A DNA stretch of 64,000 nucleotides from positions 1 to 64,000 of the forward strand of contig CALEDJ010000006.1 in NCBI GenBank assembly GCA_937951485.1, written 5' to 3'. Positions 1-64,000 of this stretch are shown here, in pieces. The notes beneath the pieces were generated by a model. The model worked only from the letters and a program-made list of their open reading frames with translations. It was not told the origin of the DNA and ran no database searches. Origin of the DNA: an uncultured bacterium (GTDB lineage Bacteria > Hydrogenedentota > Hydrogenedentia > Hydrogenedentales > CAILVY01). Positions within the stretch are counted from its first letter, which is position 1. Every line of letters begins with the position of its first letter. The position numbers were made by a program, and so were the translations under genes.

Positions 1-204
1 CCCACCCCTCTCCCAGCGGGAGAGGGAGCAAGAGCATTCCTCGGGTTGCGCGGTAAACGCCCTCTCCCACTGGGAGAGGGAGCAAGAGCATTCCTCGGGT
101 TGCGCGGTAAACGCCCTCTCCCACTGGGAGGGGGAGCAAGAGCATTCCTCGGGTTGCGCGGTAAACGCCCTCTCCCAGCGGGAGAGGGGTGGGGTGAGGG
201 GGAA
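1..204. repeat. REPIN-like tandem array, 54-bp period
   Basis: Four palindromes of the type CCCTCTCCC-AGC-GGGAGAGGG start near 6, 60, 114 and 168, exactly 54 bp apart, separated by an almost identical 33-bp spacer. The third copy is imperfect. The block ends in a GTGGGGTGAGGGG tail. Related palindrome pairs lie at 26795-26815 and 36129-36203, the latter with the same spacer on the other strand. A short open frame across the array is just the repeat translated. Confidence 0.9.
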
Positions 205-273
205 GGCCAATATTATCGAAGGCTATTTCAACGCTAAGAATGTTTTGGACAGCACTGACTCCAAAACGCGAAG

Positions 274-299
274 CAGGCAAAAGCCTGTACACCAGAACT
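274..299. repeat. Dispersed short repeat, inverted copy
   Basis: Read on the minus strand this is a variant of the GTACAGGCTTCAGCCTG element found twice at 4648-4703 (here with TTTT in place of TTCA). It lies just upstream of the beta-helix gene. Its internal AGGC/GCCT halves can form a small hairpin. Confidence 0.55.
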
Positions 300-330
300 T
301 CTGACACAATCACAACGGAGGGTTCTTGCG

Positions 331-2205
331 ATGCGGAGCCGTTGTCGAATCATTGTTTCCATTCTTTTGCTCGCGGCATGTGACACATGCTTCTATGCCG
401 TCGCGGAACACAACCCCGGCATTCATCGCGTGACCGACTTCGGCGCAAAGGGCGACGGTGTCACCGACGACACGGTGGCGTTTCAGACAGCCTTGGATGC
501 AGCGACGGGAGACGGTGGGGGAGTGGTCCTGATTCCCACCGGCAGTTTCCTCATACGCGGCAATCTTGTGATTCCCGACAACGTCGCGCTGGAAGGCGTA
601 TGGCGCGCTCCGGTGCGCGGCGAACCGCCCGACCAAGGCGGCACGGTCCTGCTGGCCATTGCAGGTAAAGGCGAACTCGAAGGAAAACCCTTTATCGAAA
701 TGCATATGAACAGCACGCTGAAAGGCGTGACCATTTTCTACCCGGAGCAGATCCGGGCCAATCCGCCCATCCCCTATCCCTGGACTGTCCAAGGCGCAGG
801 CAAGGACAACATTACCATTCTCGACGTTACGATGGTGAATCCCTATCAGGCGGTGGACTTGGGAACCAGGCCAAACGGACGCCACCTCATCCGCAATCTC
901 TACGCCTATGCCCTGTTCAAGGGGGTGTACATCAATCAGTGCTACGATGTCGGCCGCCTGGAAAACATCCATATCTGGCCCTTCTGGGACATAGACCCCC
1001 AGAGTCCCCTCTGGGTATTCACCCGCGAAAACGCCACCGCTTTCATCATCGGCAAGACCGACGGACAGATGGCACACAGCCTGTTCAGCATCTTTTACAA
1101 GGTGGGCATCCATTTCATTGACGGCCCCATTCATGACGAAAACGGCGAAATCGTGTCATACGCCGCCGGATGCGGCATGTACACAAACTGCTACTTCGAC
1201 GTCACGCCTTGCGCCGTGCTCGTGGATGCCGTCATGGAAACGGCAGGCGTCAGTTTTGTCAACGCCTCAATCATGTCAAAGATCGTGGTCGGACCCAGAA
1301 ATCAGGGACCGGTGAAATTCACGGGCAGCGGATTCTGGGCAACGAGCGACTTGGATTCCCACGCCGTACTGGAAGGGCGGGGCACGGTCTTTTTCGAGTC
1401 CTGCCACTTCAATGACTGGGACCGCAAGCGCCGGGGCGCGCCCTGCATTGACGCCAACAACCGGCGGCTCATCGTCACCGGCTGCGATTTCCCCACCAAC
1501 CGCGACGATCACCAGATCGTCCGCCTGGGGCCACGGGTCCGCAGCGCCGTGATCGTGGCGAACACGATGCCGGGCGGTGCGCTCATCACCAATAACGCCC
1601 CGAAAAATGCGGACATCCAGATCGGCCTCAACGCTGTGGAACCCAAGCCAAACTACGTGACAGAGTGGCTCGTGCTGGCGGGATTCCCCAACCCCGACGT
1701 TCCGGACCCCGCCCCCGGTGCGCCCACCCGCGCGGGCTATGACACAGATTATCTCACCACCCTCGGCGGCGAGGCGAATGCCACTGTCACCCCCGACACG
1801 GCGGTGGACTTCACAGACGCCCAAGGCAATACCCATCGAATCACCGCCAAGACCTTGCGCGCCGACACCCGCCGCTATATCAACCTGCGCCGCGCCTGGG
1901 ACGAGAGCCACCGCGTCGCCTACGCCTTCACCCACATTTACTCGGACCGCGACCAGACGGCCTGTTTCGATGCCGGTATGAATGACGGCGGCAAGGTATA
2001 TGTCAATGGCGAATTGGTTTATAGCCGCTTCTCTCCCCTCGGACAACAATGCCGCCCGGGCATTGACCTCTTTGAAGCCCCGCTGAAAAAAGGGTATAAC
2101 CCAATAGTGCTGAAAGTAGAAGATGGCGGAGGGACCCGATGGGAGTTTGTCTTGGAGGTCTATGGCGAAGACGGCGACCCACTACGGACGGAAATAACCC
2201 CATGA
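331..2205 (+). CDS. Secreted pectate-lyase-superfamily (right-handed beta-helix) protein
   Basis: A 624-residue protein with a Sec-type signal peptide at residues 1-25. The N-terminal sequence VTDFGAKGDGVTDDTVAFQ (about 35-53) is the hallmark start of the pectate_lyase_3 / GH28-like beta-helix fold, and the middle (about 60-440) has the repetitive short-strand texture expected of a parallel beta-helix. The C-terminal 150 residues look like a separate beta-rich module, perhaps carbohydrate binding. The family acts on extracellular or periplasmic polysaccharides, but no catalytic residues can be assigned by eye and the substrate is unknown. GGAGG lies about 10 bases before the ATG. The gene appears monocistronic. 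Confidence 0.8.
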   Translation: MRSRCRIIVSILLLAACDTCFYAVAEHNPGIHRVTDFGAKGDGVTDDTVAFQTALDAATGDGGGVVLIPTGSFLIRGNLVIPDNVALEGVWRAPVRGEPPDQGGTVLLAIAGKGELEGKPFIEMHMNSTLKGVTIFYPEQIRANPPIPYPWTVQGAGKDNITILDVTMVNPYQAVDLGTRPNGRHLIRNLYAYALFKGVYINQCYDVGRLENIHIWPFWDIDPQSPLWVFTRENATAFIIGKTDGQMAHSLFSIFYKVGIHFIDGPIHDENGEIVSYAAGCGMYTNCYFDVTPCAVLVDAVMETAGVSFVNASIMSKIVVGPRNQGPVKFTGSGFWATSDLDSHAVLEGRGTVFFESCHFNDWDRKRRGAPCIDANNRRLIVTGCDFPTNRDDHQIVRLGPRVRSAVIVANTMPGGALITNNAPKNADIQIGLNAVEPKPNYVTEWLVLAGFPNPDVPDPAPGAPTRAGYDTDYLTTLGGEANATVTPDTAVDFTDAQGNTHRITAKTLRADTRRYINLRRAWDESHRVAYAFTHIYSDRDQTACFDAGMNDGGKVYVNGELVYSRFSPLGQQCRPGIDLFEAPLKKGYNPIVLKVEDGGGTRWEFVLEVYGEDGDPLRTEITP

Positions 2206-2276
2206 AGCCAGGCGTCTGTCCCCGGTGGTCCACATTCGTCCATGTCCGTCCGTGTTGGTCCCTATCATTGTTTTTC

Positions 2277-2306
2277 TTGAAAATACCCCGGCGTTTATGG
2301 TAAAAT
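2277..2306 (+). promoter_or_regulatory. Sigma70-like promoter before the folate/pantothenate genes
   Basis: TTGAAA (2277-2282), an 18-bp spacer and TAAAAT (2301-2306). The -10 overlaps the only ATG available for folK (2297), so either this is a chance match or folK translation begins in a way not obvious from the sequence. Confidence 0.4.
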
Positions 2307-2845
2307 CTTTTTGTAACAATGCGAAAAAACCGGAATCGGGTAAAACCGTCAGTACGGTTTACTTGAGTCTGGGCAGCAATCTCTCCGACCGCAAAGCAAA
2401 CCTGCGCGCCGCATTGGCGCGTCTGGAGCAGGTGGAAGGGGTAATGCTGACTGCGGTTTCGCATTGCTACGAGACCGAGCCCCTGGGCAGGACGGACCAA
2501 CCGGCGTTCCTGAACCTGGCCGCAGAGATCTGTACGGAATTGACTCCGATGGAACTCCTGAATGCGGTGAAGGGCATCGAGGCTCGGCTGGGACGTGAAC
2601 CGTCGGAGCGTTGGGCCCCCCGGATCATTGACATTGATGTGATTCTGTGGGAGCACAAGGAGTTGACGACGGAACGGCTGACGTTGCCGCACAAATCGTT
2701 CCGCGAACGAGCCTTTGTGTTGGTTCCGCTGGCCGAGATCGCGCCCGGCGCCGTGGACCCTGTGACGGGGAAAACGGTGGCGGAACTCGCCCGCAGCGCC
2801 GAAGCCCGGGGCCGGATTGAAAAGCGCGAGAAGTTGTCTCCTTGA
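2297..2845 (+). CDS. folK: 2-amino-4-hydroxy-6-hydroxymethyldihydropteridine pyrophosphokinase (HPPK)
   Basis: HPPK moves pyrophosphate from ATP to 6-hydroxymethyl-7,8-dihydropterin in cytosolic folate synthesis. Visible motifs are VYLSLGSNLSDR at about residues 21-32, YETEPLG, and the catalytic stretch RWAPRIIDIDVILW at about 105-118, with the Mg-binding Asp pair in DID. From ATG 2297 the protein is 182 residues, slightly longer than typical HPPK because about 18 unconserved residues precede the conserved start. An upstream in-frame ATG (2225) is less likely. The stop falls just before panB, so folK probably leads a folate/pantothenate operon. No good ribosome site is seen at 2297, so the start is uncertain. 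Confidence 0.88.
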   Translation: MVKSFCNNAKKPESGKTVSTVYLSLGSNLSDRKANLRAALARLEQVEGVMLTAVSHCYETEPLGRTDQPAFLNLAAEICTELTPMELLNAVKGIEARLGREPSERWAPRIIDIDVILWEHKELTTERLTLPHKSFRERAFVLVPLAEIAPGAVDPVTGKTVAELARSAEARGRIEKREKLSP

Positions 2846-2909
2846 ACCGCTCCGCTTGGAGCCCCAACGGGACCGGGACGGGTTCGTCACGGTTCGGGAG
2901 AAAGCGCCA

Positions 2910-3779
2910 GTGTCATCGCGTGTTACCACGGCGACCTTCCGGGAACGGAAGCAGTCGGGCGAAAAAATCGCCGTACTCACCGCCTATGATTATCCTTCCG
3001 CCTTGTTGCAGGAGGAGGCGGGTGTGGACGCCATCCTCGTGGGCGATTCCCTGGGCATGGCCATTATGGGGGGCGAGGATACCCTCAGCGTCACCATGGA
3101 CGACATGCTGCATCACACCCGCATGGTATCGCGGGCCGCGCAGCGGGCCATGGTTATCGCCGACATGCCGTTCCTTTCATATCAAATCACCCCCGAGGAA
3201 GCCCTGCGCAACGCCGGCCGTTTCATCGCTGAAGCCGGCGCGCAGGCCGTGAAACTCGAAGGCCCCGCCGAACGCTTCGGAGGCGCCATCGAACTCATTC
3301 TCAGGGCGGGCATTCCTGTCATGGGGCACATCGGCCTGACCCCGCAGTCCGTGCACCAGATCGGCGGCTACAAAGTGCAGGGCCGCGACGCCGCAAGTCG
3401 TGAACGTCTGAAACAGGAAGCCTTGGGATTGCAGGAATTGGGGTGCTTTTCCATCGTGCTGGAATGCATCCCCGCCGATCTCGCCGCCGAAATCACCGCT
3501 TCCATGCAAATCCCCACCATCGGTATCGGTGCGGGCGCGGGATGCGACGGCCAGGTCCTCGTGATGCACGACATGTTGGGCTGGGGCAAAGCGCGTTTCA
3601 CCAAAACCTACGCCGATGTCCGCGCCGCCATGCTCCAAGCCTTCAAGGATTACACCGAAGAAGTGAAAAGCGGCGCTTTTCCCACGGAAGCGCATGCCTA
3701 TAAATTACGACAGGACCGCGAAGGCGCGGCCCCTGCCAGGAGTGAATCCCCTTATGCAAGTGTTTCGCCACGCGGATGA
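2910..3779 (+). CDS. panB: 3-methyl-2-oxobutanoate hydroxymethyltransferase
   Basis: PanB transfers a hydroxymethyl group from methylenetetrahydrofolate to 2-oxoisovalerate, giving ketopantoate, the first step of pantothenate synthesis. Motifs are LTAYDYPSA, VGDSLGM (Mg-binding Asp), IADMPFLSY, VKLEGP and the catalytic Glu in LECIPADLA. I place the start at GTG 2910 because GGGAG sits about 9 bases upstream and the conserved SRVTTATFRERK begins immediately after; an in-frame ATG at 2817 would add 31 unconserved residues. The resulting 289 residues exceed the usual 260-265 through a C-terminal extension of about 25 residues, part of which overlaps panC. Confidence 0.93.
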   Translation: MSSRVTTATFRERKQSGEKIAVLTAYDYPSALLQEEAGVDAILVGDSLGMAIMGGEDTLSVTMDDMLHHTRMVSRAAQRAMVIADMPFLSYQITPEEALRNAGRFIAEAGAQAVKLEGPAERFGGAIELILRAGIPVMGHIGLTPQSVHQIGGYKVQGRDAASRERLKQEALGLQELGCFSIVLECIPADLAAEITASMQIPTIGIGAGAGCDGQVLVMHDMLGWGKARFTKTYADVRAAMLQAFKDYTEEVKSGAFPTEAHAYKLRQDREGAAPARSESPYASVSPRG

Positions 3780-4611
3780 AATGCGCGCATGGTCGCTTTC
3801 CCGGAAATGCGCGGGGAAGCGCGTGGGCTTTGTGCCCACGATGGGCGCCCTGCATGAAGGCCACCTCAGCCTCATGCGCGCCGCCGTGCGCGAAAACGAT
3901 GTCGCCGTGGCAAGTATTTTCGTGAACCCTGCGCAGTTCGCGCCGAACGAAGACCTCGACGCCTATCCCCGCACTTTCGACAGCGACCTCGAAATGTCGC
4001 AGGAGGCCGGCATCCACGCGATCTACGCGCCAACCGCGTCTGCCATGTATCCGGAAGGATATTCCACTTATGTAAACGTCGATCGGGTCTCTGAGGGCCT
4101 GTGCAGCAGGACCCGCCCTCATTTCTTCCGGGGCGTAGCCACAGTGGTTGTGAAACTGTTCAACGCCGTCCTGCCGGACCGCGCTTATTTCGGCCAGAAA
4201 GACGCTCAGCAATACGCCGTCATCAAGCGTATGGCGCAGGACCTGGACATGGGCATCGAGATCATTGAAATGCCCATCATTCGCGAACCCGACGGACTCG
4301 CCATGAGTTCCAGAAACCAATACCTTGGCCCTGAAGACCGTCAACGCGCCCTGTGCCTTTCTGAATCGCTCTTCCGCGCACTGGATGCCCTGGAAGCGGG
4401 CGAAAGGTCGGTCGACAAAATCGTCCGGATGGTCCGCGACGGCATGAAGGACGTGGACATTGACTACGTCGAGATTGTGGACGCCGAAACCATGCAGCCC
4501 GTCAACGAAATCAATCGCACCGTCCTGCTGGCGGTCGCCGCGCAAGTCGGCCCCGCCCGCCTGATTGACAACATAAAATTCGCGCCGCCGGAAGCCACCG
4601 CCGCGCAATAA
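3754..4611 (+). CDS. panC: Pantoate--beta-alanine ligase
   Basis: PanC joins pantoate and beta-alanine, using ATP through a pantoyl-adenylate, to form pantothenate. The 285-residue product has the nucleotidyltransferase signature PTMGALHEGHLSL with H34 and H37, FVNPAQF, YFGQKDAQQ and the KMSKS-like MSSRNQYL at about 184-191. ATG 3754 is preferred over an in-frame ATG at 3694: AGGAG lies just upstream and the conserved MQVFRHADEMRAW starts there. The gene overlaps the end of panB by 26 bp in another frame, implying coupled translation. Confidence 0.95.
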   Translation: MQVFRHADEMRAWSLSRKCAGKRVGFVPTMGALHEGHLSLMRAAVRENDVAVASIFVNPAQFAPNEDLDAYPRTFDSDLEMSQEAGIHAIYAPTASAMYPEGYSTYVNVDRVSEGLCSRTRPHFFRGVATVVVKLFNAVLPDRAYFGQKDAQQYAVIKRMAQDLDMGIEIIEMPIIREPDGLAMSSRNQYLGPEDRQRALCLSESLFRALDALEAGERSVDKIVRMVRDGMKDVDIDYVEIVDAETMQPVNEINRTVLLAVAAQVGPARLIDNIKFAPPEATAAQ

Positions 4612-4624
4612 AAGTTCCAACGTA

Positions 4625-4703
4625 CAGTTCGGGAGTACAGTTCTGGAGTACAGGCTTCAGCCTGCAAAAGTCTGAAAAGGTCTGGAGTACAGGCTTCAGC
4701 CTG
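4625..4703. repeat. Two direct copies of a short dispersed repeat
   Basis: GTACAGGCTTCAGCCTG occurs at 4648-4664 and 4687-4703, each inside a longer TCTGGA-leading unit 39 bp apart, with a degraded third copy (GGGAGTACAG) just before. The core is a hairpin (AGGCT/AGCCT). It sits between panC and panD without an obvious break in the operon. Confidence 0.8.
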
Positions 4704-4747
4704 TGTAGTCCGCAGCGCCTTCGCGTCTGCCGCAGGAGACAAGCCCC

Positions 4748-5107
4748 ATGATGTTGACCATGTTCAGAAGCAAAATCCACCGCGCCACGGTGACCGAGGC
4801 CAACCTCAATTACACCGGCAGCCTCACCCTCGACCGTGAACTCATGGACGCCGCCGGCATGCTGGCCTATGAACAGGTGCATGTCCTCAACATCAACACC
4901 GGCAGTCGCTTTGTCACCTACATCATTGAAGGCGAACGCGGCAGCGGCGTCGTATGCCTCAACGGGGCCGCCGCACGCCTCGGCCAGCCCGGCGACCTCG
5001 TCATCGTGCTCACCTACGCCCAGATGACCCCCGAAGAAGCCCAGAACTTCAAGCCCACCCGCGTCCTCGTGGACGAAAAAAACCGCGTCATCAAGGTCGA
5101 AAAATAA
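4748..5107 (+). CDS. panD: Aspartate 1-decarboxylase (pyruvoyl enzyme precursor)
   Basis: PanD makes beta-alanine from aspartate, supplying PanC. The 119-residue proenzyme aligns without gaps to the E. coli numbering: K9, Y22, the self-cleavage site Gly24-Ser25 in NYTGS, R54 and Y58 are all present, so the first ATG is the right start and the protein should mature to a pyruvoyl enzyme. GGAG lies about 10 bases upstream. It follows panC after a 136-bp gap filled with short repeats, so it may be cotranscribed or have its own initiation. The C-terminal [13 protein letters not shown] is typical. Confidence 0.95.
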
Positions 5108-5137
5108 TTGGGAACGTGCCCGCCGCTGTAATGTGAC

Positions 5138-6235
5138 TCACGGCGGCGGCAGAGCGGGACCGGTGGGCTGCTGGGGGGTGGGCGGGCCTTCCAGTGCGCG
5201 CCGCCATTCCCCCGGCATGTCGCCGAGGTTCATGCCGGTCTTTTCGCGCAGCATCTGCGCGGCCCGCGCGCGTAGCGCGGGATTGCGCTCCATGACGTCC
5301 ACCAGCAGAGGCACGCTCACAGGCGAAGGCCATTGCGCAAGGGCCGCCACCGCGCGCTCCTGCAGATCGCGGTCAATGGCGACTTCCCGCAGGGCGACCG
5401 CACACAGCGCATCGAAGGCTTCAGGGCCGCCCAACCCCGCCAGCGCCTCGACGGCGATGACCCGCACCGCCCTTTCGGAATGTTGCAAGAGATTGCGCCA
5501 CACCGAGACCAGCCCGAGTTCGCCCATTCGATACAAGGCATCCGCCCCAGCCACCGCCAATGCGGCATCATCCGTCAAGACCGTCTCCACGAGCACGCCC
5601 GCCGCTTCCTCGCATCGCATCCACCCCAGGCAAAGCGCCGCAGCGCGCCGCAGCGCCACTCCCTGTGTCGCATCCTGAAGCACTGAAATCATCTCGGGAC
5701 CCAGAATCTCCCGTAATTCTGGAATATTTCGGGCAAATGAGGTTCCGGGCGCGCCTTCCAAGGCAATTACACGGTCCAGAATACGGTCCCGCAGCCAAGG
5801 ACGCTGACCGGCGGCATCGGGGCTTCTAAGTTGGATCCGCAATCCCTGCGCCGCCACGCCGCCAACCTGCGGGTCGGGATCAAAGAGAGCGTCCATCAAA
5901 CGGCTGAGCGCCTCCCGGCTGGCGAACCGCGCGTAACCTTCCACCGCCCGCATCCGGGCCGCCGGGTCTGCCGACCGCATCATGGCATCCAGCAATGCGA
6001 AACCGTCACCCAGAGACGTATCCTCGCCGGGATATCGGAAAACAGGGGCGGCCTGCCCCCGCCACAGCGATGATTCCGCCTGTTGGTTCAATGTTTCGGC
6101 GCGCCTGAGTGAGGAAAAAAATGCCGGGTTGGAAGCAGCCGCACCAGGAAGCCGGGAAGATTCAGCCAGAACCATGGAAGGTATGGACACCAGGAATACA
6201 GTCAAAGCCCACTTGTTTCGGCAATTCAGAGTCAT
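5138..6235 (-). CDS. Exported HEAT-repeat protein
   Basis: From the ATG at 6235 this is a 365-residue protein with a signal peptide (NKWALTVFLVSIPSMVLAES). From about residue 70 it consists of HEAT/PBS-lyase-like helical repeats of roughly 30-40 residues, such as ALSRLMDALFDPDPQVGGVAAQGL and AVRVIAVEALAGLGGPEAFDALC. These form solenoids for protein binding, and no enzymatic motif is visible. An in-frame ATG at 6346 would place 37 residues before the signal sequence and is rejected. It converges on panD. The role is unknown; a periplasmic scaffold is the safest guess. Confidence 0.75.
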   Translation of the reverse strand: MTLNCRNKWALTVFLVSIPSMVLAESSRLPGAAASNPAFFSSLRRAETLNQQAESSLWRGQAAPVFRYPGEDTSLGDGFALLDAMMRSADPAARMRAVEGYARFASREALSRLMDALFDPDPQVGGVAAQGLRIQLRSPDAAGQRPWLRDRILDRVIALEGAPGTSFARNIPELREILGPEMISVLQDATQGVALRRAAALCLGWMRCEEAAGVLVETVLTDDAALAVAGADALYRMGELGLVSVWRNLLQHSERAVRVIAVEALAGLGGPEAFDALCAVALREVAIDRDLQERAVAALAQWPSPVSVPLLVDVMERNPALRARAAQMLREKTGMNLGDMPGEWRRALEGPPTPQQPTGPALPPP

Positions 6236-7039
6236 TTGCTTGTCAACGCAGTTCCGATAAGAAAAACCGACAGTTTGCACCCGTTCCTCTTTCTGATCCC
6301 TGCATTCTGCCTCAATACCCTGCAATAATTCAAAATAAGGTAACACTTCAGGCGAATGAGTTGTCCGTTCGAGATTACCCTGTCGGCTCTTTACAATATG
6401 TCACCCTTGGGCGGCGGAGCGCAGTGCGGCGTGAAGTCAAGCAATCTTAAACGAATTAAATATCCGGATTGTCGCGCAATGCTGTGCTTTCAATAATGCC
6501 TTTCAATCAACCTATAGCATTGAAAAAAAAGAACTTACATAATTAGTGTCCTCATGAATTGAATATCAGCATGGATTCTTTCGCTGGACTGGGGAATAGA
6601 ATAGAAAATACGTATGTTCTTGTAAACAGCCGTCGGTAGAGGTCGTTCCCCCTGGCCACACCGGCGGCCACAGTCAGCAATGACTGATTCCCACCACTGG
6701 CGAGTGCATGTTCTGCAGTCCCCCCGCTGCATTGCACTCGCCTTCTTCCTTTTTCCCTCAAATCAACCTTGGACTGCCTGTATTGGTTTCCCGGCGAACT
6801 CACCGACAGACAAAAAAGACCGTATTCCTTGGAACCCATTGACATTCTGGAGATTATCAATTACAATACGCGAACGTAGAAATCACGCTGAATTACTTCG
6901 ATGCGCATTACCCGCCGATTGCATATGAGATGTGTACGTGGGTGAGAGTGGGGCGAGATACTTCGAATACCTCGAAAACGCGCAAAGATGATTAGATAGA
7001 TTGAATTGGTGTCAGGATTCTGTAAAAAGGAGACCATAC
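6236..7039. other. Gene-poor intergenic stretch of about 800 bp
   Basis: No open frame here has a ribosome site or a recognisable family. The left part (6330-6600) is AT-rich and the part around 6640-6760 is GC-richer. The only distinct structure is the hairpin at 6699-6742. The last 40 bases carry the ribosome site of the next gene. Confidence 0.6.
6699..6755 (+). terminator. Strong hairpin followed by a pyrimidine tract
   Basis: GGCGAGTGCA (6699-6708) pairs perfectly with TGCACTCGCC (6733-6742), with an inner TGCAG/CTGCA stem (6714-6718/6727-6731). TTCTTCCTTTTT follows on the plus strand. It looks like an intrinsic terminator, yet no plus-strand gene precedes it, so it may end a small RNA. 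Confidence 0.45.
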
Positions 7040-8020
7040 ATGACCCTACGCTTCGCCACTGGTGTGTGGATTTATTCCAGCGCCGCGGATCGTTTCTGCG
7101 TGGACGGCTACCGCGATACACCGAAATTACAGGAAATATTGTCCAACATCAGCAAGATCAAAGGCGTAAAGGCGGTGGAGATTCGCCAGACGGATGTTAC
7201 CCCTGAAATGCCGGTCAAGGAAATCAAGCGGTTGCTTAAAGAATACGGCCTGCTCTGTTCGGGCGTGACCACGAGCCTGGCGCATTCACGGCGTTTCGCA
7301 TTGGGCGGCTTTGGCCATCAGCATCAGAAGACTCGTAATGCTGCCATTGATGAAGGCCGCAAGGCGGTGGACATGGCGCGACAACTCGGCGCGCTGGATG
7401 TGACATTGCGCCTGTACAGCGACGGTTTTGATTATCCATTTCACGTGGATTACACAACCCACTGGAATACGGTGATTTCTTCGATTAAAACCATTGCGAA
7501 ATACGCATCGCCGGACATCAATGTGGCGATCGCGTACAAGCCGCGCGAACCGCGCAAGTATCTGACGGTGTCCAGCGTGGGGAAGGCGCTGTCCATGTGC
7601 CAGGAAATCGCCATGAAAAATGTCGGCGTGGCCATGAATTTCTCGCACGCGCTGATGGCGGGGGAGAACCCGGCGGAGTCCATTGCGTTTTTGACCCGGG
7701 CAAACAAACTTTTTCAGATTTACTTCAGTGACGCGTATCAATTGTGGGACGACATGATGATCCCCGGCAGCCTGCATCTGTGGGAATCGCTGGAGGCGCT
7801 GTTCTACCTGAAAACCAGCAAGTACAAGAAATTCATCACGATAGACGTATTGCCCCAGCGGATTGAACCATCACATGCCCTGCAGATTGCGATGGGCAAT
7901 CTCTCCATCCTCTACAAAAAACTGGAAAAGATGGACCCCATTGAAATCCGGAAAGCGCAACGCACGCTGGACGCCGTGGAAAGTCAGCGGATTATCCGGC
8001 GGGTCATGTTGCAAAGTTAA
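7040..8020 (+). CDS. Xylose-isomerase-like TIM-barrel protein
   Basis: A 326-residue cytosolic protein of the sugar phosphate isomerase/epimerase superfamily (AP endonuclease 2-type TIM barrel). Conserved stretches are YKPREPRKYL (about 167-176), HALMAGENPAES (203-214) and WDDMMIPGSLHLWE (236-249). ATG 7040 is chosen because AAAGGAG lies 7-8 bases upstream; the in-frame ATG at 7001 has none. Some usual metal-ligand positions look changed: IAYKP where relatives I recall have IEYKP, and NFSH where they have DIGH. Activity is therefore doubtful. No neighbouring sugar genes point to a substrate. Confidence 0.75.
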   Translation: MTLRFATGVWIYSSAADRFCVDGYRDTPKLQEILSNISKIKGVKAVEIRQTDVTPEMPVKEIKRLLKEYGLLCSGVTTSLAHSRRFALGGFGHQHQKTRNAAIDEGRKAVDMARQLGALDVTLRLYSDGFDYPFHVDYTTHWNTVISSIKTIAKYASPDINVAIAYKPREPRKYLTVSSVGKALSMCQEIAMKNVGVAMNFSHALMAGENPAESIAFLTRANKLFQIYFSDAYQLWDDMMIPGSLHLWESLEALFYLKTSKYKKFITIDVLPQRIEPSHALQIAMGNLSILYKKLEKMDPIEIRKAQRTLDAVESQRIIRRVMLQS

Positions 8021-8096
8021 GGGTGTGGAAAAAAACCGACTGAGTTGAAATTTTGATCGTTGTGTGTATCAATAATAACGCTGGGCGGACAGGAGC

Positions 8097-9773
8097 ATGG
8101 GGCCGCCCGGCGTGCCTGTTTTCGGAGGATGCGGGACGTTGTTGACAGGAAATACCGGCGGTCTCAAGGCGTCACAAGTCAAGCGACTGGAAGGCTTGAC
8201 CAGGCGCCGCGCAGGCGCTGAACGGGTGATTGCGCCAGAATTGGCGCGGACGCTGACGGAACTGTCCCACGAGATACAGCGGCAGGTGGGCGTGGTTATT
8301 GATCGGCGCGGCCATGTTTATGCGGCCACGGTGGGGGACGCGCATTCAATCGTGTTGCCGGCCATCCCCCGGCGTGGACTGGACCGATTCTGCGGGCTGC
8401 GTTTCGTTCACACGCATCTTCATCGCGAAGGCATCAACGACGAAGATTTGACCGATCTGGCGCTCCTGCGCCTGGACTGGATTGCGGCGATTGAGGTGCT
8501 GGAAAACGGTCTGCCCGGCAGGGTGCATCAGGCGCATCTGCTGCCGGACAACGAAACAAACGCCGCTTGGGCCATCCTGCCGCCGATCAGCGTCCACCAA
8601 CTCCCCGACGATCTGGCTGAAGCCATTGACGCGCTGGAAGACGAGTTTGCGCGCAAGCGCACGCCGCGCCGCGCGGGTGATGACCGGGAGCGGGCGGTGC
8701 TTGTGCATGTATCCACCCTGCCGCCGACCCAAGCCCACGATTCCGTCCAGGAACTCCGGGAATTGTCACGCAGCGCCGGCATTGAAGTCGTTGCGGAAAT
8801 TGTTCAGCGCCGGCCCACCGATCCCCGCTATGTGATGGGCAAGGGCAAATTCCGCCATGCGCTCATCAAGGCGATGCAACTCGGCGCGGACACCATCGTA
8901 TTTGATTTGAACCTTTCCCCATCGCAGGTGAAGACACTGTCGGACATGACGGACTTGAAGATTCTGGACCGCACCCAGGTCATTCTGGACATTTTCGCGC
9001 AACATGCCATAACCCGCGAAGGCATGATCCAGGTGGAGTTGGCGCAGTTGCGCTATCGCCTGCCGTTTCTCGGTCTGCGTCAGACAGCGCTCTCGCGGCT
9101 GACCGGCGGTATCGGCGGGCGCGGCCCCGGCGAAACACGCCTGGAAATTGACCGGCGGCGCGCCCGCGAACGGGTCACCCGCCTGGAACGCGAAGTCGCC
9201 GAATTGGGTCGTCGGCGCGAACTGCGCCGGGGCGTGCGCACGGCACGCGGCGTGCCGACCGCTGCCGTGGTCGGTTACACGAACGCGGGCAAGTCCACCC
9301 TGCTCAACCACCTCACCGACAGCCATGTGGCCGCGCAGGATGCGCTTTTCGCCACCTTGAATCCTGTGTCGCGGCGTTTGCGTTTCCCGCGCGAACGCGA
9401 AGTCATCATCACGGATACCGTGGGATTTATCCGAAATCTCCCGAAAGATCTGATGGCGGCATTTCGCACAACATTTGAAGAACTGCATGATGCGGACCTG
9501 TTGTTGCATGTCATTGATGCATCCAGCCCCGATTTAGAAGAGAAATTCGAGGCCGTCCAGGAACTCCTGACGGAACTGGGGTTGGACAGCAAACCGATCA
9601 TTTCCGTCATCAACAAGATTGACCGCTGCGATCCCGCAACAGTGGAGGGGCTTGTCTATCGGTTCAATGGCATCCCAATCTGCGCGATTGATCGCGACAC
9701 TTTCGGCCCCCTGCTTGAAACGATGGAAAGAATACTGTGGACAGAAGCGCCTGCCGCCGCGGAGTGTCCCTGA
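8097..9773 (+). CDS. hflX: Ribosome-associated GTPase HflX
   Basis: HflX is a GTPase that binds the 50S subunit and can split stalled or hibernating ribosomes. This is the long form (558 residues from ATG 8097), with an N-terminal extension of about 190 residues beginning GNTGGLKASQ. The HflX core around 200-380 includes RRPTDPRYVMGKGK and LTGGIGGRGPGETRLE. The G domain has G1 GYTNAGKS (393-400), G3 DTVGFIRNLP (from 440) and G4 NKID. ATG 8097 has AGGAG too close (1 base). TTG 8139, with GGAGG about 10 bases upstream and directly before the conserved GNTGGLKASQ, may be the true start. Confidence 0.93.
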   Translation: MGPPGVPVFGGCGTLLTGNTGGLKASQVKRLEGLTRRRAGAERVIAPELARTLTELSHEIQRQVGVVIDRRGHVYAATVGDAHSIVLPAIPRRGLDRFCGLRFVHTHLHREGINDEDLTDLALLRLDWIAAIEVLENGLPGRVHQAHLLPDNETNAAWAILPPISVHQLPDDLAEAIDALEDEFARKRTPRRAGDDRERAVLVHVSTLPPTQAHDSVQELRELSRSAGIEVVAEIVQRRPTDPRYVMGKGKFRHALIKAMQLGADTIVFDLNLSPSQVKTLSDMTDLKILDRTQVILDIFAQHAITREGMIQVELAQLRYRLPFLGLRQTALSRLTGGIGGRGPGETRLEIDRRRARERVTRLEREVAELGRRRELRRGVRTARGVPTAAVVGYTNAGKSTLLNHLTDSHVAAQDALFATLNPVSRRLRFPREREVIITDTVGFIRNLPKDLMAAFRTTFEELHDADLLLHVIDASSPDLEEKFEAVQELLTELGLDSKPIISVINKIDRCDPATVEGLVYRFNGIPICAIDRDTFGPLLETMERILWTEAPAAAECP

Positions 9774-10810
9774 TGTCGCCGTGGCGCCATAAGAGCGGGC
9801 ACCGGCGTCCATTTGGACAAAGCGCAGCGGCTGGAGCCATCCTGTCGGCGCTGCTTCTCGTGTGCGCGGGTCTGCCGGCGTGGGGGGGAGACTTCGCGCA
9901 GGCGTTGTCCATGCTGGAACAATGCGAATCCCTTCGACGGGAATACGCCGCCGCCCTGGAAACAGACCAGTATGAAGCCGCCGCGCAGGCGCAGGAAACA
10001 CTGCGGCGACGCATGCGGGAAGCGCGGGCGCTTTTTGAAAGCGCCGGCATTCAGCGGACGCGCGATGAAGCGGCAGTGCTGAAATATGCGCAACTGCTCG
10101 ACGATTTGTCGGAATATGACCTGGCCGCAGCAGTCTTGGAACCTTTGGTTCGAAGCAGCCCCGACGACGCTTCAATTCTCGTTCGCTATGGCGAAAGCCT
10201 GGCGGCCATCGGCCCCGCGCGGCGCCAGGACGCATTTGACGTACTGCGCCGGGTTCTATCACTGGCAGATGAGGATAGCGTTTGGAGGGCGCATGCGGCG
10301 CTTGGCATGCTTTACTGGCGGGAAGGTCTGTATGATTTTGCCCGCGAAGCCTTTGAAGCGGCCCACGAAGGGAATCCCGAAGACGTGCGCAGCCGCATCG
10401 CTCTCGCGGCGTGCCGTTGCCGCGCGGGCGAAATCCTCGATGCCGCGCGCATGCTGGACGCGCTGGGACGCGCCGCTCAGCCCTTTGACGCGGAGACCCG
10501 CATCATGCTGCGCGAGGCATTATACGGATTTGATCTCGGACGACAGCATTTCCCTGATTCGGCGGAACAGCACGCGGCCTATGCAAAACTGTTATATCGC
10601 GCGGGACGCATCGCTGATGCGATCCTGGCGGCGCAACGCGCCGTCCGCCTGGATACCGACGATGTCGCCACCTGGAATTTCCTGGCGGCAATGCATATAC
10701 AGACAGGCAACGTTTCTCAGGCACGCAACGCCTATGAACAGTCCCTCAAGGCGCAACCTGACCAGCCACAGATTCGCGGCGCTTTGGAGGCGATCCCTCC
10801 GAACCAGTGA
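9773..10810 (+). CDS. Exported TPR-repeat protein
   Basis: The ATG at 9773 overlaps the hflX stop (TGATG), which suggests translational coupling. The 345-residue product starts with a basic region and a signal sequence (AILSALLLVCAGLPAWGG). It then contains several degenerate TPR units (e.g. YDLAAAVLEPLVRSSPDDASILVRYGESL and the C-terminal pair ending NVSQARNAYEQSLKAQPDQP). TPRs mediate protein contacts; no catalytic part is seen. Its tie to hflX may simply be operon membership. Confidence 0.7.
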   Translation: MSPWRHKSGHRRPFGQSAAAGAILSALLLVCAGLPAWGGDFAQALSMLEQCESLRREYAAALETDQYEAAAQAQETLRRRMREARALFESAGIQRTRDEAAVLKYAQLLDDLSEYDLAAAVLEPLVRSSPDDASILVRYGESLAAIGPARRQDAFDVLRRVLSLADEDSVWRAHAALGMLYWREGLYDFAREAFEAAHEGNPEDVRSRIALAACRCRAGEILDAARMLDALGRAAQPFDAETRIMLREALYGFDLGRQHFPDSAEQHAAYAKLLYRAGRIADAILAAQRAVRLDTDDVATWNFLAAMHIQTGNVSQARNAYEQSLKAQPDQPQIRGALEAIPPNQ

Positions 10811-10823
10811 TGCCGGGTCGTTT

Positions 10824-12155
10824 TCACCAGATCAGTTTTCGTTCCTTCGCCTGGCGCAATAAATCATCCCGGAAATCCGGATGCGCAATGCCAATCAACA
10901 GGTTGGCGCGCTCCTGCTCGCTCCGGCCACGCAAATTCACGATGCCATGTTCCGTGACGATGTAGTGCACGCAGGAACGCGGGGTGGTTACTATGGTTCC
11001 AGGTGCGAATTCCGACACAATACGCGATTTCACCTCGCCATCCTTCGTGGTATAGGTGGAGGGGGTGCAGAGCATGGACTTGCCATTCTTGGATATCGCC
11101 GCGCCCAGTACGAAATCCAATTGCCCGCCGGTGCCGGTGTAGGTCAGGCCATGCAGCGATTCCGAGTTGACCTGCCCGGTCAGATCAACCTGCAAGCATG
11201 CGTTAATGGCGGCAAAATTCTCATTTTGACCAATGATATGGGGATTGTTCGTGTAACTGGAAGAGCACATCTTGAGGTCGGCGCAATCATTGATGAAACT
11301 GAGCAGTTCCGAGCCGCCCAGCACGAAACTGGCGGTCATCTTGCCTTTATCCACCCCTTTCCGCGCGCCAGTGATCTTGCCGGCCTTGTACAGTTCCATA
11401 ACCCCTTCCGGAATCAGTTCGGTCTGGACGCCGAGGTCCTTGAGGTCAGAATGTACAATGAGATTTGCCACCGCATTCGGCACGCTGCCATAGCCGATTT
11501 GAATGCATGCCCCATCGCTTAACTCGCCGAGGATGTGTTCGGCGATACGTTCATCCGTTTCCGAAATGGCCGGACTGGGCACCGGAAAAATGGGGGGATT
11601 GTCGCCTTCAATGATGTAACTCACTTCCGAAATATGCACGCGGCATTCTTCTGTGGGATAACGGAAGTGGCGATATGTCTCGTTAATCTCCGCGAAAAAG
11701 ACCCCTGATGCCCGCACGTCGGCCAAGGCCAGCGCCGGGGAAGGCCAGAAATGCAGGTAGCCTTCATTATCCGGCGGACTGACCATGAATGCCGCGAAAT
11801 CTGATCGCAGTTCGCCCGCCCGGAAAAGGGCTTCATACGAACCGAGACGCGCCGGAATGGACGTGGACCGCTCCGGGGGGATCAGGTTTTCGATGGGGCC
11901 CCGGAAAAGCGAATGCAGTCTGAAAGTGCGTCCTTCCGGGTCCGCCATGAACACTTCCATCGGCGGCGCCAATCGCAGTTCGCTGCGGATGATGACGTTT
12001 TCCAACTCCCCGACGCGCTTGGCGAGCGCGGCATCCACATAGCGGGAACTGGCATTGAAGGCATAATAATCAACGATCTGATTCGACTGAATCATTGCCG
12101 CCGCATCCTCCGCTGAAATCAGTTTGCGGCGGTATTCTTCCATCACAGAACTCAT
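10824..12155 (-). CDS. Acetyl-CoA hydrolase/CoA-transferase family protein (Cat1/AbfT type)
   Basis: A 443-residue cytosolic enzyme of the acetyl-CoA hydrolase/transferase family, which shuttles CoA between acyl-CoAs and acids such as acetate, succinate or 4-hydroxybutyrate. Family motifs include IQIGYGSVPNAV, LGVQTELIPEGVMEL with E246 as the likely CoA-thioester Glu, NNPHIIGQNENFAAINA, VDLTGQVNSES and YTGTGGQLDFVLGA. The start at 12155 follows GAGGAAGGGAA; the in-frame ATG at 12182 has no such site. It has its own promoter (12183-12211) and converges on the TPR gene. The acyl substrate cannot be told from sequence; 4-hydroxybutyrate or acetate/succinate CoA-transferase are candidates. Confidence 0.87.
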   Translation of the reverse strand: MSSVMEEYRRKLISAEDAAAMIQSNQIVDYYAFNASSRYVDAALAKRVGELENVIIRSELRLAPPMEVFMADPEGRTFRLHSLFRGPIENLIPPERSTSIPARLGSYEALFRAGELRSDFAAFMVSPPDNEGYLHFWPSPALALADVRASGVFFAEINETYRHFRYPTEECRVHISEVSYIIEGDNPPIFPVPSPAISETDERIAEHILGELSDGACIQIGYGSVPNAVANLIVHSDLKDLGVQTELIPEGVMELYKAGKITGARKGVDKGKMTASFVLGGSELLSFINDCADLKMCSSSYTNNPHIIGQNENFAAINACLQVDLTGQVNSESLHGLTYTGTGGQLDFVLGAAISKNGKSMLCTPSTYTTKDGEVKSRIVSEFAPGTIVTTPRSCVHYIVTEHGIVNLRGRSEQERANLLIGIAHPDFRDDLLRQAKERKLIW

Positions 12156-12182
12156 GGCATTCCCTTCCTCATTGTTACCCAA

Positions 12183-12211
12183 ATTATGCCGGGATCAACG
12201 CGTCGAATCAA
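12183..12211 (-). promoter_or_regulatory. Sigma70-like promoter for the CoA-transferase gene
   Basis: On the minus strand TTGATT (12211-12206), 17 bp, CATAAT (12188-12183), about 28 bp before the ATG at 12155. The DNA just upstream is strongly AT-rich. Confidence 0.55.
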
Positions 12212-12272
12212 CTTTGTCTTATTTATAATATGGAATAAAATATCATATGTAGAATATCTATAACATAATGAA

Positions 12273-12980
12273 TCATCGAGTAGAAGCAAAAACCTCTCGA
12301 AAAGCGATTTCCATTTGCGTCACAACGCTGTCCATGGAAGGCGCGCTTCCCAGGAGCAACTGCAATGATCCCACCGGCTTGCCACGAATGCCGCATGGCA
12401 CGATATGCGAGAAATGCCGCATCTGCGGGTTGACATTAAGCGCCAGGCCGTGCCAGGTAATCCAGTTGCGGATGGCGACGCCGACTGCCGCCACCTTGAA
12501 TCCGTTGACCCAGACGCCGGTGTAACCCGGGATGCGTTCTCCCTGCAGCCCGAAAGGGCGTATCGCCTGAATCACGACTTCCTCGAGGGACCGCAGATAC
12601 CAGCCGACGGAACATCGCCAATGGTTCAGATTGAATATGGGATAGGCGACAATCTGGCCGGGGCCGTGGTATGTGAGATCGCCGCCGCGGTCTGTTTCGA
12701 TGACTTCAATGCCCTCCGCCTGAAGTGTTGCGGAATCGGAGAGCATGTGCTCCGGGCGCGCATCGCGCCCCAGCGTAATGACAGGGGAATGCTGGAGGAA
12801 GTACACGGTATCCGGGGCTGTTGCGCTTTCCACGGCATCTCGGCGCGCGCGCTGCACAGCCGCCATTTCCGCATAGGAGATTGTGCCCGGGATGCGGACG
12901 AATGCGATATCGGCACTTGAATGAGATTTCATTGCGCGCAGCGCCCGCCCGCCAGGCCCATGCATCCGCTTTGAAACCAT
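12273..12980 (-). CDS. lipB: Octanoyl-[acyl carrier protein]:protein octanoyltransferase
   Basis: LipB transfers octanoate from acyl-carrier protein to the lysine of lipoyl domains, the substrate LipA then sulfurates. Motifs are ETDRGGDLTYHGPGQIVAYPI, GVWVNGFKVAAVGVAIRNWITWHGLALNV with the catalytic Lys, and HIVPCGIRGKPVGSL with the catalytic Cys. The ATG at 12980 immediately follows the thrC stop (TAAATG), so coupled translation is likely; a shorter start at 12932 is possible because the first 16 residues are not conserved. It is the last gene of the lipA-hom-thrC operon. Confidence 0.94.
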   Translation of the reverse strand: MVSKRMHGPGGRALRAMKSHSSADIAFVRIPGTISYAEMAAVQRARRDAVESATAPDTVYFLQHSPVITLGRDARPEHMLSDSATLQAEGIEVIETDRGGDLTYHGPGQIVAYPIFNLNHWRCSVGWYLRSLEEVVIQAIRPFGLQGERIPGYTGVWVNGFKVAAVGVAIRNWITWHGLALNVNPQMRHFSHIVPCGIRGKPVGSLQLLLGSAPSMDSVVTQMEIAFREVFASTR

Positions 12981-14078
12981 TTATACCGTTGCGGGTTGCA
13001 CCATGTCAATGGCATCGAGAATCTGTTCTTCTTCCGCTTCGACCGTCAGCGGCTCTTCGGCGGCGGCTACCGCAGAATCGGGATCCTTCAGTCCATGCCC
13101 GGTAAGAATGCACACGATGCGGATGCTTTTGCCGGTCAACGGTTTCTCATTGTCAAAGTAGCCGTTTTCGGCCAGTTTTATCAGACCGGCCACGCTGGCG
13201 GCGCTCGCGGGTTCCACAAAGACGCCCTCGGTGTGCGCCAGCAATTTATAGGCTTCCTTGATTTGATGGTCGGTCACCATGCCGATTACGCCGTTGGATT
13301 GATCCCGCGCCTCCTCAGCCGTTTTCCAACTGGCAGGATTGCCGATACGAATGGCGGTGGCATAAGTCTTGGGGTCCTTGACCGGATGTCCCAGCACGAT
13401 GGGCGCGGCGCCTGCCGCCTGGAATCCGAGCATACGCGGCAGGTTCTCGCTGCGGCCCGCCGCGTGGTACTCTTTATACCCCTTCCAGTAGGCAGTGATG
13501 TTTCCGGCGTTGCCGACGGGCATCGCCTGGAAATCCGGCGCGATGCCGTCGAAATCATCCACGATTTCGAAGGCGGCGGTTTTCTGTCCTTCGATGCGGT
13601 AAGGATTGATGGAATTCACCAATGCAATCGGGTATTCATTGCAGATCCTGCGCACAAGCCGCAGGGCATCGTCGAAATTGCCCCTGATTTGGATAACCCT
13701 GGCGCCATGGACCATAGCCTGGGAGAGTTTGCCGAAGGCGATTTTCCCTTCGGGAATCAACACGGCGCATTTGATGCCGGCCCGCGCGGCGTAGGCGGCG
13801 GCGGACGCCGAGGTATTGCCGGTCGAGGCGCACATAACCGCGCGGTATTCCTCTTCGACCGCTTTGGTAATCGCAAGGGTCATCCCGCGGTCCTTGAATG
13901 ACCCGGTTGGGTTGAGTCCTTCGTACTTCAGCCAAATCTCAAGTTTGGGGTGAATGGCGGCGCTCAGTTTGTAGGCGGGCACCAGCGGCGTGGAACCTTC
14001 GTTGAGGGTAATGATGCGGGTGTCTTCGTTCACCGGCATATAACTTCGGTAGCGCTCAATTACACCGGCGTTTCGCAT
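12981..14078 (-). CDS. thrC: Threonine synthase
   Basis: ThrC is a PLP enzyme converting O-phosphohomoserine to threonine. The 365-residue protein has the PLP-lysine motif [11 protein letters not shown] (K62), the phosphate-binding [17 protein letters not shown], and a glycine-rich [15 protein letters not shown]. It is the compact form without the long N-terminal domain of E. coli ThrC. GGAGGAG stands about 9 bases before the ATG, and only 15 bp separate it from the hom stop. With hom it gives the branch from aspartate semialdehyde to threonine; homoserine kinase is not in the window. Confidence 0.95.
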
Positions 14079-14093
14079 GAATGCAATCTCCTC

Positions 14094-15368
14094 CTACAGC
14101 ATCCTCAGTATGTGGGTAGGCTCGATGATGAAATCCAACTTGTCAATTTCGGCCAAGGCCGCCATGATGCTCGATTCTACCGTTTCATGGGTGATCAACA
14201 CCACATGCGCCGAGGCGTCTTCGTCCTCTTCCTTCTGAATGCACGATGCGATGCTGACGCCGTGTTTTCCGAGGATGGTGCAGATGCCGCCCAGCACGCC
14301 GGGGTGGTCCTCGGTGGTAAACCGAAGATAGTACCGGCCTTCCAACAGGCCGATATCGCGCACCGCAATGTTGTGCGTGTAGCGGAAAGGAGGAGGCGCG
14401 GGCGCATCGCCGCGCCGCGCGATGTCAATGATGTCGCTGACAACGGCGCTGGCGGTGGGGAATTTACCGGCCCCGCGGCCGTAATAGAGCGTGGGGCCGG
14501 CCTGGTCGCCTTCCACATAGATGGCGTTGAATTCGTTGCGGACCGCAGCCAACAGGTGCGTGTTGGGCACAAGAGTGGGGTGGACCCGCGCCTCGATTTC
14601 TCCTTCATGCTCGCGCACCACCGCCAGCAACTTGATTTGATACCCCATCTCTTTTGCATATGCGACGTCAAGGTATGTCACCTTGGTGATGCCCTCCACG
14701 TAAATGGCACCCAGGGGGATTTGAGTGCAATAACACAACGAAGCCATGATCTGGCACTTGTGGGCGGTGTCGTGTCCCAGAATATCGAGGTCCGGCGGCG
14801 TTTCGGCAAAGCCTTTCTCCTGCGCGCGCTTCAATACGACATCGAAATCCGAACCCTCTTCGGTCATTCGGGTCAGAATGTAATTGCAAGTACCGTTGAG
14901 TATCCCGTATGCGGCGCGGATGCGGTTTGCAATCAATCCCTCGCGAATCGCCTTGATGATTGGAATGGCCCCGGCAACGGCGGCTTCATAGCGCAGTTCG
15001 ACATTGTTCCGTATCGCCGCTTCGGTTAACTCAGGTCCCGCGTTCGCCAGCAGCATTTTGTTGGCGGTGACGACATGTTTTCCGGCCTCCATCGCCTGCA
15101 GAATGAACCGCTTGGCCGGTTCCAGGCCGCCGATGAGTTCGCAGACGATGTCCACCTCCGGATCCGCAAGGAGCGCCGTGGCATCGCTGCTCAGGCGCAC
15201 CCCATCGAGATCATAATCCTTCAGCAGTTCCTGCCGCAGTTCCGCGACATGTTTCAAAACCACCTGCACGCCGGATTTGTCACGGAGGACGTTTCCATGA
15301 GACAACAGCGTTTCGATCACCCCGCCGCCCACGGTTCCAGCCCCGATTACACCCACGCCACAAGACAT
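14094..15368 (-). CDS. hom: Homoserine dehydrogenase with C-terminal ACT domain
   Basis: Hom reduces aspartate 4-semialdehyde to homoserine with NAD(P)H. The 424-residue protein starts with the Rossmann motif VGVIGAGTVGGGV, followed by the homoserine dehydrogenase domain (KHVVTANKMLLA, GILNGTCNYILTRMTEEG, PPDLDILGHDTAHK). It ends with an ACT domain from about residue 345 (YYLRFTTEDHPGVLGGICTILGKHGVSI), the usual site of threonine feedback. Length matches the monofunctional, ACT-containing class. It lies between the lipoyl-domain gene and thrC in a minus-strand operon. Confidence 0.96.
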   Translation of the reverse strand: MSCGVGVIGAGTVGGGVIETLLSHGNVLRDKSGVQVVLKHVAELRQELLKDYDLDGVRLSSDATALLADPEVDIVCELIGGLEPAKRFILQAMEAGKHVVTANKMLLANAGPELTEAAIRNNVELRYEAAVAGAIPIIKAIREGLIANRIRAAYGILNGTCNYILTRMTEEGSDFDVVLKRAQEKGFAETPPDLDILGHDTAHKCQIMASLCYCTQIPLGAIYVEGITKVTYLDVAYAKEMGYQIKLLAVVREHEGEIEARVHPTLVPNTHLLAAVRNEFNAIYVEGDQAGPTLYYGRGAGKFPTASAVVSDIIDIARRGDAPAPPPFRYTHNIAVRDIGLLEGRYYLRFTTEDHPGVLGGICTILGKHGVSIASCIQKEEDEDASAHVVLITHETVESSIMAALAEIDKLDFIIEPTHILRML

Positions 15369-15430
15369 TCTCTACCCTTTCAAAAAATATGCAATATTTC
15401 CGCAAGACGCCGCCGGCGGCCCGGATCGGG

Positions 15431-15682
15431 TTACCCGGCGGCCTCCAACACACCCAACAAATCCCCCACAGAAACGCGGTCGCCTTCGCTCACACATTGC
15501 TCGATAAGGGTTCCCGAAACCGGACAAGGCACCACAAACGCCGCCTTGTCGGTGGTCACCTCGAGCAAATCGTCCCCGGCTTCCAGCGTATCACCGGGCT
15601 GGGCCGACCAAATGGCAACCACCCCGCCCTGGACGGCGTCGTCTTCATCGCCCAAATCGGGCAGCCGCACTTCAATCCGCAT
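15431..15682 (-). CDS. Stand-alone lipoyl-domain (E2-like) protein
   Basis: From the ATG at 15682 this is an 83-residue protein made of a single biotin/lipoyl-attachment domain: MRIEVRLPDLGDEDDAVQGGVV, then EVTTDKAAF with the lipoylation lysine at K46, ending VSVGDLLGVLE. It resembles the first domain of 2-oxoacid dehydrogenase E2 subunits, not the longer glycine-cleavage H protein, and has no E1/E3-binding or catalytic domain. The start overlaps the 3' end of lipA by 11 bp, so the lipoate synthase and a probable substrate are coupled. A longer in-frame reading to 15835 is only the antisense of lipA codons. The partner enzyme is not in the window. Confidence 0.85.
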   Translation of the reverse strand: MRIEVRLPDLGDEDDAVQGGVVAIWSAQPGDTLEAGDDLLEVTTDKAAFVVPCPVSGTLIEQCVSEGDRVSVGDLLGVLEAAG

Positions 15683-16613
15683 GACAATACACTCCACAGC
15701 CTGCGGTCTTGGAAGCGCCCCGTGATGCCTGCGCGCGGGATTGTCCCTCAAATATGGCCTCGGAACGATAGGAACTACGCACGAAGGGGCCAGCGACCGC
15801 AAAGACAAAACCGACTTGGCGCGCCAGTTGCTCATACTCCTGGAACTGTTCCGGCGTCAAGTACGCCGCGACGGGATGGTTTCTCCCGGTGGGTTGCAGG
15901 TATTGGCCCATCGTCACTGCGACGCACCCGGCAGCGCGCAAATCTTCCAAGGTGCGGCGGACTTCCTCCGGGCGCTCCCCACATCCAAGCATGAACCCCG
16001 ACTTAATGAAACAGTCCGACCCGAAGCGCGCCGCGATTTCCAATGATTTGAGGGACCCGCGATACGAAAAACGCCGATCGCGGAGTTTGGGCGTCAGTCG
16101 CTCCACTGTCTCGATGTTGTGTGCATAAATCTCAGGACCGGAGGCCAGCACCCGCCGGATGGCATCCGTTTCGGCGCGGAAATCAGGAACCAGCACTTCC
16201 ACGGTGGCGTGACGCAACCGCTGTTTCACTGCGGCGACGCAGTCCGCGATGTGTCCAGACCCCTGGTCCGGCAGATCATCCCGCGTCACGCAGGTGATGA
16301 CCACATGGCGCAGCCCCAGACGCGCCGACGCTTCGGCGACGCGCTCCGGCTCCCCGGCAGCCGGGCTTGCTGGACGACCGCTGTTCACCGCGCAGAACGC
16401 ACAATGCCGGGTGCACACGTTACCCAAGACCATAAAAGTCGCTGTTCGGCGCTCCCAGCATTCCGATTGATTCGGGCAATGGGCGCTCTGACACACCGTA
16501 TGTAAATGCAATTCACCCAACAGGGTTTTCACTTCGCGGACCGTCAGACCCGAAGGCCAGGCACGGCGTATCCACGGCGGAAATTGCGGTTGCGCTTCCA
16601 TAATGCCAATCAT
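15672..16613 (-). CDS. lipA: Lipoyl synthase (radical SAM)
   Basis: LipA inserts two sulfurs into protein-bound octanoyl groups. The auxiliary cluster ligands appear as CQSAHCPNQSEC, the radical SAM cluster as CTRHCAFC, and the C-terminal RSSYRSE carries the conserved serine. I set the start at ATG 16613 (313 residues) because a clear promoter sits just upstream and an earlier in-frame ATG (16685) would lie before it; ATG 16601 is also possible. It heads the operon that continues with the lipoyl-domain protein, hom, thrC and lipB. A short tail after SEAIFEG has no conserved part. Confidence 0.95.
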   Translation of the reverse strand: MIGIMEAQPQFPPWIRRAWPSGLTVREVKTLLGELHLHTVCQSAHCPNQSECWERRTATFMVLGNVCTRHCAFCAVNSGRPASPAAGEPERVAEASARLGLRHVVITCVTRDDLPDQGSGHIADCVAAVKQRLRHATVEVLVPDFRAETDAIRRVLASGPEIYAHNIETVERLTPKLRDRRFSYRGSLKSLEIAARFGSDCFIKSGFMLGCGERPEEVRRTLEDLRAAGCVAVTMGQYLQPTGRNHPVAAYLTPEQFQEYEQLARQVGFVFAVAGPFVRSSYRSEAIFEGQSRAQASRGASKTAGCGVYCHAD

Positions 16614-16646
16614 TCGTTTGGGCAGGCGTTCATATCCCGATACACC

Positions 16647-16675
16647 ATTATAACACGCGGCGCAAAGGCGAAGAA
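16647..16675 (-). promoter_or_regulatory. Extended -10 promoter of the lipA operon
   Basis: Minus strand TGTTATAAT (perfect extended -10, TATAAT at 16652-16647) with a weak TTCTTC 17 bp upstream. It is back-to-back with the promoter at 16687-16715 for the ABC transporter operon. Confidence 0.65.
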
Positions 16676-16686
16676 ATTCGATCACA

Positions 16687-16715
16687 TTGACTCACACAGT
16701 TTCATTTGTTATCAT
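16687..16715 (+). promoter_or_regulatory. Sigma70-like promoter of the ABC transporter operon
   Basis: TTGACT (16687-16692), 17 bp, TATCAT (16710-16715). The nearest probable start codon is about 190 bp downstream, leaving a long 5' leader in which I see no known riboswitch. Confidence 0.6.
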
Positions 16716-16906
16716 CCGCTTCGTTGACTGGACCGTTTTGAAGTGCGCGTCTGGCCGGAAGAAGGACCACATCGGCGGTGTGAGGAGTGACGTCTAATCG
16801 CCGTTGCGCATCCCGTGTTTTGGCCCTTTCCAAGGGAATGGACGCGCGTGTCCGGCGCTGTTCGGCCCCCATCGCCGGATGCAGCGGCGGTGGCGTCGCA
16901 GTATCC

Positions 16907-17881
16907 ATGGCCAATGAAAGGTTCAAGTCCGTGTCAGTTATCATCGAAACGCGGGATCTCAACAAAATCTACGAAGGCGCCCTGCGCGGGCAGGATGTGC
17001 ATGCGCTGAAAAACCTCAATCTTGCGGTCAATTCCGGAGAGATTTTCGGCTATCTTGGACCCAACGGGTCGGGAAAAACCACCACCATCAAGATGTTGCT
17101 GGGCTTGATCTTTCCCACTTCCGGAAGCATCGAGATTCTTGGGACCACCGATATCGCCGCCGCAAAGGTGAAGCGCAACATCGGCTATCTGCCGGAAGGC
17201 GCCTACTACCCCGATTTCCTTCAGGGCGAAGAGATTCTGCGGTACTATGGCCGGCTCTACGGCCTCGCCGGGGCAGAATTAAACAATCGTATTGACGCCG
17301 TGCTGGAACTGGTGGGCATGACCTTTGCCCGTAAGCGTCTGCTGCGCGGGTATTCCAAGGGCATGCGGCAGCGCATCGGCCTGGCGCAGGCGCTCATCAG
17401 CGATCCGCAAATCCTCATCCTCGACGAACCGACCACCGGCCTCGATCCCATCGCCCGCAAGGAAATCCGCGACATCCTCGCGCGCCTGCGCGATGAAGGC
17501 AAGACCCTGTTGATCTCCAGCCATGAACTGCTGGAGGTGGAACTGATCAGCAACAGGGTCGGCATCCTTTTTGACGGGGTCCTGCAAACAAGTGGCACAC
17601 TTGATGACTTGCTGACGACACGCGAAGTCCTTATCGAGGTGGACAACGTTTCACCCCAATCCATCGAGGTGATTGAGAAAGCAGGATTTCGGATCGAAGA
17701 CCGGGTTCATCAACGCATGAAACTGCGCGTGCCGGAAGGCCGGTCCACCTATGAAGCCCTGGAATTGTGCAAAAACCAGGGGCTGACCCTCGTGGGCGTC
17801 ATGCCGCGCCGCGAAACCCTCGAAGAACTCTTTGTTCGTGTCATCGGAGCGGCGGAAGCCGAACGGAGAAAAGCATCGTGA
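16907..17881 (+). CDS. ABC transporter ATP-binding protein (ABC-2 type)
   Basis: The 324-residue nucleotide-binding subunit has Walker A GPNGSGKTT (51-59), the ABC signature as YSKGMRQRIGLAQAL, Walker B ILILDEPTTGLD and a switch His in LLISSHELLE. The C-terminal 90 residues are an accessory domain typical of ABC-2 exporters. Starts at ATG 16907 or GTG 16931 (AAGG about 10 bases upstream) are both reasonable; the in-frame ATG at 16787 gives an unconserved leader. Its stop overlaps the permease start (GTGA). With the permease and TPR protein it forms an export or envelope complex resembling Gld/Nos-type exporters; the cargo is unknown. Confidence 0.9.
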   Translation: MANERFKSVSVIIETRDLNKIYEGALRGQDVHALKNLNLAVNSGEIFGYLGPNGSGKTTTIKMLLGLIFPTSGSIEILGTTDIAAAKVKRNIGYLPEGAYYPDFLQGEEILRYYGRLYGLAGAELNNRIDAVLELVGMTFARKRLLRGYSKGMRQRIGLAQALISDPQILILDEPTTGLDPIARKEIRDILARLRDEGKTLLISSHELLEVELISNRVGILFDGVLQTSGTLDDLLTTREVLIEVDNVSPQSIEVIEKAGFRIEDRVHQRMKLRVPEGRSTYEALELCKNQGLTLVGVMPRRETLEELFVRVIGAAEAERRKAS

Positions 17882-18780
17882 GCACCCAGGATGTTGTAAA
17901 TGCTGGTGGGGATGCCTTGGCGGCCCGGAAACCCACCGGGAACGGCGTGTTTTCAACCGTTGCAGATTATCTGAGAGGCCCGTGGTGCATTGCCATTTAC
18001 ACGTGGCGGGAAGGCATCCGGAAAAAAACACTGATGGGGTTTCTCATCCTCAGCCTCCTGGTCATCTTTGGTTCCACCTTCCTGTCCGCATTTCTGGACC
18101 CCTCCGCGGAATCGGACATGGAACTGAAACTGATAAAAGACATCTGTGTCACCACGATATCCATCTTCGGCGTACTTATCACCATTTTTATTTCCGCTTC
18201 CGTTGTTCCAAATGAATCGGAAAACAAGGTGATTTATACGGTATTATCCAAACCTGTTCGGCGGGTGCAGTACCTCTTGGGGAAATTTCTTGGGGTTCAG
18301 TTCATCATCATTGTGAATCTGGCGCTTATGGGCGGGCTTTTCTTTATTGCGCTCTATCTCCGCCAATGGGTGCTGCCCACCTTATTGCTTTGGTCCATCT
18401 TGTTGACCTATTTTGAATTTCTCATTATTTCTGCATTCACCTTTGCGATCTCCTGCGCCGCAACCTCCTCCGTCCTGCCGACCATCGGCGGGCTGTTCAT
18501 CTATATCACCGGCACGCTCACGGAATATCTGAAAGACGTGGAAGTGCGCTCGGGGCAATCCGGGGAGTTCTTCGATGAGATGATCGGCTGGCTGGCCTAT
18601 GGGCTGCGGAATGTTTTGCCGAATCTTCAACATTTCAGCCTTAAAATGCAGATTCTGGATCGCGCTCCGAACGATCCGCCCACGGATGTGCTGATTCCCC
18701 ATTTGATGGCTTATGGTCTTATCTATGCCGTGTCGGGATTTATCATGGCCTATCTTATCTTCCGCCGCAAGGAGTTATAG
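17878..18780 (+). CDS. ABC-2 type transporter permease
   Basis: A 300-residue membrane protein starting at GTG 17878, which overlaps the ATPase stop and follows GGAG. Hydrophobic segments lie near residues 50-70, 88-112, 140-165, 170-195, 205-225 and 275-295, about six in all, matching ABC-2 permeases. The motif VPNESENKVIYTVLSKPVRR after the second segment is typical of the ABC-2 family, where the bulky cytosolic elbow contacts the ATPase. It is probably exported-substrate specific, but the substrate is not evident. Confidence 0.85.
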   Translation: MSTQDVVNAGGDALAARKPTGNGVFSTVADYLRGPWCIAIYTWREGIRKKTLMGFLILSLLVIFGSTFLSAFLDPSAESDMELKLIKDICVTTISIFGVLITIFISASVVPNESENKVIYTVLSKPVRRVQYLLGKFLGVQFIIIVNLALMGGLFFIALYLRQWVLPTLLLWSILLTYFEFLIISAFTFAISCAATSSVLPTIGGLFIYITGTLTEYLKDVEVRSGQSGEFFDEMIGWLAYGLRNVLPNLQHFSLKMQILDRAPNDPPTDVLIPHLMAYGLIYAVSGFIMAYLIFRRKEL

Positions 18781-18786
18781 TCGGCG

Positions 18787-20256
18787 ATGAAGCGATACCC
18801 TCATATTATGCTGTTTGCGGCGCTTGTCGCATCTCTCGCTGTCGGTTCGGTACAGGGGTGCCACTTGCGGCACTTGCGCGAAGCGGAAGCGTTTTACCGC
18901 TGGTTGCTTGCCGCCGCCACCCATGAACGCCTGTTCAGGGATGACGCCGGCGAATTCAGCGACAAGGAACTGTTCGACACAGTGGCGCGGAAAATTGAGT
19001 CGGACATTGCCGACTGGGAAGTGGAGGACGACCAGGCGGATGAGGACGTCAGCACGCTCAGCCGCGTAGCGGGCGACAGGCGTCATGACCACGCCCTGTG
19101 GAATTACGCCCGAGGCAGAACGCTAAAGGAGGAGCGCAGACGGTTCCTCCAGTTGGCGCGCGAACGCAAGTTGTCCTATGCCCGAGATATTGACTACGCG
19201 GAAGCGCAGGCGGGCGGCGTCAACCTGTTCAATCTTTTCTTCGGATTTCGGAAAGTGGCCGCCAATTTCGTGTGGATTCAGGTGGACCGCTATTGGCATC
19301 AGGGCATGATGTACCGCATGATCCCCCTGATGAAAACCTGCGTTCTCCTCGACCCCAACTTCATTGACGCCTATCTGCTTGGCGCATGGCATCTCTCCTA
19401 CAACGCCACCGCCAAAATGCCCGACACGCCGCCCGCACTCAAGAGATGGCACCCGAAATATCAGGTTTGCCTCGGCGAGAAGGAACTCTACTATTACCTT
19501 GCCATCGATTTTCTCAAGGACGGCATCAGCAAAAACCCACGCAACTACAAACTCTACTTCGACCTGGGCTTCGCTGTGTACAAAAACAAACTCAGCGACT
19601 ACCCCAACGCGATCCGCTACCTGCGCGAAGCGGTGCGTCAGCCGCATGACCGCTGGGTGCCGCGCCAACTCTATATTTGCATGGAACTCAACGGACAATA
19701 CGCCGAAGCCCTCGCCGGGTGGCAGGATTATGTAAAGCGCTTTCCCGGGACCGACATCGCACAGGAAGTTGGTCCACGTTTCATTCAACGCAACACCGCC
19801 CTCATCTATGAACTGCGCGCAGAGGAGGCTTTTGCGGCGGCCGCGGCCGCCACAGACCCGCAGGAAGCAGAGGCAAGACGCCAGGAAGCCTATGATTACG
19901 AGCAGCGGGCTATCCAAATCTGGACCGAAATGAAAGAGCCTTACGCGGAATATCGGCTGGCCCGCCTGCATGCGCTCCACTTGACCGAAGAAAACCGCTA
20001 CATGGAAGCGGTGGCCATGCTCGACAAGGCCAGATGGGAGAATCCCGCGAACTTCGACGATGCCTCCGACCTGATGATCGAAATCAAACTCAGGGGCGGC
20101 CTGCCGCTTTCCGTTTCAGAGAAAAAGGCAGTGTTGCGCAGAGAGGCGGGGGACATTTGCCAGGGCATGCCGGAAGACATCCGCAGACAGCGTCTGGAAG
20201 AAGCCAAGGCCGCAGGCGTGCAGCATGATCCTGAGTTGCTCGAATCGCTGGAATAG
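18787..20256 (+). CDS. TPR-repeat protein linked to the ABC transporter
   Basis: A 489-residue protein beginning 6 bp after the permease. It has a short signal-like segment (HIMLFAALVASLAVGSVQGC) whose cysteine lacks an ideal lipobox. A conserved-looking central part, FFGFRKVAANFVWIQVDRYWHQG, is followed by several TPR units (YKLYFDLGFAVYKNKLSDYPNAIRYLREA and onward to about 430). The FGF(R/K)-x-x-AN-x-x-WI stretch followed by TPRs recalls large uncharacterised proteins that accompany ABC-2 exporters. AAGGAG lies upstream. Probably periplasmic and part of the transporter complex. Confidence 0.75.
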   Translation: MKRYPHIMLFAALVASLAVGSVQGCHLRHLREAEAFYRWLLAAATHERLFRDDAGEFSDKELFDTVARKIESDIADWEVEDDQADEDVSTLSRVAGDRRHDHALWNYARGRTLKEERRRFLQLARERKLSYARDIDYAEAQAGGVNLFNLFFGFRKVAANFVWIQVDRYWHQGMMYRMIPLMKTCVLLDPNFIDAYLLGAWHLSYNATAKMPDTPPALKRWHPKYQVCLGEKELYYYLAIDFLKDGISKNPRNYKLYFDLGFAVYKNKLSDYPNAIRYLREAVRQPHDRWVPRQLYICMELNGQYAEALAGWQDYVKRFPGTDIAQEVGPRFIQRNTALIYELRAEEAFAAAAAATDPQEAEARRQEAYDYEQRAIQIWTEMKEPYAEYRLARLHALHLTEENRYMEAVAMLDKARWENPANFDDASDLMIEIKLRGGLPLSVSEKKAVLRREAGDICQGMPEDIRRQRLEEAKAAGVQHDPELLESLE

Positions 20257-20364
20257 ACATTCCGCTTTTCTTCCCGGGACTAATTCGGCCGCGTATTCGT
20301 GATGAGAATCATGCAAACGGTGCGTTTTACCCTTCAGGCGTTCGTCGGAAGCGAAACGAAGCAT

Positions 20365-20943
20365 ATGAAAATACTGGTGCTCAATGGAAGCCCTCGGAAA
20401 AACGGGACCATCGCTTCACTTCTCAAAGCCGTAACGGAACCTCTGTCATCGGGGCATGATGTCGAATGGATTGATGTCTGTGAACTCAATATGAAATTCT
20501 GCACGGCTTGCATGGCCTGCAGAGAGAAAGAAACATGCATCCTTTCCGAAGATGACGCGCATATTGTGGGAAGAAAGATTCAAGAAGCCGATGCTCTGAT
20601 CCTCGGCACGCCGACCCACTGGGGAAACATGTGCGCGCCGCTGAAGATTCTTTTCGACCGCAATGTTCCAGTATTCATGGGAGAAAGCCCGCGTGGCATG
20701 CCGATCCCAAGACAAAAAGGAAAATATGCGGTGATAGTGACCGCATGCACAACCCCGTGGCCTTTCAATTTCATTTTACCCGAGAGCAGGGGCGCTATCC
20801 GCGCTGTCAAAGAGGTTTTGCATTATGGAGGATACAAAATATTGGGCACAGTGACGAAACCGGGCACCAAGAAGTCAAAGGAAATCTCGAAATCCTCAAT
20901 AGCGAAAGCAAAGTCTTTGGGGGAGAAACTTTTGCGACGGTAG
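20365..20943 (+). CDS. NADPH-dependent FMN reductase / iron-sulfur flavoprotein family
   Basis: A 192-residue flavodoxin-fold protein. The FMN phosphate loop is LNGSPRKNGTIASLL near the N terminus, and ILGTPTHWGNMCAPLKILFDR is the second flavin contact. Between them FCTACMACREKETC provides a CxxCxxC...C cluster like that of iron-sulfur flavoproteins, so a [4Fe-4S] centre is possible. The ATG at 20365 precedes the conserved MKILVLNGSPR; an upstream ATG (20299) adds 22 unconserved residues. Function beyond electron transfer or quinone/metal reduction cannot be assigned. Confidence 0.85.
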   Translation: MKILVLNGSPRKNGTIASLLKAVTEPLSSGHDVEWIDVCELNMKFCTACMACREKETCILSEDDAHIVGRKIQEADALILGTPTHWGNMCAPLKILFDRNVPVFMGESPRGMPIPRQKGKYAVIVTACTTPWPFNFILPESRGAIRAVKEVLHYGGYKILGTVTKPGTKKSKEISKSSIAKAKSLGEKLLRR

Positions 20944-21046
20944 GCCGATAACAACCACATGGCAATGGAGTGTCAATATTTCTGCATTCCATTATAAATT
21001 TGCGGAACGCTGAAATCGTTAGTTGATTTTTTGTAGAGCGGGTTGT

Positions 21047-21721
21047 ATGCCGGACATTCGGAATATCCTGCAACGTAATCTTGACGCGGTGCAGCAACAT
21101 ATCACTGCGGCTGCGGCGCGGGCGGGACGCCCCCCGGATGCCGTGCGGCTTGTCGCGGTCACCAAAACGGTTGGCCCGGACATTGTCCGCGTTCTGAGGG
21201 ATTTGGGCGTTACCGAGTTCGCCGAGAACAGGGTGGAGGGCGCGCGCGAAAAAATCGAGGCGGCGCCTGCCCCCGCCTGCTGGCACATGATTGGCCCGGT
21301 CCAGCGCAGAAAAGCCCGCGATGTGGTCGCGCTCTTCGATACGGTGGACTCGATAGACCGGCTCGAAGTCGCCGCAGCGTTGCAGCGCCGCTGTGAGGAA
21401 CAGAACCGCCACCTGCGCGCCCTGGTCGAGGTCAACGTATCGGGCGAGGCCTCCAAGCACGGCTTTGCGCCGGAGTCGCTCGACGACGTCCTTGCGGCCA
21501 TCGCCGACCTCGACCGATTGCATATTGAAGGCTTGATGACCATGGCCCCCTTCGATGCTCCTGAAGAGGTGCTTCGCGCGGTCTTCGGCCGTTTGCGGGA
21601 ATTGGCGCAATCGCACCATCTGCCGGAAATCTCGATGGGCATGAGCGACGATTACGCCGTTGCCGTGGAAGAAGGTTCCACCCAGGTGCGCATTGGAAGG
21701 GCTTTATTTGAAGGGATATAA
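21047..21721 (+). CDS. PLP homeostasis protein, YggS/PROSC family
   Basis: A 224-residue fold-type III PLP-binding barrel without known catalysis; the family controls pyridoxal phosphate levels. Motifs are LVAVTKTV with the PLP lysine, FAENRVEGAREK, WHMIGPVQRRKA (family: WHFIGxLQ), VEVNVSGEASKHGF, GLMTMAP and SMGMSDDYAVAVEEGSTQVRIGRALFG-like. The ATG at 21047 is nearest the conserved start; one at 21023 is also open. It lies 20 bp before pheS, possibly in the same transcript. Confidence 0.92.
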   Translation: MPDIRNILQRNLDAVQQHITAAAARAGRPPDAVRLVAVTKTVGPDIVRVLRDLGVTEFAENRVEGAREKIEAAPAPACWHMIGPVQRRKARDVVALFDTVDSIDRLEVAAALQRRCEEQNRHLRALVEVNVSGEASKHGFAPESLDDVLAAIADLDRLHIEGLMTMAPFDAPEEVLRAVFGRLRELAQSHHLPEISMGMSDDYAVAVEEGSTQVRIGRALFEGI

Positions 21722-21741
21722 TCGCACGGTAAGGAGTCTGC

Positions 21742-22758
21742 ATGAAAGAACAAATTGAGGCGCTGCGCCGGGAGGCGCTGGACGCCATTGCCGCCGCTGG
21801 GGATTTGAAGGCGCTGGAAGAAACGCGCGTTCGCCTGCTGGGACGCAAAGGACGCCTCACGGAAATCCTGCGCGGCATCAGCCAGACCCCGCCGGAGGAC
21901 CGGCCTGTCCTGGGTCAGGCGGCCAACGCCGTCAAAGCCGACATCACAGCGGCCATCGAGGCCAGAAGAAATGCGTTGGAAGCGCAGGCGGAGTCCGAAC
22001 GCGCCCGCGCGGAGTGGGTGGACCTGTCCCTTCCCGGCCGACGCCCCCCCCGCGGACATATGCACGTCATCAACCAGGTTTACGACGAAATTCTCGATAT
22101 TTTCCATGAATTAGGCTTCCAAGTGGCCACCGGCCCGGATGTGGAGACGGAGTACTACAATTTCGACAGCCTGAACACCCCGCCCGACCATCCGGCACGC
22201 GACTCCCATGACACCTTCTTCGTCAAGCCTGGCGTGGTGCTGCGCACCCATACCTCGCCGGTCCAGATGCGCGTGATGGAAAAAACCGCCCCCCCGGTGG
22301 CTGTCGTGGTGCCGGGGCGGGTCTATCGGGTGGACTACGACGCCAGCCATAGCCCCATGTTCAACCAGGTGGAAGGGCTGCTGGTGGATGAAGGCGTCAC
22401 CTTCGCCGACCTGAAAGGATCGCTGATGTTGTTCATCCACCGTTTCTTCGGCAGGGATACCCGCGTCCGCTTCCGACCGCATTTCTTCCCCTTCACAGAG
22501 CCTTCCGCCGAGGTGGACATTTCCTGCACCGTTTGCAAAGGCCAGGGGTGTCGCGTATGCAAGCACAGCGGCTGGCTGGAAATCCTCGGCTGCGGCATGG
22601 TGCATCCCAACGTGTTCGCCTACGCAAAATACGATTACGAGAAATACACGGGCTATGCCTTCGGCATGGGGGTGGACCGCATCGCCATGCTGCGACATGC
22701 GATAAGCAGTATCGGGCACCTCTTCGAAAACGACCTGCGCTTCCTGGAGCAATTCTGA
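21742..22758 (+). CDS. pheS: Phenylalanyl-tRNA synthetase alpha subunit
   Basis: PheS is the catalytic alpha chain of the alpha2-beta2 enzyme charging tRNA-Phe. The 338-residue protein has an N-terminal coiled-coil (1-90), then class II motifs: LRTHTSPVQMRVM (motif 2 region), GRVYRVDYDASHSPMFNQVEGLLVDEG, PFTEPSAEVDISC, and motif 3 GYAFGMGVDRIAML. AAGGAG lies 6 bases upstream of the ATG. Only one base separates its stop from pheT. The cysteines in CTVCKGQGCRVCKHSGW are a common variant feature. Confidence 0.97.
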   Translation: MKEQIEALRREALDAIAAAGDLKALEETRVRLLGRKGRLTEILRGISQTPPEDRPVLGQAANAVKADITAAIEARRNALEAQAESERARAEWVDLSLPGRRPPRGHMHVINQVYDEILDIFHELGFQVATGPDVETEYYNFDSLNTPPDHPARDSHDTFFVKPGVVLRTHTSPVQMRVMEKTAPPVAVVVPGRVYRVDYDASHSPMFNQVEGLLVDEGVTFADLKGSLMLFIHRFFGRDTRVRFRPHFFPFTEPSAEVDISCTVCKGQGCRVCKHSGWLEILGCGMVHPNVFAYAKYDYEKYTGYAFGMGVDRIAMLRHAISSIGHLFENDLRFLEQF

Positions 22759-22759
22759 C

Positions 22760-25156
22760 ATGCGTATTTCTCTGAACTGGTTGAAAGAATATGTGGACAT
22801 TCCCGTGGATGCGGACACACTCGCCGAACATCTGACCATGCTTGGCCTGGAAATCGAAGCGATGGATCGTCCCGGCGCGGAAATTTCCGAGGTCTATATC
22901 GGCCAAATCCTGTCCATTGAACCGCATCCCGACGCGGACAAACTGGTCGTTTGCCGCACCGACATCGGACGCGAGGATCCACTCCAGATTATCTGCGGCG
23001 CAACCAACATGAAGGTGGGGGATAAGGTGCCCACCGCAGTCGTCGGCGCGACGCTGCCCGGCGGTTTCGCCATCACCCGACGAAAAATGCGCGGCATCGA
23101 ATCCTTCGGCATGATGTGTTCCCCCAAAGAGTTGGGGCTTGGCGAAGACCATCAAGGTTTGATGATCCTCGAACCCGATACACCCGTGGGGGCTGATGCC
23201 AGGACTATCCTCGGACTGGACGATGTCATTCTGGATATTGAGGTAACCCCGAATCGCGGGGACTGGGCATCCATGATCGGCGTGGCGCGGGAATTGGCCG
23301 CCTTCTATAACACGCCGTGCCGCATCCCCGAACTGCGCCTCAGAGAAACGGGTGAAGCCGCAACCGCCCTGTCATCAGTGACCATCGAGGACCCGGAAAA
23401 ATGTCCCCGCTATATCGGCCGCGTCTTAGACGGGGTGCGCCTCGGCCCATCACCCGCCTGGCTCTGCCGGCGTCTCATCGCCGCAGGACAACGCCCCATC
23501 AACAATGTCGTAGACATCACCAACTACGTCCTGCTGGAAACCGGACATCCCCTGCACGCCTTTGATTATGACAAATTGGCGGAAAACCGCATCGTGGTGC
23601 GCTGTGCGCGACCGGGAGAATCAATGGCCACTCTGGACGGAACAGTTCGCCAACTGACCCCGGACATGCTCGTCATCGCCGATGCCAAGGCGCCCCAGGC
23701 GGTTGCCGGGGTCATGGGCGGTGCGGACAGTGAAGTGGGGGAGGGGACCTCGCGAATCTTCCTGGAAAGCGCCTGTTTTCATCCCGTCTCTATCCGGAGA
23801 ACCTCCCGTGCATTGGGCTTGGTTACAGAGGCTTCCCAGCATTTCCAGCGCGGTGCCGACCCGGAAATGGCCGTCTATGCCATTGACCGCGCCGCCATGC
23901 TCATGCAGGAACTCGCGGGGGCGCGTATCGCGCCGGGCCTGCTCGACGCCTATCCCAGGCCCTGCATGACACCCGTCATTCGCCTCCGCCATGCCCGCGC
24001 AAACGCCCTGCTGGGTACCGATATAGACGCTGAAACACAACGCAACATCCTCCGCCGACTTGGTTTCGGCATCGGCAATGACACCGACGAATCCTGTGAC
24101 TGCACCGCGCCCACCTGGCGGCCCGATGTCTCGCAGGAGGCAGACCTCATCGAGGAAATCGCCCGGCTCCACGGCTATGAAAAAATCCCGGTGACGCTGC
24201 CGCAAGTCCGACAGAGCGAGATGGTATTCGCGCCACATGAATCCAAACTGCGCAAACTGCGGCGACTGTTGGTGGACATCGGGCTTACGGAACTTGTCAA
24301 CTGGACCTTCAGTTCGAGAGATAACGTGCTGCGCGCCAAACTCTCACCCGAATACCTCGACATGGTAACGTTGCAAAACCCGCTATCTGAAAATCATGCC
24401 ACAATGCGGTCCAGCCTGATTCCTGGTCTGCTGGCAAATGCCGCCTTCAATCTGAATCATGGCGTAGAGCGCATGGCTGCCTTCGAATTGGGACCAGTCT
24501 ATAAGCCATTAAAAAATAATAACTTACCTGATGAACGCATGAGGGTGGGCGTGGTTCTGGTCGGGCCCAGACAAGAACCCCATTGGAGCGAATCCCTACA
24601 ACCCTTTGATTTCTATGATCTTAAGGGTGTTGCGGAAACCATACTCGACTTTTTCGATGAAGCAGTGAACCTGTGCGAGAACGATTTGGACATCTTCCAG
24701 CCCGGACAATCCGCTGAAATACAGGTAAATGGCGCCCCCTTCGGCGTGCTGGGAAAAGTCTCCGTGGCTGTCTTGAAAGCCTTTGACATCGAAAAACCCG
24801 TCTATCTGCTCGAACTGGACTTGAAGCACTTGCTCGAGAAACCCAAGATTCATCCCCAGTTTGAAGCAATGCCAGCGTTTCCGCCATGTCTGCGGGATAT
24901 GGCGGTCGTCGTGGACAGGGAGGTGCCGGTCGGCAAACTCCTTGCCGCGGCGGCACAGGCAGGGGGGACTTTACTGAAAAAAATAAACGTGTTCGACGTC
25001 TACACCGGCGAACCCATTCCAATCGGCAAGAAGAACGTGGCACTGAGCCTGGCGTTCCAGTCGCCGGACAAAACCCTCACCGACGCGGACACTCAAAAAA
25101 GTTGGGATAGAATTCTGAAGCGCCTGGAAAAGGAATTCAATGCGGTGCTCCGATGA
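22760..25156 (+). CDS. pheT: Phenylalanyl-tRNA synthetase beta subunit
   Basis: PheT is the 798-residue beta chain for tRNA recognition and editing. Domains are visible in order: B1 start MRISLNWLKEYVDIPVD, EMAP-type tRNA-binding fold (about 40-150: VYIGQILSIEPHPDADKL), B3/B4 editing module (NNVVDITNYVLLETGHPLHAFDYDK), B5 (about 405-475), the catalytic-like fold, and the C-terminal ferredoxin-fold anticodon-binding domain (about 705-798, MPAFPPCLRDMAVVVD). Full length. Its stop overlaps the next gene by ATGA. Confidence 0.97.
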   Translation: MRISLNWLKEYVDIPVDADTLAEHLTMLGLEIEAMDRPGAEISEVYIGQILSIEPHPDADKLVVCRTDIGREDPLQIICGATNMKVGDKVPTAVVGATLPGGFAITRRKMRGIESFGMMCSPKELGLGEDHQGLMILEPDTPVGADARTILGLDDVILDIEVTPNRGDWASMIGVARELAAFYNTPCRIPELRLRETGEAATALSSVTIEDPEKCPRYIGRVLDGVRLGPSPAWLCRRLIAAGQRPINNVVDITNYVLLETGHPLHAFDYDKLAENRIVVRCARPGESMATLDGTVRQLTPDMLVIADAKAPQAVAGVMGGADSEVGEGTSRIFLESACFHPVSIRRTSRALGLVTEASQHFQRGADPEMAVYAIDRAAMLMQELAGARIAPGLLDAYPRPCMTPVIRLRHARANALLGTDIDAETQRNILRRLGFGIGNDTDESCDCTAPTWRPDVSQEADLIEEIARLHGYEKIPVTLPQVRQSEMVFAPHESKLRKLRRLLVDIGLTELVNWTFSSRDNVLRAKLSPEYLDMVTLQNPLSENHATMRSSLIPGLLANAAFNLNHGVERMAAFELGPVYKPLKNNNLPDERMRVGVVLVGPRQEPHWSESLQPFDFYDLKGVAETILDFFDEAVNLCENDLDIFQPGQSAEIQVNGAPFGVLGKVSVAVLKAFDIEKPVYLLELDLKHLLEKPKIHPQFEAMPAFPPCLRDMAVVVDREVPVGKLLAAAAQAGGTLLKKINVFDVYTGEPIPIGKKNVALSLAFQSPDKTLTDADTQKSWDRILKRLEKEFNAVLR

Positions 25157-25449
25157 ATGAAATCGTCCGGAAATATCTGCGCAAATTGGAAAAGAGCGTG
25201 GATGACATCGAAAAAGTGCTCCAAACGCACCGTACGCATCTGCAATCGCAACAAGAAGCATATGAACGACTAACCCAGCAGTATTGGAGCCGGGGCAAGG
25301 AACTGAGCGTGCTTTCCGATGCCTCAACCAGGCTGGAAGCACTGAGTCGGGAAAACGAACAATTGCGGAGCACTTTTCAGCAAGTCCGCGCATCGCTCCA
25401 GCGCGTCCGCGATTATGCGAAAGACCTCAGCGAGGCGGTGCGTCAATGA
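25153..25449 (+). CDS. Small coiled-coil protein between pheT and zapA
   Basis: A 98-residue, charged, entirely helical-looking protein with long heptad stretches (VDDIEKVLQTHRTHLQSQQEAYERL and LEALSRENEQLRSTFQQV). It overlaps pheT and zapA by ATGA at both ends, so the three are translated together. Size, coiled-coil nature and position next to zapA make a ZapB-like division partner a sensible guess, but I see no sequence signature that proves it. Confidence 0.7.
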   Translation: MNEIVRKYLRKLEKSVDDIEKVLQTHRTHLQSQQEAYERLTQQYWSRGKELSVLSDASTRLEALSRENEQLRSTFQQVRASLQRVRDYAKDLSEAVRQ

Positions 25450-25748
25450 AGAAGACCTTTATGAACGTCAAGATCGCCAACGCTACGGTCAGCGTGCCGA
25501 TGTGCGAAGACGAAGAAACAACCCGCCAAATCGCCCGTATGGTGTCTGATCGAATACAGGCTATCGAAGAGAACGCAATAAGAATTGACAGCCACGCTTT
25601 CGCGCTCCGTGCAGCCTACGAGTTCGCCGCCGCTCTCCACGATGCGAAGAAAGACCAGCAGGCCGACGAACAGCAAATTGCCACAGCACTCGATGCCATC
25701 GCCACGAAGTTACAGAACCTCGCTGACGAATACGCCATCCAGAAATGA
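25446..25748 (+). CDS. zapA: Cell division protein ZapA-like
   Basis: A 100-residue protein matching the ZapA pattern: short N-terminal beta part (KTFMNVKIANATVSVPMCEDEETTRQIARMVSDRIQAIEE) followed by a coiled-coil with FALRAAYEFAAALHDAKKD. ZapA binds FtsZ filaments and bundles them at the Z-ring. The start at 25446 overlaps the previous stop (ATGA), which rules out the longer frame from 25284. Placement behind pheST occurs in many bacteria. Confidence 0.82.
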   Translation: MKKTFMNVKIANATVSVPMCEDEETTRQIARMVSDRIQAIEENAIRIDSHAFALRAAYEFAAALHDAKKDQQADEQQIATALDAIATKLQNLADEYAIQK

Positions 25749-25890
25749 ACCGCCCTGAGATGCCATGCGTTACACCGCAGGAGTGCTGCAACGAAAGATG
25801 GCTTGCCCATGATGCCAGGCGGCGCGGGAGTGCGGGGTCCTGGCGTTACATTGCATCAGCGGCGTGACGAAAGACTGAGGCGGGGTAAAG
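25749..25890 (+). ncRNA. Candidate structured RNA downstream of zapA (6S-like position)
   Basis: CCGCC (25750-25754) can pair with GGCGG (25879-25883), or CGCC...GATGC (25751-25763) with GCATC...GGCG (25852-25864). Inside, GCCAGG (25814-25819) pairs with CCTGGC (25839-25844). In proteobacteria 6S RNA lies directly behind zapA, and the 5' CCCTGAGATG resembles the start of 6S RNAs. The element is short for 6S and lacks a clear symmetric bubble, so this is a hypothesis. Confidence 0.3.
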
Positions 25891-26380
25891 AGCGGGGTAA
25901 ACGCGGGAAAATTCTGCCTTTCTAAAAAATAAGCGCATATATCTGTTTTTATCTGTTTATGATCCAGCCACGGCAGCCGCGATTATGTACAAAAACCAAG
26001 GTTTCAGCGTCCGATAATATATATTATGTTCATTATAAAACACAATTCCTGATTGCTCTATTCTGAAGCAGATCTATGTATCCCAATCATTCGACGTGGC
26101 TTCCATGTTAACGATGTAATTTCTTTGTCATATTTACACCTGAATAACAATATCAGGTAAAGGAATATAAATAACTGATTTATAGGAAGTTAAAAATCTT
26201 ATATTCAATGTAAATTATTTTCAAAACGTGACATTTTCAGTGGTTTTTGATTTCGTACGATCTTGAAAAGACCTCCTGAAATGCACCGATTAGGGCCGCT
26301 GAAGTGTGGGTGCCCGGCCCAGCGCATGGCCTATCGGGACCCGGATAAACTTAGGGTCGAAATGCGACGAAAAATTCCCT
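25891..26380. other. AT-rich intergenic DNA
   Basis: A strongly AT-rich stretch, especially 25920-26270, in contrast to the GC-rich genes around it. No ORF, promoter pair or hairpin stands out. It leads into the IS256-derived repeat. Confidence 0.6.
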
Positions 26381-26771
26381 GAATTAGCCAGCAATGGCTG
26401 GACAGCGGAGTCAGGGATTTTGCGGTGTTGTTCTCCCCCCCCCAGACCTTTCACACATGGCTCGTGCAGCCTGTCAGCCTCTTCCAGGAACTTCAGGCAA
26501 AATCTCTCATGGTCGGAAAAGAATTGCGAGTTGCGTGCGTCACGTTCCGCAATAGAGGCCATTCGCCACCAGAACGGCGCGGCTGCGAATCACGCCGTCT
26601 TCACGCACCTTCTCGTAACGCGCATCCAGCACCAGGTACGGACAAGACTCCTCTTCAATGACTTCGTGATATTCTTCTTTCCAGGCATGGTGTTGGCTTC
26701 TTATTGATTTGTTGTGAGCAAATTTCCGAGATCGTCATGCCCTCTTTTTGCAGAACTTGTGAAGCATAACC
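26381..26771 (-). mobile_element. IS256-like transposase remnant in composite repeat, copy 1 (A-B order)
   Basis: Segment B (26528-26771) on the minus strand reads YLVLDARYEKVREDG followed by VIRSRAVLVA, the core signature of IS256/Mutator transposases, but only about 40 residues remain before the frame is lost. Segment A (26381-26526) reads RFCLKFLEEADRLHEP on the same strand and is not recognised. Both segments recur at 36207-36593 in the opposite order. No terminal inverted repeats could be fixed. A dead fragment. Confidence 0.75.
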
Positions 26772-26794
26772 ATTTTTTGTTTCCCTCACCCCAC

Positions 26795-26857
26795 CCCTCT
26801 CCCAGCGGGAGAGGGTGTATATGGCGAAACGTATGGAACGCTGTTGCACCCTCTCCC
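26795..26857. repeat. REPIN-like palindrome pair
   Basis: Palindrome CCCTCTCCC-AGC-GGGAGAGGG at 26795-26815, a spacer of about the same length as in the 5' array, and a broken second palindrome (CCCTCTCCC at 26849-26857). It is flanked by CCCTCACCCCACC as in the other copies. Confidence 0.75.
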
Positions 26858-26953
26858 GGCGCTCGGCAGGCACGCCGTTGACGCTCACCGGCGCTCGGCA
26901 GGCACGCCGTTGACGCTCACCGGCGCTCGGCAGGAACGCCGTTGACGCTCACC
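26858..26953. repeat. Three tandem 32-bp units
   Basis: Units start at 26858, 26890 and 26922 and are identical except one C-to-A change in the third. Each contains GGCGCTCGGCAGGCACGCCG. Because 32 is not divisible by three, the array shifts frame each time and cannot be a clean coding repeat, though a minus-strand reading gives VSVNGVPAERR in each unit. There is no unique spacer, so it is not CRISPR. Confidence 0.88.
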
Positions 26954-27184
26954 GGCGCTTCTTTCGGCGCGGTTCCCCGCACGGTGATCTGCAATTCATC
27001 GGGGGGTTGCTCGCCGTCATGACGGTTGAGAATGTCGCCATGGCACGGGAAAGCAATATGGAGCGGACATATAAGGATCATTGGAAGAACGCACTGAATT
27101 CTCCTGTCCAACGATTGCAGTACCAGAAAGGCTTGCAAGAACGATTGCCCCGAAGAGGACCTGACAATGGAAGTTGGCATTCAT

Positions 27185-28510
27185 TTACTTTTCGCTCTCA
27201 TGGGAAGAGATGCCTGATGCGGCGGTGTCCGCCTGGGGCACAACAAAGCCCTCCTCTTGAGGCTGTTCCATTTCAGCGCTCATCAGGATATCGAACGGCT
27301 GGTCCACCAGATTGAAGACGCGTTGCATGCCCCGCCGGGCACTTTGCAGCGCGGACCGTTGTTCGGGAGTGATTTCACCGAGTTCTTCATTGAGCAGCAT
27401 TTCGATGAAGCCCAGGATTGCCGACAAGGGAGAGCGTAGCCGCTGGGAGACGGTCCGGATGAATGCGCGGCGCATCTCGTTGACTTGCTGGAGTTCGCGG
27501 TTGATTTGCTCCAGGCGCATGTTGGCCATGCGCGCGGTTTCCTGCAGGTTTTTCTGGCGCGTGATGTCGTGCAGCATGGCCACGAAAAAGCGCTGATTGT
27601 CACGCATAAACGAACGCACCATCAGGTCCACATTGCGTTCCTCGCCGGATTCGGTGATCGCCAGCGCCTCGCCGTGAAATTCGCCCCGTGAGCGCAGGTT
27701 CGCGAGCCTGTTGGCCAGCGCGCCGTCGTCGAACAGGAAAGCGCGGAACCGTTTCCCCAGCAGTTGCTCCCGTGGCAGGCCGAGAAATTCGCATGCGCGG
27801 TCGTTCACATCGGTGATAAACTCATTCTCCCCATATACCAGAATCGGCTCTGCAGTGCTGTCGAGGATCGCGCGAATGGCTGCCCGGGATGATGCCAATG
27901 CCTGAGCCTGGCTTGTGGCTTCCAGTCGCGCGGCGCGCAGTTGCGCGCCAAGTGTACGCAGCATCCATCCGCACACCAGGATGGCGGCAAGATGCAACCC
28001 GATGGGCGGATTTGCCAGATTCACCCCGACAATAACCCACTTGACCAGCACCGTGAAGGCATAACAGGCACAACATATCAGGGCTACCGTGAAAGTATTG
28101 AGGAAATGCGGCACGTAGGTTGAATAGCCGATGATGAACAGTACGTACAGCAGCGCGACCGGGCTTTCCTCCGCGCCCGTCAACCCGACTGCGAGGGAAA
28201 CGTCAATGAGGTGAATAACGAAGTTGGCCGGACCGAGGAAAAATGCGAAGCGCCCCGTGAAAAGCACCCAGTGCGCCAGCGCGTTGTGCAGAATGACCAT
28301 TACGGCGACAATGCGGAGGTCCGGCGTGTAGTACGGGGTGGAGCCGATGGCGTAGGCGGCCACAACAATGAACAGAACAGCATAGCGAAGCGCCAGCAAT
28401 GCCCACTCGATTTGCACCACCCGCGCCAAGCGACTGTCCACTGCGTCGCGCGTCATCGCCGGCGCAATACGATCAAAATGCGCCCGTATTCCCTCCATTC
28501 CACGTTGCAT
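27185..28510 (-). CDS. Membrane PAS protein with degenerate histidine-kinase remnant
   Basis: A 441-residue protein. About six hydrophobic segments occupy residues 38-185 (MASE-like sensor). A PAS domain spans about 212-318 (AILDSTAEPILVYGENEFITDVNDRACEFLG, ending FVAMLHDITRQK), followed by a coiled coil and a HisKA-like helix pair (about 346-405). In the H-box the sequence is VSQRLRSPLSAI, so Q356 replaces the phospho-accepting His. The protein stops at 441 with no HATPase domain, and nothing like one follows downstream. It can bind or sense but should not autophosphorylate. A promoter is visible at 28567-28594. Possibly an adaptor, possibly a decaying kinase. Confidence 0.82.
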   Translation of the reverse strand: MQRGMEGIRAHFDRIAPAMTRDAVDSRLARVVQIEWALLALRYAVLFIVVAAYAIGSTPYYTPDLRIVAVMVILHNALAHWVLFTGRFAFFLGPANFVIHLIDVSLAVGLTGAEESPVALLYVLFIIGYSTYVPHFLNTFTVALICCACYAFTVLVKWVIVGVNLANPPIGLHLAAILVCGWMLRTLGAQLRAARLEATSQAQALASSRAAIRAILDSTAEPILVYGENEFITDVNDRACEFLGLPREQLLGKRFRAFLFDDGALANRLANLRSRGEFHGEALAITESGEERNVDLMVRSFMRDNQRFFVAMLHDITRQKNLQETARMANMRLEQINRELQQVNEMRRAFIRTVSQRLRSPLSAILGFIEMLLNEELGEITPEQRSALQSARRGMQRVFNLVDQPFDILMSAEMEQPQEEGFVVPQADTAASGISSHESEK

Positions 28511-28566
28511 GAGGTATTTCTTTCCAGTTTATTTGGACACAATCCGTTCTTTGTGCACACTTTTTA

Positions 28567-28594
28567 ATCATAGCACATTGACTCCTTCCGGCAA
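28567..28594 (-). promoter_or_regulatory. Promoter of the PAS protein gene
   Basis: Minus strand TTGCCG (28594-28589), 16 bp, TGC-TATGAT extended -10 (TATGAT 28572-28567). A start site near 28560 would leave a leader of about 50 bases before the ATG at 28510. Confidence 0.5.
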
Positions 28595-28718
28595 TGTACA
28601 GGCGTCGTTGCGGTTTCGGGGATTTTGTCCATCAGGCAGGGTTGAGACAATGCCGCCGTCAGAATTCAGCGACATCTTCGTGGAATGGCGCAAGATGTCG
28701 AATCATGCCATTTTTTCC

Positions 28719-28929
28719 ACATCCCCCGGCGCTTCGCGCCGCCCCCTTCAAAGGGGGACTTATACGACGTCTGACATTACGGTGACCTCGTATAAAGTTG
28801 CGCGCCACCACCTGCAAAGAGGGACTTATACCGCATCCCCAAGGGTAACGCATACGCACATTGTTCGTTGCCTGAAATGGCGCAAAAAAATCCCCTTTGA
28901 AGGGGGCGGCGCGAAGCGCCGGGGGATGT
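28719..28929. mobile_element. MITE-like element with 39-40-bp inverted repeats
   Basis: The left arm (28719-28758) and right arm (28891-28929) are reverse complements with one indel; each arm also contains internal palindromes (GGCGCTTCGCGCC and CCCCCTTCAAAGGGGG). About 130 bp lie between, including a GGGACTTATAC motif present twice. No coding capacity. Size and structure fit a non-autonomous transposable element or large cruciform repeat. Confidence 0.75.
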
Positions 28930-29161
28930 CATCGGTAGCGGCATGCCAAAAAATCAGCGCAGAAAAATGCTTTACGCCTTTCGGTCAAAGGGTTACGGAA
29001 TTTATGGATTTCGCGTTGCATCGTGACCGGGCTTGTGGTACTCTACGGTCCCGTTGCTGAGGCGCGATGCGCGCCGGTTCAGGGAACGGGGTTCATTCCC
29101 TCCTGTTCTTGCCTGGGTGATGTGTGCAAGCGCATATTCAAAGCATTGCGAGGTATCCTGT

Positions 29162-29920
29162 ATGAGTGAAGAATCCATTGGGCCGCGTATATTGACGGTG
29201 ATTCCCGCCCGTTATGCCTCCACCCGTTTTCCGGGGAAAATAATCGCGCCCCTGGCCGGCAAGCCGCTCGTGGCGCATACCTATACGCGCGCCATTCAAG
29301 CCAGATTGGTCAGTGAAGCGCTGGTGGCCGCGGACGACCCCAAGGTCCGCGATGCCCTTGTCCCGCTCGGGATCCCCGTGGTCATGACCCGTCCGGACCA
29401 TCCCAGCGGAACAGACCGCATCGCGGAGGTCGCTGCCCACCGGGACGCGGACATCGTGGTTAACGTGCAGGGCGATGAGCCGCTGATTGACCCCAGTACG
29501 ATTGATGCCGCCATCCGGCCCCTGCTGGAGCGTCCGGAGGTAATGATGAGCACTGCGCGAGTACTGCTGACTGACCCCGAAGAAATTGCCAATCCCAATG
29601 TTGTGAAGGTGGTCTGCGATACCCGGGGCGATGCGCTCTATTTCTCCCGCTGTCCAATCCCCTATATTCGGGATGCGGCGGACCGCGCACAGTCGCCCCG
29701 ATGCCATTGGCAGCATATTGGGTTGTACGTGTACCGGCGGGATTTCCTCCTGCAATACGCAAAAATGCCCCAGACCCCCCTCGAAAAACTGGAGAAGTTG
29801 GAACAGTTGCGCGTGTTGGAGAATGGATTCAAGATTGCCGTGGTGGAAACAGGTTATGAGGCGCTGGGCGTGGACACGCCGGAGGACTTGGAACGGGTGC
29901 GTGCGCTTCTGGAAAATTAA
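29162..29920 (+). CDS. kdsB: 3-deoxy-manno-octulosonate cytidylyltransferase
   Basis: KdsB activates Kdo as CMP-Kdo for lipid A-core synthesis, so the cell makes LPS. The 252-residue protein shows VIPARYASTRFPGKIIAPLAGKPL (nucleotide loop), HPSGTDRIAE, VVNVQGDEPLIDP, YFSRCPIPY and the C-terminal LEQLRVLENGFKIAV...GVDTPEDLERV. ATG 29162 follows GAGGT by about 7 bases. It is 15 bp from pyrG; a kdsB-pyrG pairing makes sense because PyrG supplies the CTP KdsB uses. Confidence 0.95.
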   Translation: MSEESIGPRILTVIPARYASTRFPGKIIAPLAGKPLVAHTYTRAIQARLVSEALVAADDPKVRDALVPLGIPVVMTRPDHPSGTDRIAEVAAHRDADIVVNVQGDEPLIDPSTIDAAIRPLLERPEVMMSTARVLLTDPEEIANPNVVKVVCDTRGDALYFSRCPIPYIRDAADRAQSPRCHWQHIGLYVYRRDFLLQYAKMPQTPLEKLEKLEQLRVLENGFKIAVVETGYEALGVDTPEDLERVRALLEN

Positions 29921-29935
29921 GGAAAGGCTCTGTCC

Positions 29936-31564
29936 ATGACGAAATACGTGTTCACGACTGGCGGCGTGGTTTCCTCGGTGGGCAAAGGGGTGCTTTCCGC
30001 GAGTTTGGGGTTGCTGCTTGAGGCGCGCGGTCTGCGTATCGCCATGATGAAATTTGACCCCTACATCAACGTGGACCCCGGCACGATGAACCCCTTCGAG
30101 CATGGGGAGGTCTTTGTCACCGACGACGGCGCGGAAACCGACCTGGATTTGGGGCATTACCAGCGGTTCACCCGCGCCAAACTTTCCCAGAAAAGCAACG
30201 CCACCACGGGCGGCATTTACAACGCCGTTATCCAAAAGGAGCGCCGGGGTGAATTTCTCGGGAAAACCGTTCAAGTAATCCCCCACATCACCGATGAAAT
30301 CAAGTCGCGCATCCGTATGCTGACGGCGGATTCCGAAGACCCCATTGACGTGGCGATCATCGAAATCGGCGGCACGGTGGGCGACATCGAAAGCCTGCCG
30401 TTTCTGGAGGCACTGCGCCAGTTCCGCCTTGATGTAGGCCCCCCCAACTGCTGTTTCATTCATGTAACGCTCGTGCCGTTTATCGCGGCGGCGGGCGAAC
30501 TGAAAACCAAGCCGACCCAGCATAGCGTGCGCGCCCTGCGTGACATCGGCATCCAGCCCAACGTGATTGTCTGCCGTACCGGATCGCATGTCATGGGTCC
30601 TGAACAGCGCCATAAGGTGGCGTTGTTCTGCGATGTGACCGATGACGCCATCATTAACGCACAGGACATCTCCCCTCTTTACGCGATTCCCCTGAATTTC
30701 AAGCGGCAGAAGTTGGATGACACCGTGCTTCGGCTGCTTGGCATCGAAGCGCCGGCGGGCGATTTGTCGGAATGGGAAGCCATGGTGGAACGGCTGGTGT
30801 CCGCGCAAGAGGAAGTGCAGATTGCGGCGGTCGGCAAATACGTCAACCACGACGACGCCTACAAGAGCATCAACGAGGCGTTTGTGCATGCAGGCGCCGC
30901 CAACGACTGCAAGGTGCGCCTGACGTGGGTGGACTCCGAACAGTTTGAAAAGGGGGTGGATGTCGCCGGGGCGTTGAAGTCTTATCATGGCATTCTGGTC
31001 GGCCCCGGTTTCGGCACGCGCGGAATCGAGGGGAAAATCAAGGCGGCGCAGTATGCGCGCGAGGCGCAGGTGCCATATTTCGGTATTTGTCTGGGTATGC
31101 AGATGGCCGTGATCGAACTCGCGAGAAACCGGCTCGGACTGCGTGAGGCCCATTCCACGGAGATCAATCCGCGGACGCCCGACCCCGTCATCAGCCTGCT
31201 CAGCGAACAGCGCGGCATTCAGGACCTGGGCGGCACGATGCGGCTGGGCGCCTACCGCTGTGAATTGAAGCCGGACACAAAGGCCCGCCAGGCTTATGGC
31301 GAAGACGTGATTTTTGAGCGACACCGCCACCGCTACGAATTCAACAACGCCTACCTGGAAGCGATGGTCGGCAAAGCCGGCATGGTGGTCAGCGGCATCC
31401 ATCCCAAGGGCGATCACGATCTCGTCGAGATCATCGAATTGAAAGACCATCCGTGGTTCTGCGCATCGCAGTTTCACCCGGAATTCAAGAGCACGCCCCT
31501 CCGACCGCAGCCCCTCTTCCGCGAATTCATCGCCGCCGCCCTCCGCCATAAAGCGGGAACATAG
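29936..31564 (+). CDS. pyrG: CTP synthase
   Basis: PyrG makes CTP from UTP, ATP and glutamine. The 542-residue protein has the N-terminal amidoligase domain ([63 protein letters not shown]) and a C-terminal class I glutamine amidotransferase domain with the nucleophile Cys in [10 protein letters not shown] and the His-Glu pair in SQFHPEF. Full length, with an AAGGA-type site. No terminator with a good U-run follows. A long antisense open frame across this gene and kdsB is a codon-bias artefact. Confidence 0.97.
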
Positions 31565-31674
31565 ATCACCGCTGTGTATTTCTCAGTCTCTTGGTGAGAG
31601 CGGCAAAGAATAAAGAAAAATCGTGTTTTATTCAAGGCGGCATCGCGCGCGGTCCGGATATTTGCTGTTGCCTT

Positions 31675-32499
31675 TCAGGGATTGTGTTGATCGTCGGCGG
31701 AGGTCCAGAGGGGGCGGCGGGTTTTTCCCTGTTTTTCGAGTCGGCGCGCGGTCAGGAGCCGGCGTTCCTGCTGCGCCTTGCGGATGCGCGGCATCCACAG
31801 GCGCAGGTCGTGGTCGGGCCCCAGCATGCGGCCGATGAACGGGACCAGCATGGCGTCGTTGAGCAAATCGCAGAAGGAATCGTACAACTGCACCATGTTT
31901 TTCATGCAGCGTTCTTCGGTGTATTCGGCATTGAGGACGACGCCGTCCAGGTCAATGAAATAGAAGCGGACGCCATCGCGTGTGAAAATGTTTTTTCCTG
32001 ACAGGTCGGCGTGATAGGCGCCGGCGGCGCGCAGCCGGTTCACGGCATCCGCGAGGCGCTCCAGAAAAAGCGCGATAGTGTCCTTGCCACCGCCGCGCTG
32101 CACCAGCGCCAGCAGAAACTGCTCGACGTTCCGGTGCCATTCGAGATACCGGGTAATGAACGTATTGCCCAGAATAACGCCGCTGAAACGTGTTTCGATG
32201 AATGCGATTGGTTCCGGCACATCAATACCCTGACGACTTAAATGCAGCGACGCCTCCCATGCCCCGCGGTATCGGCTGCGCCGGAAGGTGTGTTTCAACA
32301 GGCCCGTCAGATTCCGGCGGCTTTCCTTGATGAGCCAGGGGCCGACCCGCCGCACAACGCTCTTGCGCGACCGTTTGATGGTGTCGCCGGGTTGCGCCAG
32401 AATTTTTCGTGCCTGGTCCACCGACAGGTCGGGATGAAGATGGTAAACGTGTAATCCTCTGCGAACAGGATGGTATTTTTCCTTAATGTCCCCGTTCAT
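31675..32499 (-). CDS. Lipopolysaccharide kinase family protein (WaaP/Kdo-kinase-like)
   Basis: A 274-residue protein with a eukaryote-like kinase fold reduced to key motifs: a possible ATP lysine K58 in WLIKESRR, the catalytic loop YHADLSGKNIF (163-170) and the metal-binding IDLD (182-185). The family phosphorylates heptose or Kdo in the LPS core on the inner membrane face. It overlaps the upstream kinase-like gene by ATGA, so the two are cotranslated. Basic C-terminus (RLEKQGKTRRP). The exact sugar target cannot be read from sequence. Confidence 0.82.
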   Translation of the reverse strand: MNGDIKEKYHPVRRGLHVYHLHPDLSVDQARKILAQPGDTIKRSRKSVVRRVGPWLIKESRRNLTGLLKHTFRRSRYRGAWEASLHLSRQGIDVPEPIAFIETRFSGVILGNTFITRYLEWHRNVEQFLLALVQRGGGKDTIALFLERLADAVNRLRAAGAYHADLSGKNIFTRDGVRFYFIDLDGVVLNAEYTEERCMKNMVQLYDSFCDLLNDAMLVPFIGRMLGPDHDLRLWMPRIRKAQQERRLLTARRLEKQGKTRRPLWTSADDQHNP

Positions 32500-33257
32500 A
32501 GATGTTTTCGTCCGGAAATCGCGTCCGATATCCTTCCCTTGCGTTCGTATATCCTGCTCAACCAGGGCGGCAGCGCCTCGATGCCGTATCCCTTGCAGAT
32601 GGGCGCAAAGAGTGCCACGGGCAGGCCGTTCTTTTCAATCGAGCGGCGCAGCCGCAGGAGGTTGCGCGCGCGCAGCAACGGGGTCAGGTTGGGGCGCAGG
32701 ACCGCGTTGTCGAAATCAATGATCCACGGGCCGCCCTCCCCCACCAGGATGTTGCGGACCTGCAAATCCGCGTGCCAGATGTCCATGTCGTGCATGCGCC
32801 GAATCAGCGTGCCGCAGGCGCGCAGCGCATCTTCGGCGTGGGGTATGTCCGCCTCGACGTATTCTTGCAGGGTTTTCGCAGCGACTTCCTGCGTGGCGAT
32901 GGCCCCGCGCAGGAGCAGTCCCCGGCGTTCCCAGCATACCCCTAACAACGGCGGTACGGACAGCCCCTGCCGTTCCGCATGAAGATGCAGCCGGAACTCG
33001 CGGCACGGCCGGTTCTCCAGGATGTAGGCGTCCCGCAGGATATGCCGCATCATCCCGCCGCGCTGATAGCGCCGAATCAGCCCATGGCCCCCGGTGCAGG
33101 CGAAGCGGAGCAGATTCCCCCTGCCGCCGGCATGCAGGACTTCGCAGCCTTCGTTGTCAAGCAGCGCCTCCGCGATGCGGTCTGCATCGTCCTCCCTGAC
33201 CAGCGCCGTACTGCGTCCACGTCGTATTGTGTGAAAACCGTCCACCGCGTCTCCCAT
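32496..33257 (-). CDS. Second LPS kinase-like protein (KdkA/3-deoxy-manno-octulosonic acid kinase type)
   Basis: From the ATG at 33257 (AAGGTGG about 10 bases upstream) the product has 253 residues. It shows GRGNLLRFACTGGHGLIRRYQRGG near 45-68, the catalytic loop WHADLQVRNILV (161-172) and WIIDFDNA with D181 and D183. This arrangement matches the Kdo kinase KdkA more than WaaP. An in-frame ATG at 33392 would run into the opposite gene's promoter region and is disfavoured. Two related kinases in a row suggest two phosphorylation steps in the inner core. Confidence 0.8.
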   Translation of the reverse strand: MGDAVDGFHTIRRGRSTALVREDDADRIAEALLDNEGCEVLHAGGRGNLLRFACTGGHGLIRRYQRGGMMRHILRDAYILENRPCREFRLHLHAERQGLSVPPLLGVCWERRGLLLRGAIATQEVAAKTLQEYVEADIPHAEDALRACGTLIRRMHDMDIWHADLQVRNILVGEGGPWIIDFDNAVLRPNLTPLLRARNLLRLRRSIEKNGLPVALFAPICKGYGIEALPPWLSRIYERKGRISDAISGRKHL

Positions 33258-33421
33258 CGCGCTGATTGCCACCTTATGGAAAGATATTGGGCTATTTTCG
33301 AATCCTTTTTCAATGCGCGGCCTGCGCAAAGGTCTTCTTGCACGGCCCGCGCGAAAATGCGCTATACTTCCGCCACTTATCAAACGCATCAACGCATAAC
33401 CTTCTGTGAATACCCCATGTC

Positions 33422-35308
33422 ATGAGCATTGTTCGTCTGGAAAACGTGAGCAAGTATTTCGCCGGCGCGGCGGTGCTGGAGGGCGTTGACTTCCGCGTGG
33501 AGGAGGGGGAACATATCGGGCTGATCGGGCGCAACGGCACCGGAAAATCCACGGTGTTTCGGCTCATTACGGGGGAGATTCAGCCCGACGGCGGCGTCAT
33601 CGAGCGCATGAAACGGGCGCGGATCGCATGCCTGGCGCAGTTGCCGCAGGTGGCGGCGGGCGCGACGATATTTGACATCGTGCTGCATACTTTTCAGGAT
33701 TTGATCGAACAGGAGCGCGCACTCGCCGCGCTGGAGGACCGGATGGCGGCGGGAGACGAGGCCGCGCTGGCGGAATATGGTCCGATGCAGGAGCACTTCG
33801 CCGCGCGCGGCGGCTACGAATTCCGCGGCAAGATCAAACGGGTGTTGCAGGGGCTGGGCTTTCCTCCCGAGGAGTTCAACCTGCCGTTCCACGCATTGAG
33901 CGGGGGGCAGCGAACCCGCCTCATGCTGGCGCTGGTGCTCTTGCAGGATGCCGACCTGCTCCTGCTGGACGAACCGGAGAATCATCTCGACCTGGAGGCG
34001 CGGGAATGGCTGGAGGAATACCTCCGCCAATCCCGCGCGGCGGTGGTCATCATCTCGCATGACCGGCAAATGCTCAACGCCGTCGCCACGCGCCTTGTCG
34101 AGGTGGAACGGGGGAATCTTTTCAATTACAGCGGCAATTACGCTTTTTATATGGGACAAAAAGCGCTGTTGCGGGAACAGCAACAGCGCGCCTTTGAGCG
34201 TCAGCAGGAATTCATCCGCAAGGAAGAGGCCTGGATTGACCGGTTCCGCTACAAGAATACCAAGGCGCGGCAGGTGCAAAGCCGCATCAGGCGGCTGGAA
34301 AAGATGGAAATGGTGGATGCGCCGCCGCCGGAGGCGTCCTCCGCGACATTCAACCTTGGCCCTGTCGTTCGCAGCGGGGCCGTAGTGCTCGAAGCCAGGG
34401 ACCTGTGCATGGGCTACGGCCCGCTGACGCTCTACAAGGACTTGTCCTTCCAGGTCCGTCGCGGCGAGCGCATCGGCCTGGTCGGACCCAACGGGTCCGG
34501 CAAAACCACTCTGCTGCGCCATCTCTCCGGGAAAATCCAGGGGCTGGGCGGCACGGTCACCCTCGGTCACAAGGTCACCCTGAACTACTATGAGCAGAAT
34601 CATGAGAGCATGAACCCCGCGAACGATGTACTGACGGAGGTGCATTCCGTTCGCCCGGAATGGACGCCGCAGGAAGTCCGGTCCTTTCTGGGACGCTTGC
34701 TTTTCACCGGCGATGATGTCTTCAAGCCGGTGCAGGCCTTGAGCGGGGGTGAATTGAGTCGCGTGGCCATGGCGAAACTGATCCTGGGGCGGGCGAATCT
34801 GCTTCTGCTCGATGAACCGACCAATCACCTGGACATCGCCTCGCGCGAAGCGCTGGAAAACGCCTTGGCCGAGTTTCCGGGGAGCATTGTTCTCGCCAGC
34901 CACGACCGCGCACTGATTGACCGCCTGGCGGATCGGCTTATCGTCATTGAACGGGGCAATGCCTCTGTTCACCTCGGCAATTACGCCGAATATCACCGGA
35001 AATATCTGGAATCGTTGGCGCCGGCGCCCCCCAAGAGCACCGATGAGGTGCTTAAAATCCGTCGCGCGCAAGAAGAACGTGAGAAAAAGAAAGCCCGCGA
35101 CCGCGAAGACCGCAAGCAGCGCCGGATTCTGGAGCAGTTGGAACAGGACATTGAGAGCATGGAGGAATTGCTGGAAACTTTTCACGAGAAATTCGCCGCA
35201 CTGGACCCCGCGGATTACGTCGCCGCGCAGCGGCTCAATGAAGAGTACAGCGGGCTGAAGGCTGATTTGAAGGCGCTTTACGAAGAGTGGGAGGCATTGG
35301 TGGATTGA
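33422..35308 (+). CDS. ABC-F family ATPase
   Basis: A 628-residue soluble protein with two ABC domains and no membrane part: Walker A GRNGTGKST and GPNGSGKTT, signatures LSGGQRTRLMLAL and LSGGELSRVAMAKL, Walker B LLLLDEPENHLD and LLLLDEPTNHLD. The linker between domains (about 250-300, rich in R/K/E) is the P-site tRNA interaction motif of ABC-F proteins, and the C-terminus (about 545-628) is a coiled-coil as in Uup. ABC-F proteins act on the ribosome (translation factors or antibiotic protection). Among them it looks most like Uup/YdiF; exact subclass unsettled. Confidence 0.92.
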   Translation: MSIVRLENVSKYFAGAAVLEGVDFRVEEGEHIGLIGRNGTGKSTVFRLITGEIQPDGGVIERMKRARIACLAQLPQVAAGATIFDIVLHTFQDLIEQERALAALEDRMAAGDEAALAEYGPMQEHFAARGGYEFRGKIKRVLQGLGFPPEEFNLPFHALSGGQRTRLMLALVLLQDADLLLLDEPENHLDLEAREWLEEYLRQSRAAVVIISHDRQMLNAVATRLVEVERGNLFNYSGNYAFYMGQKALLREQQQRAFERQQEFIRKEEAWIDRFRYKNTKARQVQSRIRRLEKMEMVDAPPPEASSATFNLGPVVRSGAVVLEARDLCMGYGPLTLYKDLSFQVRRGERIGLVGPNGSGKTTLLRHLSGKIQGLGGTVTLGHKVTLNYYEQNHESMNPANDVLTEVHSVRPEWTPQEVRSFLGRLLFTGDDVFKPVQALSGGELSRVAMAKLILGRANLLLLDEPTNHLDIASREALENALAEFPGSIVLASHDRALIDRLADRLIVIERGNASVHLGNYAEYHRKYLESLAPAPPKSTDEVLKIRRAQEEREKKKARDREDRKQRRILEQLEQDIESMEELLETFHEKFAALDPADYVAAQRLNEEYSGLKADLKALYEEWEALVD

Positions 35309-35392
35309 TTTCAAAGAGTCTGCGTTACCACGCGCCAGGGGCATGGAGTGCAGAAAACCCGCATGACGGAAAAGGGCGAGCAGAAAAAACAG

Positions 35393-35421
35393 TTGACATT
35401 TGGATGGCAACGTGCTATTAA
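35393..35421 (+). promoter_or_regulatory. Near-consensus sigma70 promoter of a small-ORF unit
   Basis: TTGACA (35393-35398), exactly 17 bp, TATTAA (35416-35421). It is the best -35/-10 pair in this part of the window and drives DNA that holds only small ORFs up to the hairpin at 35866-35899. Confidence 0.7.
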
Positions 35422-35489
35422 TTGTTGCATGCGGCGGATGTGCCGCGGAGCAAGGATAAAGTGTGTCCAGAAGGGAGAACCCGGGCGCC

Positions 35490-35618
35490 ATGAAGCATCA
35501 CAAATGCATCACGCGAAAGCCGCAGTTGTCACAGGTATCGAATTTCCAGGCATGGAAAGATTTCCTGGTGGCATTGACAGATCAGATAATCGAGTTCATT
35601 TTTATCAAAACCCGTTGA
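35490..35618 (+). CDS. Possible 42-residue small protein
   Basis: ATG 35490 is preceded by AAGGGAG about 12 bases upstream and lies about 60 bp after the promoter's expected start site. The predicted peptide has a basic N-terminus (MKHHKCITRKPQ), then SQVSNFQAWKDFLVALTDQ and a hydrophobic end IIEFIFIKTR. It shares the Q(V/I)SNFQ string with the next small ORF. Not recognised. It could be a true small protein or a decayed gene fragment. Confidence 0.4.
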   Translation: MKHHKCITRKPQLSQVSNFQAWKDFLVALTDQIIEFIFIKTR

Positions 35619-35631
35619 CAAGGAACCTGTT

Positions 35632-35841
35632 ATGAAAACCGAGCGCCATCTGAACCTGATTAGTCGGTCTCCGCGCTGCGCGCAAATCAGCAATTTCCAG
35701 ATCAAACTGGAAAGCACGACAGAGATCATTGACCGTCTGCTGCTTGTCCCGCGCCAGCAACCGTGGAAGGCGACCGGCCCAAGTGGTAACGGCACCGATA
35801 CCACGACGGGCACAATCCCAGGCACCACCACGGAACTGTGA
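35632..35841 (+). CDS. Possible 69-residue small protein with Gly/Thr-rich tail
   Basis: ATG 35632 follows AAGGA by about 8 bases and begins 13 bp after the previous small ORF. The N-terminal half contains RCAQISNFQIKLESTTEIIDRLLL, echoing the SNFQ of its neighbour. The C-terminal end is low-complexity (GPSGNGTDTTTGTIPGTTTE). A hairpin with features of a terminator follows 25 bp later. No family recognised. No modification enzyme is nearby, so I do not call it a RiPP precursor. Confidence 0.4.
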   Translation: MKTERHLNLISRSPRCAQISNFQIKLESTTEIIDRLLLVPRQQPWKATGPSGNGTDTTTGTIPGTTTEL

Positions 35842-35865
35842 CCCAAAGTCCTTGCCGAATTGTGC

Positions 35866-35905
35866 AACGCCTTCACCCTGCATGTGGGGAGAAGGCGTTT
35901 TCTGT
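35866..35905 (+). terminator. Hairpin ending the small-ORF unit
   Basis: AACGCCTTC (35866-35874) and GAAGGCGTT (35891-35899) form a perfect 9-bp stem with a 16-base loop, followed by TTCTGTTC. The U-run is interrupted, so termination may be partial. Confidence 0.5.
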
Positions 35906-36128
35906 TCAGTAAGAAGCATGCCAATCGGCAGAAGCGATATCGGTAATCAGTGCTGTCGAAAACAGATTATTAAGAAGATGAAAGACCATGCCCAAAACCC
36001 TTGGAAAACCCTGTTGAATCAAGATAATGTGGCGGGCTTATCCTGTACGCAAACCTCTCCGCGGGAATTTCTGAGACATCATTGATCTCTGCACCAGGGG
36101 GTACTGTTTTGTTCCCCCCTCACCCCAC

Positions 36129-36203
36129 CCCTCTCCCAGCGGGAGAGGGCGTTTAGCGCGCAACCTGAGGCATGCTGTTGCTCCCTCTCCCTCCGGGAGA
36201 GGG
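36129..36203. repeat. REPIN-like palindrome pair, inverted relative to the 5' array
   Basis: Palindromes at 36129-36149 and 36183-36203 are separated by 33 bp. That spacer is the reverse complement of the 5' array spacer with a few changes (GCGTTTA...GCGCAACC). CCCTCACCCCACC flanks it, as at 26780. Confidence 0.85.
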
Positions 36204-36206
36204 GTT

Positions 36207-36593
36207 GAGTTGCGTGCGTCACGTTCTGCAAAAGAGGCCATTTGCCACCAGGACGGCGCGGCTGCGAATCACGCCGTCTTCACGCCCCTTCTCGTAGCGC
36301 GCATCCAGCACCAGGTACGGATAAGACTCCTCTTCAACGACTTCTTGATATTCTGCTTTCCAGGCATGGTGTTGGCTCCTTCTTGATTTGTTGTGAGTAA
36401 ATTTCCGAACTCATCATGCCCTCTTTTTGCAGAACTTGTGAAGCATAACCGAATTAGCCAGCAATGACTGGACGGCGGAGTCAAAGATTTTGCGGTGTTG
36501 TTCTCCCCCACCCGACCTTTCACAAATGGCTCGTGCAGCCTGTCAGCCTCTTCCAGAAACTTTAGACAAAATCTTTCACGGTCGAGAAAGAAT
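36207..36593 (-). mobile_element. IS256-like transposase remnant in composite repeat, copy 2 (B-A order)
   Basis: The same two segments as at 26381-26771 but swapped: B at 36207-36450, with YLVLDARYEKGREDG and VIRSRAVLVA on the minus strand, then A at 36451-36593. The B-to-A junction is GCATAACC|GAATTAGCC. The transposase fragment has an R-to-G change in the conserved motif and no complete frame. Segment A extends to the last codons of the GH28-like gene. Confidence 0.75.
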
Positions 36594-38264
36594 TCCGTTG
36601 AGCGCCAGCGCGGTTTCGGGAACTTCCGGCCCACGGTGCACACCTCGATTCGCACGGGTCAGGTCGCATGCCGTGAGATGGATGGCTTGGGTCCGGTCCC
36701 CGGCAACTTCGAGGAAAACCTGGGTATCGGGCGCGGCCACAGTCCCCGACAGGAAAGCATCCCGTACGTTCACGAAATGCAATACCGCCGCGCCGTCCGG
36801 CGAGGCCAAGGCATGCAACCCAGTGACACGAATGCCCGCGACATTGTCCATTACGATAGCGTGGCCCGGAACGCCCGGCCCTGCGGGGGTCGGATGAAGA
36901 CTGGATGGGTCCCAGGAAACATTGCGGTAGTCGTCGGCCTCGAGCCGCCAGAAGTCCTCAGCATACAAGAGTTGAACATTGTTCAGGGTCAAGTCTTTTA
37001 TGTGACGGACATACAGCCCATAGGCCGGTAACCCGCCGAACATGCGTGATTCCGGATACGCTCCTTCAACTTCAGGTACGGCTTCATCGGCTGGCTTATA
37101 GGTGGAACCGCCGGTATATGTAAACCTGACATTGCTCAGGCTTACTCCTTCAACAGGATGACCTGGTATTCCGGTGATGGAACTTGCCAGCGTTGCGTTT
37201 GTCGCAATAATATTATCAATATTCACGTTTTTCAGGGTGCCGGGCACTGGTGACGGCATATCACGCCCGCGATTGCCCAGGCGGATAAAAATGGGCGCTC
37301 GTATATCATGCATGACCACGTTCGATACGGATACCCCATCAATATGAGCGCCATCTACGGTCATGATGCCGAGGCCGGCATTGGCGGGACGATAGCGCCC
37401 CTGGCTGGCCTGTTCCCCCCCCTGGAGTCCCTTCATGACACAGTTGCTGAGAACGATTCGCTTGAAGTCGCCGCCGGATTCGGTGCCTAGTTTGAACGTG
37501 CTGCACGCCGATTCGAGGTAACAGTTGGTGACAGATACATCCTCTGTGGAACGCCGCCCGCCGAGCGAAAAACTGGATTTCAGCACAATGGCGTCATCCC
37601 AACTGACAATGTGGCAGTTCGCGATGCGCACATGGCGGCTTGCATCCGGGTCAATGCCGTCGGAATGGGCGTTGAGGATCATTACACCATCTATGTTGAC
37701 ATAATCCGTGCCGAGCAAACTGACGGCGTAATTCGGCGCGTTTCGGATGGTCACATCCCGGATTTCGACAAATTTGCAGCGCTTGAGCGCTATGGACTTC
37801 GGTCCCCCGCGCCGTTCACGGTTGCTGTCAATGGTCCCCCCGCCGAGGATGCCCACCCGATCGGCATCTTCCGCCCAGATCAGCGAAAAATGAAAAAACG
37901 ACGTTTCGCGGTCAGCGTCATTTGGGAAGTCAATCGTTTCATAAGGGTCATAGTCGTCGTCCGAGGGACTGCCGAGGATCGTTGCGCCGGGGTCAAGCCA
38001 CAGCCGCACGCCGCTCTTCAGCCGGATGCTGCCGGACAGATAGACACCCGGCGGAAAATAGACGGTTCCCCCTCCCCCATCCGCACAGGCGTCAACGGAT
38101 CTTTGGATGGCGGGGCTGTCCCTCGTTTTGCCGTCACCAACCGCGCCATACGCCGTGACCACATGGGGCGCGGGTGGGACAGTACTTGCAGCAGACAAAG
38201 CCCCCACAGCACATTGGATGAATATGAAAAAACATAACACACCCGTGAGCAGCCCATTCACCAT
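36576..38264 (-). CDS. Secreted GH28-like (polygalacturonase fold) protein
   Basis: A 562-residue protein with a signal peptide (LLTGVLCFFIFIQCAVGALSA) and the GH28 opening VVTAYGAVGDGKTRDSPAIQ. It then has a beta-helix with AHSDGIDPDASRHV (200-212) and IVSWDDAIVLKS (219-230), which supply the Asp residues of the GH28 site. The usual GHG and RIK motifs are not evident: ACSTFKLGTESGG and RPANAGLGIM stand where they would be expected. Substrate could therefore differ from pectin. The last seven residues and stop codon come from the neighbouring repeat segment A, so the natural C-terminus may have been replaced. Confidence 0.82.
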   Translation of the reverse strand: MVNGLLTGVLCFFIFIQCAVGALSAASTVPPAPHVVTAYGAVGDGKTRDSPAIQRSVDACADGGGGTVYFPPGVYLSGSIRLKSGVRLWLDPGATILGSPSDDDYDPYETIDFPNDADRETSFFHFSLIWAEDADRVGILGGGTIDSNRERRGGPKSIALKRCKFVEIRDVTIRNAPNYAVSLLGTDYVNIDGVMILNAHSDGIDPDASRHVRIANCHIVSWDDAIVLKSSFSLGGRRSTEDVSVTNCYLESACSTFKLGTESGGDFKRIVLSNCVMKGLQGGEQASQGRYRPANAGLGIMTVDGAHIDGVSVSNVVMHDIRAPIFIRLGNRGRDMPSPVPGTLKNVNIDNIIATNATLASSITGIPGHPVEGVSLSNVRFTYTGGSTYKPADEAVPEVEGAYPESRMFGGLPAYGLYVRHIKDLTLNNVQLLYAEDFWRLEADDYRNVSWDPSSLHPTPAGPGVPGHAIVMDNVAGIRVTGLHALASPDGAAVLHFVNVRDAFLSGTVAAPDTQVFLEVAGDRTQAIHLTACDLTRANRGVHRGPEVPETALALNGILSRP

Positions 38265-38618
38265 GACGCTTCTCCCCGCACACCGTGCTTCGCCAGAGAA
38301 TCAATGTGGTCACGCCATAATGTCCAACGGCTGGGAAAAAAGCAAGAAATCCGCCGGACGCATTTTTGAGGTGGGCTGCTTTACCTCATAAAGGAACACC
38401 CACGCTTGACATCATCGAGGATAGTTGGGGAACCGACCTTGAAGAACGCTCATTGGCATATACCTGGCTTCTTGTTGGATGCTGCCTTAAATCTTGCACC
38501 TTTTTCAGTCAAAACGTGTGCGCATGGGGCAAAATCAGGCAATTTGCCGGGATGCGGCGCTGATGTGTTTGATGGGTAAGAACAAGCGAAAAACCTGTGT
38601 ATTTTCAGGGAAAAATGA
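38265..38618. other. Intergenic DNA before the tRNA gene
   Basis: About 350 bp with no supported ORF. TTGACA near 38408 has no partner -10 at proper spacing. No repeat from elsewhere in the window recurs here. Confidence 0.5.
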
Positions 38619-38694
38619 TGGAGCGGGACACGGGGATCGAACCCGCGACATCCAGCTTGGGAAGCTGGCACTCTACCAACTGAGTTAGTCCCGC
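38619..38694 (-). tRNA. tRNA-Gly (anticodon CCC)
   Basis: The minus strand gives a full cloverleaf of 76 nt including an encoded CCA. The acceptor stem is GCGGGAC/GTCCCGC with discriminator U, the D arm is ACTC...GAGT, the anticodon stem is CCAGC/GCTGG around TTCCCAA (anticodon CCC), and the T arm GCGGG-TTCGATC-CCCGT has one G-U pair. It decodes GGG. Confidence 0.96.
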
Positions 38695-38943
38695 TCAGCG
38701 GCACAGGGATCGTAACATCTTTGGGGCGGGTTGTCAACAGCCATAAAACGGGATTGCACAGAAGTGGCAGTCGGATGGCCCCATCATGCTTTCTGAAAGG
38801 AAGGGGGTGCCGTTTTTCAACACGCATTCAGCAAGGCGCGGCATTTTCGTTTTTGGGTTTTGGGGGTGACAAATGACTGCGTTGACTCCGCAGGTGTTGC
38901 TGGCTATGATCGCATTGAGGAGCAAGGGCAGAGGTCCGATGTC

Positions 38944-40230
38944 ATGAAGTTGTCCGAGGCGAAATTGGCGGTGATTGGTGTAGTGTTGGGGGTGTGTCTT
39001 GCGGGCGCAGCGGATATGTCCGTGGAGGATATTGTACGCCGCAACGAATCGGCGGTGGTGACGTTGACAGGGATTCGCGAAAGTGACGGGGCCACGGTGC
39101 AGAGCAGCGGTTGCTGTTTTCCGGGCGGATTTATCCTGAGCGCGGCGCATCAGGTCGCGGGGGTGCGTAATTTGCGCGCGCGCCTGTCAAGGGGCGGTGA
39201 ATTCCCGGCGCGAATGATCGCAGTGGACATCACAAAAGAAATTGCATTGCTGCGGGTGGATGAACCATTCCCTGCGAATGTGGTGGTCGGGGATGCCTGG
39301 CGCTTGCGCAGCGGGTCCCCGCTGGTCTGCATTGCGGCCCCGGCGCATCTTGATCTGACGGTTGTGACGGGCATTGTCTCCAGCATGAATCGGACCTATC
39401 GGGGATATCCGGTGATCCAGGCGGACATGCGCGCCGCGCCGGGTTCCAGCGGGGGTCCTGTATTTGATGCAAACGGCATGCTGGTGGGGCTGATCATTGG
39501 ACGTTTGGAGGAAGAGGCGTGGGTGACGGTGGTGAACCCGGTGAACAATGCATATGACCTGCTGCAACGCCATGGCATCCCGGTGCCGGCGTTCGCCGGT
39601 CGGCCGTCGCGTGATTCCAGTGACACGGAAAACGAGGAGACGCTGTCCCCCGCTTCGGACATCAGCGAGCGCGACCGGCTTGCAGTGGAAGCATATAACC
39701 GGGGGGTGGCCGCGGAAGATGCTGTGGAAAAGGCAGCCGCTTATAGGACGGCTGTAACATTGCTGCCGGATTTTTACGAAGCATGGTTCAATCTCGGCGT
39801 GGCGGAGACTGTACGCGGTGACGTTGTGGCGGCGGAGGCCGCTTATCGTCGCGCAGCGGCGCTTCGTCCGGAAATGCCGGCGCCGCACCGTAATCTGGGC
39901 CGGCTCTTGTTGCGCTGTGAACGGCGCGAAGAGGCGGTCGCGTGTTTTGCGGAGGCGCTGCGGCTTGCGCCTGACGCGCCGCAGTCCCACAATGACTTCG
40001 GCGAGGCCTGTCGCCAGACGGGCCGCCTGAGAGAGGCCGTTCAAGCATTTGATGAAGCCCTGCGCCTTGATCCGCGTAATGCGAAGGTTTATTACAATCT
40101 TGGATTGACCTACGCGCAATTGGAACAGAACGAGGAAGCGGTCGCTCGTCTCCGCCAATACCTTGAACTGGCGGGCGAGACGCCAGACGCCGACGTGGTG
40201 CGGGTGTGGGTCGCCGAATTGACACAGTAG
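38944..40230 (+). CDS. Trypsin-like serine protease fused to TPR repeats
   Basis: From ATG 38944 the protein has 428 residues: a signal segment (KLAVIGVVLGVCLAGAA), an HtrA/trypsin-like domain (about 25-225) and TPRs (about 225-420). The protease shows ILSAAHQV with H69, DITKEIALLRVD, and APGSSGGPVF with S169. By alignment to the HtrA string D(I/L)AL, the acidic triad position is E99, not Asp, though D95 lies close. There is no PDZ domain; TPRs take its place, probably for target capture. It is 15 bp before the Ser/Thr kinase gene and likely cotranscribed. Periplasmic. Confidence 0.85.
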   Translation: MKLSEAKLAVIGVVLGVCLAGAADMSVEDIVRRNESAVVTLTGIRESDGATVQSSGCCFPGGFILSAAHQVAGVRNLRARLSRGGEFPARMIAVDITKEIALLRVDEPFPANVVVGDAWRLRSGSPLVCIAAPAHLDLTVVTGIVSSMNRTYRGYPVIQADMRAAPGSSGGPVFDANGMLVGLIIGRLEEEAWVTVVNPVNNAYDLLQRHGIPVPAFAGRPSRDSSDTENEETLSPASDISERDRLAVEAYNRGVAAEDAVEKAAAYRTAVTLLPDFYEAWFNLGVAETVRGDVVAAEAAYRRAAALRPEMPAPHRNLGRLLLRCERREEAVACFAEALRLAPDAPQSHNDFGEACRQTGRLREAVQAFDEALRLDPRNAKVYYNLGLTYAQLEQNEEAVARLRQYLELAGETPDADVVRVWVAELTQ

Positions 40231-40245
40231 GCGAAAGGAGGCGTC

Positions 40246-41790
40246 TTGCAGGAACAAGCGCATCCCGACAGGTTGGGCCGTTACGAAATCGTGCGCAAAC
40301 TGGGGGAAGGGGCGATGGGCGTGGTCTATGAGGGCCGCGACCCGAAGTTGGGGCGGCGCGTGGCGATCAAGACCGCGCGGCGCGAGTTGATGTCGAGCGG
40401 GGCGATGACCGAGGAATTGATGCAACGTTTTCTTCGGGAAGCGCAGGCGGCAGGCGCATTAAACCACCCCAATATCGTGACCATTTACGACGTCGGTGAA
40501 GAAGGCGATGTCTCCTATATCGCCATGGAGTATCTGGAAGGTTCCGATCTGCGGGATGTGATCGCCGACCGCCGGTGCCTGTCCGTGGAAGAGGTTGTCA
40601 ATCTGGGGGCGGTCATCGCCGAGGCGCTTTCGGCCGCCCACGCTCAGGGCATCGTGCACCGCGATGTGAAACCCGCCAATATCTTCGTTCAGACCGACGG
40701 CCGGGTCAAGATTACGGATTTCGGGATTGCACGGGTGATTGATTCCACGTTGACGCAGGAAGGCACGCTGATTGGCACGCCGCACTATATGAGTCCGGAG
40801 CAGTTCATGGGGCAGCGGGTGGATGGGCGGTCGGACCTGTTCTCTCTGGGAGTCATTCTCTATGAATTGCTCACGGGAGAAAAGCCCTTCAGCGGCGAGG
40901 CAATCAGCACGGTGATGCATCAATGCCTCAGGGTTGACCCGATTCCTCCGGAAGACTTGAATTTTGCAGTGCCCAAGCCCTTGGGCGGCGTGGTGATGAA
41001 GGCGATGAGCAAACGTCCGGACGGACGTTATCCCGATGGGCGCGCCTTGGCCGCAGCCCTGCGGGAGATCCTCAAGCCCGATCCTGATCCAAGCGTGCTG
41101 AAATGCACACCAGCCGCGAGCGAAGGCGAGCGGACTGTCATTGTTCCCTCCGACAATCTGGGCGCAACAACGCTATCGTCCGCACCGCCGCCCGGCGTGG
41201 AAGAAGCGATTGAGACCGCGCGTTTGGATGTCTCTGTGAAAGAGGACATTTCCCCACCCCTCTCCCCCACGCCGTCCGGCGCTTCATCGCGGCACAGGGC
41301 CCTCATGGGCATTGCCGCAGTGCTGGCGGTGTTTATCGTTGTCCTTGCAGGATGGTTGTTGCCGGCGAGAGACGCCGAGGTGACAACACCGAAGGGAAAC
41401 GGGGTGCCGGCCACGGTGCCGATTCGGGTTTCTGTCGAGGTTTTCCTGGCGCGCGACCTGGACACGTACCTTGAAGTGGACTCCGCGATGGCCGCGCGCA
41501 CAGCGGAATCCGGCGAAAACGGCGATTCACTTTACGCTGCAGTCGCCCGATTGGAGCAAAGCGGACGGATTGTCCGTGTGCCCGGCGCTTCGGTGTCAGT
41601 CCGCAATGCGACAGACAACACGGTGCTGGGCGAAGCGGTGACCGACAGCGACGGGCAGTGCAGTGTTACGGTGAACGCCACCCCGCCGAATGTCATTTTT
41701 GATATACGCCATGGCGCATTCGAACGTGAGATTCCGATGCAGGGCGAGCGTCGGTGGCAAAGAACGCAGTATTTTGCAGTACGGGAATAA
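40246..41790 (+). CDS. Transmembrane serine/threonine protein kinase (PknB-like)
   Basis: A 514-residue protein beginning at TTG 40246, supported by AAAGGAGG 5-6 bases upstream. The cytosolic Hanks-type kinase has the glycine loop GEGAMG (20-25), K42, E65, HRDVKPAN (138-145), DFG (158-160) and activation segment GTPHYMSPEQ (177-186), so it should be active. After a Pro/Ser-rich linker one membrane segment (about 350-370, ALMGIAAVLAVFIVVLAGWLL) leads to an outside domain of about 140 residues. Its end (VPGASVSVRNATDNTVLGEAVTDSDGQCSVTV) resembles carboxypeptidase-regulatory-like beta-sandwiches. The middle gene of the protease-kinase-CsgG cluster. Confidence 0.92.
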   Translation: MQEQAHPDRLGRYEIVRKLGEGAMGVVYEGRDPKLGRRVAIKTARRELMSSGAMTEELMQRFLREAQAAGALNHPNIVTIYDVGEEGDVSYIAMEYLEGSDLRDVIADRRCLSVEEVVNLGAVIAEALSAAHAQGIVHRDVKPANIFVQTDGRVKITDFGIARVIDSTLTQEGTLIGTPHYMSPEQFMGQRVDGRSDLFSLGVILYELLTGEKPFSGEAISTVMHQCLRVDPIPPEDLNFAVPKPLGGVVMKAMSKRPDGRYPDGRALAAALREILKPDPDPSVLKCTPAASEGERTVIVPSDNLGATTLSSAPPPGVEEAIETARLDVSVKEDISPPLSPTPSGASSRHRALMGIAAVLAVFIVVLAGWLLPARDAEVTTPKGNGVPATVPIRVSVEVFLARDLDTYLEVDSAMAARTAESGENGDSLYAAVARLEQSGRIVRVPGASVSVRNATDNTVLGEAVTDSDGQCSVTVNATPPNVIFDIRHGAFEREIPMQGERRWQRTQYFAVRE

Positions 41791-41964
41791 AGTTTCTGTG
41801 CCATACGACCGGCAGCGAATAGCAATCATGAACGCACCATGATAATCGTTAACCGGATCCCAATATGTTCGCCGAAAGCGGCACCGATTTGCAGTATAAT
41901 GGAGAACGAAACGGAGATACAGGGGTGGAACTATGAACGCGATGCGCGAACAGGAGGCCCTGAG

Positions 41965-43869
41965 ATGAGGAACCGCACGGCATGGTGCGCAGTGTGGGCG
42001 GCGTGCGCGCTTCTGCTGGCGACCGGGGCCGCAGTCGGCCAGTTGGCGCAAGGAAAACCGGCGCCCAGTATCCACGCGGTGGATATTCACGGCAAGGCCG
42101 TGAACCTGGACGCGCTGGTCCGGGAACAGCCGTATCTGGTGATTCTTTATTTTTTCTCCGTGGATACGGGCGAAGACATCGCGGTGAAGTTGCGCTATCT
42201 CGACATGCGCTACGGGCGGGACAAACTCAAGATCATCGCCCTCGGCATGAAAGAGGACGAAGCGGCCCTGAAAGCCTTTGCCGACCGCCTGAATATCCGG
42301 TATTTTCTTATCCACGCGGACAGCATCGAGAATGCCCCGTGGCTGAAGGAAATCTATAGTCTGCCGCTTACCCTGTTTGTGCAGGCGGACCCGGAAAAAA
42401 CAATCGAGCGGGTGCTCGTTGGCGGGGGCGCGGGGCAGGCGCAAATTCTGAAGGAGGTGGCGGAGAACCTTTACCAGCAGCGCCGCAGCGAGGCGCTGGA
42501 AATTGTCGAGGAGGCGATCGCCTCCGGCGAGGATCCGAAGGAGGCGGCGGAACTGAAGGGTTTCATCTTGACCGCGGAGGGAAAACTGGACGAAGCGGAG
42601 AAAGAGTTCGGACGGATTGATTCCGCGGCGGGGCTGGCGGCGGTGGCGCTGGAGCGGGGTGACCTGGATTCCGCTGCGCAGATCGCGGCATCGGCGCCGG
42701 ATGATGGCTATGCGCAGACCATCCGGGCGGAGGCGCTGATTCGAACCGGGAAAACCGCCGAGGCCGCCGAAGCGCTGGACACGGCCGCCACCGCCGCGAA
42801 GCGGCCCTGGCAGCAATCGGAGGCCGTCAACCTGCAGGGGCGCGTGGCGCACATTGAAGGCGACGCCGATAAGGCCGTCGCCGCGTATCGGCAGGCGATC
42901 GCGCTGGACCCCTACAACGTCATCGCGCTCAGCAATGAGGGCGCTGCGCACCGCGAAAAGGGCGATTTGGAGAAGGCGCGGGAAACCCTGGAGAAAGCGG
43001 CGCAAATACGTCCTGACGATTTGACGGAGATCATGGTCCGGCAGGTGCGGCGGGAACTGGAGGAAGCCAACGATGTGAAGCGGGCCGAGTTGGTGAACGC
43101 GCAAATCGCGGAATTGGGGAAGCGGTTCCGCGAATTGAAGGCGTCCGGTGCGATCAAGGATACGAATGACTGGACCAGCCGCCCATTGGTCGTGGCTTTT
43201 CTGCCGTCTGCGCGGCAGGAGAGCGCGTTGTTCGAGCGGGCCGGGACGGCGGTGGCGGTGCAGCGGGAAATCGAGGCGCGGCTTCAGGGCAGTGGCCGGA
43301 TGAGTGTGGTGGAACGGCAGATGCTCGACAAGTTGCTCCAGGAATTGAATCTCGGCAGTTCGGAACTGGCCGATCCCGCCACGCAACGGCAGTTGGGGCG
43401 CGTGCTCTCCGCCGGCGTGCTCGCTTTCACGGATTTCGGGCGCATCGGGTCTGATTTGATCATGTATGTGCGCCTGGTGGACACGGAAAGCACGCAGATC
43501 GTGGGGCAGGTCACAAGCACTGTGGATGAACGGCGGCCATCCGCGTGCATCCAATCCGTCGCGGGCGAACTGCTGGAGAAACTGTCAAATAATCGGGAGT
43601 TGCGTGGTCTGATCGCCGATATCTCCGACCCGGAGGCTGTTTTGATCAATATCGGCGCGCGGCATGGGGTGGAAACGGGACAGGTGTTCACCGTGCTGGC
43701 TGAGGGCGACCCCGTGGAAGCGGCTGGCCGGGTGATTGCACGCCGCCAGCGGCCTGTTGGAAAACTGCGCGTGACCCTGGTGGAAGCGGACTACGCGGTC
43801 TGCGCGCCCGTGGAACTCCGCGAAGATGTTCCGATCGCCAAAGAAATGAAGGTGCGCATCTTCAGATAG
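41965..43869 (+). CDS. Exported thioredoxin-like/TPR/CsgG-like protein
   Basis: AGGAGG 7 bases before ATG 41965 fixes the start; the frame is open further up to 41839. The 634-residue product has a signal peptide (ALLLATGAAVGQ), an AhpC/TSA-like thioredoxin fold (about 27-150) in which the active site reads SVDTGED without cysteines, TPRs (about 155-375), and a CsgG/LpoB-like domain (about 405-540, MSVVERQMLDKLLQELNLGSSELADP...GVLAFTDFGRIGSDLIMYVRLVDTEST). It ends with a small beta domain (HGVETGQVFTVL). CsgG-like domains sit in the outer membrane periplasmic face. Likely the envelope effector or scaffold for the kinase upstream. Confidence 0.82.
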   Translation: MRNRTAWCAVWAACALLLATGAAVGQLAQGKPAPSIHAVDIHGKAVNLDALVREQPYLVILYFFSVDTGEDIAVKLRYLDMRYGRDKLKIIALGMKEDEAALKAFADRLNIRYFLIHADSIENAPWLKEIYSLPLTLFVQADPEKTIERVLVGGGAGQAQILKEVAENLYQQRRSEALEIVEEAIASGEDPKEAAELKGFILTAEGKLDEAEKEFGRIDSAAGLAAVALERGDLDSAAQIAASAPDDGYAQTIRAEALIRTGKTAEAAEALDTAATAAKRPWQQSEAVNLQGRVAHIEGDADKAVAAYRQAIALDPYNVIALSNEGAAHREKGDLEKARETLEKAAQIRPDDLTEIMVRQVRRELEEANDVKRAELVNAQIAELGKRFRELKASGAIKDTNDWTSRPLVVAFLPSARQESALFERAGTAVAVQREIEARLQGSGRMSVVERQMLDKLLQELNLGSSELADPATQRQLGRVLSAGVLAFTDFGRIGSDLIMYVRLVDTESTQIVGQVTSTVDERRPSACIQSVAGELLEKLSNNRELRGLIADISDPEAVLINIGARHGVETGQVFTVLAEGDPVEAAGRVIARRQRPVGKLRVTLVEADYAVCAPVELREDVPIAKEMKVRIFR

Positions 43870-43873
43870 TCCC

Positions 43874-44653
43874 TCATTCGCTGATGCGGTTGCCCGATTC
43901 GGATTGTCTTGGGGAGTTCCCGGATCGGGGCGGGATGGGACGCCATTGCGTTTCATCGGGGCGCTTGAGTTCACAGGGACGGTACCGGATTTTGTAGTTC
44001 ATGCTGTCGCAATCGCGGATGTAGAAACCCATATAGTAGTATCGCAATCCCCAACGGCGCGCCAGATCAATCTCGAACAGCGCCGAATAGGTTCCCGGAC
44101 TCCAGCGGGCGAAGACGGGGTGGAAGAAGCAGTACACGGTTGACAGCGCATCGTCCAGACGGTCCACAATGCCGACACAGGCAAGGCGCCCTTCGGCGTG
44201 AAACTGGATTTCCATGGTGCGCCCGCCGAGACAGGAATCCACGAGAAATTCGCGGTATCGAGGCTCGTCCACTTTGTGTTCATAGTCATTGTGCTGGAAC
44301 TGAAGATATCGCCTGTAAATATCCAGTTTTTCATCACTGAAGGACGGCGCCGCAATGGACGCTTCAAAAATGCGCCGACCCCGATTCCAGATGCGCCGCT
44401 GTTCCTTGCTCATGCGGAATGTTTCCAGCGGCACGCGCAGGGATTGGCATTCGTCGCAGCCCTGGCAGACAGGGCGATAGGCGTAACAGCCGCTGCGCCG
44501 ATAGCCTCGGTCGAGCAGCAGGCGATACATGGGGGCGGCGGCGAAACCGTCCACAAAGCGCAGCGTGGCGACGCGGTCGGGCAGATAGGGGCATGGCTCC
44601 GGCGCATCCGCCAGATGCATCCAAGCCTCCGTCATGCTCAGCCGCTTGTCCAT
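43874..44653 (-). CDS. bpt: Aspartate/glutamate leucyltransferase (Bpt)
   Basis: Bpt adds Leu from Leu-tRNA to proteins with N-terminal Asp or Glu, marking them for ClpS/ClpAP. The 259-residue protein has the N-terminal arginyl/leucyl-transferase zone CPYLPDRVATLRFVDG, YRRSGCYAYRPVCQGCDECQSLRVPL with the conserved cysteines, and the C-terminal acyltransferase fold (FFHPVFARWSPGTYSALFEI, YYYMGFYIRDCDSMNYKIRYRPCEL). Start at 44653 is chosen from the family length; 44635 is an alternative, 44785 too long. It overlaps no neighbour except the low-information end of the symporter frame. Confidence 0.92.
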   Translation of the reverse strand: MDKRLSMTEAWMHLADAPEPCPYLPDRVATLRFVDGFAAAPMYRLLLDRGYRRSGCYAYRPVCQGCDECQSLRVPLETFRMSKEQRRIWNRGRRIFEASIAAPSFSDEKLDIYRRYLQFQHNDYEHKVDEPRYREFLVDSCLGGRTMEIQFHAEGRLACVGIVDRLDDALSTVYCFFHPVFARWSPGTYSALFEIDLARRWGLRYYYMGFYIRDCDSMNYKIRYRPCELKRPDETQWRPIPPRSGNSPRQSESGNRISE

Positions 44654-44708
44654 ATGTGCGGTTCCAGATTCCAATGATGTTGGCCCGCCTCTCCCCCATC
44701 GCCATGGT

Positions 44709-46421
44709 TCATGTCGGAGCGCCCCAGGTAGCCATCCAGTACACGAAGGCGATGAGCAGCACCACCGAGAGCGCAAAGAATCCAAAACCCATCATGCCCT
44801 CGCGGCTGGGAACGGGGATTTCAAAGTCGGGATGGTTGATGAGTTTTCGGGGTGGCGGCGGGGTGACGCCGGGGGGCAGCATGAAGGGTTCCGGCATGTG
44901 CGGTTCACTTTCGCGGACGGGGGTGCGCAGGCAGGCGTAGACGCGGTCCAGTTTTGCATCGGGCATGCGCGGCGTGACCAGACTCACGAGGATGCCGGTA
45001 GCGAAGCCGGCCGTGAGATAGAAGAACATCTGCCAGGAAACCCGGAAACTGCCGTCCCAGATCATATACTCCGGCAAGGTTTGCACGGCCCAGTTGTTGA
45101 AGGGCCGTGACAGCGTGAAGAAATAGATGGCAATGCTCACCAGTGTCGCGGCCCACGCACCAGCGGGGGTTGCCCGCCGCCAGAACAGCCCCAGCCAGAA
45201 TGCCGCGCCCATCATTGCCTGAAGGGCGAAGAAGATTTCCAATCCCCTGGGGACATTCGACACCGTGAAGGCAAAAATGACGGCGGTGGCCACGATGACA
45301 AGAGACGCAATGCGACCGACAAGCACATAGTGCTTGTCGTCCCGGCCGGTTACGAGGAATCGCCGGTAGAGGTTCTGGGTGAAAAGGCCGGAGCAGGAGA
45401 CCATGAAAGCATCGCAGGAAGACATTACCGAGGCCAGCAATGCGGCGAGAAAAATGCCCACGAGGCCCGGCATGATCGCGGGAAGCAGGTCGCGGGCGAC
45501 GTTTCCATAGACCAGGTCCGGCTGGGTGCCGGTCAGTCCGGGATACATCACCACGGCGCAGAGACCGATGACGGTCCATGCAATCGTGCAGAATCGTTTG
45601 AGGAGGTTGCCGCCTGCAAAGCCGACCCGTCCGTCCATTTCGTTGCGGCCCGCCGCGCAGACTCCCATGATATGCGGCTGTGTCACGATGCCGATGAGCG
45701 CGTTGACGCACAGAATGGCGATGTGGAACGCGTTGATCTCGCCGGGCGCCACGAGGCTGAACATGTGTTTGTCGGCGATCCCGGCGTGGAGTCCGGCAAA
45801 ACCGCCCACGGCTTTCAGGGCAAACGGCAGCAACATGAACGAGAGGAGTATGGTCAGCATGCCTTGAATGAAATCTGTGATGATCGCCGCGCCCAGTCCC
45901 CCCGCAATGCCGTAAATCACAAAAAGCGTCGTCATCGCAAATATTGCGACATGCCGGCTGATCATGCCGTTACTGACCGCCTCGATCATCGAGCCCGCGC
46001 CCAACTGAATCACGCCGATGTTGACCGTCAGCACAATGACGCCCACCATGGTATACAACCCGGCGGTGCGCGGCCCGTACCGGGCTTCGAAGTAGTCCCC
46101 CGTAGTAAGCGCACGCATGCGGCGGAAGACAGGCGCAATAAGCCAATAAAACGGGGTACAGAAAAGCCATAACCACTGATACCAGATTCCGGAAAGCCCG
46201 CTGGTGTAGGTCTTGGACGACACGCCCACGGCATCGTTGCCGCTGGTGCCTGCGCCAAAGGAAAAAAACACCATGAACGTCTTGCCGAAGCGCCGCCCCC
46301 CTATGAAAAAGTCCGCTGTATCGGATACGCGCCGCGCCGACCACAGCCCCAGGCCGGCAATAACCACGAAATAGACAACCAGCGCTGCCCAATCCCACAG
46401 ACCGATTCCAAGCATGAACAA
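44709..46421 (-). CDS. Sodium:solute symporter (SSS family)
   Basis: A 570-residue inner-membrane carrier with about 13 hydrophobic helices. Helix 1 is GIGLWDWAALVVYFVVIAGLGLWSAR, followed by the SSS hallmark DFFIGGRRFGKTFMVFFSFGAGTSGND, and later SVMSSCDAFMVSCSGLFTQNLYRRF in the Na2-site region. A hydrophilic C-terminal loop ahead of a last helix is typical for the larger SSS members. Substrate unknown (sugars, amino acids, carboxylates and others occur). Only 55 bp separate its stop from the bpt start, so the two may share a transcript. Confidence 0.9.
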   Translation of the reverse strand: MFMLGIGLWDWAALVVYFVVIAGLGLWSARRVSDTADFFIGGRRFGKTFMVFFSFGAGTSGNDAVGVSSKTYTSGLSGIWYQWLWLFCTPFYWLIAPVFRRMRALTTGDYFEARYGPRTAGLYTMVGVIVLTVNIGVIQLGAGSMIEAVSNGMISRHVAIFAMTTLFVIYGIAGGLGAAIITDFIQGMLTILLSFMLLPFALKAVGGFAGLHAGIADKHMFSLVAPGEINAFHIAILCVNALIGIVTQPHIMGVCAAGRNEMDGRVGFAGGNLLKRFCTIAWTVIGLCAVVMYPGLTGTQPDLVYGNVARDLLPAIMPGLVGIFLAALLASVMSSCDAFMVSCSGLFTQNLYRRFLVTGRDDKHYVLVGRIASLVIVATAVIFAFTVSNVPRGLEIFFALQAMMGAAFWLGLFWRRATPAGAWAATLVSIAIYFFTLSRPFNNWAVQTLPEYMIWDGSFRVSWQMFFYLTAGFATGILVSLVTPRMPDAKLDRVYACLRTPVRESEPHMPEPFMLPPGVTPPPPRKLINHPDFEIPVPSREGMMGFGFFALSVVLLIAFVYWMATWGAPT

Positions 46422-46469
46422 GGGGATCCCTTTTTTTCCCTCGGATTATTGACAAATATCGTGCAATCA

Positions 46470-46570
46470 GAGGCTCTTGCAAAACCTTCTGTTATCCAAT
46501 GCAGCACGGACATCCTGCCCATGTTTTATGGGCGAGACGCCCATGCCACGGGACGTTTTGCAAGAGCCTC
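46470..46570. repeat. Hairpin element with 16-bp inverted repeats
   Basis: GAGGCTCTTGCAAAAC (46470-46485) and GTTTTGCAAGAGCCTC (46555-46570) are perfect reverse complements around about 70 bp that itself contains a GCCCAT...ATGGGC fold and a second GCCCATGCC. It looks like a small dispersed element rather than a terminator, since no U-run follows. The remaining gene-free bases to 46897 hold nothing else recognisable. Confidence 0.75.
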
Positions 46571-46897
46571 ATCATACCGTATGTTGTCTGGTGACTTCAC
46601 CCCCAAAACGTTTTGATCCGCAAGATTGGCGACGCATGAAACACCTTTGGGCTGTCGGATTGCAGATTACTTGAAAGCGCATGGGAATGAGAGTACCATG
46701 AGGATGCTGCTGCCAATGTGATTTGGACCGCATGGCGATGGCGAGAAATCGCTCGCCCGGCTGAGACCGGGATTTGCTGCGTGTGCATGGTGCATTAGCC
46801 ATAAGGTCCGGGAAAATGGGGCGGTGAGTATGAGATGCGCCCGAATGGAGGCGCACAGCGGAGAGAAACGCAAAGTAAATAGGGAGGTATTCAAGCC

Positions 46898-47146
46898 ATG
46901 GCGAAAACACATCCGGTGCAAAAACTCTTGACGCTGGCGGGGAAATTCGTAGCCGAGCAGCAAGGCGACTGGGACCACGAGGCCTGGGAGCGCCTGTTGG
47001 CGGAAGCGGCCCAATCAGGAATGAACATGGACGATGAAGCCAAGCGCAATCTCGGCAACATCCTGGAAGGCTCAAAGTATTTCTACCACAAGCTCCCCGC
47101 AAAAGCGCCGCGCAAGCCCCGCGCCAAAGCGAAAAAAGACGCCTGA
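46898..47146 (+). CDS. Small basic protein of unknown function
   Basis: An 82-residue cytosolic protein preceded by GGGAGG about 11 bases from its ATG. The N-terminal half is helical (HPVQKLLTLAGKFVAEQQGDWDHEAWERLLAEAAQSG), the middle LGNILEGSKYFYH, and the tail is Lys/Ala/Pro-rich (KAPRKPRAKAKKDA) as in nucleic-acid-binding tails. No family recognised. Codon use matches neighbours, which with the ribosome site supports a real gene. It has no clear operon partner. Confidence 0.65.
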   Translation: MAKTHPVQKLLTLAGKFVAEQQGDWDHEAWERLLAEAAQSGMNMDDEAKRNLGNILEGSKYFYHKLPAKAPRKPRAKAKKDA

Positions 47147-47409
47147 TACAAAGCACGACGGAGGCTTTTTTCCAATAACCTCGAAAGGGGCGTGGTGTCT
47201 GCATTAAACGCAGCGGGCAGTCGTTTTTCCGATTTGTGTTTCTGGTGTTTTTTGTGGCCTTTTTCTGGAAATTGGCCGCACAGGGATCGGAAATCACAGC
47301 CTCATTTTTTGGCGACATCTCGAATTCGCCGGTAGTGCGCGTGCGGGACTCTATGCAAGGTCAGGCACTTATTTTGTGAATACCACCACGTATTTTCCGA
47401 TAGAACACC

Positions 47410-48252
47410 TCAGATGCATGAATGGAGTTTTCTTTCGAGGCGATGGCGGCGGGCGGCGGCGGCAATGCGCTCGCCGAGGGCGGCGAGATAGGCGTTGCGC
47501 ACCACGGGGGAGAAGAGTACGCGGGCGTAGCGGTCCACGAGATCGGGATAATGCTTCCGCAGCAGCGATTGCACGGATTCCCATACCTTGGGACGTGGGT
47601 TCAACGCATCCACCCACAACACATCCACACGCAGTTCCGCCGCGCATTCAAAGAGCGCGTTCAGGCTGTCGGCGGAATCCGACAGAAATGGAAGCAGGGG
47701 GCCGAACATGATCCCCGTTTGAATCCCGGCCTCGCGCGCAGCGCGCAGGAGGGCAATGCGCCGTTCCACAGGACCGGCGGCGGCCTCCCATAACCGGGCG
47801 ACGGCGGGGTCCAGCGTGGTGATGGTCGTCGCCACACGGGCATTGTGATCGGCAAAAAGATCAAAGTCGCGCCGGATCAAATCGCTTTTTGTCAATGCGT
47901 GGACCGCGAAACCGTGGTCCAGAAGAATGCGGCAGCATTCCCGCGTGAGCCGCCGCTGCGTCTCCAGCGGCTGCCACGCATCACAGGCGCTGCTGACGAA
48001 CACCGACCCCGGCGGCATCCGCCGCACCTGGCGCGCCAGTGCCTCCGGCGCGTTGGTCTTGACGTCAACGAACGCACCCCATGCTTCCTCGTGGGGATGG
48101 AAACGCTGCATGTAGCGGGCGTAACAGTAGGCGCAGCCATGCTGGCAGCCCACATAGCAATTCATCGAATAAGCGCCGAGCGATGATCGGTTCAGCGTCG
48201 TCTTGCAGGAAATCTCCCGAACGACCGGCGATATGGACGCGCGCGTGTTCAT
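47410..48252 (-). CDS. Radical SAM protein, spore-photoproduct-lyase-like family
   Basis: A 280-residue radical SAM enzyme with the cluster motif C36-x3-C40-x2-C43 in NCYVGCQHGCAYCYARYMQRF, followed by VDVKTNAPEALARQV and SVFVSSACDAWQPLETQ. These are diagnostic of the SplB-like/Rv2578c-PA0069 group found in many non-sporulating bacteria. The true reaction of that group is not known to me; DNA photoproduct repair is demonstrated only for real spore photoproduct lyases. Monocistronic. Length is typical. Confidence 0.88.
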   Translation of the reverse strand: MNTRASISPVVREISCKTTLNRSSLGAYSMNCYVGCQHGCAYCYARYMQRFHPHEEAWGAFVDVKTNAPEALARQVRRMPPGSVFVSSACDAWQPLETQRRLTRECCRILLDHGFAVHALTKSDLIRRDFDLFADHNARVATTITTLDPAVARLWEAAAGPVERRIALLRAAREAGIQTGIMFGPLLPFLSDSADSLNALFECAAELRVDVLWVDALNPRPKVWESVQSLLRKHYPDLVDRYARVLFSPVVRNAYLAALGERIAAAARRHRLERKLHSCI

Positions 48253-48621
48253 GGCATCAGTCAGATTGAATCAACCTGTCGGATCCGCTGCCAACATGAT
48301 GTCATGCTACGTTTTGCTGCGCAAGGGGATGGCGCACAGCGCCGGGAGATGTGTCCCTGGCGCGGCATAGCCCCAGCCACATTTATTGGGCTGAATCCCA
48401 CGAAAATACCGGCGTCATTTCCGCGCCAAGCGGGAATCCAGCGATCGCGCGACGGGCGCTTTCGCTCTTCTCTTGACGCCCCCCGCTTTCGCTGGGGTAG
48501 ATGCAAGTGAAAACAAAAAAGGTCACACAATACACAACAGAGCGACAACCGTTACCAAACATCTAAGCAAAACGCACAGAAGTCATGATCGAAGAATCTG
48601 AATATCCTGCCTGAATCCGGT
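48253..48621. other. Intergenic stretch with a degenerate dispersed repeat
   Basis: No supported gene. Around 48413-48437 the sequence CGTCATTTCCGCGCCAAGCG continues with GGAATCCAG; it resembles the GTCATTCCCGC...GCGGGAATCC hairpin repeat that litters many bacterial genomes. The rest shows no signal. Confidence 0.5.
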
Positions 48622-49329
48622 TTACTTGGCCGAAAGTTTCAGGGCGGCTTCGGCGACGCGAACGCCAAGGTTCCGGGCGGATTCTATTCCAAACTCATCC
48701 TTCATGATGTCGTCTTCGTTGTCCCGGTTCCACAAGGTCGCCCCCTGGTGGGCGCGCGGTTTCCCGCCCACAAGCATCATTTCATGGCAAAGCATCACTG
48801 TGAGGATTTGCTCGATAACCAGTTCCTGACCGCCGTTGCGATAACTGCCGACCGAGAGTGCGCCGACCGGTTTGTTGGCCAGCAACAGTGTCGGCGTTCT
48901 CAACACCGCCAGGCGTTCCAGAAAGGCTTTGCACAGCGCGGACATAGATCGGAAATACGATGGAGAACCGATGATCAGGCCCCCGAGGTTCGGCGAGCGC
49001 AACAGCGGCAACATTTCCGCGAAATCGTCGTTGATATCCAAATCCGAACTGGAAGAAGTTCCGTCCGATCCGAAAATCGCTTTTCCGCCAAGGTCCAATA
49101 GTTCAGTTCGTATGCTCGGATGGACACCGCGCGCCGCCTCCAAGGCAACGCCGACCGCTGTCGCGGTGGTTTTACCACGACGCGGACTGCCGGAAACGCC
49201 GACTATCAGGACTGTGTCGGCCGGTTCATTATCCTGGACTTGTCCGGCGGCTGTGCCGGCGAGCAATCCACCTCCAATGGACAGTCCCATTCTGGAAAGC
49301 ATCTTTCTGCGTGTGACCTTGTTGCGCAT
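48622..49329 (-). CDS. Tat-exported flavodoxin-fold FMN reductase
   Basis: A 235-residue protein whose N-terminus RRKMLSRMGLSIGGGLLAGTAAG is a twin-arginine signal, so it folds with its cofactor before export. The mature part is an NADPH-dependent FMN reductase-like flavodoxin fold: VGVSGSPRRGKTTATAVG (phosphate loop), LGGLIIGSPSYFRSMSALCKAFLERLA and PVGALSVGSYRNGGQE. Periplasmic flavin reductases of this sort are unusual. It lies 144 bp beyond the arsenite carrier gene on the same strand and might be the last member of the resistance operon or separate. Confidence 0.83.
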   Translation of the reverse strand: MRNKVTRRKMLSRMGLSIGGGLLAGTAAGQVQDNEPADTVLIVGVSGSPRRGKTTATAVGVALEAARGVHPSIRTELLDLGGKAIFGSDGTSSSSDLDINDDFAEMLPLLRSPNLGGLIIGSPSYFRSMSALCKAFLERLAVLRTPTLLLANKPVGALSVGSYRNGGQELVIEQILTVMLCHEMMLVGGKPRAHQGATLWNRDNEDDIMKDEFGIESARNLGVRVAEAALKLSAK

Positions 49330-49445
49330 GGCGTCAGTCCTCCTTTTTTCAGAGATTCTTCTGTTCCCGTGTCAATTTCACCCAACCGACGTTGCCCATA
49401 TGAACCTTCGCGCGAGCACCGCACGGAGGTTTCATATTTTGTCCT

Positions 49446-49467
49446 GTAAGTTACAACTTTGACTTAC
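49446..49467. promoter_or_regulatory. Inverted repeat between acr3 and the flavoprotein gene
   Basis: GTAAGT (49446-49451) and ACTTAC (49462-49467) are inverted halves around 10 bp. The region contains AACTTTGAC, the same 9 bases as in the operator-like site at 54609-54636. Possibly a binding site for the same regulator, or a weak hairpin. Confidence 0.35.
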
Positions 49468-49473
49468 CTCGTA

Positions 49474-50664
49474 TCATATGAACCAATGCTGCGTTTTCAG
49501 GCATATGCGCACGAGCATGAGCATGACGGGGACTTCGATCAGCACGCCGACGACGGTGGCCAGCGCTGCGCCACTCGACAGGCCGAAGAGCATGACGGCG
49601 GTAGCGATGGCCACTTCGAAGTGGTTTGACGCGCCGATCATGGCGGCGGGCGCGGCATCCACATAGCGAAGTCCAAGCAGGCGGGCCAGCGTATAACTGA
49701 TGGCGAAAATGAGGCAGGTCTGGATAAACAGCGGCACGGCTATCCAGAGAATGGTCAGGGGATTGCCAAGGATGACCTCCCCCTTGAAAGAGAAGAGCAG
49801 CACCAGGGTGATCAAGAGCGCGATGATGGTGATGGGGGTCAACACGTGGAGGAATTTTTCCCTGAACCACGCCTCACCTTTGGCGGCGAGAATCCACTTG
49901 CGGCTGAAGTAGCCGGCCAAGAGCGGCAGGGCGACGTAAATGGAGATGGACAGCAACAGGGCCTGCCAGGGTACCGGGAGTTTTCCCACCCCGAGCAGGA
50001 AGCCGCCCAGAACGCCGTAGAGCACCAGCATAGTCAGCGAGTTGATGGCGACCATGACAAGGGTCAGACCGTCATTCCCCCGAGCCAGGAAGCCCCATAC
50101 CAGCACCATGGCCGTACAGGGGGCGATGCCCAGCAGGATGCATCCGGCGAAGTAACTCCTCCAAAGCGGCACCTGAAGCATCTTAATGCCTTCATGCATA
50201 ACCACCGTTCCCGCGCCATGCGTTGCGCCAACTGGCAGGTCGAGACCAAAAGGCATTTTCACCAAGTCAACGGCCTCCGCGCCGATGAAGCCCCGGAACA
50301 ATGTGCCGAGAAACAACAGCGAGATGGCATACATGGAAAAGGGTTTAATACACCAGTTGACAAAAAGGGTCAGGAGGACGGGCTTGCCGCTTTTTCCCGC
50401 CTGAATGACGCTGGCGAAATCAATCTTCACCATAATGGGGTACATCATGAAGAAAAGGCACAATGCGATCGGCAACGATACAACGGGTGCTTCATTGACA
50501 TAAATTGCGAGACCATCAAGAAAATGCGCAAACCCGGGCGCAATTTTTCCGAGAATGATTCCCCCGACAATACACAATGCCACCCAAAGCGTCAGGTAAC
50601 GCTCGAAAATGTTCAGACCCTTTTCGGATTTTCCATCCTGGTCACATTCAGTGCAGTAACTCAT
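49474..50664 (-). CDS. acr3: Arsenite efflux carrier, ACR3 family
   Basis: A 396-residue, ten-helix inner-membrane carrier exporting arsenite. It begins with a short cysteine-bearing cytosolic tail ([11 protein letters not shown]) and then [19 protein letters not shown]. The conserved carrier cysteine is in [14 protein letters not shown], and [19 protein letters not shown] is the second strongly conserved Acr3 signature. It follows the DGC-domain gene by 31 bp in the arsC operon. An ACR3 with ArsC is the standard arsenate-resistance pair. Confidence 0.95.
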
Positions 50665-50695
50665 GGTTCTTTCCTCCCGAAAAAACGTTGAAAAA

Positions 50696-51085
50696 TCATG
50701 CTTGATAATATTGCCTCAGGGCTTCCGTCCCCGCAGCGGCGGCCTTCGCGATGTTCTCGTCAGAAACGGGCGTCTTCCCCTTTTCCATCCCCAGGTCCGC
50801 GAGTTGGATATGGGTGAAATGATTGAAACCCGCCTGCTCAAGACAATGCCTGGCGCAATTGATGGGGCAACCGTCAATTGCTAAAATCGCGGCGCTTGCC
50901 TCAGTGCTCTTCATGATTCCACTGATGCGTCCGCCAATGCCGGCGAGACAAAACATTTTGCCGACAGCCTCACGGGTCATCCTGCGGGCGGCCTGGTCGG
51001 CAATCGCGCCCACATCCGCTGCGCCGGAGCAGGCGAAGATCAATGTTGGCGCAGTGCTGCATGAACAATTCTTTTCCTCGGACAT
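50696..51085 (-). CDS. DGC-domain putative zinc/metal-binding protein
   Basis: The start at 51085 is set by GGAGAGGAGG about 6 bases upstream (129 residues). The protein has a cysteine-rich N-terminus ([32 protein letters not shown]) and [21 protein letters not shown], the pattern of the DGC domain (named for D-G-C in IDGC), a family commonly seen in arsenic and mercury gene clusters. The clustered cysteines suggest metal or metalloid binding, perhaps delivering arsenite to Acr3. No enzymatic activity known to me. Confidence 0.85.
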
Positions 51086-51127
51086 CTGTGCCTCCTCTCC
51101 TCTCATGGATATTTTCTGGAATCCCGG

Positions 51128-51277
51128 TCAATTCTTCTCGGGCTTCATCGCGTTGATATCCAGACTGGTTACAAAATCCGATGCGCACATCCCTCGTGGC
51201 AGCGCGTTCATGACTTCCCGGTAGAAGGGATCATTCACGTCCAACATCGCATCAATGTGATGGTCATTCGCCTGCAC
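51128..51277 (-). CDS. Possible 49-residue ORF between arsC and the DGC gene
   Basis: The 219-bp gap between arsC and the DGC gene holds a frame starting at GTG 51277 (or ATG 51247) and ending TGA 51128. It reads MLDVNDPFYREVMNALPRGM, then CASDFVTSLDINAMKPEKN. The sequence looks protein-like (balanced composition, one Cys), but I see no ribosome site and no family. It may be a real small ars-linked protein or the tail of a deleted gene. Confidence 0.35.
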   Translation of the reverse strand: MQANDHHIDAMLDVNDPFYREVMNALPRGMCASDFVTSLDINAMKPEKN

Positions 51278-51304
51278 GCATTATCAAGAGGCGTATTCAT
51301 GGCG

Positions 51305-51751
51305 TCATTGTTCCTTCAATTCCGGGAGCGATTCCGGCAGTGTTTGCACATAGTCCCGGATGGCATCGCGCACCCGGCGATAGACCGCGAGCACGGCACC
51401 TTCGTCAGTCAGGTGGCGCGTCAGGGCCGGGGGATCATCGAATCCGGCATGAACCACCCTTGCTTTGCCTGGAAACAACGGGCAATGCTGATGGGCGTGG
51501 TCGCAGACAGTGATGACATAGTCAAAGGGAATGTCCATCACCTCGCGTACATGCTTGGAACGTTGCCCGGAGATGTCCACCCCGGCTTCGGCCATGACTT
51601 GCACGGCGCGGGGGTTGAGTCCGTGGGTTTCAATGCCCGCCGAATGGGCCTCCAGCAGGCCCGGTTTCAGATGTCGCGCCCAGCCCTCGGCCATCTGACT
51701 CCGGCAGGAATTGCCGGTGCACAGGAACAGGATTCGAATGGGAGATTGCAT
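51305..51751 (-). CDS. arsC: Thioredoxin-dependent arsenate reductase
   Basis: A 148-residue enzyme with the low-molecular-weight phosphatase fold. The P-loop FLCTGNSCRSQMAEGWAR contains C11-x5-R17, and ITVCDHAHQHCPLFPGK supplies the redox pair C83 and C90, matching the Cys10/82/89 relay of S. aureus ArsC. It reduces arsenate to arsenite and is regenerated by thioredoxin. It lies 25 bp after the ccdA-like gene. Two thioredoxin-like genes in the same operon are predicted periplasmic, so they are unlikely to be its direct partners. Confidence 0.95.
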   Translation of the reverse strand: MQSPIRILFLCTGNSCRSQMAEGWARHLKPGLLEAHSAGIETHGLNPRAVQVMAEAGVDISGQRSKHVREVMDIPFDYVITVCDHAHQHCPLFPGKARVVHAGFDDPPALTRHLTDEGAVLAVYRRVRDAIRDYVQTLPESLPELKEQ

Positions 51752-51776
51752 CTTGCGCTCCTTAGATCATATATGT

Positions 51777-52478
51777 TCACGGCGCGATGTATATCATGTA
51801 AATACCGCCCAGCAGCACGAGCACGCCGCAAACCCGTTTGATAATAACAGTGCCGCGGGATTGTTCGTTCCAGTCGAGATATCTTTGCACCAGTTCAGTG
51901 CTGGTTCCGGCGACCACGATGACGGCGCAGTGCCCGATGCCGTATGTCAAAAGCAGCAACGCGCCATAGGCCATGTTTGCCGCGCCGAGCGCGAAGGTGA
52001 CGCCGAGCATGGGCGCCATGAAGGCGAAGGTGCATGGTCCCAGCGCGATGCCAAAAACCAGCCCCAGGATCAGCGCGGCCAGCAGGCCCTTGCGCTTCAT
52101 ATTGACCTGCCCCGGTCCGGACCACGGCATCGGGATGATGTCCAGCAGGTGCAGGCCGACGACAAAGAAGATGACCGCCATGAAGTAGTAGCCGAAGCGT
52201 CCGACATCGCCCATCATGCGGCCGGCGCCCGCAGTAATCACGCCAATCAGGCCGATCGTCACAAGAATGCCGGAAGCGAACAACAGCGAAAGCACGAATG
52301 CCCGTCCAGTGGTGATTTTCCCCTGCTCATTGACAAACCCGATGATCAGCGGGAGACTGGCGAGATGACACGGACTGAGCAGGATGCTGAGCACGCCCCA
52401 CGTCAGCGTCGCCCCCAAGGCGATGGTCGGACTGCCTTCCACAGCGCGCGTCAATGTCGTGAAGAGTTCCTGCAGCAT
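51777..52478 (-). CDS. CcdA/DsbD-type thiol transporter
   Basis: A 233-residue protein with six hydrophobic helices. The two redox cysteines sit at C37 in ILLSPCHLASLPLI and C149 in GIALGPCTFAFMAP, the internally repeated motif of CcdA. It passes reducing equivalents from cytosolic thioredoxin to periplasmic thioredoxin-like proteins. It starts 3 bp after the double-domain thioredoxin gene and so most likely powers that protein and its neighbours. Confidence 0.93.
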   Translation of the reverse strand: MLQELFTTLTRAVEGSPTIALGATLTWGVLSILLSPCHLASLPLIIGFVNEQGKITTGRAFVLSLLFASGILVTIGLIGVITAGAGRMMGDVGRFGYYFMAVIFFVVGLHLLDIIPMPWSGPGQVNMKRKGLLAALILGLVFGIALGPCTFAFMAPMLGVTFALGAANMAYGALLLLTYGIGHCAVIVVAGTSTELVQRYLDWNEQSRGTVIIKRVCGVLVLLGGIYMIYIAP

Positions 52479-52481
52479 TGT

Positions 52482-53408
52482 TTACTGGATTCCCATGGCT
52501 TTGAGTTCTGCTTCCATTTCCTGCATGGAGAGTACGCCCGTATGGCGGCGCGTTTCCTTGCCGTCCTTATCAAAGAAAATTTGCGTCGGGATGCCCGTCA
52601 CGCCATAGCGCGCCGCGAGGATCGGTTCCTCATTCACATTGATGAAAAGCACCTGCGCTTTGTTTTCGTACTTCTTGCGCAATGCTTCGAGCACCGGCTC
52701 CATCTGTTTGCATGCGAAACAACCCAGGGCGCCGAAATCAACGATGATCGGTATGCCGGCAGCCCGCGCTTTGTCAACAGGATTGTCACGCATTAACGCG
52801 TCTTGTTCCTTCACCCATGCGGCGCACACCAGAATGGGCACGCGCGTGCCGATGCTGCGAACATAGTCGTTGATGGCGCTGCGGCGCTTTTCTTCGCGCA
52901 ACGTCGGCAGAATTATGTCCGTGACATCTTCCACTTTCGCGTCGCCGAAATACATCCGGTAACTTTCGTAGAATGCGGCAATCTCCTCTTCGGTGGGTTC
53001 GGAGGGCGGAACCGCCTTTTCCAGATATGAGAAGATCAGTTCCTCATCTGTCTTGCCGGAAATATCCGCGCCATTTTTCGCCGCATCTTCGCGCGCCAGG
53101 GAACGCAAGATGCCCACTCCAGCCATATTTTCCAGCACGAAAAACGCGCTCTTTTCGAGCATGGGCCGCAAACGTTCGGGCGCCTTCGCCACTTCCGCCC
53201 GCACTTCGTTCACCGCGATTTCATAATCGCCGGATTTCAGTACCAACCCTTCAGGCAACGATGCCGTCCGGGCATGCTGAAGCACGTTGGTGGCGAGACC
53301 GGGATAGGCCTCCTGCAACACCGTCCCCTCGTCTGCGACGCCAACGTCTGGCAGTGCGGCCATGCACGCCGACAAAAGCATCTGTGCAAGGATGCGTGAA
53401 AACGTCAT
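52482..53408 (-). CDS. Periplasmic thioredoxin with SurA/PrsA-like helical N-domain
   Basis: A 308-residue exported protein. The N-terminus (MTFSRILAQMLLSACMAAL) may be a lipoprotein signal with LSAC as lipobox. Residues about 55-190 are helical with ISGKTDEELIFSYLEKAVPPSEPTEEEIAAFYESYRMYF, like the chaperone parts of SurA/PrsA peptidyl-prolyl isomerases. Residues about 190-308 form a thioredoxin domain with C230-F-A-C233 and the cis-Pro in GVTGIPTQIFFD. ATGA overlap with the upstream thioredoxin. Probably a reductant or holder for periplasmic clients reduced via CcdA. Confidence 0.85.
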   Translation of the reverse strand: MTFSRILAQMLLSACMAALPDVGVADEGTVLQEAYPGLATNVLQHARTASLPEGLVLKSGDYEIAVNEVRAEVAKAPERLRPMLEKSAFFVLENMAGVGILRSLAREDAAKNGADISGKTDEELIFSYLEKAVPPSEPTEEEIAAFYESYRMYFGDAKVEDVTDIILPTLREEKRRSAINDYVRSIGTRVPILVCAAWVKEQDALMRDNPVDKARAAGIPIIVDFGALGCFACKQMEPVLEALRKKYENKAQVLFINVNEEPILAARYGVTGIPTQIFFDKDGKETRRHTGVLSMQEMEAELKAMGIQ

Positions 53409-53857
53409 TGTTCTTCTCCATCCGTTTTCCCGGCATCGTTATCGGTAAAGTCAAAGCCCAGTTCTTTCCATTTCCGAAGGATATCCTCCTTGGAATAGAA
53501 GCCCTCGTGCCGGAATAGTTCTTTGCCCGAGGGATCGATGAAGATTTGCGTGGGAATCAGGGTGATCCGATATTGCCTGGCGGCGGCTTGGTTCTCCCAC
53601 ACGTCAATGAATTCGACGATCATGCGGCCGGCGTATTCTTTCTTCAGTTCGTCCAAAATAGGCGCCATCATCCGACATGGAATACATTTTTTGGCGCCGA
53701 GGTCCACCAGCCGGGGAATTTTCGGAGCCGCGTCAGACGCCCCGCCTGCGCCGGTCTCGGCATGCCCTTCGGGTATCTGGCCCTGTTTCATTATCAACGT
53801 TCCAGCGACCGCCAGGACCACGGCGCACATAATGCCGATTTTTACGTACATATTCAT
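53405..53857 (-). CDS. Membrane-anchored thioredoxin-family protein
   Basis: The ATG at 53857 overlaps the previous stop (ATGA), so I prefer it to 53869. It gives 150 residues: an uncleaved-looking membrane anchor (VKIGIMCAVVLAVAGTLIM) and a periplasmic thioredoxin fold with KKCIPCRMMAPILDELKKEY (CxxC at 58-61) and cis-Pro in RITLIPTQIFID. The CIPC site replaces the classic CGPC. Cotranslated with both neighbours; expected to accept electrons from CcdA. Confidence 0.88.
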   Translation of the reverse strand: MNMYVKIGIMCAVVLAVAGTLIMKQGQIPEGHAETGAGGASDAAPKIPRLVDLGAKKCIPCRMMAPILDELKKEYAGRMIVEFIDVWENQAAARQYRITLIPTQIFIDPSGKELFRHEGFYSKEDILRKWKELGFDFTDNDAGKTDGEEQ

Positions 53858-54336
53858 GAACCGAGCCACTCCTCCAGGTTTACGAGGCTTGCACGCACTT
53901 CATCGCGGATGTAAAAACGCATGACCTCGTCATCGTCCAACAAGTCCCATACTTTTGTAAGATTCTTCCAGGAGGTCTCTTTGCCTCCGTGGATTTCCGA
54001 CACCACAACGGATTGAAACTGCAGTTGATAACGGTCGGCATAGTGGGCTTGGTCCGGTTCATCCAGATTCACCGGATACCAGCGCAGTTTGCCTGTCGCC
54101 ATTTCGGAAACAAATTCATCCTCGACCGCCTGGTGCGCCAGCCATTCAATTTTTTGACAGGCTGGACACCGCAGGGTGCGGTGAAAGAAATACACCACAA
54201 CACCGTCCGCCGGGCTGAATACCGGATCGGATTGCACCTCAGCGGACGGACTGCCGCATCCGGCTATGGCAACCACCGAAGTGGCCGACAATAACAGCCA
54301 TTGCCGAAAATATATCGTGTGCGGTTTTCGGTTCAT
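53854..54336 (-). CDS. ArsF-family lipoprotein with CxxC
   Basis: A 160-residue lipoprotein: signal QWLLLSATSVVAIAGCGS with lipobox Cys27. The mature domain begins VVVYFFHRTLRCPACQKIEWLAHQAV, containing C57-P-A-C60, and is thioredoxin-like. This matches the family named nitrophenyl-compound nitroreductase subunit ArsF, often found beside CcdA and small redox peptides in ars clusters. ATGA overlaps at both ends. A periplasmic thiol reductase or arsenic-binding role is inferred. Confidence 0.82.
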   Translation of the reverse strand: MNRKPHTIYFRQWLLLSATSVVAIAGCGSPSAEVQSDPVFSPADGVVVYFFHRTLRCPACQKIEWLAHQAVEDEFVSEMATGKLRWYPVNLDEPDQAHYADRYQLQFQSVVVSEIHGGKETSWKNLTKVWDLLDDDEVMRFYIRDEVRASLVNLEEWLGS

Positions 54337-54566
54337 GCAAGCATTTTCTTGATTTCATCCGCACTGGGCACCTTGCCCGCCACCTTCACCTCGCCGTCCA
54401 CCGCCAGCGCCGGCGTCATCATCACACCAAAGCCCATAATCGCATTAATATCCTTTATCTTCTCGATTTCGTATTCAATGCCCAAGGCCTGCGCCGCCGC
54501 CTCGGCGTGCTCCGCCAGTTTGGTGCATTTCGCGCACCCTGTCCCAAGAATTTGCAACTTCTTCAT
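54333..54566 (-). CDS. Small redox-active disulfide protein (glutaredoxin/thioredoxin-like)
   Basis: A 77-residue cytosolic protein: MKKLQILGTGCAKCTKLAEH has C11-A-K-C14, and VMMTPALAVDGEVKVAGKVPS carries the cis-Pro loop. It is the minimal thioredoxin-like family (MTH895/TM0996 type). AAAGGA lies 9 bases upstream of the ATG at 54566; the in-frame ATG at 54608 overlaps the promoter. It is the first gene of the seven-gene redox/ars transcript and a candidate electron donor or As-thiol carrier. Confidence 0.92.
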   Translation of the reverse strand: MKKLQILGTGCAKCTKLAEHAEAAAQALGIEYEIEKIKDINAIMGFGVMMTPALAVDGEVKVAGKVPSADEIKKMLA

Positions 54567-54608
54567 CGCACTATCCTTTCTTGTGTTTTTCCATTTCTCA
54601 GGGAACAA

Positions 54609-54636
54609 AATGTAACTTTGACCACGACAAAGTCAA
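54609..54636 (-). promoter_or_regulatory. Promoter with embedded operator-like inverted repeat
   Basis: Minus strand TTGACT (54636-54631), 16 bp, TACATT (54614-54609). The spacer is framed by ACTTTG (54615-54620) and CAAAGT (54628-54633), a perfect 6-bp inverted repeat exactly between the two promoter boxes, where a repressor such as ArsR would block polymerase. Confidence 0.65.
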
Positions 54637-54713
54637 GCGACACCCATACATGAGAAAATCCTTATAAATTCCCTTTTACTCAATATGGCTTAATATTTGT
54701 ATAGTATTTCACT

Positions 54714-57700
54714 TTACTGACTTCCGCTTGATGTCTGGATAAGACAATCAACATGTTGAACGACCTTCTTTGTTGATAAGAGGATATACAGACACGGCAT
54801 CAAAAACAGCGCCACAAATACCTCGATCAGAAGGCCGCCGATGGCAGCCATCGCCATGGGTTGTAGCATGTCGCCCCCTTCTTCAAACCCGAAGGCGAGC
54901 GGAATGAATCCAACCAGCACGATAATGGTCGTAATGACACGGGGACGAAGGCGGATTTTTGCCGATTGCAACACGGCTTCGGCTGCGGAGTATCCGCGCT
55001 GTTGCCGCAGATCATTGGCAAAAGTTAGAAGGAGAACACCGTCATTGACCGTCACGGCAACGACAACCAGGACGCCGATGATCACAGTTGCGCCAAGCGG
55101 GAATCCGGTAAGAACCATGATGAAAACCAGACCGGCAAGGCAGAAGGGCACGCTGCCCAGAATAAGGGCGGGCAACTTTATGCTGTTGAACTGCACGGCG
55201 AGCACAATAAACGAGAAAAACACGGCGAATATCAGAATGCTCAACACGGCGCGCTGCATTTCCGCCATCATCTGTGCTTGACCGCCATAATAGATATCAT
55301 AACCCACCGGGCGTTCCAATTTTAAAATGGCTTCTTTCAGTTCAGATAAGGCCTGACCGATGCTTGTGTCCATGACATCCCCGCGAACGATGACCTGCTT
55401 CACCTGGTCTTCCCGAACGATTTCCACAGGCCCGACGGCCTGTTCTACGACGGCCACGTCTTTTAATCGCAAGAAACCTCCGTGGGCGCGATTAAGGGGA
55501 AGGTTCTCCACGTCTCTGCGGCTGATAATTTTGCTTTCGGGTATAACGACCCGGATGTTGTAGTATTCATCTCCATCACGAAACCGGGTGGCGATCGCGC
55601 CGGTGATAAGCGATCGCATCGTATCGGCAATATCGGCGATAGACACACCCAGTTCGGCGGCGCGCGCCCGATCAACACGCACCTGGTATTCAGGCTTTGT
55701 CATGTCCATTGAGACATAGACATTCGTAAAATGGGCCAATTGGTTCATCGCTGCGGCGGTCTGCCGGGCAAGTTCGTAAAGCCTGGAAATATCCTGGCCC
55801 ATGATCTTCACTTCGATGTCGGCGTCACCCAGTTTTCTTATTCCTTTCAACTTCATTTGCATCACCATGGCCATGCCGCCTGGAACTGGAATTTTTCCCA
55901 CAATGGGGCGGAGATACTCAATGTATTGTTGTGTGCTTATTTTTCGGGCGTGACGTGGAATAAGTTGAATGTTCAATTCGCCTTCATTAGCAATCTCATA
56001 GGTGTAAAGGCCCCATACTTTGCCGCCGGCCAATGTAAACAGGCTTTCGATACGTTCATCTTTGCCGATGCTGCGCTCGATTTCCGCCAAAACGCGGTCC
56101 GTCTCCGCCAAAGACGCGCCGGTCGGCAGTTTTACTTTTACCATGATGCGGCCATCGTCCATCTGCGGCAAGAACTCGGTTCCCATTCGGCCCACGAGCA
56201 AGATTGCAAGAAAGAGAACCGCCCCAAAAACAGTAACAACGAGCCAGCGTGCGGCAATCGCTTTTGCCAGCACCCATCCATACCCTTCGGTTACATGTTC
56301 AAAGAATCTTTGAAAACGACTGGTTCTGGTTCTTTGCTCTTTTTTCCCAAGCACCAAGGCGGTCACCATCGGCGTTACCGAGACAGCCGTTATGAGGCTT
56401 ATCAAGACAACGCCTGCGATAACAAGAATCAACTCACGAAATAACAGGCTGACAAGCCCTGGAACAAAAAGAAAAGGCGTAAACAGGGCAAGAAAAGATA
56501 GGGTGGCCGCGACTACCGCCGGCCCGATTTCCGCGGTGGCATCCACCACCATGGGATTGGTCGGGGCTTCGGGATCAATATGGCGCCTTCGCGTGATGTT
56601 TTCTATGACGACAATCGAATTGTCCACCAAGACACCGATGGCGACCACCAATCCGCCCAGTGAAAAGATATTGAGCGAAAACCCCGCCACTTTCATCAGA
56701 CCGAAGTTCACGATGAGAATCAGCGGCAGGGCCAACATGATAACCAGCACCTGCCGCCATGACCCCAGAAACAGCCACACAACAATGATGATCAGAATTG
56801 CCGCTTCAAGTGCGGCATTCCGCACACCGTTCAAGGCGGTGCGAACATAGTCGGCCTGGTTCTCAACCATGCCCAGGGTGATGCCTTCGGGCAATGCGGG
56901 ACCAAGTTCCTTGATCCGCCGGTCAACTGCGTCGGCCACTTGGACCGTGTTTGCATTGGCCTGCTTGAGTACGGACAATTTGACGCAGGGATTGCCGTCG
57001 AGTCGGGTGATGACCCTGACCTCCTCATGGGCATCCAGCACTTCGGCGACATCCCGGACATAGACTTTCGCCTGTCGATCGCGGGTCAGCAGGACATCGC
57101 GAATCTCGTCCAGCGACTGGTATTCGCCCATGGTGCGCGCGATGATTTCCTTTGGTCCCACAGTTACACGGCCGCCAAACTGCTCGATATTCTCTTCGCG
57201 CAGCCGTTTAAGCACATCGGCAAGGCTCAGGTTGAACTTTTCGAGGGCATCGGGATCCAGGTGGACACGGATTTCCCGCTTTAGCCCGCCGACAATCTCC
57301 GTACCTGCCACGCCGGGGACCGCCAGCAACTGATCTTGCAGCCATTCATCCACCCAGGTGCGCAGTTTGACCAGGTCCCATTGGTCGCTGCTGATGGTCA
57401 GTTGCACAATCGGGAGTTGGGAAGGGTCCGCCTTGATGACAACAGGCGGATCTATGTCCGGCGGCAATTGCCGCGCCGCACGGGCCATGGCCGCCAGTGC
57501 GTCCTGATATGCCACGTTCACGTCAACGCCGTATTGAAAATTGACCAATAGTGTGTACATGCCTTCAATGGAAGAAGACTCGAGGTAGTCCAGGTCGTCC
57601 ACAGTGGCCATTTGGCGTTCCAAGGGATCGGCGATATTCTTGTCAATCTCCTCCGGCGTTGCCCCGCGCCACCAGATGTGGACCTTGATCATGGGGTACG

Positions 57701-57821
57701 TAATGTCTGGCAGAAAATCCACCGGAATCGCCCAAAAACCATACAACCCCAGCACCACCAGCGCCACGACAATGGCGCTGGTGGCCAGCCGGCGGTTTAC
57801 GGAATAATGGGTTATCTTCAT
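54714..57821 (-). CDS. RND efflux pump, inner-membrane subunit (HAE1-like)
   Basis: A 1035-residue proton-driven exporter with the usual 12-helix, two-fold repeated plan: helix 1 after MKITHYSVNRRLATSAIVVALVVLGLYGFWAIPVDFLPDITYP, large periplasmic loops (about 35-330 and 545-850), and TM4 with GVLVDNSIVVIENITRRR, the proton-relay region. It is AcrB/MdtB-like by N-terminal sequence; heavy-metal CzcA features are not obvious. It overlaps the fusion-protein gene by ATGA and ends the TolC-MFP-RND unit. Substrate unknown; context suggests metalloid or its thiol conjugates. Confidence 0.93.
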   Translation of the reverse strand: MKITHYSVNRRLATSAIVVALVVLGLYGFWAIPVDFLPDITYPMIKVHIWWRGATPEEIDKNIADPLERQMATVDDLDYLESSSIEGMYTLLVNFQYGVDVNVAYQDALAAMARAARQLPPDIDPPVVIKADPSQLPIVQLTISSDQWDLVKLRTWVDEWLQDQLLAVPGVAGTEIVGGLKREIRVHLDPDALEKFNLSLADVLKRLREENIEQFGGRVTVGPKEIIARTMGEYQSLDEIRDVLLTRDRQAKVYVRDVAEVLDAHEEVRVITRLDGNPCVKLSVLKQANANTVQVADAVDRRIKELGPALPEGITLGMVENQADYVRTALNGVRNAALEAAILIIIVVWLFLGSWRQVLVIMLALPLILIVNFGLMKVAGFSLNIFSLGGLVVAIGVLVDNSIVVIENITRRRHIDPEAPTNPMVVDATAEIGPAVVAATLSFLALFTPFLFVPGLVSLLFRELILVIAGVVLISLITAVSVTPMVTALVLGKKEQRTRTSRFQRFFEHVTEGYGWVLAKAIAARWLVVTVFGAVLFLAILLVGRMGTEFLPQMDDGRIMVKVKLPTGASLAETDRVLAEIERSIGKDERIESLFTLAGGKVWGLYTYEIANEGELNIQLIPRHARKISTQQYIEYLRPIVGKIPVPGGMAMVMQMKLKGIRKLGDADIEVKIMGQDISRLYELARQTAAAMNQLAHFTNVYVSMDMTKPEYQVRVDRARAAELGVSIADIADTMRSLITGAIATRFRDGDEYYNIRVVIPESKIISRRDVENLPLNRAHGGFLRLKDVAVVEQAVGPVEIVREDQVKQVIVRGDVMDTSIGQALSELKEAILKLERPVGYDIYYGGQAQMMAEMQRAVLSILIFAVFFSFIVLAVQFNSIKLPALILGSVPFCLAGLVFIMVLTGFPLGATVIIGVLVVVAVTVNDGVLLLTFANDLRQQRGYSAAEAVLQSAKIRLRPRVITTIIVLVGFIPLAFGFEEGGDMLQPMAMAAIGGLLIEVFVALFLMPCLYILLSTKKVVQHVDCLIQTSSGSQ

Positions 57822-59173
57822 TGGCCCGAATCTTTGGTGGGTTGCGGTTTCCCCGTCCCGCCGGGCGTTTCCTTCGCCTGGCTTGCGCCCGCACCAGGCG
57901 GGGAACCGGACAAACGAATTTCGGCACCGTCCTTGAGTCGTTCCTGGCCCGACACAATGACCTTTTCGCCTGCTTGCACCCCCGATACAATCTGAATACG
58001 CGCGCCATCTTCAATACCGATTTGGACGCTGCGTTGTACACATTTTCCGTCTTCGGCGACAAACACGACCGTGGCGCCTGAAGGCGAAATCACAACCGCT
58101 TGAACCGGCACGGTGATGGCGTCGGCAACCTCTTCCAGAATCAATCGAACACGTCCGAACATGCCGGGCGACAATGTGATGTTTTCCTGAAGCGCCAGTT
58201 CGATGGTTCGGGTTCTCATCCGCGGGTCCAATTCAGGAAACACGCGGACGACTTGCGCGGACAATGTCTTTCCGGGCATTGCGTCAAGGCGGAGTTGCGC
58301 CTTCATGCCTTGTTGCACCGCGGAGGCATATGATTCGGGCACGGCGCAACGGATGACCAGCGAGGACAGATCGGCCATTTCAAGAAGAGGCGTTCTCACG
58401 GACGCCATATCCCCCCTGCGCGCGAAGACCTTCGTGATGGTTCCGGTAAAAGGCGCCGTGATGAGGCATTCGTTCAGGCGCGCCTGTGCCAGTTCCAGTT
58501 TGGCGGCGGCTTCTTTCACCACCGCTTCCTGAACGCCGATGGCAGTGGGCGTAAAACCCGACTCGAGCATTTCGAGATGCTTGCGGGCGGCATTCAGTTT
58601 TGCTTCCGCGGCCGTCTGCCTGACACGCGCCTTTTCAATCTCCTCACCCGGCAGGGCGCCGCTCTCCACCAGTTGCATGATACGCGCCAAATCGCTTTTT
58701 TCAAATTCGGCGCTTTCCGCGGCTTCCCGGACACTCTGGCGGGCCTTTTCGATTTCCTCCGGCCGCGTGCCGGCTTTCAGGTCATCCAACTTCGCCCTGG
58801 CCACGGCCAAGGCGGCTTCTGCGGCCTTGACCTCCGCCCGATACATTTCCCGCTCAATTTCAATCAATTTTTCGCCCGCCTCAACCTGATCTCCCTCCCG
58901 CCAGGGACAAAATGCGATGGGACCTTCGACCGTGGCGCTGATCTGTATTGATTCCACCGGCACAACTTCGGCCGTCAGGTCCAGGGAACGGACAATGTCA
59001 GCAGGGGCCGCTGTTTCAACGGCAACCAGCGGCACACGCCGTTGCGGCGGCGCGGCGCTTTCGCCACTGCCGCATCCCATCGAAATGAAAGCAAAGAGAA
59101 AAACTATCAGCAGCGCGGTGCAAGCGCCTATTCCAAGCCGTTTGCATCGTTCTATGCGTTGGTGCGTGTTCAT
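57818..59173 (-). CDS. RND periplasmic membrane fusion lipoprotein
   Basis: A 451-residue adaptor between pump and TolC. Signal with lipobox FAFISMGCGS (C34), then the beta-barrel/lipoyl start VPVESIQISATVEGPIAFCPWREGDQVEAGEKLIEIE, a long alpha-hairpin (about 110-235, Ala/Glu/Arg-rich), the return lipoyl half ITAPFTGTITKVFARRGDMASVRTPLLEM, and a C-terminal membrane-proximal domain. Ends Pro/Gly-rich. ATGA overlaps on both sides make TolC, MFP and RND a tightly coupled set. Confidence 0.93.
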   Translation of the reverse strand: MNTHQRIERCKRLGIGACTALLIVFLFAFISMGCGSGESAAPPQRRVPLVAVETAAPADIVRSLDLTAEVVPVESIQISATVEGPIAFCPWREGDQVEAGEKLIEIEREMYRAEVKAAEAALAVARAKLDDLKAGTRPEEIEKARQSVREAAESAEFEKSDLARIMQLVESGALPGEEIEKARVRQTAAEAKLNAARKHLEMLESGFTPTAIGVQEAVVKEAAAKLELAQARLNECLITAPFTGTITKVFARRGDMASVRTPLLEMADLSSLVIRCAVPESYASAVQQGMKAQLRLDAMPGKTLSAQVVRVFPELDPRMRTRTIELALQENITLSPGMFGRVRLILEEVADAITVPVQAVVISPSGATVVFVAEDGKCVQRSVQIGIEDGARIQIVSGVQAGEKVIVSGQERLKDGAEIRLSGSPPGAGASQAKETPGGTGKPQPTKDSGQ

Positions 59174-60801
59174 TGCATGTATTCCCCCGAAGCCAGTTGA
59201 ACTTGGGCCTTGGCGATGCTGTAATCCGCCAGTGCGCGGTAATAACTTGTCTGCGCATTAAGCAACGCGGCTTGTGCATCGAGCACATCCACGATGGCGC
59301 CTTTTCCAAGATCATATTTCTGGCGCTCTATCCGCAGACTTTCTTCCGCTTCCGCGATGCTTTCCCGGCTTACCGCAACGCGTTCCCGCGCGGAATTCAC
59401 ATTCAACACCGCCGTTTCAACCTCAAGTTCTATCTGCAGTTCAAGTTTACGCAAGCGCTGTTGCGCCGCGTGCAGCCGGGCGCGTTCCCGAGCGATCTGA
59501 GCCCGAATCCGGCCGCCGGTAAAGACGGGCACATCAACGGTGACCCCGACGCGACCCACATCCTCGAGAGCATCTGCGGCCTTGGTGCTCGATGGTGTAT
59601 AACGCTGTGAAGTCATTCCCTGGGGACCCCAGGTGGAAGACAACGAACCGCCGCCGACGGGAACGGTTCTTGTAAGCGATGGATTGCCGCTCGCATCAAT
59701 TCCAACGGAACGTGAACTGGCCGAATAAGGCGCGCCGTTGCCGTCAATTCCCCAACGTATCCCGTAGGCACCTTCCAGCGAGACTTGTGGTTCCCGCTCA
59801 CCCCGCGCGATGTCCACTCGCCTGGCTTGTGCTTCCAACGCTGATATTGCTGCGGCGTAATCTTTGCGCTGTCTGAAGGCGCGCGCGACAATTTCTTGCA
59901 GATTTTCGATATGTTCCATGTCCGACCCGGGAAGTTCACCTGAAATATCCACTTCAGCCGCGAGACCTTTTTCAAGTCCCATTAGATTCGCCAGCACCCG
60001 ATGTTGAACTTCATAGACGTTCTTTTCCTGAAGCACTTGGTGCTCCAAGGACGCGAGACGGACCTCCGTGCGCATCGCATCCACTTTGGCCGCCTTTTGG
60101 GCTGAAATGAGATGATGAACACGCTCCAGGTGCTGGGCGAGCACGTTGCGGGAAAACTCCAGGGATTCGACAACATGCCGCTGCGCCAGAATGGCATAAT
60201 ACGTGCTCGTTACGCTGAAAATGAGTTCCTCTCTTGTGCGCGCCAGCCGTTGCTCCGCGGCCAGATCAAGCAACTCTGCGGCCCGGATTTCATTGACGAT
60301 TCGGCCGCCGGCATAAAGCGGCAGGCGCAGTACGAGGTCTCCGGAAACAATATTTCTGGTGAAGAAGGTCGCCTGTCCTGGGCCCATGGGCGGCACCAGG
60401 CGCTGATCATCCTGATAATGGAAATAACTTCCTGTGAAGTTAAGACTGGGCCAGCGCCGTGCGGCGCTGATTGTTATGTCCGACGCGGCTGCGGCTGCGT
60501 CCCATCTTTCAGCGGACAACTGCGGATTGTTCCGAAGCGCTATCGCGATGCATGTGTCAAGCGACAACGCTGTTGGCAGGGAGTCAAGACCCACGGCCTC
60601 CTCCATGGTCTCGGCGATGCCTGCATCGGGCGGGGTGGGCGGCGTCAGAAACGGTATCGTCGAACTTCGCGGGGCACTGTGCAGCGCGGTGGGCGCTATC
60701 GAGACACACCCAGCGCCCATGATCGTCAGTACTGTGCATATCAGAATTATCATGAAATAAATGGATATAATTGAGAAGACCTTCCCATCAAACTCATCCA
60801 T
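59170..60801 (-). CDS. TolC-family outer membrane efflux protein
   Basis: A 543-residue outer-membrane factor with an N-terminal hydrophobic signal ending IMGAGCVSIAP (possible lipidated C32). It shows the doubled TolC pattern: LSLDTCIAIALRNNPQLSAERWDAAAAASDITISAARRWPSLNFTGSYF and, in the second half, VGVTVDVPVFTGGRIRAQIARERARL. It ends IVDVLDAQAALLNAQTSYYRALADYSIAKAQVQLASGEY. SD-like AGGAAAG precedes. It forms the exit duct for the RND pump encoded next to it; 15 bp from the permease gene. Confidence 0.93.
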   Translation of the reverse strand: MDEFDGKVFSIISIYFMIILICTVLTIMGAGCVSIAPTALHSAPRSSTIPFLTPPTPPDAGIAETMEEAVGLDSLPTALSLDTCIAIALRNNPQLSAERWDAAAAASDITISAARRWPSLNFTGSYFHYQDDQRLVPPMGPGQATFFTRNIVSGDLVLRLPLYAGGRIVNEIRAAELLDLAAEQRLARTREELIFSVTSTYYAILAQRHVVESLEFSRNVLAQHLERVHHLISAQKAAKVDAMRTEVRLASLEHQVLQEKNVYEVQHRVLANLMGLEKGLAAEVDISGELPGSDMEHIENLQEIVARAFRQRKDYAAAISALEAQARRVDIARGEREPQVSLEGAYGIRWGIDGNGAPYSASSRSVGIDASGNPSLTRTVPVGGGSLSSTWGPQGMTSQRYTPSSTKAADALEDVGRVGVTVDVPVFTGGRIRAQIARERARLHAAQQRLRKLELQIELEVETAVLNVNSARERVAVSRESIAEAEESLRIERQKYDLGKGAIVDVLDAQAALLNAQTSYYRALADYSIAKAQVQLASGEYMQ

Positions 60802-60816
60802 TGCGCCAGCGCTTTC

Positions 60817-62115
60817 CTAATGGAAAAACCCGAAAATCATCCCCGCGACAGTGGACATCACCACCACCAGCCCGATATATATCAGGGTCTTTTTCGTACC
60901 CATGATGCTACGGATGACCAGCATGTTCGGCAGGGAGAGCGCCGGCCCCGCCAAAAGAAGGGCCAAGGCCGGACCTTTACCCATGCCGGCGCCGATCAGT
61001 CCCTGAAGTATCGGCACTTCCGTCAGGGTGGCGAAATACATGAACGCGCCGACGACCGCCGCCAGCAGGTTCGCCCGGAAGGAGTTGCCGCCCACGGCCC
61101 ATTCCACCCACCCGGAAGGGATCAACCCCTCGTGGCCGGGACGCCCCAGCAATGCCCCCGCCGCCAATACGCCCAGGAAAAGCAGGGGCAGAATCTGTTT
61201 TGCAAACCCCCAAGTCGTCTCGAACCATTGTTCCATTTCCCCGCGTGTCGTCAAAGTAATCACGGCCAGGCCCGCCGCGCCCGCCGTAAACGCCCAGACA
61301 GGACGGTCCGGAAGGATCAGCGCCAGCACCGCGACAACAACGGCCGTCAGCGCGATTTTCCACCAAGGTATTGCAAACCAGCGCCCGAGCATTGCGCCCA
61401 AGGCTGCGCCGCAGGCGGCGGTAATGATCCACTTCCAGGCGAAGACGGCCTGCCAGAATCCTTCGGCCTGCGCAGGCGCGCCCCAGTTCGCAAAAACAAG
61501 AATGCCGACCATGGATGCGAAGTAGGCGGTGTTCTGCCATAGAGGACGCGTCGTTTGCGGTGGCGCCGCAAAACGCTGCGCGGCCGCTTTCGCATGCTCT
61601 TCCCGGCGGTAAATGAGATGCATGCACAGACCGATGAGAATGCTGAACACGATGGCGCCGACCGCCCGCGCAATGCCGATATCCGTGCCCAGGACACGCG
61701 CCGTCAGAATGATAGCGAGCACATTGATTGCCGGGCCGGAGTACAGAAACGCCGTGGCCGGTCCCAGTCCTGCGCCCATCCGGTAAATCCCCCCGAAAAG
61801 CGGCAACACCGTGCATGAGCAAACCGCCAGCACCGTGCCCGACACCGATGCCACGCCATACGCGACACCCTTGTGCGCGTCCGCGCCCAGATACTTCATG
61901 ACCGATGCCTGGCTGACGAACACGCCGATGGCGCCCGCAATGAAAAAGGCGGGCACCAGGCAAAGCAACACATGTTCCTCGGCATACCATCGCACCAGAT
62001 GCAGGGCTTCCAGCACGGCGTTGTCAAAACGCGCCTCACCGACCGGCAAATGAAGCGCGATCAGAAAGCCGAACAGCAACAAGGCCGCCGGTTTCCATTC
62101 TTCCTTCCACTGCAT
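60817..62115 (-). CDS. ArsP/DUF318-type permease
   Basis: From the ATG at 62115 (GAGGAG upstream) the protein has 432 residues and about ten helices in two related halves. The first half has VSGTVLAVCSCTVLPLFGGIYRMGAGLGPATAFLYSGPAINVLAIILT, the second FATLTEVPILQGLIGAGMGKGPALALLLAGPALSLPNMLVI. This pattern defines the DUF318 permease family, which includes ArsP, an exporter of trivalent organoarsenicals. The CSC pair matches a metalloid-thiol role. It lies between arsR and the tripartite pump. Confidence 0.88.
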   Translation of the reverse strand: MQWKEEWKPAALLLFGFLIALHLPVGEARFDNAVLEALHLVRWYAEEHVLLCLVPAFFIAGAIGVFVSQASVMKYLGADAHKGVAYGVASVSGTVLAVCSCTVLPLFGGIYRMGAGLGPATAFLYSGPAINVLAIILTARVLGTDIGIARAVGAIVFSILIGLCMHLIYRREEHAKAAAQRFAAPPQTTRPLWQNTAYFASMVGILVFANWGAPAQAEGFWQAVFAWKWIITAACGAALGAMLGRWFAIPWWKIALTAVVVAVLALILPDRPVWAFTAGAAGLAVITLTTRGEMEQWFETTWGFAKQILPLLFLGVLAAGALLGRPGHEGLIPSGWVEWAVGGNSFRANLLAAVVGAFMYFATLTEVPILQGLIGAGMGKGPALALLLAGPALSLPNMLVIRSIMGTKKTLIYIGLVVVMSTVAGMIFGFFH

Positions 62116-62175
62116 ATGGTTAGATTCTCCTCGCCGTATGGGGCGCCGCAGCACGCCTGTAATTGGTCGCCTGCC

Positions 62176-62190
62176 ATATTTGCCAAATAT
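62176..62190. promoter_or_regulatory. Second operator candidate between arsR and the permease
   Basis: ATATTTG-C-CAAATAT is a perfect 15-bp palindrome. On the minus strand it reads GAATATTTGG, the same 10 bases found inside the arsR promoter spacer, so the same repressor could bind both. Confidence 0.5.
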
Positions 62191-62239
62191 TCATGTATCG
62201 GATATTCACTTCATCTTGTCGCCGATGGAATCGCTGCGG

Positions 62240-62563
62240 TCAGCCACGCGCCAGCGCCATGCGTCGTTCGGCGTTTTCCTTTACGACGTTTTCGATGCAA
62301 TCAAAGAACCCGAGAATACACGGGCATTGCAGGCGGTAAAAAACCTGAAGACCCCGCTTGTCGTCCTCGACAATCCCGGCGTTCTTGAGTACCGACAGGT
62401 GCTTGGATACTGTGGACATGTCCGCGCCGATCATCTCACGCAGTTCGCACACGCAGCGCTCGCCCTGGGCGAGTTCCTGCACGATGAACATGCGCGTGGG
62501 ATGGGCGAGCGCCTTGATGATCTGCGCGTGCACCTCCAGACGCGCCTGGGTATGTGCATCCAT
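62240..62563 (-). CDS. arsR: ArsR-family metalloregulator
   Basis: A 107-residue winged-helix repressor. The metal-site helix reads ERCVCELREMIG (C37, C39), equal to the ELCVCDL box of arsenite-sensing ArsR. The recognition helix is MSTVSKHLSVLKNAGIV, and there are extra cysteines near the C-terminus (LQCPCILGFFDC: C80, C82, C89) that could complete an As(III) site. AGGAG lies upstream of the ATG at 62563. Loss of DNA binding on arsenite would derepress this operon and perhaps the one starting at 54566. Confidence 0.94.
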   Translation of the reverse strand: MDAHTQARLEVHAQIIKALAHPTRMFIVQELAQGERCVCELREMIGADMSTVSKHLSVLKNAGIVEDDKRGLQVFYRLQCPCILGFFDCIENVVKENAERRMALARG

Positions 62564-62583
62564 GGGGGGGTCTCCTGTTTCCT

Positions 62584-62621
62584 ATTTGACATTTTAACCA
62601 AATATTCTCCCCATGTCAAAT
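62584..62621 (-). promoter_or_regulatory. arsR promoter and operator
   Basis: Minus strand TTGACA (62619-62614), 17 bp, TAAAAT (62596-62591): a near-consensus promoter. ATTTGACA and TGTCAAAT (62614-62621 and 62584-62591) form an 8-bp inverted repeat covering the -35 and the end of the -10, with an inner TATTTG...CAAATA pair, the layout of an autorepressed arsR. Confidence 0.75.
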
Positions 62622-62659
62622 GGACCGAACGAATCAGACGGGCAGGCGCGCCGCGCCGG

Positions 62660-63886
62660 TCATGGCGTATCCCCGGCGCATATCCATTCCGGGGCCAGCG
62701 CCACGTGCTTGATGCTTTTCCCGACATTGCCCGCGGGCTGATGGGTGTAGGTGACGTGGATGCGGCCGTCCGCCGCCTGAATCATGAAGGGATAATGGAA
62801 ACTGCCGCCCTTTTCCCGTTCAAGATGCCGGGTCCATTTCCAGGTTTCGCCTTCGTCGTCGGACATTGCCAGCGCCAGGCTGTCACGGCCTCGCTCGGTA
62901 TCGTTGCAGGCCAGCACCCAGCGGCCGTCGCGCAGGGTCAGCGCCTCCACGCTGGCGTTGGGATTGGGGAAATCCGTCGGCACGGCCACCGACCAGGTCT
63001 CGCCATCGTCCCCGGATTCGCTGCGTAGAATCCGGCGGAGTATGTCGTTCTCCTCGCGCATGTAGGCAACGAGCGTGCCGTCCTTCTTGCGGGCGAGGCT
63101 GGGCTGGTTGAGCGCCGCGCCGACGATGGGCGCGCTCGGTCGCCACGACGCCCCGTCGTCGTCGGAAATCGCCATCAGCCCGAACAGAAAGCCGTCGGAA
63201 TAGAGCGGCAGCAGGATGCGGCCGGACGGCAGCACTTCCGGGCGGCAGCGTGTCATCCATCCCCGCTGGCGCACGCTGAGATTCTTCGCGTCTTTCAGGA
63301 TGCGCGGCGCGGCGCGCATCAGGAACCATTTCATGCGCGGTTCCGGGTCGGGGTATCGCATAGCGACTTCCGCGAGACCCTCTTCCGTCGCTCGGACGAA
63401 ACGGTCGCCGGGATCGAAAAGCATCAGGTCCTGCCAATGCCATTTCGGCGGCCCGTCCCCCTCGTAGTCACGGGACCTGCGGAAACGCAACAGCGAATCC
63501 TCCCACCGCTCCGCAGGCACCGCAATCCAGAACAGCCACAACTCCCCGTGCCGGTCCACAAAGAGCACCGGATTGCAGTCCGGGAAATTCGGTGTATCCG
63601 CCATCGGAAACGGCGCGCTCCAGGCCGACGCCCCTTTGCGCAGGCGCGCCCCGAAAAGTTGCACATCCATGCTGCGCCGCTCGCCCGACCCCTGGAACCA
63701 GCAGGCGATGAAGTCCCCGTTCGGGCATTCCGCGATGGTGCTGGAATGGGTGTGCTGCTCCTGCAAAGGAAAAATCAGTTCTGCATGAAAATATGGTTCG
63801 GCATGACCGGCCCACGCGGCAAAAACTCCGATAACAGCCAGAACTGCCACTGTCCCCAGTATCCCTGACGCGTATCGAATATACAT
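62660..63886 (-). CDS. Secreted BNR/sialidase-like protein
   Basis: A 408-residue protein starting after GGAGGGG, with a signal segment (GILGTVAVLAVIGVFAAWAGHA). Three Asp-boxes mark the six-bladed sialidase propeller: SDDDGASW, SGDDGETW and SDDEGETW. ELIFPLQEQHTHSSTIAECPNGDFIACWFQGSGER near the N-terminus, RPEVLPSGRILLPLYSDGF and FHYPFMIQAADGRIHVTYTH are typical of the exo-alpha-sialidase-like family in polysaccharide degraders. Catalytic Arg triad and Tyr/Glu cannot be assigned securely, so true sialidase activity is unproven. Its 3' end lies near the arsR promoter on the same strand. Confidence 0.83.
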   Translation of the reverse strand: MYIRYASGILGTVAVLAVIGVFAAWAGHAEPYFHAELIFPLQEQHTHSSTIAECPNGDFIACWFQGSGERRSMDVQLFGARLRKGASAWSAPFPMADTPNFPDCNPVLFVDRHGELWLFWIAVPAERWEDSLLRFRRSRDYEGDGPPKWHWQDLMLFDPGDRFVRATEEGLAEVAMRYPDPEPRMKWFLMRAAPRILKDAKNLSVRQRGWMTRCRPEVLPSGRILLPLYSDGFLFGLMAISDDDGASWRPSAPIVGAALNQPSLARKKDGTLVAYMREENDILRRILRSESGDDGETWSVAVPTDFPNPNASVEALTLRDGRWVLACNDTERGRDSLALAMSDDEGETWKWTRHLEREKGGSFHYPFMIQAADGRIHVTYTHQPAGNVGKSIKHVALAPEWICAGDTP

Positions 63887-64000
63887 TTTTTGTTCCCCTC
63901 CGTTATCATGGTTCACGTCACAATGGTATCGTATCCGATGAGGATTCTGCACGGGGGGCATGCCGCGAACGATAAAGACATGTCACACGGGCGTCCAGGC

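Follow-up and report, generated by a model that had tools for sequence, protein, structure and literature searches.

Two small open reading frames in a genome of the uncultured phylum Hydrogenedentota, here called ORF1 and ORF2, probably form a two-gene operon of RiPP-like precursor peptides, the leader of which would be read in trans by a CteB-like protein encoded elsewhere in the same genome; we put the probability of this reading at roughly 0.65. Both ORFs lie at 35393-35905 of the window (the whole 64,000-nucleotide stretch of DNA that was analysed), where an earlier note, made from the sequence alone, had described an isolated transcription unit and had left three readings of it side by side: paired small proteins, peptide precursors, or a regulatory RNA with decoy ORFs.

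Organization of the unit and retention of its promoter

All features of the unit are on the + strand. It opens with the near-consensus promoter TTGACA-N17-TATTAA (35393..35421), which is composed of a -35 hexamer TTGACA at 35393-35398, a 17-nt spacer and a -10 hexamer TATTAA at 35416-35421. ORF1 (35490..35618; ATG at 35490, stop codon at 35616-35618) encodes a 42-aa peptide made up of the leader MKHHKCITRKPQLSQ and a helix, and its putative ribosome-binding site, GGGAG (35473..35477), is placed 12 nt before the ATG. ORF2 (35632..35841; ATG at 35632, stop codon at 35839-35841) follows the putative ribosome-binding site AAGGA (35620..35624) and encodes a 69-aa peptide with the leader MKTERHLNLISRSPRCAQ, a helix, the element RQxPWKATGPSG and a Thr/Gly-rich tail. 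A 9-bp hairpin (35866..35899, stem arms 35866-35874 and 35891-35899) closes the unit as a probable terminator; its minimum free energy is -20.4 kcal/mol, and an equally good fold was obtained in only 1 of 200 shuffles. The earlier note had named the promoter, the 42- and 69-codon ORFs with a purine-rich site before each, the hairpin and a string common to both products (QVSNFQ/QISNFQ), and our analysis bore out every one of these elements. Purine-rich stretches precede ORF1 in the homologous loci as well. The T-tract 3' of the hairpin stem, TTTTCTGTT, is weak, and because of this the hairpin at 35866-35899 was absent from the list of a stock terminator scan; the ORF1 promoter was likewise absent from the list of a stock sigma-70 scan because that scan demands a T at the sixth -10 position, where TATTAA has another base.

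The same promoter form recurs upstream of ORF1 homologues. Of 48 loci, 27 have the pattern TTGACA-N16-18-TA[TC]NNN in the 250 bp preceding ORF1, each time with a spacer of 17 nt; among the other genes in these loci the figure is 4 of 309. Before other peptide clusters the pattern was seen once in 29, and among the genes around those clusters in 5 of 189. The strict form is missing from all 14 f5 loci, all four f7 loci and three others. Since the 48 loci are related, this recurrence reflects conservation and not 27 independent gains, and the promoter has been retained in part of the phylum.

ORF1 and ORF2 are paired genes under purifying selection

Searching proteins with ORF2 recovered close homologues, the best at E 7e-26, and an ORF2 profile of 22 homologues matched 52 of 68 Hydrogenedentota genomes at E<=0.01. 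Across 386 genomes, at E<=0.001, this profile matched 48 genomes, all of them Hydrogenedentota and none among the 318 genomes outside the phylum; the homologous loci in a named collection were labelled Hydrogenedentes, Hydrogenedentota or Hydrogenedens in 17 of 19 cases and 'uncultured bacterium' in two. ORF1-like and ORF2-like genes occur together in 49 of the 52 matched genomes, including the genome of the window, with the exceptions of L102 (two ORF2-like matches) and L104 and L105 (one match each). Selection on codons was estimated in 40 comparisons, that is, 20 hand-picked genome pairs for both ORFs. The 29 finite dN/dS values ranged from 0.024 to 0.355 and 24 of them were below 0.2, while synonymous sites were saturated in the remaining 11 (pN 0.04-0.25). 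These data show that both ORFs are genes, that they are paired and that they are under purifying selection. The earlier note had asked for homologues and for selection on codons; relatives across the phylum and dN/dS well below 1 supply both, and its suggestion of paired small proteins holds.

The ORF2 profile also matches ORF1 (down to E 1.6e-6, in G022), and therefore ORF1 and ORF2 are paralogues. Both start with H-x3-[VI]-[ST]-[RK]-x-P-x2-A-Q and then continue into a helix; among 96 aligned ORF1 and ORF2 products from 48 loci, the His is present in 96, the Pro in 90 and the final Q in 82. AlphaFold2 predicted a helix at residues 12-41 of ORF1, with a pLDDT of 92 at residues 21-40 and a loose N-terminus, and a helix at residues 16-42 of ORF2, in which the Gly/Thr-rich tail already pointed out in the earlier note is present and disordered (residues 52-69, pLDDT <50). 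Since the mean pLDDT of the ORF2 model is 61.8, only its helix is usable. After the leader, Cys was found in 0 of 48 ORF1 and 0 of 48 ORF2 products, and in the main families the body residues are constrained as much as the leader. Low-complexity Gly/Thr-rich inserts separate the ORF1 leader from the helix in two loci (L065 and L095), so the joint between leader and helix is tolerant. Searches of ORF1, ORF2 and some relatives against Pfam, NCBIfam and PHROGs gave nothing significant, nor did PDB sequence searches with the peptide profiles, and IMG/VR and phage searches with ORF2 found no relative.

Chromosomal setting of the pair

The description of the unit as isolated is partly wrong, as the pair occupies a conserved chromosomal place. 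In the window an ABC-F gene (33422..35308, + strand; Pfam ABC_tran and ABC_tran_Xtn) lies upstream and repeat DNA downstream. The ABC-F gene, thought to be outside the unit, is the commonest upstream neighbour, lying directly upstream of the pair in 15 other loci, with PEPCK in between in two more. Directly downstream and convergent is a protein kinase gene in 18 loci, beyond which RsfS (15 loci), GatB (16), GatA (16) and GatC (10) are often found; the names of PEPCK, ABC-F and the kinase were confirmed with Pfam, and the other names were given from sequence. A CteB-like gene beside the pair was found in 0 of the 52 regions read, and no exporter was recognised adjoining the pair in these regions.

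In the window, repeat DNA and a GH28 gene occupy the place of the relatives' kinase-RsfS-Gat block. An interspersed repeat at 35938-36100, which has at least seven further copies in the same genome (~139-157 bp, 86-91% identity), is followed by a 28-nt inverted repeat of CCCTCTCC type at 36122-36210; the gene of a GH28-type glycosidase adjoins the repeat (36576-38264, - strand), and tRNA-Gly(CCC) is found at 38619-38694 (- strand). In 13 loci (L061, L068, L070, L071, L095-L097, L099, L102, L107, L108, L111 and L126), PEPCK-GTP (7 loci) or PEPCK-ATP (6 loci), which are different protein families, lies upstream of the pair; one of each type was checked by Pfam. A functional link of the pair to PEPCK was dropped as a general one because ABC-F and other genes occupy the same place elsewhere.

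The leader is shared with tandem A-B-C peptides

A combined ORF1 and ORF2 profile matched 61 of the 68 phylum genomes (E<=0.05), and its first ~18 positions alone matched further small ORFs elsewhere, which encode small proteins that are alike at the N-terminus and then divergent. A strict DNA pattern for M-[KR]-H-x3-[VIL]-[ST]-[RK]-x-P-x2-A was found at 78 sites in 46 of the 68 phylum genomes and at a single site in the 318 others, and the reversed leader pattern, as a control, at one site in 386 genomes. With a leader profile of 50 peptides, which took in three ORF1-type peptides and the ORF1 of the window, matches were obtained at E<=0.01 in 64 of the 68 phylum genomes and in none of the 318 others, with up to nine leader peptides per genome and seven in the genome of the window.

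Many genomes carry tandem arrays of three to six leader peptides, which begin with type A, often with several members, and continue with B and then C. Type B has the body 'LCTNIxSDxQARxCFVLxFLT' and type C the body 'PEVKLTFIxxxLxxxxPLFxNKNPQNP', and Cys is present in 25% of the cluster peptide bodies. The genome of the window carries an A-B-C-type cluster of its own at G000:C34 (L192, four members). Mean body identity is 0.44 for ORF1 and 0.42 for ORF2 compared to 0.40 for type B and 0.43 for type C; the bodies of the pair are thus not better conserved than those of the cluster types. An extra member of ~39 aa with another body type (MKHxxPIxxxxADAFTNFxNxxWRAWMDFRYEKKNEYAL) ends the tandem clusters of L199, L201, L202 and L215, that of L201 being more divergent. 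One type A peptide weakly matched PHROG 379 (E 0.098) and a SecE model (E 0.047), and we regard both matches as noise.

When a cluster-leader profile was scored on the 4852 start codons of the window, ORF2 ranked first with 25.8 bits and ORF1 second with 24.2 bits. The next starts scored 17.4 bits (inside a 320-aa ORF) and 7.1 bits, with a mean over the window of -17.7 and an SD of 6.1. Into this profile went 68 cluster peptides; a further 44 of the 112 available from other genomes were omitted on account of a different His-Pro spacing, and neither the genome of the window nor the ORF1/ORF2 loci contributed to it. ORF1 and ORF2 have their leader in common with the C34-type cluster. A short precursor whose conserved leader is common to different bodies, as is generally expected of RiPP precursors, is what we found, and the GG cleavage motif of double-glycine-leader bacteriocins is missing from ORF1 and ORF2, in which the motif ends in A-Q. 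Among the functions that the earlier note had considered, peptide precursors is the best supported, the leader being common to a RiPP-like gene cluster.

The proposed partner cluster encodes a CteB-like protein without CxxxCxxC

Genes for two GNAT acetyltransferases (PF13302), a CPBP/Rce1-like protease (PF02517), an ABC ATPase, an ABC-2 permease and a CteB-like protein lie 3' of A-B-C on the same strand. In 36 fetched regions, many of which end at contig ends, the CteB-like protein was counted 18 times, the GNATs 17 and 17 times, the ABC ATPase 14 times, the CPBP protease 13 times and the permease 8 times. The CteB-like protein is mostly 600-720 aa long and matches the SCIFF-maturase model TIGR03974 (E 1.1e-18) and the QhpD and PapB models, in every case below the cut-off. 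Its profile aligned over positions 4-425 (E 2e-40) with PDB 5wgg ('Radical SAM domain protein'), which we take to be the SCIFF maturase CteB, and a GNAT domain lies C-terminal to the aligned part. CxxxCxxC was found in 0 of 18 CteB-like proteins, and the stretch of 5wgg with CNLRCKYC is aligned to positions that are without the motif, while the SPASM motif CxxCx5CGG is present in 17 of 18, the exception (L201) being split between contigs. No RRE match was found in the CteB-like protein against Pfam at E<=0.1. In the genome of the window the gene is located at G000:C34:68948-70867, and the N-terminal region of its product is again aligned to 5wgg, without a Pfam RRE match.

The CteB-like protein was found in 62 of 68 phylum genomes and in 0 of 318 others. 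Of the six that are without it, five belong to family f4 and one is 60% complete. G018, G023, G028 and G032 (family f4) have neither leader peptides nor CteB-like protein, a joint absence that perhaps represents one event in one family, either a single loss or an early branch, and G005 and G040 (the latter 60% complete) have leader peptides while the CteB-like protein is absent. Conversely, a CteB-like gene without a detected pair is present in at least five genomes (G013, G030, G044, G050 and G065). In G027, G035, G038, G045 and G057, the A-B-C peptides are found kilobases away from the CteB-like gene, on other contigs; distance between peptide and reader is therefore normal in the phylum. 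A canonical SCIFF maturase was also considered as the constant partner and was rejected, as a TIGR03974 match at E<=1e-20 was obtained in only 21 of the 68 phylum genomes, the genome of the window not being one of them, and none of these matches was over the cut-off.

Discussion

We propose that ORF1 and ORF2 are made from one operon as two precursor peptides, each with a basic N-terminal leader of ~15 residues and a helical body; in ORF2 this body is followed by a Trp/Pro element and a Thr/Gly tail predicted to be disordered. In this reading a putative RRE domain, at about residues 1-95 of the CteB-like protein encoded at G000:C34, would bind the leader in trans. Only the leader ties the pair to that gene, given that the two were not co-located in any of the 52 regions, and action in trans is plausible, the unlinked A-B-C peptides of five phylum genomes being a precedent. 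As judged from sequence, acetylation would be the likely modification and not a thioether cross-link, since the bodies are without Cys and the reader protein is without the radical-SAM motif and carries a GNAT domain; the Cys-free bodies of ORF1 and ORF2 fit the absence of the radical-SAM cysteines. Trimming would probably be carried out by the cluster's CPBP protease, and the ABC-2 transporter encoded alongside it would probably export the products. How widely the pair is conserved and where it lies on the chromosome favour a housekeeping peptide over an antibiotic.

Other explanations of the pair draw in part on the same evidence. ORF1 and ORF2 might be small structural or assembly proteins, the N-terminus of which would be an uncleaved docking tag and the helical bodies of which would be envelope or intracellular subunits, docking perhaps to the same RRE-bearing protein as a scaffold. 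Such a role would agree with body residues that are constrained like the leader in the main families, with the confident AlphaFold2 helix of ORF1, with a CteB-like protein that has no radical-SAM motif and may only bind, and with the syntenic place that the pair holds amid housekeeping genes in many genomes. However, the cluster peptides are accompanied by a protease, an exporter and acetyltransferases, which suit processed and exported peptides, and the insertion of low-complexity sequence after the leader in L065 and L095 suits a leader that can be separated from the body, so that we consider this explanation unlikely while still taking it seriously. We find it a good deal harder to believe in a two-component secreted peptide, bacteriocin-like or signalling: phylum-wide conservation and dN/dS below 0.2 in 24 of 29 finite values are unlike antagonistic peptides, and no recognised exporter adjoins the pair, even though there are two peptides per operon, their helices are hydrophobic or amphipathic and their relatives in the clusters occur together with an ABC-2 exporter and a CPBP protease.

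A toxin-antitoxin module or a regulatory-RNA unit with decoy ORFs might be expected to have two small ORFs, a strong promoter and a terminal hairpin, all of which are present here. Nevertheless, the two ORFs are paralogous and have no match in Pfam, NCBIfam or PHROGs, and we give this explanation hardly any credence. Its RNA form, which the earlier note had listed, is already contradicted by the selection seen at the codon level in ORF1 and ORF2, and a search of the unit region against Rfam gave no match.

Returning to the RiPP-like precursors, we tentatively suggest a wider picture, which we think somewhat less likely to be right than wrong. A phylum-defining system may have arisen from a SCIFF/CteB module whose catalyst lost its iron-sulfur motif, became fused to an acetyltransferase and came to serve as the common leader reader for up to about nine dispersed peptides, ORF1 and ORF2 among them; these would be a conserved, exported housekeeping set and a new RiPP class. 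If this is true, nearly a whole uncultured phylum has a common set of short peptides that annotation easily misses, a SCIFF-like leader is used without the SCIFF cysteines, and a relative of the maturase has swapped radical chemistry for an acetyltransferase. The leader-RRE pair would then be a module separable from the chemistry, and precursors could remain at a permanent distance from their cluster. With the leader profile, such peptides can be found by a simple search. In the titles and abstract openings of the openly licensed literature we found no description of such a Hydrogenedentota peptide system, and no word beginning Hydrogenedent- occurs in the main text of PMC10849945, which deals with novel families of uncultured taxa.

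Comparison with known systems

The closest parallels are with SCIFF (TIGR03973) and ScfB/CteB (TIGR03974), the ranthipeptides of Clostridia: the leaders of three SCIFF precursors resemble the leader described here over its first seven positions, and the RRE-barrel-SPASM maturase is homologous to the CteB-like protein. In a passage of PMC12710340, HIxxI is given for sactipeptides as a sequence known to be recognised by the RRE, and Grove 2017 is among the four references for the motif list; according to a passage of PMC8326336, Grove 2017 is the CteB structure paper, and the leader of CteA forms a beta strand where it sits on the CteB RRE. H[ILVM]xx[ILVM] was found in 80 of 116 cluster leaders, 37 of 48 ORF2 and 12 of 48 ORF1 compared to 24 of 921 control proteins, and the residue after the motif His is itself His in 23 of 48 ORF1. 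TIGR03973 was matched over its cut-off in three non-phylum genomes among 128 searched, whose SCIFF precursors start with MRHIKVVAKRP, GKHIKII (after MG) and KRIVTLS (after GTG). Over the first seven positions of our profile these leaders scored 10.4, 13.4 and 9.3, whereas a score of at least 8 was reached by 10 of 4349 window starts; over all 14 positions they scored 1.6, -10.9 and -4.7, in the same order. Since the scores fall beyond position seven, the likeness to SCIFF is confined to the H-I-x-x-I part, after which the leaders described here diverge.

Wide conservation within one large taxon is a further likeness to SCIFFs, which are described in a passage of PMC8326336 as widespread in Clostridia, arguing against an antimicrobial role. 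Unlike SCIFF, with six Cys in 45, the bodies of ORF1 and ORF2 are free of Cys, and the genome of the window gave no match to TIGR03973 at E<=1. Unlike ScfB/CteB, the CteB-like protein has a GNAT domain and is without CxxxCxxC, and no radical SAM maturase with that motif is adjacent to the ORF1/ORF2 pair. In addition, a Hydrogenedentota genome has several precursor types, which is not so in the SCIFF system.

Microviridins are GNAT-tailored RiPPs, and acetyltransferases are also part of the peptide cluster described here, in which, unlike in microviridins, a GNAT domain is fused to the putative RRE/SPASM scaffold as well. Finally, several precursors with one leader and presumably one recognition protein recall the prochlorosins (Nif11-type, with the promiscuous ProcM), as portrayed in a passage of PMC10783134. 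In contrast to the prochlorosins, the bodies of the Hydrogenedentota peptides are conserved and not variable, their leader is ~15 aa and not ~60, and the enzymes are unrelated.
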